Shown: positions 1 through 33,468 of the stretch, in pieces
Numbering within the stretch: position 1 is the stretch's first letter
How the letters are laid out: the number at the start of each line of letters is the position of its first letter
Origin: Paraglomus occultum
Lineage: Eukaryota > Glomeromycota > Glomeromycetes > Paraglomerales > Paraglomeraceae
DNA length: 33,468 bases
Assembly (NCBI GenBank): GCA_910592205.1
Contig: CAJVPJ010000227.1
Coordinates: 1 to 33,468 of the forward strand
Direction of reading: 5' to 3'
Notes under the pieces: model-generated
The model's input: only the letters and a program-made list of their open reading frames with translations
Told to the model about the DNA's origin: nothing
The model's database searches: none
Program-made: the position numbers and the translations under genes

Positions 1-749
1 CGCAAATTCCTTTGCATCTCACGTTACACCAAAAATTTACTTATGAAAATGATTCGAGGGGACATTTCCCCTGACTACTAAGCAAATTACTCGTTTAATC
101 CACACTTTGGAACGTGTAGAGGCTTTTAGGAGGATATAGATGAATTGATATATGACCGCTGTATACGTCTTAAATAATATATGCAGTTTAGTTTGGTAGT
201 ACGATGAATTTATTGGCGAACAAATACACTTTTGCTAATATTAATAAGTTAACGCTCTGGGAACTAGTCAAACCGTAGAGATCCTAAACGTGTCAATTAC
301 CTTAAAATGACGGGGGATTGCTTACCAGCTTAGGCATGTCTTTGTGCTTAACTAATAACTGAATGTTACAAATTAAAGATCAAGTTTTATTCTCTGCGGT
401 GCGCAAATATGTTATAACATATTTTACAATATGTTTTCTGACAATCAAATACGTAAGAGGACAATATAATCTTGTTACGATTATTCTAATTAGTATTCAT
501 GGTTTGTAGATAGATTGAATACGGTTGCCAAGCACATCCGGCTTCCGCTGACATTCCCCCAACAACTGTACGAAATCACTTTTATCACATTTCTAATATT
601 ATCATGACATGTTAATTTATTAAACGGGAGGGGAAAAGCTACATGTTTACAGAAAAAATTTTGGCTCATATAAAAAATTTAACTGCACATGCTGAATCTC
701 GTGGCTTTTAACCAGAACACGTGCCAACAATCTCCCCCAAACCAATTAC
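1..749. other. Intergenic, no gene seen
   Basis: This AT-rich stretch has stop codons in all frames at short spacing. I see no exon-like block, no tRNA-like fold and no obvious repeat. It lies downstream of the secreted-protein gene on the minus strand, so its right edge probably carries that gene's 3' UTR. Confidence 0.6.
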
Positions 750-1309
750 TTATCCTTGAGTCTTAAAAACTGTAAACGGTCCACTAGTTCCAGAAACATG
801 AAGTCGCGTATCGGTTACTCTAACAGTGAACGTATCACCGACGGTAGCCCACCTTGGATCAATTAGAAAGTCTTTCGTGCCGCTATTGGCATTGTGACCC
901 TTTTTAAACACTCGATTTTAGCAAAATTGATAGAATAATCATTAGTTTTCCAAATATTTATGAAATTACTCTTACCGTTGTTCTACGTACGACAGTTGTA
1001 CCGTTTTTGATAATTTCAATAACTACCCGGTCTGTTTGGAACAGAAGCTTTATTAATATTTGCTTTCAAACATTGCCAAAAATAACCAAAGTCAAATATG
1101 CGCATATTACCATTTTGGCCACACTCGTTACACCACCAACTAACGTTCTGAATAGATTCAATAGCCCACGGACCAGGGCCTGGAGACGGGACATGAAGAA
1201 CGGGAGTATTTTGTCTTTCACTCAAATTTACGATTGGGCTACAAACAGCCAAGGCCGCAAACATTACGACAAGAATAGCCAACAGTCTTGAAACTTTGAA
1301 AAAAGCCAT
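750..1309 (-). CDS. Small secreted protein with Kre9/KNH-like domain (3 exons)
   Basis: The model is complement(join(750..899,976..1031,1111..1309)), giving 134 residues with phases 1 and 0 and GT-AG introns of 79 and 76 nt. The ATG at 1309 begins a clear signal peptide (MAFFKVSRLLAILVVMFAAL, then AVCSP). An upstream in-frame ATG at 1351 would bury this signal and is less likely. After the signal come a Pro/Gly-rich segment (PSPGPGPWAIESIQNVSWW), RVVIEIIKNGTTVVR, SGTKDFLIDPRWATVGDTF and, at the C-terminus, GTSGPFTVF. This beta-strand order, with a Trp, the NGT glycosylation sequon and the final S-G-P-F-T motif, matches the Kre9/KNH (Ser-Thr-rich GPI-anchored) domain of fungal cell-wall proteins. 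I see no GPI-anchor tail, so it is probably secreted free or wall-bound. The spliced frame is inferred; a shorter unspliced product ending at 1016 is the alternative. Its role in the wall is an inference from the family. Confidence 0.68.
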
Positions 1310-3771
1310 CTCGAAAATTTCACAATCGAAGCAAAGAATTAAATTTGACAAGCTAATTAACCTTGCGTGATAAGATTTCAGAAGATATACAACGGCTGTT
1401 TAAATATGTTTTTCGTTTGTGCGGTTCAAAGTTGTTCCCTAAGCAAGTTTTACATAATTACAATCTTTTAACTCGTTACAACATCCCTTCGTCAACTTAA
1501 ATTCAATGCCCGACACACAGAAACAAAGAAAGAACAATCGTTTTGGGTGTTCTTAGATTATCAACTAAATGATCAAATACGTCACAAACTTGTATTTAAT
1601 CCTGCACCGAAACGTTTCCTTGGGGGGAAAATCGTAATGACGTAAAATGTGAGTAAGACTTTTGCTTTGATGCAAGCGTTTATCCAATAACATGTCTTCG
1701 ACAAACCGAAAATTCCATAGGGGATATTGGCGTTCTTTAAAACGACCAGGTTTACCCGTTTCCATTGTTTACAGAAATTTGGCCTAAGGAATTAGCTGTG
1801 CAATCAGTTGTCTAAATTTAGCCTGTTATCATACTTTGTGAAACGAGACCAACCAACTATGTGTGTAAATTAAACATCTTTGATCTTCGTGATCTATTTT
1901 TAAGGAAATTGTAATTAACAATGGATTCATTTATAGCTTTATGATTGTTGGTGGGGCAGATGGTTAGCCGGGACTATGAAAGTGCTTACCGAATAATACA
2001 TAGTAATCGAAAAATTTTTTATGACGCATGACAAAGACGTTCTAAAACGTTGATATTGTCGACGCATCAGCGCCAATCAGAACATTTCAAAAAGACCCTG
2101 AAATGACACTATGGTGGAAAAGGACCGAGAACGCTAGTTCAAAAGAGGTATTCTCCCAAAGTCAGATGTGCGTCGAAACCAGAATTTTATACAGTAAGAT
2201 TTAGCGTCTATTCGTTCTGACTGCAATACTACTTACATGATAAGACTTTATTTGTCACACTCTTATGGTAACACAAATATATCTTAAATATTTGTTAAAT
2301 GTAACGTCATTATTGATAATACTGTTTTTGGTTGGGTAAGAACATGGGGTAGAGGGAGTCTACTTTCCCATCGAAAGAAGTTCAAATGTCTTTTGTCCTC
2401 GAAAAATACGATGACAATGAGCACATAATGATATTGTTACCTAATTTCTAATATAACTAAACACAGTAAACAAAACTATTAAAAATATTTTCATTGACGC
2501 CGCGCGACTGCTCAACACAACCCATTTAAGTTAATGATGGTTGTAATTAGTTTAGCAAGTTCTAAATAAAACGATGAATCGAATTCATCGCGAGTAACTT
2601 ACGAGAATCACGTGGTAAATCTTTTGAATTAATTCGTTTATTATTATTGATTAATAATTAATAATCTGCAACCTAACTTGTCTTGGAGCATTGACTCGTA
2701 TTTCTATGGCTGTAAAGTTTTGATCCCTGATAACAACGAACCATTTACGCTTAAACCATTCGATTGTTGTATGTAGTTCAATAAATATATTAATTAATAT
2801 TGAATTGTATGATCTAATGACTGCATATGCATTAATAGTATGAGCTAATAACATGTTAAATGACATACTGTCGTTATCATCCTACGAGCAACCAATTCAT
2901 AAAAACTCTGTGTTATTGTTCGACTTCGACTTATCGATGTATTCGCATCTGGCCCAGACCTGCAGCTTATCAGAATTCTCATAGATTGGGTCGAATTTTT
3001 AAATCTTGTAGAAAAAGGCTTTAGTCGACTTTAGCCAAAAACGACTCATAGAGTGGCCGACTAATTGCCGAGATTTTACAGATATCTCTATCCGATAACT
3101 GCAACCAATAACCATATTCGCTTTCGTACTATTTATCGAAATGCTGGATCACGATTGAGTAATACGTGACCGTAGGGAGTTACTGCCTTTTTTATGTAAC
3201 ACACTAGCGATTGACCCCAACGGTAGAATCTCACGAAACCATTTGAATAATAAGCCATAAACTAGTGTAGCAAGGACCTTTTTTTACGGCAAGTCCTAAC
3301 AATTAAAAAATAAACACATGAAAACACAAGCAGTCACAATCAATTTAAACTTGCTCATTTCCCTCTATATATTTACAGAATTTCGCACTTTCACCTAATA
3401 CTTTAATTGGTTAATTCAACTCTGCTCGCTCACCATGAAAATAGAGACGTACGGAAATCCAGTTTAACATTAACTTTATTGTTGGAGTATTATCCGTTTA
3501 TGCAAATTCAGGAAATCCTTGTTTATAGCGTATTCAGAAAAGTAACAACTATTAAATACAATATCCTCATTCAATCACATCCTGGCTCGTTTTCTATTAT
3601 TGTTTTTATTTATTAGGATAGGTTCTAACAGACTTTAATCAACATTATCGCATCGAGACTTCCAGAGTATTCAATTGACTGTAGACGTTCGGAGGAACCC
3701 TGATGAAAGAATCCAACTTAGTAATGATAACTCGAAATAGCAAAATAAATGTTCGAATTGATTTCGGATAC
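1310..3771. other. Intergenic, 2.5 kb, no gene seen
   Basis: The stretch is AT-rich with scattered ORFs under 75 codons. None shows a recognisable domain, consistent splice sites or a homologous neighbour. It separates two minus-strand genes, so it should hold the promoter of the secreted protein (near 1310-1500) and the 3' UTR of the NIC96 gene (near 3700). No tRNA or transposase signature is visible. Confidence 0.55.
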
Positions 3772-6700
3772 TTACTTGACATTTACGTATCCAGCAAAAT
3801 GAACGAGGTTACGTGCTTTTCTCTGTAAATGTTCCATTTTCTAATACAAAAGATAATCTCAGTACCAGCAAACTCTTTTATTCCATACAATGCTCTGACC
3901 AGACTATTCTACTTACCAGATACGCGTCATCGTTCTTGTATAGCGTGTGTGAAGTGACTGTTGTTTTCAAATGAACGTAATAATCATGCATATTCTGCAT
4001 AATCATCAACATAATGTCGGGTATATTCCTTTTTAATGCGTCATCATACATCGACAACTGATTTGCGCATCGAGCAACTCGATTAATATCTCCGTCTAGT
4101 GGAATAACATCGACTTCCTCAATCAACTAGTAATACAGGAGAAAAAAAATTAATAATGATAAATGGATAGACATAACATCACTAGCTGTTCACGCCTTTG
4201 AATACTTACGTCCATGGCCTTGCCATAATCTTTGTTTTCATATAATAGCATAAAATCAGTTATCCTGATCAAGTTCCTGCAATCTTGCACTCGATTTGGA
4301 TATGCCTGATGGCTGATAATAGTCTGTGCCTCGTATCTTTCAAAAATAGCTTTAATGTCTATTGGATTCAATTCCTCCAGGTCTTCCTTTGAAAAAGTTG
4401 TTTTGTGCAATTTGTTATAGATATATTCACCCAGCATTTTATTTAAGATTACAATGATCATCTCATAGTCCTATGAAAAATAAGTAATCAAAGAGAAAAC
4501 CCGGTGATTGATAATTATGCCTAATACGTCAATATGCCAGTCTTAACGTTTATATAACTCACCTGAATTAACTCGAACAAACTAACAGCAGCTTTGAATC
4601 TTCCGTCATTTTCACATTGTCGCGCAAGAGGCTTGATGATTTTATCTTTAAAGTCATACTCTGTCCTCAAGAACATTAATGGCGTAAACCTCTTAATCTC
4701 GCCCTCCTAAAAAGCCATAAATACAGACAGTCAGCACTTTCCCCCCAAAGTCGTTATTATTTCCTTTTCCTTCTCCCTCTCGCCCCGAACCACTTACCGT
4801 GCCTAGCACAGTACTCCCGATTAATTCGCTAAATGCCTGGTTCTCATAGACGAGCTGCCTGACGTAATCATGGCTTATGTCTATCTGCTGCCGTCCAAAT
4901 TCGCTGTCTGTATCTCCATACAAGTACATGAGAATAGTATATTGAAGTGCTTCGCGTGGGTTCGATTGCGAAAAGCGTTGCGGATAAAAGTACATTAAAG
5001 AGTTAAAATTGAGGTATGCCTGTTCGTCCTTTTCTAAAACTGGCAGTAAAACAAAAAAAAAGGTATACAATCAACAAAATGCCAAAGAGAACGTCATATG
5101 CATAATAAACGAACATGCCCACTCACATAGAGAAACAGCATCCTGCGTTTCTGGAACTCGTAATAAACCATAATAAGCCAGCGCGATAGCAAAATGTACG
5201 GCTTCGACATCACATTCAGTCTGGTGTAAATAAAAAACAGCTCTCTCAAACTGTCCTGACAACAACAGTAACCGGAAGTGGTTTACAAAATCTTTTCCTG
5301 ACATGCTGACGTTATCCGAAACTTCATCTTGAGCTATCTCTTTCTGTAAATCGCGGATCGTATATACTTCGTACGATGACTCACGCCCATGACCTTCGGA
5401 CGGTTCGCGTACTATTGCGAGCTGTGTTTTGAGGGAAAAAATAGCAGTCGAGCAAGGATTGAATTAATTCAAAGTACGCTATAAGTGGGTAAACATATAA
5501 AACGAGCAGACAAACCCCACCTTGAACCATAGGTAGTCTTCTACTGTTCGTATAACCGATTTTGACAGAGAAGAAGCATTGCCAAACTTGACTTGCGCGA
5601 CCAAATAAAACATTACTATTTTATACGGATCCTCCATCTGTTTAAACAAATCTCTCTTCTTGAGTTCTGCCATTAATTGGTCTCGAGAAGTCTTACTTAG
5701 ACTAAAGATTAAGCAAAGATGTTTAGTTATAAAATACAAATTCTTTTAAACATACAGCAGAAAAAAGACGTGACCATGTACCGTTTGTGATTTACATATT
5801 CATCAAAGTACTTTAAGAAAATAAGATCATTCTTATTTATGCACTTTTCTAAACTTTTTGCCACATTTAAAGCTTCTACCAACTTCCCACGCCTTGTCAA
5901 ATTGAATATTAGCCCCCAAAGAGGAATTCCTTCAAACATCTAAATTATAAGTAAAGCATGTTCAGTACGCAAAGGTTCATTGAACGTTTACATATAAGAT
6001 AAAGATCACCTACATCCAAGGACGTTGTTGGAACTCCCCCATTCTGTCGATGATATGCACGTAAAAAGGCACGTGCTGTATGCACAACACTCGGTACTCC
6101 ACCTAATTGTGCTTCAGTCCTATAATGTTCTATAAACTGCTGACACCATTCGTTATATCTTGAAACATTCAAGTGTTAAGAATCAACATGAGACAAAATT
6201 CTACATATAAACTATTATTTACAAAACAGGTAAAGGATACTCCACTTCCAAATAATGTCTTGCCCCCGTTACATGTTCTTCGCGCAGCTTGGCAGCCAGT
6301 TTAGATTCTGGGTGAGCATTATACGCTTTTGTAAATTGTCGCTCTTTCAACGGGATACCCTGAAATCGACCTTCAAGTACATTTTTCTCTCCAACAATCA
6401 TCGACAATGCCCTCCATCCCTGCAATATTCTTTGTTTCTAAAAAAAAAGTGATGGTCGAGAACGTGAATGGTCGAACGTGCTAATGTAAATAAACGCAAC
6501 AACACGCAGTGCAATATATACAACGTAGATGAAATTAATATCCTACAGATTCGATCCCGATCTTCTTTGCTACTTCATAAAACGAATTAATGATTCCAAA
6601 ATCGCGTTTTTGTAACCGATGTTCATTCAACCTTCGTATTACGTCGTAGTATAGCATCATTCTCTGATTCACCTGAAGCCGAGATTCAGACCGTTGCAAC

Positions 6701-7900
6701 ACCGATTGACGATCTCTCGATATTGTCGCTGGTGTTCTCTAAACAAACGAACCATCAAAGAGTTGGTTAACAAGGCAAAATGTACGAACGCAACTCGAGA
6801 GCCCAAAAATCAACAAATCCTTTGAAACAAACCGTCGGGGTCTCGACAGTCGCCCTGGCCGGCGTCATACCACCAGGAGTTGTTAATACTCTTTGGGCGT
6901 ATGGAGTTCCTATGTAGCTAGCTGTGTCAATGCCAGTTGATCTCAGTGATGGTTTGTATTGTCCCAGTTCTTCAAAAACGCGTCGTTTCATTCTTTCCCA
7001 ATCAATCCGTATTGCTCTTTCAAAGTTTTCCTGATAATCTCGCATAGTCTTGACAAAAGTTCATGACAAAGCAAAAATAGATGGATGTCAATACAAAACT
7101 CGAATCGAAAATAAAGGATGAGGAATAGTGTCTCACCTGTTCTCGCCCATCTGCTATAACACTAGTGACTGTTTGCTTGTACTTATGTTCCAAGTAACTC
7201 TATGTTTGTTATAAAAATGAGATTAGAATTTTTTGACTCTGAACCGTTTATGTCGAGTTGTTGCGTGTGTGCAGTGTCTGCGTATATATGCGTTCGTGAT
7301 GAATGTTATACAATAGTAACTCACGGTGATGTCAGTATCTGCCAATATTTCGCGTGGCTCAAACGCGTTGAGTACTTTGATTCCTTTAACGTGTTCGGTA
7401 AGTTTTTCTCCATCGATACCAATTCCCGCTAAAAAATATGGACTGTATGGTAATTCGTTCGTTTATTATCCGGTAATGAAAAAAGTTTACAATCATATTG
7501 TGAAAATACGTTAAATTAAAATAATTAACATTTTCAAATCCCATTAACCACAGTTAAATCTCACTCATGCCACAATTACACCTTCAACTTTTCATTTCTG
7601 ATCTTAATTCTAGTTTTGATCGCCCCCCTTTTTCTTTGATTTCACTAATAGTCTCCCCCACAACTATTTCACAACCGTCTCAAGCCGCAGTCCCTTTCTC
7701 CTCCTCTTCCTCTAAAATACCTACGCTCTGCGTTCAGGTGCTTCGCCCGGTTTCGTAACTTTACTTGCCAGTCTACGCGACTGTGCCTCGATCTGCTCCA
7801 AGTTTCTTTCGATTGGTGGCAAATCCGTCTGATGCGATATGCTGCTCGCAAGAAGTCTAGATCTCTCGAGAAGCTGTCGTAGATCTGCTGTCGCGGCCAT
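3772..7900 (-). CDS. NIC96: Nucleoporin NIC96/NUP93 (15 exons)
   Basis: This is an inner-ring scaffold nucleoporin that anchors the Nsp1/Nup62 channel complex and is needed for pore assembly. The model is complement(join(3772..3840,3917..4126,4210..4470,4563..4706,4798..5039,5127..5421,5521..5701,5782..5939,6014..6158,6223..6437,6547..6738,6833..7048,7137..7199,7325..7442,7725..7900)), 894 residues. All 14 introns are GT-AG with matching phases; the first is the longest (282 nt) and the others are 64-125 nt. The N-terminal helical part carries [19 protein letters not shown]. The alpha-solenoid follows, with [64 protein letters not shown] and the C-terminal [11 protein letters not shown] just before the TAA. 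The order and spacing match NUP93/Nic96, which is usually about 820-840 residues. The start at 7900 gives [18 protein letters not shown], a typical family N-terminus. A donor and an acceptor were chosen for exons 8-9 so that [13 protein letters not shown] is kept; this is the least certain junction. Confidence 0.93.
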
Positions 7901-8666
7901 GGTAGCAGAGCGTGAAAGTATAATAAACTAGGAGAATGAGGCAGAATGGCAGCCTTACGACAGGCGGGAAACAGAGTATTAGAGAATGGAATCCAGATCT
8001 GTAAAAGTGAAAAGCGAGTACTGAAGGACTAATTATGCTCTTCTTGTCAGGTGATGATCATGTGCTGTGAAAATTCACAAGACACGTGAGCATTTAAAAC
8101 TTCATTGAAAATGTAATAGCCCCATGCGTAACCGAGACACATATCCGATGTGAGTTTACATTCTCAAAGGTTGGGATCCATAAGCCTGATCAATGCGTGT
8201 TTGACTTTTTGACGCGCGCAAAGTTATATATTTGCGACATTTGAATATTACAAATGTCTGACAAGAATTCATTTATTTTAATTGAGCAAGCATGATATGC
8301 TTGCACAAGTTTGATAAGTTTGCAGATCAGTTTTTTGATGCACTTGGATTCTTAAAGACTGGGAAGGCTAAACGCGAAGTCATTTTAAATTGTTATTCAT
8401 ATTTTAGCGAGTCTTTCAGAATCGTAAGCCAACAATTTGTCAACTCATGGTCAAACATCAAATTTAGTGAAAGCTTGACTGGATACTTTCCAAGAGTAGC
8501 GTGTCGAGTACATACACTTTTGACATGATATATGTAACCACTTTATAATAAATATGTTATTACCCCCAAAAGTCTAAATCATTATTTATTTGACGATCCG
8601 TAATAGTAACATATATATACAATGCTATAAATAAACAAATAAATATATGCATACCAGTTTGGCATG
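7901..8666. other. Intergenic between two minus-strand genes
   Basis: This spacer holds the NIC96 promoter side (7901 onward) and the 3' flank of the kinase-like gene (towards 8666). Apart from one weak plus-strand ORF at 8292-8528, described separately, I see nothing coding. Confidence 0.5.
8292..8528 (+). CDS. Weak orphan ORF, 78 codons
   Basis: An uninterrupted ATG-to-TGA frame encodes a Phe/Ser-rich product starting MICLHKFDKFADQFFDALGF. It does not overlap another gene, so it is not a coding shadow. However, it has no recognisable domain, no signal peptide and no neighbour that would support it. It may be chance. Confidence 0.18.
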   Translation: MICLHKFDKFADQFFDALGFLKTGKAKREVILNCYSYFSESFRIVSQQFVNSWSNIKFSESLTGYFPRVACRVHTLLT

Positions 8667-11240
8667 TCAAAGGTCATCAAGATCCCCAACATCTACACCC
8701 TTTGCCTTCAAAGCCTTTAACATCTCCCGTGCTTTCGGCTGATCCTTGAGAGCTGCAAGTCTCAAATACCTCACACCTTCTCGCTCATTCTTTGGAATAC
8801 CCAATTTTCCGTTCAAATAAACGTCTGCCAGGTTGTAACGTGCTGACGGATTTCCATTGTCAGCGGAAAGGATTAAATAATGCATGAACTGTTCTTTATC
8901 AAACTTGATTCCTTCGCTGTTGACCATGCAGAATGCATATCGTAACTGGGCATCGGCAATACCATCATCAGCGGCCTGTTTGAACAGTTGAGCTGCTTCT
9001 TTTCTATTCTTTGCAACAACGTATCCTTCCCATAAGTAGTATCCTTTCCAATATATAGCCTGGGGATTGTCTAATTTGGCGTGAGCCTCGAAACATTTCC
9101 AAGCTTTCTCTTTATTACCTTCTCTATGCGCCGTGATACCTTCGTCCAGAGGAATAATTTCCTCGACAGGAACGAACAATTCGAATTCGAATTCAGGTGG
9201 TAAATCAGCACTAGGCAGGTTTAACGAGACAGATTTTCTATGATCTTCCGCATTTCTGTAAGTGTCACCAAGGGCTGGCGAGTCTAGGGTTAATGCAGAA
9301 ATTTCCGTAGCCGGTGGAGTGGCCGGTTTGAAATTTGGAGTACGCGTCGTTGGGAAGAATGTCTGCTGAAGTTTGTTGAGTTCCAAAAATAATTCGGAAA
9401 TAGTTGGACGCAGGCGCGGCTCTCCTTGCCAGGCTAACAGATAATTTATAAAAAATATGTTAGTTTTTCATAAATTTAATTGATTATTACAAACTCGAAA
9501 TCGACGCGAAGCTAACCATCACGAACTATCTTGGTGTATCCCTGTTGGAATGGACCGAGCTCCCAATAGAATGACTCTCGCTTGTCAGCCAAGACATGTG
9601 CTTCAATTTGGCTCGGGCTCATTCCCTTGAATGGTATTTTCTGGTGTCCAAGTTCCCAAAGGAGCAGGCCATAACTATAGATTTCACATTTCTGAGTATA
9701 CGGTACTCTTTCTTTATCTTCCTTGCCTAATACCCTTAGTTTCTCAGGAGCTAACCAGGGAAGATGATCAAATATCTTTATCGCAGTTGATTTATCATTG
9801 AATCCTCGGCTAAGCTTAAAATTTGCAAGTTTTGCTACAAAATCGTCTGTCAACTAAATCAAATAATATTGGTTAGGGATAGGATTCAGTCGCGATAATG
9901 ATGTTGGCAATAATGATAACACATCTTGCTAGTCCAAGTAATATAATATCCGAAAAAAATACTAACCAACACGTTCTGGCAGCGAATATCATGGTGCAAG
10001 TACTTGGTCTCGTGAAGAAAAGCAATACCACGACAAACGTCTAGAGCCAATTTCAATTTCAACTCCCACGGAAAGTCTTCAGGTTTCGTGGCTTCGTAGT
10101 AATCTTTTAAAGATCCTTTTTCTGCCCACTCAAATACCATTACACGAGCACCGTCGACGACTGAAGTTCCGTAGAATTTTATAATTCGTTGTCCCTCTTG
10201 CAAAGACTTTAAGATTGTAAGCTCCTTGGCAACCTTCAATCCATCATCCGTCTTCTTATCGGGTAAGGCAAATTTCTTTACGGCGACGTCTTGGAACCTG
10301 TAGGATTTCCTTGTAATATCTTTGTCGCGAGCATCGTTAGGACGACGATCGACTGGATCATGTAACTCTTCGGGTGGTATTTCATAAGTACGACTCAATT
10401 TGTCTGCTGATGTATTGGCAGCTACTTTGTCCTTAATGATGGATATCTCCTCGAGCACCGAGCTAATTTTATGATCCATGGTAGTGATACCACCTTCGAT
10501 ATTGTTTAGATACTGTCAAAAAATAGAAAGAAAAAACCATTAGCTTTGCGTTGAGCAGTAATAATGTCAGCGTAATAGAAATGTCTAACAAGGATTGCAA
10601 ACTGATAAAAGGATCGGATATAAAAATGCCATATAAACAGGCATATCTACACATTCATTGCACTTACATCTTTTATATCTTCCAAATCTTTTGTAACAGC
10701 CTCTCTGTCCAATTGTTGTTGATCTTCGGTCGAAATAGCGACTGCAAAATGCAGCATGTTCATGGTAGAATCAAATTCTGCCGAAAGTTTATTGAACATG
10801 GACTCTACAGCACTAGCTTCTTTAAACTTCTTAAATCCCTTAAGCTGGCTCACGTCTTGAAGAAAATCCCTGATTTTCTTGAGCAAAGCTACAAACTTCA
10901 AAAACGATTCATAATAATTCTGCTGCTTAAATCTTTCCTCGTTCTCCTTCTGCCGACGTTCGAGTAACTTGATGGCAGCTTGCGCCATAATCACTCGATC
11001 GTGCATGGCTCCACACATTCTTTTGTTATGCTGAGCTGTATCATATATTCTTATGATTTCAGTAATGGTTACCGTGACGACTGCTATGAGTGGGAGAAAA
11101 GGTTTGACAGCGTCGCCCGCAACCTGAACAGCCGAGCCGAATTTCTTGAGCACGTCGACACCAGAAGTCGTTGCTATTTCACCCATCGCGGAGACTCCAT
11201 CCGCTACACTAAACACGGAATCCACAGAGATTTCAGCCAT
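8667..11240 (-). CDS. MLKL-like bundle, kinase-like domain and Sel1 repeats (4 exons)
   Basis: The model is complement(join(8667..9433,9517..9853,9967..10512,10668..11240)), 740 residues, with phases 0, 0 and 1. Residues 1-191 (exon 1) are helical and resemble the MLKL N-terminal four-helix bundle, with ERFKQQNYYESFLKFVALL and FDSTMNMLHFAVAISTEDQQ. A kinase-like fold of the tyrosine-kinase-like group spans about 220-500: VAVKKF (Lys270), KELTIL (Glu288), HHDIRCQNVL (Asp366) and LPWLAPEKL. The DFG motif is replaced by NFK (Asn384), and no glycine-rich loop is visible, so catalysis is doubtful. About three Sel1 repeats follow at roughly 588-725. The upstream frame stays open to 11336, but the start at 11240 (MAEISVDSVFS) fits the family better. 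By analogy it may be a membrane-acting or scaffold signalling protein; this is inference. Proteins of this layout are expanded in Glomeromycotina. Confidence 0.85.
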
Positions 11241-12095
11241 TTTTTCGACTTTCTTTACAACTGCCGAGAGAAAGACGTTGGTTTTTTTTCCCCTTACACG
11301 TTTAATGCATTTCAATGCTATGTTTTTGTAAGACAAACTAATTTAGGTATTATAATCATAAGTAACAGATCAGGATTTATATTAATTGCCATTGTTTTCA
11401 ACGTCCGAAAGCACAGGTCTCGGCACAAAATATTGTATGCACGAATCAGACGAAGAACTGGAATCTTTGAAATCCAAACGCGTCCAATTTTCTGCGCCCA
11501 ACCAGTTTAGATTCGGAAATTGTAACACAATGCATTTATTTATGTTTGTTGCAAAATTTGTAATAAAAAGTATTCTTGTTATCAGCAGTTGGGAGAGCTT
11601 GCCTACTTTTAGTTTGTATTATCGTTATGTCAATATCAACAACTGTTAACCAGAAATTCCTTATAACGAAGGTCACCTTTTATAGCTAAGATTATAACTT
11701 TTATCGTTATAGCCAGCTTTGACTGTAATTTTTTTAGACGCAATTTTTAAAAGTCTATAATTAAATAATAGCTATTTTATCATACAGTACTATGACATAC
11801 AATCATCATTCTAGTTATAATATACTCGCTGAGGGAAAACTCAGAAACCGAGAAATCGAAGTAATATTGCCTTCTCAATTTTACTCCTTCGTAAATTGCT
11901 GCGGTGGAATTATCGCTGTTTCGTGCCATGTATTAACTTTGAAGTTAAACTTATCTCATCTGTGCGATAATGGGCATCTCATCTTTGAAACGGTCATTTG
12001 ATATATCGTGTCACGTGAATTTCGACAGAATTTTCTGCCTTCCCCTGTCTACACGATCGCAACCTTAACCCCAACTCGACATATAATAATAACTC
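11241..12095. promoter_or_regulatory. Divergent intergenic region, kinase-like gene and PEX20
   Basis: The 855 bp lie between the starts of two head-to-head genes and must hold both promoters. Short plus-strand ORFs here are mostly antisense to the kinase-like gene's first exon and leader. The leader just upstream of 11240 holds a GTAAGG and a CAG that could be a 5' UTR intron. No clear shared motif was identified. Confidence 0.45.
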
Positions 12096-13659
12096 ATGTC
12101 ACTTCGGCAACTAGTGTCTGGCGATGCCGACTGCGGCCCTGCCAATCCTGCGTCAGAATTGTTGAAACGGTTTGATCAGGACCAATCACTAACACAGGTT
12201 AGATCCTCTTATACTAGCAAGGGCTTGCGCAATCGGGCAAAACTGTATTCTAACCGTTTTGCTGGAATAATAGGATCTAGTCAGGAGAGAAGCCGTGGGA
12301 GAGGGATCGTCGAATTCGGTAAGCCTGATCCGACCTTACTGACGTGGAAACTTGGGAGGTAGATCAATATTGTTAACGCATTTATCATAGGCATTTCGTG
12401 CACACTTTCACCAAGCATCAGTAACGGATCATGAGGTGAGTTTAATATCTTGTGCAAGATTTTTGGTGAGATTTTTATAACCTATCTCGTTCACTTACTC
12501 ACAATCTCCCAAAAGCTTGCAAACGACTTTTTTCTCGACGCAACCCACCAACCTCCACCACAAGAAAACGCTTTTCAATTTAATCACATGAACAAAGAAC
12601 TGTCGACAATATATCAACCGATACAGGAAGGCTCCAATGCCGCCTGGATATCCGAATTCCTGGGTCGACCAAACGAAAAACCTAATATAACTGCTCATGA
12701 TCCGATATATGACGATTTTGAAACCGCATTTAGGAATGCTCAAGGCATGAGTCGTTTTATTTTGATTTTCCTGTTGAAGATACGGTGGTGTTCAAAAAGA
12801 CAAAAAAGTGCAAAAAAGATATAATGCTCTAACTCATCACACATTGCTCCTATCTAAAAAGGCTGATCTGTAATCCACGTCGACTCGCACAGAATCTGTT
12901 AAATACTGTGACAGCATTTTTGGGCCTGATTTTATCTCTGGATCGTAAGCTGATCCAAAGATTCTTCGGCTTGTGCCTTCCACAACATTTTATTACATTC
13001 CAAAGGCTCTAAGATCGGAATTTCGAAAGCATCGGTACCAGATCATAATATTTCTGTCCTTCTCCAAATCAGTCGCATACATGTGGATATTTTGTCTTTG
13101 TTGAACACCACTAGTATGAGTTTGATTAGATATGTTTAACCAATTTCATTTCGAAATAGGTAATTGGGCTGAGGACTTTGCCCAGTTTACACCACAACCC
13201 ACGAATATCGATCCCGACGAGGCTGCGGCATTTGAAAGAGCGTTTGAGGAAGCGGAAAATTGTAAGAATGAACGAAATATGGGCTTGCGTTTACAACTTA
13301 GTTTGACGAATATGTTATTAGTGCCGTCTTAATGTTGACACGGTATTGCTGTCTTATAATAATACTTTTTCTTGTTAACACTTAATGTTGTCTTCATTTC
13401 AGGTGCAGTTTGGCAATCGGAATTTCAGACGCAAGAATCATCATGGGCATCTGAATTCCAAGAACAAGAATCTGCTTCTGGAAATGCTAACTCTGAACTT
13501 GCAAGAACCGCCAGGATGTTGATGGACACTGTGAGTGGAGAAACAAATCCAAAATTCAAAAACTCGGTCTTTTTCAACTTTATAAAAAATTTGGGTGATG
13601 AGCGTCTTTCAATTGAGGGTAATAAAGTAGTGGCACAAGAATCTCCCGTGTCGAAGTAA
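12096..13659 (+). CDS. PEX20: Peroxisomal import factor PEX20-like (6 exons)
   Basis: The model is join(12096..12197,12274..12318,12391..12435,12516..12744,13160..13261,13403..13659), 259 residues. PEX20 is a fungal PTS2 co-receptor that works with PEX7 in peroxisomal matrix import. The N-terminus has the family motif with the conserved cysteine, DADCGPANPASELLKRFDQD, followed by SLTQDLVRREAVGEGSSNSA and FRAHF. Four WxxxF/Y-type motifs, which bind PEX14/PEX13, follow: WISEF, WAEDF, WQSEF and WASEF. The C-terminal PEX7-binding-like block reads SELARTARMLMDTVSGETN, then KFKNSVFFNF and LSIEGNKVV. There is no TPR domain here, and none is encoded before the next gene, which argues for PEX20 rather than PEX5. 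Intron 4 (12745-13159, 415 nt) appears to use a GC donor (CAAG|GCATGA); no GT donor nearby keeps the frame. The other introns are GT-AG and phase-consistent. Confidence 0.85.
12745..13159 (-). other. Unusually long PEX20 intron with antisense ORFs
   Basis: This intron is about four times longer than its neighbours. On the minus strand it carries two overlapping open frames in different phases, 12837-12989 (50 residues, containing IFGSAYDPEIKSGPKMLSQY) and 12932-13042 (36 residues, containing EIPILEPLECNKMLWKAQ). Their composition looks protein-like, but neither has a start codon at its beginning and I recognise neither. A gene fragment inserted into the intron would explain both the length and the ORFs; chance remains possible. 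Confidence 0.25.
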
Positions 13660-14499
13660 TCAATTTTGTCCAGTGGTTTGCTACAATATACTATGTCTCT
13701 TAATTATCTCCAACAGCAAGTCGCCCGCTTTATTGGCGGGCCTTATCCTTGTATCAACTGACGTTCCCTCCCGGATGATATCAATGGGATCGAATTAGAA
13801 AATAATTACAGGTATCGGCTACAATGAAGAATTATTGTCAAGTGCCCGTTTGCCCGGACGTGTGCACAATTTCTTAACAGCATGTCTCGCTTCTCTTGCA
13901 ATCCTGTACCATCAAAAAAAAATAATTCTTGTGCCGGTTCGGATACACGTTGATTCCTTAATATTAAGATGTACTGTTTTATGAATCATCAATAGCAGTT
14001 AGAAAAGTATTTCCCGATTTAATCTCGAGTTCAAGTAATCAACTCCCTGAGACTTCACAGTGATACCTTGACAGTAATTCAGTAATCATAAGAAGATTGT
14101 TCTTTATTTAGTTTTCATACAATTTGCATAATACCCAGGTCTTTACAATTTTACTGATGCATTGAAGATGATTTTATCATGTGACTTATTTGAGCTATTT
14201 TATTATTCAAACTTCACTAAATTATAAATTTGACACAAGTAATAGTATATAAGTAATAGTAATAGTAATGACTCAATTCTTCAAATGCATCAACACTCAT
14301 ATTTATTGCCAGCATGAATTGTCAACATTACTTTAAACAACCTATTACTATATATATAAAACCATGACACGTTCAATATTATCATTTTAATTTGCCTCAA
14401 AGAAGAATGAGTTATAAGTCATACAGAATAATAAATAAGAATGAAAGTCCTAATGTAAAACAATTCCTTAACCTATAATAATTATAAACACTTTTTATT
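13660..14499. other. Convergent intergenic region
   Basis: This lies between the stop of PEX20 (+) and the stop of the Sel1 gene (-), so it should contain both 3' UTRs. A short run of imperfect AAGTAATAGT units is visible near 14238-14270. No gene is seen. Confidence 0.5.
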
Positions 14500-16968
14500 C
14501 TAATTTGCTCTCTTTTTGGCTGGATAAATTTCAGCCAACTCTTGAATTTTTCTTTTTAACATAGACTTGTCATTATATTTAAAAAAATAAACCTTATTTT
14601 GTGCCTTAACATACCCTTTCTCTGCAGCTTTTTCATATAATTCAATAGCTTTCTGTTCATCTTGTTTCACTCCAACCCCTTCCTCATAACACCAACCAAG
14701 ATTATATTGTCCATATGGATGCTTTTTTTCAGCAGCTTTTTCAAACAATTCAAAAGCTTTTTGAATATCTCTTTCTACCCCAATTCCGTTCTTGTAACAT
14801 AGATTAAGACTGACATATGCATAAACATTGCCTTGGTTGACTGCTTCCTGGTACAATTCAACTGCTTTTAGAACATTTTTATCAACACCAATTCCATTTT
14901 CAAAACACCAACCAAGATTATCTTGTGCAAAAGAATCCCCTTGCATAGCTGCTTTTTGATATAATTCAACAGCTTTTTGATAATTTGTCTTTATACTAAT
15001 ACTTTTTCTATACAAATAACCAAGGTTATTTTGTACACTAGCATCACCTTGTTCAGCAGCTTTTTGATACCATTCAAATGCCTTTTCTTCATTTTTTTTT
15101 ACTCCAGTTCCATCCTCATAACACAAACCAAGATTAAATTGTGCACCAGCATTACCTTGTTCAGCAGCTTTTTGATACCACTCAACTGCCTTCTGTTCAT
15201 CTTTTTCTACTCCAGTTCCAAACTGATAACACACACCAAGATTACATTGTGCTTCAGCATGTCCTTGTTCAGTTGCCTTTTGATACCATTCAACTGCCTT
15301 TTTATTTTGATCATCTTTTCCCACTCCAGTTCCACTCTCATAACACCAACCAAGATTATATTGTGCACTAGCATCATCTTGTTCAGCTGCTTTTTGATAC
15401 CATTCAACTGCCTTTTGTTCATCTTTTTCTATCCCAGTTCCATATCTGTAGCACACACCAAGATTATATTGTGCCCAAGCATTTCCTTGTTCAGCAGCTT
15501 TTTGATACAATTCAACTGCTTTTTGTTCATTTTTTTCCACTCCAGTTCCATGTTCATAACACAAACCAAGATTCAACTGTGCATTAGCATCACTTTGTGC
15601 AGTTGCTTTTTGATACAATTCAACTGCCCTTTGTTCATTTTTTTCTACCCCAGTTCTATTTTCATAACATACACCAAGGTTATTTTGTGCACCAGCATCA
15701 CCTTGTTCAGCTGCTTTTTGATACCACTCAACTGCCTTTTCTTCATCTTTTTCTATTCCAGTTCCATTCTCATAACACAAACCAAGATTATATTGTGCTT
15801 GTACATATCTTTGTTCAGCTGCTTTTTGATACCATTCAACTGCCATTTGTTCATCCTTTTCCACTCCAGTTCCATTTTCATAACATACACCAAGGTTATT
15901 TTGTGCACCAGCATCACCTTGTTCAGCTGCTTTTTGATGCCACTCAAGTGCCTTTTCTTCATCTTTTTCTATTCCAGTTCCATCTTCATAACACAAACCA
16001 AGACTATTTTGTGCATCAGCATATCCTTGTTCAGCAGCTTTTTGATACCATACAACTGCCATTTGTTCATCTTTTTCTACCCCAGTTCCACTCTCATAGC
16101 ACCAACCAAGATTATATTGTGCTTGAGCATCACCTTGTTCAGCAGCTTTTTGATACCATCTGACTGCCTTTTCTTCATCTTTTTCTATTCCAGTTCCATT
16201 CTCATAACACAAACCAAGATTATATTGTGCTTGTGCATATCCTTGTTCAGCAGCTTTTTGATACCATTCAACTGCCTTTTGTTCATCTTTTCCCACTCCA
16301 GTTCCATTTTCATAACATACACCAAGATTAAATTGTGCACTAGCAAGCCCTTGTTCAGCAGCTTTTTGATACCATTCAATTGCCTTTTGTTCATCTTTTC
16401 CTATTCCAGTTCCATTTTCATAACATACACCAAAATTAAATTGTGCACTAGCAAGCCCTTGTTCAGCAGCTTTTTGATACCATTCAACTGCCATTTCCTC
16501 ATCTTTTCCCACTCCAGTTCCATTCCCATAATAATAACACAAACCAAGACTATTTTGTGCATCAGCATATCCTTGTTCAGTTGCATTTTGGTACCATTCA
16601 AATGCCTTTTGTTTGTCTTTTTCTGCTCCAGTTCCACTCTCATAACACCAACCAAGACTATTTTGTGCACTAGCATTTCCTTGCTCAGCTGCTTTTTGAT
16701 ACCATTCAACTGCCTTTTGTTCATCTTTTTCTACTCCAATTCCATTAGTATAACACACACCAAGATTATATTGTGCACTAGCATCACCTTGTTCAGCTGC
16801 TTTTTGATACCATTCAGCTGCCTTTTGATCGTCTTTTTCTACTCCAATCCCATTATTATGACATACACCCAGATTATATTGTGCAGTAGCATCACCTTGT
16901 TCAGCTGCTATTTCACATATTGCGAAAGAAAATTTATGTCGCAACGGTTCAAAGATGGTAGAAGTCAT
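14500..16968 (-). CDS. Sel1-repeat protein, 822 residues, intronless
   Basis: A single open frame starts MTSTIFEPLRHKFSFAICEI and then consists of 21 full Sel1-like repeats of 36 residues (units 4 and 15 have 38), ending with a degenerate unit and a basic tail (IYPAKKRAN). The unit consensus is AAEQGxAxAQYNLGxCYENG followed by TGVEKDEQKAVEWYQK. Units 1-17 are nearly interchangeable, while units 18-21 are more diverged and individually distinct. Sel1 repeats are TPR-like alpha-alpha hairpins that form solenoid scaffolds for protein binding. I see no signal peptide, membrane segment or catalytic domain, so an intracellular adaptor role is an inference. A mutated inverted copy lies at 24459-25527. 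The opposite strand stays open for 671 codons purely because of the repeat composition. Confidence 0.9.
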   Translation of the reverse strand: MTSTIFEPLRHKFSFAICEIAAEQGDATAQYNLGVCHNNGIGVEKDDQKAAEWYQKAAEQGDASAQYNLGVCYTNGIGVEKDEQKAVEWYQKAAEQGNASAQNSLGWCYESGTGAEKDKQKAFEWYQNATEQGYADAQNSLGLCYYYGNGTGVGKDEEMAVEWYQKAAEQGLASAQFNFGVCYENGTGIGKDEQKAIEWYQKAAEQGLASAQFNLGVCYENGTGVGKDEQKAVEWYQKAAEQGYAQAQYNLGLCYENGTGIEKDEEKAVRWYQKAAEQGDAQAQYNLGWCYESGTGVEKDEQMAVVWYQKAAEQGYADAQNSLGLCYEDGTGIEKDEEKALEWHQKAAEQGDAGAQNNLGVCYENGTGVEKDEQMAVEWYQKAAEQRYVQAQYNLGLCYENGTGIEKDEEKAVEWYQKAAEQGDAGAQNNLGVCYENRTGVEKNEQRAVELYQKATAQSDANAQLNLGLCYEHGTGVEKNEQKAVELYQKAAEQGNAWAQYNLGVCYRYGTGIEKDEQKAVEWYQKAAEQDDASAQYNLGWCYESGTGVGKDDQNKKAVEWYQKATEQGHAEAQCNLGVCYQFGTGVEKDEQKAVEWYQKAAEQGNAGAQFNLGLCYEDGTGVKKNEEKAFEWYQKAAEQGDASVQNNLGYLYRKSISIKTNYQKAVELYQKAAMQGDSFAQDNLGWCFENGIGVDKNVLKAVELYQEAVNQGNVYAYVSLNLCYKNGIGVERDIQKAFELFEKAAEKKHPYGQYNLGWCYEEGVGVKQDEQKAIELYEKAAEKGYVKAQNKVYFFKYNDKSMLKRKIQELAEIYPAKKRAN
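14629..16908 (-). repeat. Tandem 108-bp coding repeats (21 units)
   Basis: The Sel1 units are visible as a strong DNA-level tandem repeat of 108 bp (two units of 114 bp). Many neighbouring units differ at only a handful of bases, which suggests expansion and homogenisation by unequal exchange or slippage. The units nearest the C-terminus (14629-15060) are the most diverged. Confidence 0.9.
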
Positions 16969-17202
16969 TCTGTTTGCTGTTTATATTTATAAATAAATGG
17001 TTACTATTACGGAAGCGTTAGTATTAGGATTAGATTAGTAAAGAGCGATTTGATCAGGTGATCATACTTGAGATAGAGTAGTACGATGTGACGATCATTT
17101 AAAAGAACACAACGTTAATTTATTTCTTGGACTTTTATAACTGCTGTTCAGCAGGCTTCTGTATCTTACTCGGCTGAATAGCCTTGAGCAATAGATACTT
17201 AG

Positions 17203-17390
17203 CATCAAAATGCTGGGGCATCTGATGTTTGGCATATAATGCTTTGAACGTCTAATGCTAATAGCATCTGATTAATATTTCGGGCTTTTGGCGTCTAATG
17301 TTTAGCACTTAATGAGTTGAACGTCTAATGCTTGCGTTGATTACTTGGCATTTAATACATTGAGTGATTAGTGCTTTCAGTTTTGATGAC
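17203..17390. repeat. Degenerate ~15-nt minisatellite-like repeat
   Basis: About ten imperfect units resembling GGCATCTAATGCTTT follow one another with variable spacing (for example GGCATCTGATGTTT, GGCATATAATGCTTT, GAACGTCTAATGCTA, GGCGTCTAATGTTT, GAACGTCTAATGCTT). The array is noncoding in every frame. It looks like an old, decayed tandem repeat. Confidence 0.55.
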
Positions 17391-19007
17391 TTGAAAATAA
17401 TAAATGATTTCTAACTCCCGTTCTAAAAATAAATTCATATTCGACAAATGAGCTCCAACCGACTTTATTTATTCAACATGATCGACCCTGCATATCGACC
17501 CTGAATTTGACGATCGACATTAATGTGGTGAAAGCGATTATTGTATTTGCGACTAATTCGATGATTTATAACTGATTGTTTATGGTGAAAGGTTGGAATG
17601 TTAGGAATTCTAAGAATCTCCCGAAAGGTTGAGGATTATTAAACCGATTGAAGTTTATGTTGGCAATTAAAATGTTTTTGCTATTACGTTCGGTTATGAA
17701 TGAGAGTTAATGATGTTGCGTTGAGTCTTTCCGTCGGCTCGATAACGTAGTAGTTTTACTATGTGTTCCTCAACCACTCATTTTTGGTGATCTATTCCTC
17801 AAAGCAAACGTTTAATAACATTTTAACCAACATGGTAAAAGGCTATGGTTCCGGTGTTGTTAACATCGTATTGTATTTGAATAAATTGTAATTAATCGTT
17901 CCGTTGTTCGAGCGTATTATTTACTTAACACATCAATGGGTAATATCATTGCTATATACATTATCGTCGTTACTATCAACTGAAAATGGATAACATCCTG
18001 CTTAGGGATGAATAAATCATGTTGTATAACGGGAATATTCTATTGAGTATTCGACAAGTTGAATTCCCTCATTAAAGAGTGTTCATAATCGGTTTGCTGT
18101 CCGATTCACTGAACCGGAGTTTAACTCCGATGATGATTAGTAATATTAATTACTAATACTAATGGATTCGTCGTTTAACTTATAATAGTGGATTCGTCGT
18201 TGAATTACTGTTATAATGACATTACCGCTCGACTGCCAGGTGAAAAGTATTATAGCTAAGTCGTAGAGTATGCTTCTCTCACTCCTTAGAAGGAATGGTC
18301 GGGTTCGGGGAATATTTCGTCTAGACCGTCATGATCGTTGTAAATTATAACATAGAAGGCTATTACGGGGTTTATAGCGCTAGTCACACAAGAACCGCAC
18401 TGAAGCGATGCTGAGAAGAATCCTCAGGTTAGGCCCAACGCTCAGATTCGTGGTACAAATAATGTCAAGTTATAATAAAATAATGCTTACACAATTATAT
18501 CATATCATCCAATGCTACTGTACTAATTGTCTACTTTCTCGAAGCAGTTGATCTAATACTACATTCTTTTTTTTCTTCATAACAATTGGTTTGGTTTGGA
18601 CGTAGTTACTTTATCCGGAACAATGCTTGTCTAGTCGAAGACGTTGTCTGGAAGAACTAACGACAGTGAAACTCGTTCCCACTTCGGTATTAATGAGTCT
18701 GAATCGCTGTTTGTAAATGAAAGAAGCATTTTTGGTTTTCGGAACTCTTGGATAGGGAATTTATATCACCTTTATGGCATCGAGAATTAGACCAAATTAA
18801 TTGATGTTAACAATAATATTTAGCTTTACTGCCGATATTACCGTTTTTTATATAATTTGTTTTATTTTTAACCTGTTCCATCTGAGCTAACCTATTTTAT
18901 TCGCGCGCGACCCGATCCGTCTAGGTTCTTCGGTCTAGGTGGTTTTATACTATATCGTGTTTTAAATTTTTATATCCTATAATTTATCTTCTGTTGCTTA
19001 TGGCGCC

Positions 19008-19115
19008 ATGGAAAAGACTTTGGCTGAATTAAGGTCCCAACAATTAATGGGGAAAATGAACGCCGAAACAGCGGGAAGAAATAGTTTGAAATGCTCGTGG
19101 CAGCCGCGTAGCTAA
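19008..19115 (+). CDS. Very small orphan ORF, 35 residues
   Basis: ATG-to-TAA frame starting MEKTLAELRSQQLMGKMNAE. It has a plausible amphipathic start but no domain, and the sequence after it does not give a convincing spliced continuation. It could be a gene fragment or chance. Confidence 0.15.
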   Translation: MEKTLAELRSQQLMGKMNAETAGRNSLKCSWQPRS

Positions 19116-19679
19116 CGATAAAGAATTTACTCTGTCGCTGAACATTGAACACTGGTTGAACCTTTCTTATCAATATTAGGCGGCATCGCAACTAAAAAAT
19201 AGTCCAGAAAACAAACTAGTTGATGGTTTATTCGTGGCAAAAAGAAATTATAGAAAAAAAAATTGCATATAAAAAAGCATGGAGATTGTACCGCTATTTG
19301 AAAAAACGGATGAAAGTACTTATGTGGTGTGACAAATAACAGGCTTCTAAAGCCTGAAATCATAATGTATAGGTTAAACCAGAGATTAACTCTTGATGGC
19401 TAATTTGTTATTATTACAGTTATCTCTTTAATATTAAGATTAATTTACTTCAAGGGCGCATTATTATGTATATTCAATTCTGGTCTATCTTCCAATGCAC
19501 GATCACCGCTATCAGAAACTAGAAAGGCTTGCATTATATATTAATACCCACGTCAATCTGTGATATGCACGTCTTAATGCCAATGCACATTGGTCAGATC
19601 CCATTATTTTCAGTAACGACGAGACTCTAGATTTTTGAGACAATGTTTATTATGTGGTCGGGGAACACGGTTATGAAAA

Positions 19680-21672
19680 TTAATCTATATTCGATATCAA
19701 GATATCGTCTTGAACCAGTGCTACAGCACTCGGACTATCAGAAAGAATGCCGCTATCTGCATTTGCAAACAAAAGGAAAACATAACTCTCTCCCATTATG
19801 AATAAAGCAGTAACAAAGAGTGTTATGGCAAATCCCATCATAGCCCAAAAAAATCCAAAATACTGTAATAATACTCCACCAATTACGGGACCAGCCAACA
19901 TTCCTACCGAGTAAGCCATATTCCAGAGAGCGTACACTTGCCCGTAAGCGCCCCCTCCGTTTTTGGCCACGAATTCGCCCAACAGCGGGAGCGTCGGTGT
20001 ACTGGCTACCGAATATGCAGCACCAAATAACACTAATGAAACTATGATCAATTCCAGAGCAAACGGTAACGCTATTAGAGCAGCAGCTATTGCGAGTAAG
20101 ATCATTCCCGCATTGATCAATAGCCACTGGCCTACTTTCTGTGACAACGATCCAACGATAGGAGAAATTATTGTGGGAATAATGACCGAAATGTAGATAA
20201 AGCCGATGGTTGTTGGGTCGCTGTTAAATCTCTCTTTGAGGTATATCGGAAGAATGGGTTCAATGCCTAAGGAAATAAGAGGGAAATGGGAGGGGAAAAG
20301 TCGTGTGTGATAGAACGAATATGATTAGACGTTTTTCAGTTGTAGCATTGACGTGCGTTGGACGTGACGGTTATGATATACAAGACACACCTGAAAAGAC
20401 ACTTGCAATCATCAGAACAGCTACGCAAACAGTGCTAACGTCCCAATTTCTAACCAAGCTCCAAAGTGATAGATCATTATTTATTGCAAGATTTCCAACC
20501 GGGGTCCCGTTCTCTTCGGTATTCATTCGAGTGTCATCGAGTAAGTTATCCTCTTGCAGCTCATGTGGTTCGACAATCATTAATATGGATAGAAAATCAA
20601 AAAAGGCTAAAATCGCACAGAACACGAAAGGAGATGCATATCCCCAGTATTGGTATAATGCACCCCCTATGATCGGTCCAGTAATAGCACCTATGGTGTT
20701 GGCCGATAATACCGTCCCCATGACAACTCCCAGTTTTTCCCCTTGACCGAATCTATCCGCAAGCATTGCAAGACTTATTGTCCTATACGTTTCGTTGGGG
20801 GGAGAGGGGGGGGGGGGGGGGAGTTAAAAACGCAATGTGAGTTTGAGCTATGAATACAACCATTCGAGGGTCTTTCAAACGGTAACAGTTTCTTTTACCC
20901 TACCACGATGCTCCACCAGCCGCACCCTGAGCAATACGTGCGATAACAAGTTGCCAGTATGTCTTGGCAATTCCAAAAAAGAGCGTGCAAATGGCAAGGC
21001 TACCCATACCCAGTAACATTGGCAACTGAACGTAGAATAAAAGATTAGCATTTAGTGACATGTTGGGTGATATCATTCTTTCCCTCTACCTTGCGAGTCT
21101 GATAACGGTCACTGAGTATGGCAAAGAAAGGTGTAGCCCCCAATAGACCAAGTGCTTAAAGAGATTAATATCATTTAGCGATGGTAAGCGAGAAACAGGA
21201 ATTTTCGCATACGTATAACACAAAAATAACATGCAATCCGATAATCCGATAATTTGGTGAAACACTTTCTAGCCGTGGGAATTATCTATTATGTTACTAA
21301 CAAAGCATATTTACCATAACAACCAAACAGGAATCCGACTGCCTGTGAATCAAGCTCAAGTCTTTCTTTGACAATCAAAGGCAATATCGGTACGACTATT
21401 CCATAGACAACCATATCGCTAAAATCGGTTTTTTTTTTTTTTGATTTTTTTCCCAGTCAGATTATAACATAATAAACATGGTATTGCCATGCCGCGCATG
21501 ATACATACGTAAATAAAGCCATAGCTGCAATCAACACAACTGCCGTTTTGGATCGTCGAAAGCGTTCACACCATCCATACTGGCGTCCTCTTATTATATC
21601 TCTTTCGACTGTGTTATAAAGGTCGTGGGTTGTTGGATCAGCACTTAATAATGGTTCTCGTTCATAGGACAT
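19680..21672 (-). CDS. MFS transporter, DHA1/vesicular-amine-like (6 exons)
   Basis: The model is complement(join(19680..20266,20391..20782,20904..21025,21090..21154,21315..21418,21509..21672)), 477 residues. All five introns are GT-AG with phases 2, 1, 0, 2, 1. About twelve hydrophobic segments are visible. Family motifs include LFTDMVVYGIVVPILPLIV in TM1, a motif-A-like ILSDRYQTRK in the TM2-3 loop, RIAQGAAGGASW in TM4 and the antiporter-type motif C, SANTIGAITGPIIGGALYQY, in TM5. The second half opens with GIEPILPIYLKERF, and the C-terminal half carries MLAGPVIGGVLLQYFG. This pattern is closest to the drug:H+ antiporter-1 and SLC18-like group. The substrate cannot be told from sequence; export of a small amine or xenobiotic by proton antiport is inference. 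The start at 21672 (MSYEREPLL, with a possible acidic-dileucine sorting signal) is the first ATG of the frame. Confidence 0.9.
20806..20821. repeat. G16 homopolymer inside MFS intron 4
   Basis: Sixteen consecutive G lie on the plus strand, with further G-rich bases before them. On the transcript this is a C-rich run between the donor at 20903 and the acceptor at 20783-20784, so it may act as an extended polypyrimidine tract. The true length may be mis-sequenced. Confidence 0.9.
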
Positions 21673-22205
21673 GACGACCACAAGCAAAGTGGGAGAATTT
21701 GCAGTGTGAAATCTGCAGTTTTATAAGTGAAATAAGATTCATCATATGTATCTCGATCCAACTTTATTTGTCAAAGTCGCAGACCAGAACCAAACCATGT
21801 CACAATGCATATAGTGCGTACATGTGATACAGAAAATAATGGAAGTCTATGATGGAAGCATAATAGTCTGTGAAGGTCTGCAGAGAAGGTCATTAGGATA
21901 GTGTAGGATAACATGACAATTTCACAAGGAATGATCCTGCATCTCGTCTAATACCAGGAATTTGTAAGATGACCTTCGAAAAACACTGACAAATGCCGCA
22001 GTACACAAAAAGGGCAACTTAGAAAGGGTCATTTGTGACTGACTGTACCCGGTAGTGTCATCGCCCATTCACAATTAACCCTACTTTTACCCTTTGAATA
22101 CAGACCTTTTAATGGTATAATTTGAAAGAGCGTTCAAAGATAAATAGAGACAATGATCAGACGAATATACCTTTTACCTTTCTCCATTGTCCCTTAGCAA
22201 ACGCT
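21673..22205. promoter_or_regulatory. Divergent intergenic region, MFS and HMG genes
   Basis: The 533 bp separate the starts of the MFS gene (-) and the HMG-box gene (+) and must carry both promoters. An in-frame ATG at 22122 could extend the HMG protein by 28 residues. No specific operator-like motif was identified. Confidence 0.45.
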
Positions 22206-23293
22206 ATGAGTGATGTACCCCACAAAGTAGATTGGTCATTAATATTTAATGATAAAGATGAGGTCTATCACACCATTCATAAAATCATAGAAGCCACACA
22301 CCATAAACTTCATCTTCGTCTTGGATTTGAGAAGGGGGAGTTGCTAGGACCAGCAAAAAGACAACGTAAGGAGGCGGGTCCTCCAAGACCACAGAATCCC
22401 TACACAATCTTTGTTCGTAATTTTATCGCTGGTAAAAAAAAGAAAGAGAAAGAAGAGAAAGAAGAGCAAGAACGACAAAAACAAGAAAGATTGGCCCAGG
22501 AAAAAGAGGAGCAAAAGGGTGAGTATGTAACTGAGCTAGCGTCAATATACACTATGAACGTCTCTCCCCACGCTTCCCCACGCTTCTCCAAACAAATAAC
22601 TGACGGCATGCGCCCTTTTTAGTCGAAGTTAATACAGACGATCCTAGTAATCTCGACATCCTTTTCGACCTTAACGACGAAACCTTACAGCAAATGTATG
22701 AAAATGCGAAAGCGTTTCTCGAGCTCGAAGGTGTCATCTGCGAAGAGGAATCCAAAACCTTTGTTGGAATCAAAATGGAAGAAACTCGCGACTACAAAAC
22801 TGTCGAAGAGTCCATGCCCTCCATTGTAAGCCACGAATCTGAGCCATTCGAAGCTAACGTGGCAGTGGCCTCTACCAAGAAGCGCAAAAAGGAGAGACCC
22901 GGCAACAATACGCGGGGCGACAACAATGGGAAAAGGTCAAAGTTAAGCGGGGTAGACTACAACAAGTTGGCACGTGTAGTCTGGGACGAGCACTTTGGAT
23001 TAAAGATGTTGTACGAGATTATCGCTTATTATGGATTACTTCACCATAAAGAAAATAATCCGGATTATAAATTTACACCCAAAAGGAGAAGCAAAAATTC
23101 TTCAGTCGACCAGAGAAACTCTCGAGATGGAGAACCCGATGGTAGCGATAGTGAAGAGAACGCCATCCATCAAGAATGTTCTTATATCGTGCCAGACGTA
23201 CCAATGGTACCAACGGACGTTCAAGGTCATACTTGTATCCGTGATATCTGTGGTCTAAATGGGCATGTTGATCCAGCTGTGAGCTATGAATGA
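22206..23293 (+). CDS. HMG-box protein with box split by a long insert (2 exons)
   Basis: The model is join(22206..22518,22623..23293), 327 residues, with a GT-AG intron of 104 nt in phase 1. Residues 59-74 (PPRPQNPYTIFVRNFI) match helix 1 of a MATA-type HMG box. Instead of continuing, the protein has about 135 residues of charged sequence: a Lys/Glu coiled stretch (75-104), an acidic segment (106-180) and a basic, NLS-like KKRKKER (190-196). Residues 214-259 then give what looks like the rest of the box: DYNKLARVVWDEH (helix 2) and LKMLYEIIAYYGLLHHKENN followed by PDYKFTPKRRSK (helix 3 and basic tail). HMG boxes bend DNA, and this family is expanded in Glomeromycotina, where mating-type roles have been proposed. 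Whether the split box still folds is unknown. The start at 22206 (MSDVPHKVDW) is preferred; 22122 is possible. Confidence 0.72.
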
Positions 23294-24458
23294 CCTCATC
23301 TGTTATTTTCGATTATAATAATAATAATAAACGCAATAAACATGTACATGCATGATCCAATCGATTGACCATGATAACTACTGTGTTTCATTTCCTTATT
23401 TGCATTTCTTCCCAAGTCATACGGCAACTTAAATAGCAATTAGGTTAATTTAAGGAAGTGGAATTATAATTACTCTTCATTTATAAACCGTTGATCTGAC
23501 TATTAATTATTCGTAACGAGGATGCAGTCTAGTATAATAATAGAGACGACCATATTAATATATATTGATATGTGGCAGTTATAACAAACAAACAAAGCCA
23601 GGAGTACCTGCAATACATGTGTTAAGGGGTCGTTAATGATTATGATTAATCTCTTTCTGATCTGCATTGTTCGTTTACGTCATATACATGGAGACGATTG
23701 TATTTGGCTAGCAGTAGACATGCAATTTGACATTATAACTCGTTGAATAATGACTTATTGCGAATGTGAAAATTTCATTGACCTTTCGAAAGCATAGACT
23801 ACAATTTCGTAACCACCGTCAAAGAGTTATTGTTACATATTAATATTGACTCGATTACATACAGTATTTAGATTTATAGCGAGAATCACCGTTCTTTTAC
23901 GTCGCCTTATTGTCACCGTGAGTTTCTACTATAAGAATCTCTATTCACATTAACATGCTTTGCATTAAAAAAAAACTGTATAAATTCATTACCCAGTGCG
24001 TAGCCAGACAATAAATTAAAATGGTTTATATACATGAAGCATTCTCGAACTATTATTACGCTATTACTATTGTTTACCCGTTAAATGCTAACCCAGTATT
24101 ACTTGTTATCATTTTATTATGCATAACGAAAAAAAAAGATGATAAATAAAATAACGGCGAGAGATTACCGACACTAATTGACTACATGAAACCAGTTCAT
24201 TTTTTATTCACATGATAAAAGTTAACTTTTGCCTGTCTGGTTTGTTCCTATTTTCTTAAAGTTAAGGAATGTTAAAGGTAGAAGACACGGTTATATTAAG
24301 ACGATATTTTGCGCACTACTTTATCAATGATGGCGTCAATGTACTACTGACTGAGTTGGTCGCACAAAATGACATTGTGTGCAAGCATCTATTGATCGCT
24401 TGATTTATTATTAAATATTAATATACAGTACAGTTTCTGGGAAGAGGGTATAACAAAC
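23294..24458. other. Intergenic, no gene seen
   Basis: AT-rich sequence, including a short AATAAT run near 23318-23330 just after the HMG stop. The rest shows no ORF above background, no splice-consistent exons and no structured RNA that I can recognise. Confidence 0.55.
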
Positions 24459-25527
24459 ATGGCTTTCTACCATCTTTGAGATAGCAAAAAAGATTCTAAA
24501 AGAGATTTGTTTCAAAATATTAATATATAAAGCTGCTGCTGAACAAGGTGATGCTCATGCACAATTTACTCTTGGTTATTGTTATGTGAGTGGAACTGGA
24601 GTAGAAAAAGATGAACAAAAGGCAATGGAATGGTATCAAAAAGCTGCTGAACAAGGTGATGCTGAAGCACAACATAATCTTGGTGTGTGTTATGCAAAAG
24701 AAACTGGAGTGGAAAAAGATGAACAAAAAGCAGTTGAATGGTGTCAAAAAGCTGCTGAACAAGGAAATGCTAGTGCACAAAATAGTCTTGGTCTGTGTTA
24801 TGGGAATGGAACTGGAGTGGGAAAAGATGATCAAAAGGCATTGAATGGTAGCATAAAGCTGCTGAACAGGGAAATTTGTATGCAAAATATAATTTTGGTT
24901 TGTGTTATAGCATTGGAACTGGAGTGAGAAAAGATGAACAAAATGCATTTGAATGGTATCAAAAAGCATCTGAACAAAATGATGCTGATGCACAGTTTGA
25001 GCTTGGTTATTTATATAGAAAAAGTATTAGCATAGAACCAGATTATAAAAAAGCTTTTGAATTGTATCAAAAAGCAGCTAAGCAAGAAAACTCTAATGCA
25101 AAGCATAATCTTGGTTGGTGTTATGAAAAAGGATTTGGTGTGGATAAAAATGTTCAAAAAGCAGTAGAACTGTATCAGGAAGCAGTCAAGCAAGGAAATG
25201 TTTCTGCATATGTCAGTCTTGGTCTATGTTACAAGAATGGAATTGGGGTAGAAAGAGATATTCAAAAAGCTATTAAATTGTTTGAAAAAGCAGCTGAAAA
25301 AAAACATGTATATATGGACAATATAATCTTGGTTGGTGTTATGAGGAAGGGATTGGAGTAAAACAAGATGAACAGAAAGCTATTGAATTATATGAGAAAG
25401 CTCTGAGCAAGGGTATGCTAAGGCAACAAATAAGGTTTATTTTTTTAAATACAATGATAGATCCAAGTTAAAGAAAAAAATCCAGGAGTTGGCTCAAATT
25501 TATCCAGCCAAAAAGAAAGCAAATTAG
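24459..25527 (+). pseudogene. Decayed inverted copy of the Sel1-repeat gene
   Basis: This copy matches the 822-residue Sel1 gene from its ATG (both starts read CTTCTACCATC or CTTTCTACCATC shortly after ATG) to its tail (IYPAKKKAN versus IYPAKKRAN) and the same TAG context. It has about eight Sel1 units instead of 21. Damage visible in the sequence: an extra base right after the start, a one-base loss near 24840 followed by an in-frame TAG (24849-24851), a two-base gain in a TATATA run near 25305, and a one-base loss near 25400. The later three shifts sum to zero, so the final tail returns to the frame used at the beginning. The last five units align one-to-one with units 18-22 of the intact gene. 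It is most likely a pseudogene; indel sequencing errors are a less likely explanation given the separate nonsense change. Confidence 0.85.
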
Positions 25528-27062
25528 AATGAAATTTTATATATTATAAGGTAAAAATTGCTTACAGTTTGCAGTTAATATTAATTTATTGTATCGATTA
25601 TATTCATTATTATTGTTAGCTAGTATAAGCTATTTCTATTTCAATTAGCATCATTTCGACATAAATATTGTATTTATGCCAAAATTTTAATAAATTAGAT
25701 GATTGAGATGCCAGTTGCTTAACAGTTTTAAGTTTGACTTTTTTTATTTGTCTAATTGATGGCACTGTTGCTATCAAAAACTCTTAAATTTTATCTTTTT
25801 TTTATGTTATTTTAATACTAATACTTGAATATGTTCCCAGTAACAGAATAATTCAATTTGTATCTACTGTTACTATTGCCACAAAAATTAACCTTTTCTC
25901 GTTTAATTCTGGGAGAAATTTTTGATAAAATTGCATTATAAAACTTGTATGGAACATCTTTAAAATGACATGAAAACTTTGATACTTTTCCTGCATTTAA
26001 TCACTTTTTATATCCTGAAGACATTACTTGAATAGTGTTTGTTTAGAATAACATTTTAGTTTAGTAATAGTAATAATTATGCATAGGGTGTGAAAATGCA
26101 CATGATAATTTCAAACAATTTGCTTTGTACAATGTCTCAACTTTTGTCACCAATCCTGAACGACTTTATAATACTTTTCTTTTGACATGTTATGCATTGT
26201 TCAGCTGCAGAGGAATATTTTACCATGCGACTTGCTGATCGAGCAGCTCGCTGTAACATTACTTTATTAACCGTATGATTATTATTTATTCGTTTTTCGC
26301 CGTTGCATATCTTTTTGGCAGGCAACAGTTTTATGAGAACAAATTAAAACCATATTAATATGTTAATATTAACTCATCTTTAATGACTGCTTAAACAATG
26401 TCATTGAAAAATTTTTTATCGGACCATGCGACTGGGGGGGTTTTTTTTAAGAAAAGAAATTCTACAGCTCGTAATAAGTGTTTTTAATTCATCTAAACCA
26501 AAATAAGCGACGTCTTTATTAGAAGAATAATCATAACCAAATTGACCAAACTAATGAATTACAAAAAAAAACACACAAAAACTAGCGACATTTGCAAAAC
26601 ATTTCTCGCCCAATTCATTTTCATAAAATAAAAAATGTTACAAAGGAGACATTTACATTGACGAAGCTGTTATCGACGATGATAGCACTTACACTGTAAA
26701 ATACGTGGGATTACTGAAAAGTTTTGTGTGGTCCTTTGGGATAGGGAACGATAAAACGGTCTGAAAAGCGTATATCACTGATAATCTGTAAAATTTCAGC
26801 TCAATCGAAGTACATGAAAGATATCAAAACTCGAAGTTAACTTCAAATAAAATCCTTGTTTTGCAAATCCCCTGTTGCGTGGCCTTTGAGTGTATGTAGT
26901 CGAATTAAAGAAAATCTTTGTTATACTTGCTAAAATTATATAAGTGGTCAATATCCCCAATTAGGTATGGTCAATTACTTTTGCGCCAGTTATGCGCACA
27001 TTTGGACAAGTGGATATTTACACAACTATTCTGATTGAGTACGATTCTCCAAAATTACTGAC
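25528..27062. other. Intergenic, no convincing gene
   Basis: AT-rich with many homopolymer runs. A 62-codon minus-strand ORF at 26137-26325 (basic and serine-rich) is the only frame that stands out, and I cannot tie it to anything. No repeats or RNA genes were recognised. Confidence 0.45.
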
Positions 27063-27392
27063 GTGATTTGGCTGTTGGCAGAATACTTAACACGCATACA
27101 GAGAGGTAGTGGAAGACCAGATTCCGAGGAGTTGGCATTACATTTAAATGATAAAATGTATAGGGCACGAAGTTCGCCTAAAACAAAAATACCCTGGCGC
27201 GTTGTCTTCTATGGTAATAAACAAGGTTGTGTTTCAAAGACAAACGCAGCCAGTTCCATTAGTACTAGTAAAAAGACGCCAACGTTCGGAATCCCGTTTT
27301 CCGAAAGCATGTCAATTGATAGAGTAATATTATCAACAAATCTAATGCCCCGTTCTATTCAAAACCATACGCTCGCATCACAATTTATTTAG
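27063..27392 (+). CDS. Unassigned ORF, possibly an exon or fragment
   Basis: An open frame of 109 codons begins at a GTG, not an ATG, and contains protein-like stretches such as SGRPDSEELALHLNDKMYRA and IPWRVVFYGNKQGC. It overlaps no other gene. The lack of an ATG suggests either a 3' exon of a spliced gene whose first exon I cannot place, or a fragment of a decayed gene. I recognise no family. Confidence 0.25.
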   Translation: MIWLLAEYLTRIQRGSGRPDSEELALHLNDKMYRARSSPKTKIPWRVVFYGNKQGCVSKTNAASSISTSKKTPTFGIPFSESMSIDRVILSTNLMPRSIQNHTLASQFI

Positions 27393-28799
27393 ATAATTTG
27401 GTTCAAATACTGTAAATGAGTTCAGGAAATAATCTGATCCAGTATGGGAGATAGATGCAGCATCTCTCAATTCTTTTAATAAGAGTCACGTAATTAAACA
27501 ACCAATACAAACTGACAAACGAAGTATGCGGTAGAACTTATTGTTTGTGGCTACATGCTTCACCGCAGCATGTCCCATTTAACAAATTCCTTTATTATGC
27601 TTTGCTTTCAAATATTACTAATTTAAGAAAGGTTTTGTAACCAATCTTCTTTCATTCATCATTGTCATTGGAATGCATATGTAAATAAGATGCATGCAGC
27701 GCAGCAGTGGCCATTACGAAATTGTCACTTTCTTTCTGGCGGAGTCCCAAATTCCCAATCGCGAACTGCGAACACCACCAAATGGCGATAATAACAGATA
27801 GATCGTCACATTTCACCCCCCATAAAACCTGACTGTCCTTCATATGATGGACTTTAGATAGGACATCATTGATCTTCAACGCCTATTGGTACTTTTTGAG
27901 GGACAACGAAATGGTAGGAGCAAAGAAATGACGTTATATAAGCGATCAGCTGACCAGTAAATGACTCGATGCTAACAATGTGAAGACATTGTTGTCAACG
28001 ACTATGCCATACTCATGACTCTCATTGACAGCATTAGGTTATTTAGACGACTGTTGCTGCAGTGTTGATATTCGAGCAGTCGTATATCAGTTGTGTAACA
28101 AAGAATCTCTTGGCTAGCTAGATGCAATTTGGAAGGTTCAGCGTCTAGTGAGCCGATACAAAGAAACCACGTTGCTGAACATAGTACCAAGGAGCCTCGC
28201 CTCTATGATCTGTAACAACATTGCAATCATCAACCGTATAGTGAAGCGTAACATCCTTTGTTCAGTTGTAACTTGATGGGCGGTAACCTTGAGACTCTGA
28301 TTTCGATTGCTATGCCTCACCGTTTTGACGGGCTCTTCAAATCTATTACTGCCCCATCAACGTTGATGTCCTGCTGATTCGGGCATAGGAAAACTACGAT
28401 TCGGTCACCGCAACCATGTTCCCGCGATAGATGATACAGCATAATTAAGTCACAGAACTGTGTGCTGGTGAAACTACGCCTAAGGGTTGGGGTGAAATAC
28501 TTTCGTCAACGGATTTTTCGAAATTATACACACAGTTATCGCCGCAAACCTTTCTGGAGTCCCATGGAAGCAGTTAAATCTTTCATAATGGCGTCATATT
28601 GTGCGCACAGGAGTATAGAACAGTGAATTTGACGCATGTTAGCCGATGGTGACTCTGATTAAAAAAGTTGCTAATTTTGGAGAGATACAGGTTTAGTAAT
28701 TTTTTATTTGAGTTAAAAGACTAATAAAATTATGTCGAATAGATCTTAAAAGAACCCGGGTTGAATATTTCAAATATGTATATTTATTTCAGAAAAGGT
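27393..28799. other. Region between the 27.1 kb ORF and the ALY/REF gene
   Basis: The left part (27393-27651) shows nothing. The right part (28561-28799) should contain the 3' UTR of the minus-strand ALY/REF gene. The middle holds the possible gene relic listed separately. Confidence 0.4.
27652..28560 (-). pseudogene. Possible multi-frame gene relic, family unknown
   Basis: On the minus strand several protein-like segments follow one another in different frames: CGDNCVYNFEKSVDESISPQ; FCDLIMLYHLSREHGCGDRI continuing to VVFLCPNQQDINVDGAVIDL; CNVVTDHRGEAPWYYVQQRG; and, from 27879 down, VLWGVKCDDLSVIIAIWW to the stop at 27652. Stops and frame changes separate them, and I could not join them with consistent splice sites. 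A decayed gene or transposon fragment would explain this, as would an unrecognised multi-intron gene. The segments match no family I know. Confidence 0.25.
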
Positions 28800-30167
28800 T
28801 TACTGTAAATATGCAGTGCAGAGAAGAATTAGTCGATAGTCCATAAGACACAGTAAGACGTCTGAAATTACGTTATTATTATACTTACATCAATAGCCAT
28901 ATATGCATCTAAATCTGCGTCCAACTCATCGTACGTAATAACCTTTCGTTGGGATGATACCTTTCGTCTATCATTATCTTGACCAGACGTATCATGAGCT
29001 CGCTCGCGCAGTCGCCCACTCAACCTACTCCCTGAATTTGATGCCGAGTTAGAATCAGTCTTTGTACGGCCGATTCTTGAGTGAATATTGGACGAGTCTT
29101 GCTTTCTGTAAAGAATAACAGACAATGCCGACACAACATATTATAAAAGAAAAAGTAGAAGAAACCATAAAGTATATGTATATAGCAGATTAAATCACTA
29201 TTTACGGTAAGTGTAAATATATGGGGGGAGGATATCTCTAAAAGCGCGCGTACATTGAGGAGCCGCGGGAATCTCCTAACCGGTCAAATACAGATGCATT
29301 CCAACTCGAACTATTGGATGATCGTCCGTTAGAAACTTTCAGTCCCGGCTTCAATGGTGCAAACTTAATATGCATCTTTTGACCTAGATTGGGTTATTGT
29401 TAGATCATAGACGCATAACTTATTCCTAATACTGACAATTTACAAAGAAAAAAAGAGACAAACTAAAACAGTGTTTTAATTACCATCAAGTTCTACTCCA
29501 TCCAATTTATTTAACGCCGTTGCTGCATCCCCCGAATTTTCAAAAGTAACGTCAGCCACACCCGTACTTCGACCGGCACGATCATAATGCAAATAGATTT
29601 TCTTGATAGACCCGTATTCAGAGAATAATTCCTGTTTAAACATTATAAGATTTTAATAGTTTGCAAATTGGGCAAGCTCTGCCAAGCAATTAGTCTTCTC
29701 CCTTTTTATTACCTGAAGGTCGTCTTGCGTAACTTCGTAAAATAGATTTTCTACAATCAACCTGGGATTTCCATTTTGATTAAGGGTAAGACGCTTGCTA
29801 ATTGCACTAGAACGACGTGAGTTTTCAGCTCCATCTTCGAAAAGGTCGTGCGACCACTGTCCGTTTATGTCTCCTCTCGGAGGTCTCTAGCAAAAAAAAG
29901 TTTAGCACTATATCAGTCATATATGCGTGAGTAGGCTCTGTAGCAAAACAAGCAATAAATCACTTAAGTCTCTAGTAAAATATGTCTGCGTTTAAAAGAT
30001 CGCAGTTTGCGACAACTTACCGAACGATCATAAGGTGTCGATCTGACACGCCCGGTTCTTTTGGCACCGCCAGACTGTAAGTTATTACGTCCGATGCGGC
30101 GGATAGGTGGTATTCTTCTGTTTCGTCGGTTTCTGTTTGCGCCAAAGTCGTCGATTGCCATGTCCAT
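28800..30167 (-). CDS. ALY/REF mRNA-export adaptor, serine-rich paralogue (6 exons)
   Basis: The model is complement(join(28800..28802,28889..29105,29254..29383,29484..29631,29713..29886,30021..30167)), 272 residues. ALY/REF (THOC4/Yra1) proteins are recruited by the helicase UAP56/Sub2 to spliced mRNA in the nucleus and hand it to the export receptor. An N-terminal MDMAIDDFGANRNRRNRR resembles a degenerate UAP56-binding motif. A single RRM spans about 90-165, with RNP2 LIVENL (92-97) and RNP1 GRSTGVADVTF (127-137). The C-terminal region is Ser-rich without RGG repeats and ends in a UAP56-binding motif, YDELDADLDAYMAID. The last intron (28803-28888) would place a TAA directly after its CAG acceptor; if it is retained, the frame ends at 28868 seven residues later. 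Four of its introns match those of the divergent paralogue at 30478 in position and phase. Confidence 0.85.
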
Positions 30168-30477
30168 CGCACACACAAATCTATATAGTCGTAGTCGAAA
30201 GTTTGTTTGCCATTTCAGAATGTGCCAACCAATACGCACATTTAACTCAATGATTTTAATTGGCTGATCAAACTCCGGAGGATTACAAAGATAAACTCGC
30301 CCTGAGCTTGCAAAAAAACCACTCTTCCGCTTTTATTCTGTCTCCGTAAATCTTTAATCTACAAAGCGCTTCTACTTTAACCCGCTGTAACACTCTTTGA
30401 GAAGCAACGTATTATCTTTGACATTAATAAATCTTAAACGACTTTCAAACAAACCAAGTCAAATAAAAGAAAAGAAA
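30168..30477. promoter_or_regulatory. Shared divergent promoter of two ALY/REF genes
   Basis: Only 310 bp separate the two ATGs, so both promoters lie here or overlap. Short pyrimidine-rich stretches are visible near 30320-30380. No clear TATA box or paired motif was identified. Confidence 0.6.
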
Positions 30478-31891
30478 ATGTCTGCCGGTCTTGACATGTC
30501 TCTGGATGAAATCATCTCCAAGAAGAGACCATCAAGAGGTATTAGAGGTAGACCCACTCGAGCTAGTGGCATTGTCAAACGTTCCGGTGGACCGATCAGG
30601 AACTCGCGGCCACTCCAAGCTGGATCTCGACCTTATGGGGTACCATCCGTAGCAACATCCAACGTCGGCTCCGCACCTGAAGGAAAGATTTTGGTATCTA
30701 ACCTTGCTTATAAAGTCACAGAGGCAGACCTTTGGGTAAATATTTATTGCATCCGAAAACTTTACAAAGCGTTCCCGGTTGGTCGAGAGTCACAACTTGT
30801 TAGAAAGGGAGATGCGAGAGAAAGCAAATGAGCTTCTTTCTTTGTGCCAAAGCTGAGGGGTTGCTCAACACTAGCATTGTGAGCGAAAAGCGACCTTTGT
30901 ACGAAAGTATAGTAGTCGTCATCGGCACTTTATTTGTTTAGTGGCTTTGGGACTTTGAAAAAGACCGATGTCCTTCCTTCTTACTCTCGATACAATCACC
31001 ATTATTCCTACTCCATGAAAACAATCACTCTCACTTCAATACACACCCACACCCACTCGCACTTCGACACCTCTCTTCCTTCTTTCCAACACCCAGGAAC
31101 TTTTCACAACTATGATCGGCCCCGTACGTCGAGTGAATCTCAACTTCGATAAAAATGGACGATCCAAAGGCACCGCTTCGGTTGTTTTCCAGAGAAGAGC
31201 AGATGCCGTAAGATCTGTTGAAAAGATGCGGAATATTACTCTGGACGGTGAGTTATAGGATGATATTTCTGGGTACTCGACGTTTGAATATGGTTGTCTT
31301 GAATATTAATTTATTTGGTATCACAGGACGTGAGATAAAGATCGAAATAGTTGTCGCTCCGGGAACCAACAGTGGAGCCAACCCTATTTCACAACGCATC
31401 GGTAATTTACAAGAGTAAGTATTGATGAAATCTGTGATTTATTATTTACTGTAAGCGCAGTGCTTTATATGCCACGACCCATTGCTGCGGGGGCTCGTCG
31501 GTTAATAATAATATCTTCTACGTTTTTCGCATTGTCTGAATATAATAAGGTCTAATTGGGAAACTTCAATTTGTAGGCGAAGCCGTATTACGCCCATTCG
31601 TGGAGCTGTGAGCGGTGCACCTCGAGGAGGATTGCCAGCGCGTGGTAGCGGCCGCGGTCGTGGTGGCATCCGTGGTGGCGGTCGTGGTGGTCGTAGGCCT
31701 GATAACAGGCAAAAAAAAACGCAGCAGGAGCTAGACGCAGAAATTGGTGAATATATGCAGATTGATGAAGTAAGTGTGTGATATGTTGTCTAATACTTGA
31801 CGAAAGTGTGTTTGTTGACCCATCCTTGCTGAACCATTATTAGCAGGAATCTAATCAAACGGCAGTTGATACTGTGGGAAAGCAAAACTAA
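30478..31891 (+). CDS. ALY/REF mRNA-export adaptor (THOC4/Yra1-like, 5 exons)
   Basis: The model is join(30478..30735,31097..31247,31327..31414,31577..31769,31847..31891), 244 residues, phases 0, 1, 2, 0. This is the more canonical of the two adaptors. It begins with a clear UAP56-binding motif (LDMSLDEIISKKR), followed by a basic RG-containing linker. The RRM covers about 69-147, with RNP2 ILVSNL (71-76) and RNP1 GRSKGTASVVF (107-117). An RGG-rich segment follows, and the C-terminal motif is QQELDAEIGEYMQID. Intron 1 (361 nt) is long, and its acceptor at 31096 is fixed by the RRM sequence ELFTTMIGPVRRVNLNFD. A nearby LFSGFG-like string at 30934 lies inside this intron. The last acceptor is a NAGNAG (TAGCAG at 31841-31846), so isoforms with or without one Gln are expected. 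Binding to mRNA and Sub2/UAP56 is inferred from the family. Confidence 0.93.
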
Positions 31892-33468
31892 TTCGTAGGC
31901 ATTTATATCTATTATATATATAAATTCATATTTAGTAATATCGTCAACACATGATCTTAGTGTATAATCATGCCGTCATAATATGCAGATTCTTTTGACT
32001 ACAAGTTGTGCTTTCCCCCATTATTCGGGTTCCTGTCTCAACGATGCATCATCGTCGACAAGTACAACTATGCAATATTTTTCGGTTGAAATTTTTATAT
32101 ATCAATAGAGATTAGAGATTTACAACTAAATCTCAACTAATCTCAACATATTACCTTTACATAGAAATACAATAACTACTACTTGTCATACTCTTATCTG
32201 CAAAAGAATTTCTCTGTGAACATGGTGATAAATGTCTGATATTTGGAAGAACGCCCTTTAGGCCAACACTGCTTTTGGCCAAATGGTTCTGTGCTAAGAT
32301 TGAACGGGATTAATATCATAACGAACCGATTACCAAAAAACAATCGTTACCTATTCTTGACATAAAAGAGACCAGTCACGCTCCTATCCCTTTGATCTTG
32401 TACAAATGCAATCAATGTATTTTCCTAAACCTCATAAGGCGTTCTCTCACCTTTTTATTGTAACTTCTTCGCGAACAGACTTGTGATTAATCTAGGTCAA
32501 GTTTGACAAGATGCGCAATGGTTCTCTCAAAGCTGCCAAAGAGGCATTGATCACTGACCTGTGTACAAGATGAAAAACCTCAAACGAGCGTACTTATTGT
32601 TCCCATGAAACCTTCCTACTGTTCTTTAGCCGCAAAATATTTTGGAATTCCAGAAATTCACCAACAGCAACGAATTTTATACATCTGTTTTAAATGCGGT
32701 ACGATGTTCTATATCTAAGACATTACGAAGCCATCAAAGCTAAATATCACGTCTTTGACAACTTTAACCGAACGGAATGTTAATGCTAATCGGAATCATT
32801 TGAGTTTACGTACGACAAATAATCAACAAAGGATTGCATTCATTACTGTCCAAATGTCACACGTTCGCTAGTTTCAATAGACATAACATCTTCGTCTTTA
32901 AGGTCGCAACGCTCTACGGCTTTTGATTTACAGTATGCTCGGTCTAACTGTTATTGCTTACTTCGGCTTAAATCTCATGTCGTATAATTGATAAAAATTG
33001 TATTATTGAAATCGTACAATCTTGATGCCGATATATCGTACTTCCTTGGAAAATCAAATAAAAAATATCGACTGGGACGGAATTTTGAATGATATCAATG
33101 AATTTAATTCGGTAGAATTACCAAATTGGGTAAAATACCTCAACGAATCATAAGTGTGGCAAGAGATCAAAACTTAGTTAGAACTACATCAACTAGTCAA
33201 GTAAAATGTAATTATAGAAACAAAACATAAAATGCACTGTGCTAATGTTACGGTCAGCGTCCAAATAGGGTTGGAGAGCAATTACAGTAATTGCGTAGGT
33301 GTGTTCTGCCGAGAGGGGGTTTTTCACAATTAGCTATTGTCGCTGCCCTTACTCCAACGATTGCTCACTTAAGGCTGAACTAAACTGAAAGTGACAATAA
33401 TTATTTATATGCGCGCTTCTCTTCACTCCCTATACGATGTATTTCTCCTATACTCGTATCTAAATAAG
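31892..33468. other. Intergenic, no convincing gene
   Basis: The region begins with the 3' flank of the ALY/REF gene, then AT-rich sequence with stops in all frames. Only the small ORF at 33025 stands out. No tRNA, repeat or mobile-element signature was recognised. Confidence 0.5.
33025..33153 (+). CDS. Very small orphan ORF, 42 residues
   Basis: ATG-to-TAA frame encoding MPIYRTSLENQIKNIDWDGI, later NSVELPNWVKYLNES. Its composition is protein-like (Trp, Asn and acidic residues), but it has no upstream or downstream extension that I can splice. It may be a fragment of a larger decayed gene. Confidence 0.2.
   Translation: MPIYRTSLENQIKNIDWDGILNDINEFNSVELPNWVKYLNES

Follow-up and report, generated by a model that had tools for sequence, protein, structure and literature searches.

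A likely MLKL-type protein with a predicted inactive kinase domain and Sel1 repeats in Paraglomus occultum (Glomeromycota)

Among the closest described systems to the gene reported here is animal MLKL, the executioner of necroptosis (PDB 6zvo, 2msv, 4btf and 6vc0). In fungi, the HeLo/HELL executioners, such as HET-S and HELLP, are described as relatives of the MLKL bundle, and some are fused to kinase or pseudokinase domains (PMC12881547, available part). HET-S of Podospora is the best characterised fungal HeLo executioner among those named in the accessible text of PMC10197012, according to which HeLo/HELL activity depends on an N-terminal helix prone to span membranes. Homologs of the 'MLKL family (1.A.105)' carrying Sel1 repeats have been recorded only in Glomeromycotina, and Sel1 repeats in fungi have been assigned no clear function (PMC8778642, available part). 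The family described below is very likely the same one, for which the available part of that article describes neither motifs nor a bundle, a structure or the anatomy of the gene. An MLKL/Sel1 family is already known from Glomeromycotina; in the open-licence literature, mostly titles and the beginnings of abstracts, no account of its motif loss, switch site or gene anatomy was found, nor did the literature searched include functional studies of MLKL-type proteins from mycorrhizal fungi.

The window (the whole 33,468-nucleotide stretch of contig CAJVPJ010000227.1 that was analysed) contains a gene on the minus strand whose start codon begins at 11240 and whose stop codon ends at 8667. Four exons joined across GT-AG introns give a single open protein of 740 residues (Table 1). 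The limits 8667..11240 proposed in the earlier note were exact, with the qualification that the span is read from the minus strand and is divided into four exons. The bundle and the helix following it lie within the first exon, whose last residue is 191. The introns at residues 191 (phase 0) and 486 (phase 1) both recur at matching places in homology-built models of the paralogs L038, L039 and L040, and are absent at those places in the homology-built models of L041-L043.

Table 1. Features of the gene and of its neighbours, given as window positions or protein residues
Feature	Position	Strand	Content or basis
Exon 1	10668..11240	-	Residues 1-191: some 46 residues of low confidence, followed by predicted MLKL-like bundle and brace-like helix
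First bundle helix, residues 48-66 FLPLIAVVTVTITEIIRIY	11043..11099	-	Hydrophobic
Predicted bundle helices	residues 48-67, 73-95, 97-104, 107-131, 142-162	-	Structure model
Brace-like helix after bundle	residues 171-190	-	Structure model
Exon 2	9967..10512	-	Residues 192-373: another brace-like segment, a linker and the N-lobe, which lacks a glycine loop
Exon 2 motifs	9967..10512	-	Lys270 of VAVK, HHD (364-366), Asn371
Exon 3	9517..9853	-	Residues 374-485 and first base of codon 486
Exon 3 motifs	9517..9853	-	NFK at the DFG place (Asn384), Ser395 in the activation loop, APE motif, some of the C-lobe
Ser395 codon	9788..9790	-	Alignment of relatives
Exon 4	8667..9433	-	Last two bases of codon 486 through residue 740 and the stop codon, with the final part of the C-lobe, a linker and the Sel1-like repeats
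Nic96 nucleoporin exon	4696-5463	-	Pfam
Sel1-repeat protein, 822 residues, 21 stretches	14500-16968	-	Pfam
MFS transporter exon	19683-20324	-	Pfam
Shorter Sel1-repeat piece	24454-25358	+	Three stretches in 24454-24924, rest by eye
RRM protein exon	31019-31255	+	Pfam

In the predicted model the bundle occupies about residues 47-190, and residues 1-45 have pLDDT values below 50. Fold comparison placed the bundle on the animal MLKL executioner domain above all other solved structures searched, so that the MLKL-like fold proposed for residues 1-191 found its structural match. Plant MLKL (AtMLKL3, PDB 6ka4) and the NRG1 CC-R bundle matched more weakly than animal MLKL, the score of 11.3 reached here being a tie with an unrelated helical protein (3ay5). 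In the profile check suggested by the earlier note, exon 1 reached 15.2 bits with Pfam MLKL_N, below the 27-bit cut-off, and HeLo was not among the matches of the window protein at E <= 1. The orthologue P0001 scored above the same cut-off (37.1 bits), and phmmer with exon 1 alone against solved sequences returned no MLKL up to E 10. The MLKL likeness of the bundle is visible only by family profile and fold comparison. A possible difference from the fungal HeLo/HELL proteins is that the HeLo profile (PF14479) recognised only two full-length members out of 26, at best with E 0.015; among 11 bundle pieces it recognised two, at best with E 0.0026. In the P0001 model, which is partly of low confidence here, helices 155-179 and 188-205 lie between bundle and kinase domain as a candidate brace. 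The helix at residues 48-66 has a mean Kyte-Doolittle value of 1.81 over its 19 residues and is a candidate membrane-active helix.

The kinase domain spans residues 263-502 (Pfam, E 1.5e-35). The substitution of Asn for the DFG Asp read from the letters by the earlier note was confirmed as Asn384 within 'LANFKLS', and HHD replaces HRD, with Lys270, Asp366 and Asn371 retained. Likewise, no GxGxxG was present upstream of the VAVK motif in the window protein sequence, and AlphaFold models P0001 with just one strand ahead of the VAIK strand, beside a low-confidence stretch, in agreement with the reported lack of a glycine loop. Conservation was counted in 24 bundle-bearing sequences, from which P0015 was left out because it is nearly identical to P0012, P0018, P0019, P0020 and P0033 because they are fragmentary or partly modelled, and L046 because it was found later. 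The DFG Asp was lost in all 24 (Asn in 22, Gly in 2) and the alpha-C Glu in 20, being kept in 4, while the VAIK Lys, the HxD Asp and the Asn at position 371 were kept in 20, 22 and 23 of the 24, respectively. Lacking both the glycine loop and the DFG Asp, the kinase domain of this protein is predicted to be inactive. A single activation-loop position, Ser395 here, holds Ser or Thr in all aligned relatives having a residue there (23 of 23), and in the HMMER alignment it falls on a Ser of the MLKL activation loop; from the alignment it is a putative phospho-switch.

Sel1 repeats were also confirmed, above the curated Pfam cut-off (PF08238, 41.5 bits against 30.7; two stretches, E 1.7e-10), and Sel1-like repeats extend over about residues 576-725, limits set by eye. 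The order of bundle, DFG-altered kinase domain and Sel1 repeats given in the earlier note was borne out by fold comparison, profile searches and conservation in relatives. With animal MLKL the protein has in common the predicted bundle fold, the bundle-then-kinase order, the lost DFG Asp, the VAIK Lys and the Ser at the aligned loop position. It differs in the approximately 46 residues ahead of the bundle and in the C-terminal Sel1 repeats, and at the DFG place the family has Asn-Phe-x whereas the printed MLKL chains have Gly-Phe-Glu. Plant MLKL is not known to carry Sel1 repeats.

Bundle and lost Asp go together within the genome. Twenty-nine loci with a match on the kinase domain at E <= 1e-5 were examined, representing the best-scoring part of the kinome because the 60 best of 1001 candidates were scored. 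Eight carry the bundle (the window gene, L038-L043 and L046) and none of these keeps the DFG Asp; the 21 others, in which a far-upstream bundle exon may have been missed because flanks were limited, show no bundle match in the DNA retrieved, and every one of them keeps the Asp (Fisher p 2.3e-7, kinship ignored). L046 served as a blind case, since it was picked by its kinase match and showed SNF, and the bundle profile then matched its DNA (E 1.8e-8). TGA stands at expected Trp positions of the kinase genes L019, L021 and L022 (G000 contigs C393 and C1222), which may therefore lie on bacterial contigs, from an endobacterium reading TGA as Trp, within the fungal assembly. When these three were removed, the DFG Asp was lost in 8 of 8 bundle-bearing versus 0 of 18 bundle-less loci. 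Bundle-less kinases are not all intact, the HxD Asp being missing in L048 and L049. Among the 120 proteins listed as matches, P0029, from a Coxiella-like environmental MAG, has MLKL_N, kinase and Sel1 Pfam domains, gives a bundle match and keeps an intact DFG; it is a possible case of gene transfer. The DFG Asp is also lost in the glomeromycotinan proteins P0022, P0024, P0026, P0028 and P0072, which are without a full bundle (P0022 retains a remnant). Outside the bundle-kinase-Sel1 family it is missing too: 11 rows, most of them JAK-type, have Pro at this place, and P0071, P0074 and P0105 also lack the Asp.

Relatives with bundle, kinase domain and Sel1 repeats occur in several glomeromycotinan genera, namely Ambispora, Gigaspora, Rhizophagus, Glomus, Dentiscutata and Funneliformis among the matches listed, with partial records from Racocetra; the next fungal matches, which come from Podila and Actinomortierella, lack a bundle and have a canonical DFG. 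As to origin, one account is an independent fusion of the bundle with a fungal kinase-Sel1 gene, in which case the overall resemblance to MLKL would reflect convergent assembly. The bundle-bearing kinases formed one group (97/94) that also took in four bundle-less rows, and in two kinase trees the bundle-bearing kinases adjoined L044 rather than MLKL (96/88 without MLKL, 81/84 with it); L044 lies in the same genome, combines kinase and Sel1 without a bundle, and has both glycine loop and DFG. When three MLKL kinases were added, the bundle-bearing kinases stood apart from them (91/93), but the deep branch was weak (54/37) and a joint clade with MLKL was not rejected (p-AU 0.31). The single window sequence was nearer to ZAK than to MLKL (101.8 vs 72.5 bits), whereas a profile of seven family kinase domains placed MLKL top per domain (148 bits) over ZAK (136) and CTR1 (134.5), the chain totals of EGFR and JAK exceeding MLKL only through two domains. 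Phylogenetic analysis does not tie the kinase half to the MLKL kinase, nor does it set the two apart, so common descent and independent assembly both stand, and we consider the chances of independent assembly to be even. That question concerns origin and is compatible with either an executioner or a scaffold function.

As to function, the gene probably encodes an MLKL-type protein in which a bundle of predicted MLKL fold, a predicted inactive kinase domain and Sel1 repeats make up a switchable membrane executioner. At rest, the brace helices and the pseudokinase would restrain the bundle and the Sel1 repeats would dock a partner. An active TKL-type kinase might then phosphorylate the conserved activation-loop Ser/Thr, leading to oligomerisation and entry of the hydrophobic first helix into the membrane, which would be permeabilised and the hyphal compartment killed or sealed off; on this scheme the window protein would have a cell-death role. 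A common fold proves no function, and Sel1 repeats and kinase folds often act as interaction platforms. The bundle might therefore bind lipid while pseudokinase and Sel1 repeats collect signalling partners, with neither pore nor death, and the eight copies among the 29 loci of one genome would suit a signalling family equally well. We regard such a non-lethal membrane scaffold as somewhat unlikely, as the family profiles of both halves fit MLKL best, and the strongly hydrophobic first bundle helix is of the N-terminal, transmembrane-prone kind on which HeLo/HELL activity relies (PMC10197012, accessible text). Phosphotransfer despite the Asn at the DFG place, by means of the kept Lys, HxD Asp and Asn, would explain the conservation of these three residues, but the missing glycine loop, the losses of alpha-C Glu and DFG Asp counted above and the retention of the DFG Asp by all 21 bundle-less kinases examined in the same genome make an unconventional active kinase very improbable.

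A protein of this kind that damages or signals at membranes under a switch would show that these fungi, too, make use of the MLKL design. With an MLKL-type family conserved in arbuscular mycorrhizal fungi and carrying a candidate phospho-switch, it becomes testable whether the MLKL design is older than the animal/fungal split or was assembled repeatedly, and how multinucleate hyphae might control local death or self/non-self reactions. A bolder proposal, which we hold to be unlikely, is that arbuscular mycorrhizal fungi have a necroptosis of their own, run by a multi-gene family with MLKL bundle, pseudokinase switch and Sel1 dock on each chain, catalytic loss in the kinase tied to the bundle and, for certain species, an active kinase joined ahead of it as a one-piece replacement of the RIPK3-MLKL pair. 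Pfam scanning of 12 window pieces revealed no kinase neighbour. Kinases that have DFG and HRD stand ahead of the bundle, within one record, in P0003 of Gigaspora margarita and in P0012 and P0015 of Funneliformis geosporum (two similar records). These could be true fusions, merged neighbour models or chance in kinase-rich genomes (2,533 kinases in R. irregularis; PMC10234402, available part), and are a lead, not pathway evidence. Canonical or further kinase domains were observed on the bundle-pseudokinase chain of P0011 as well as of these three records.
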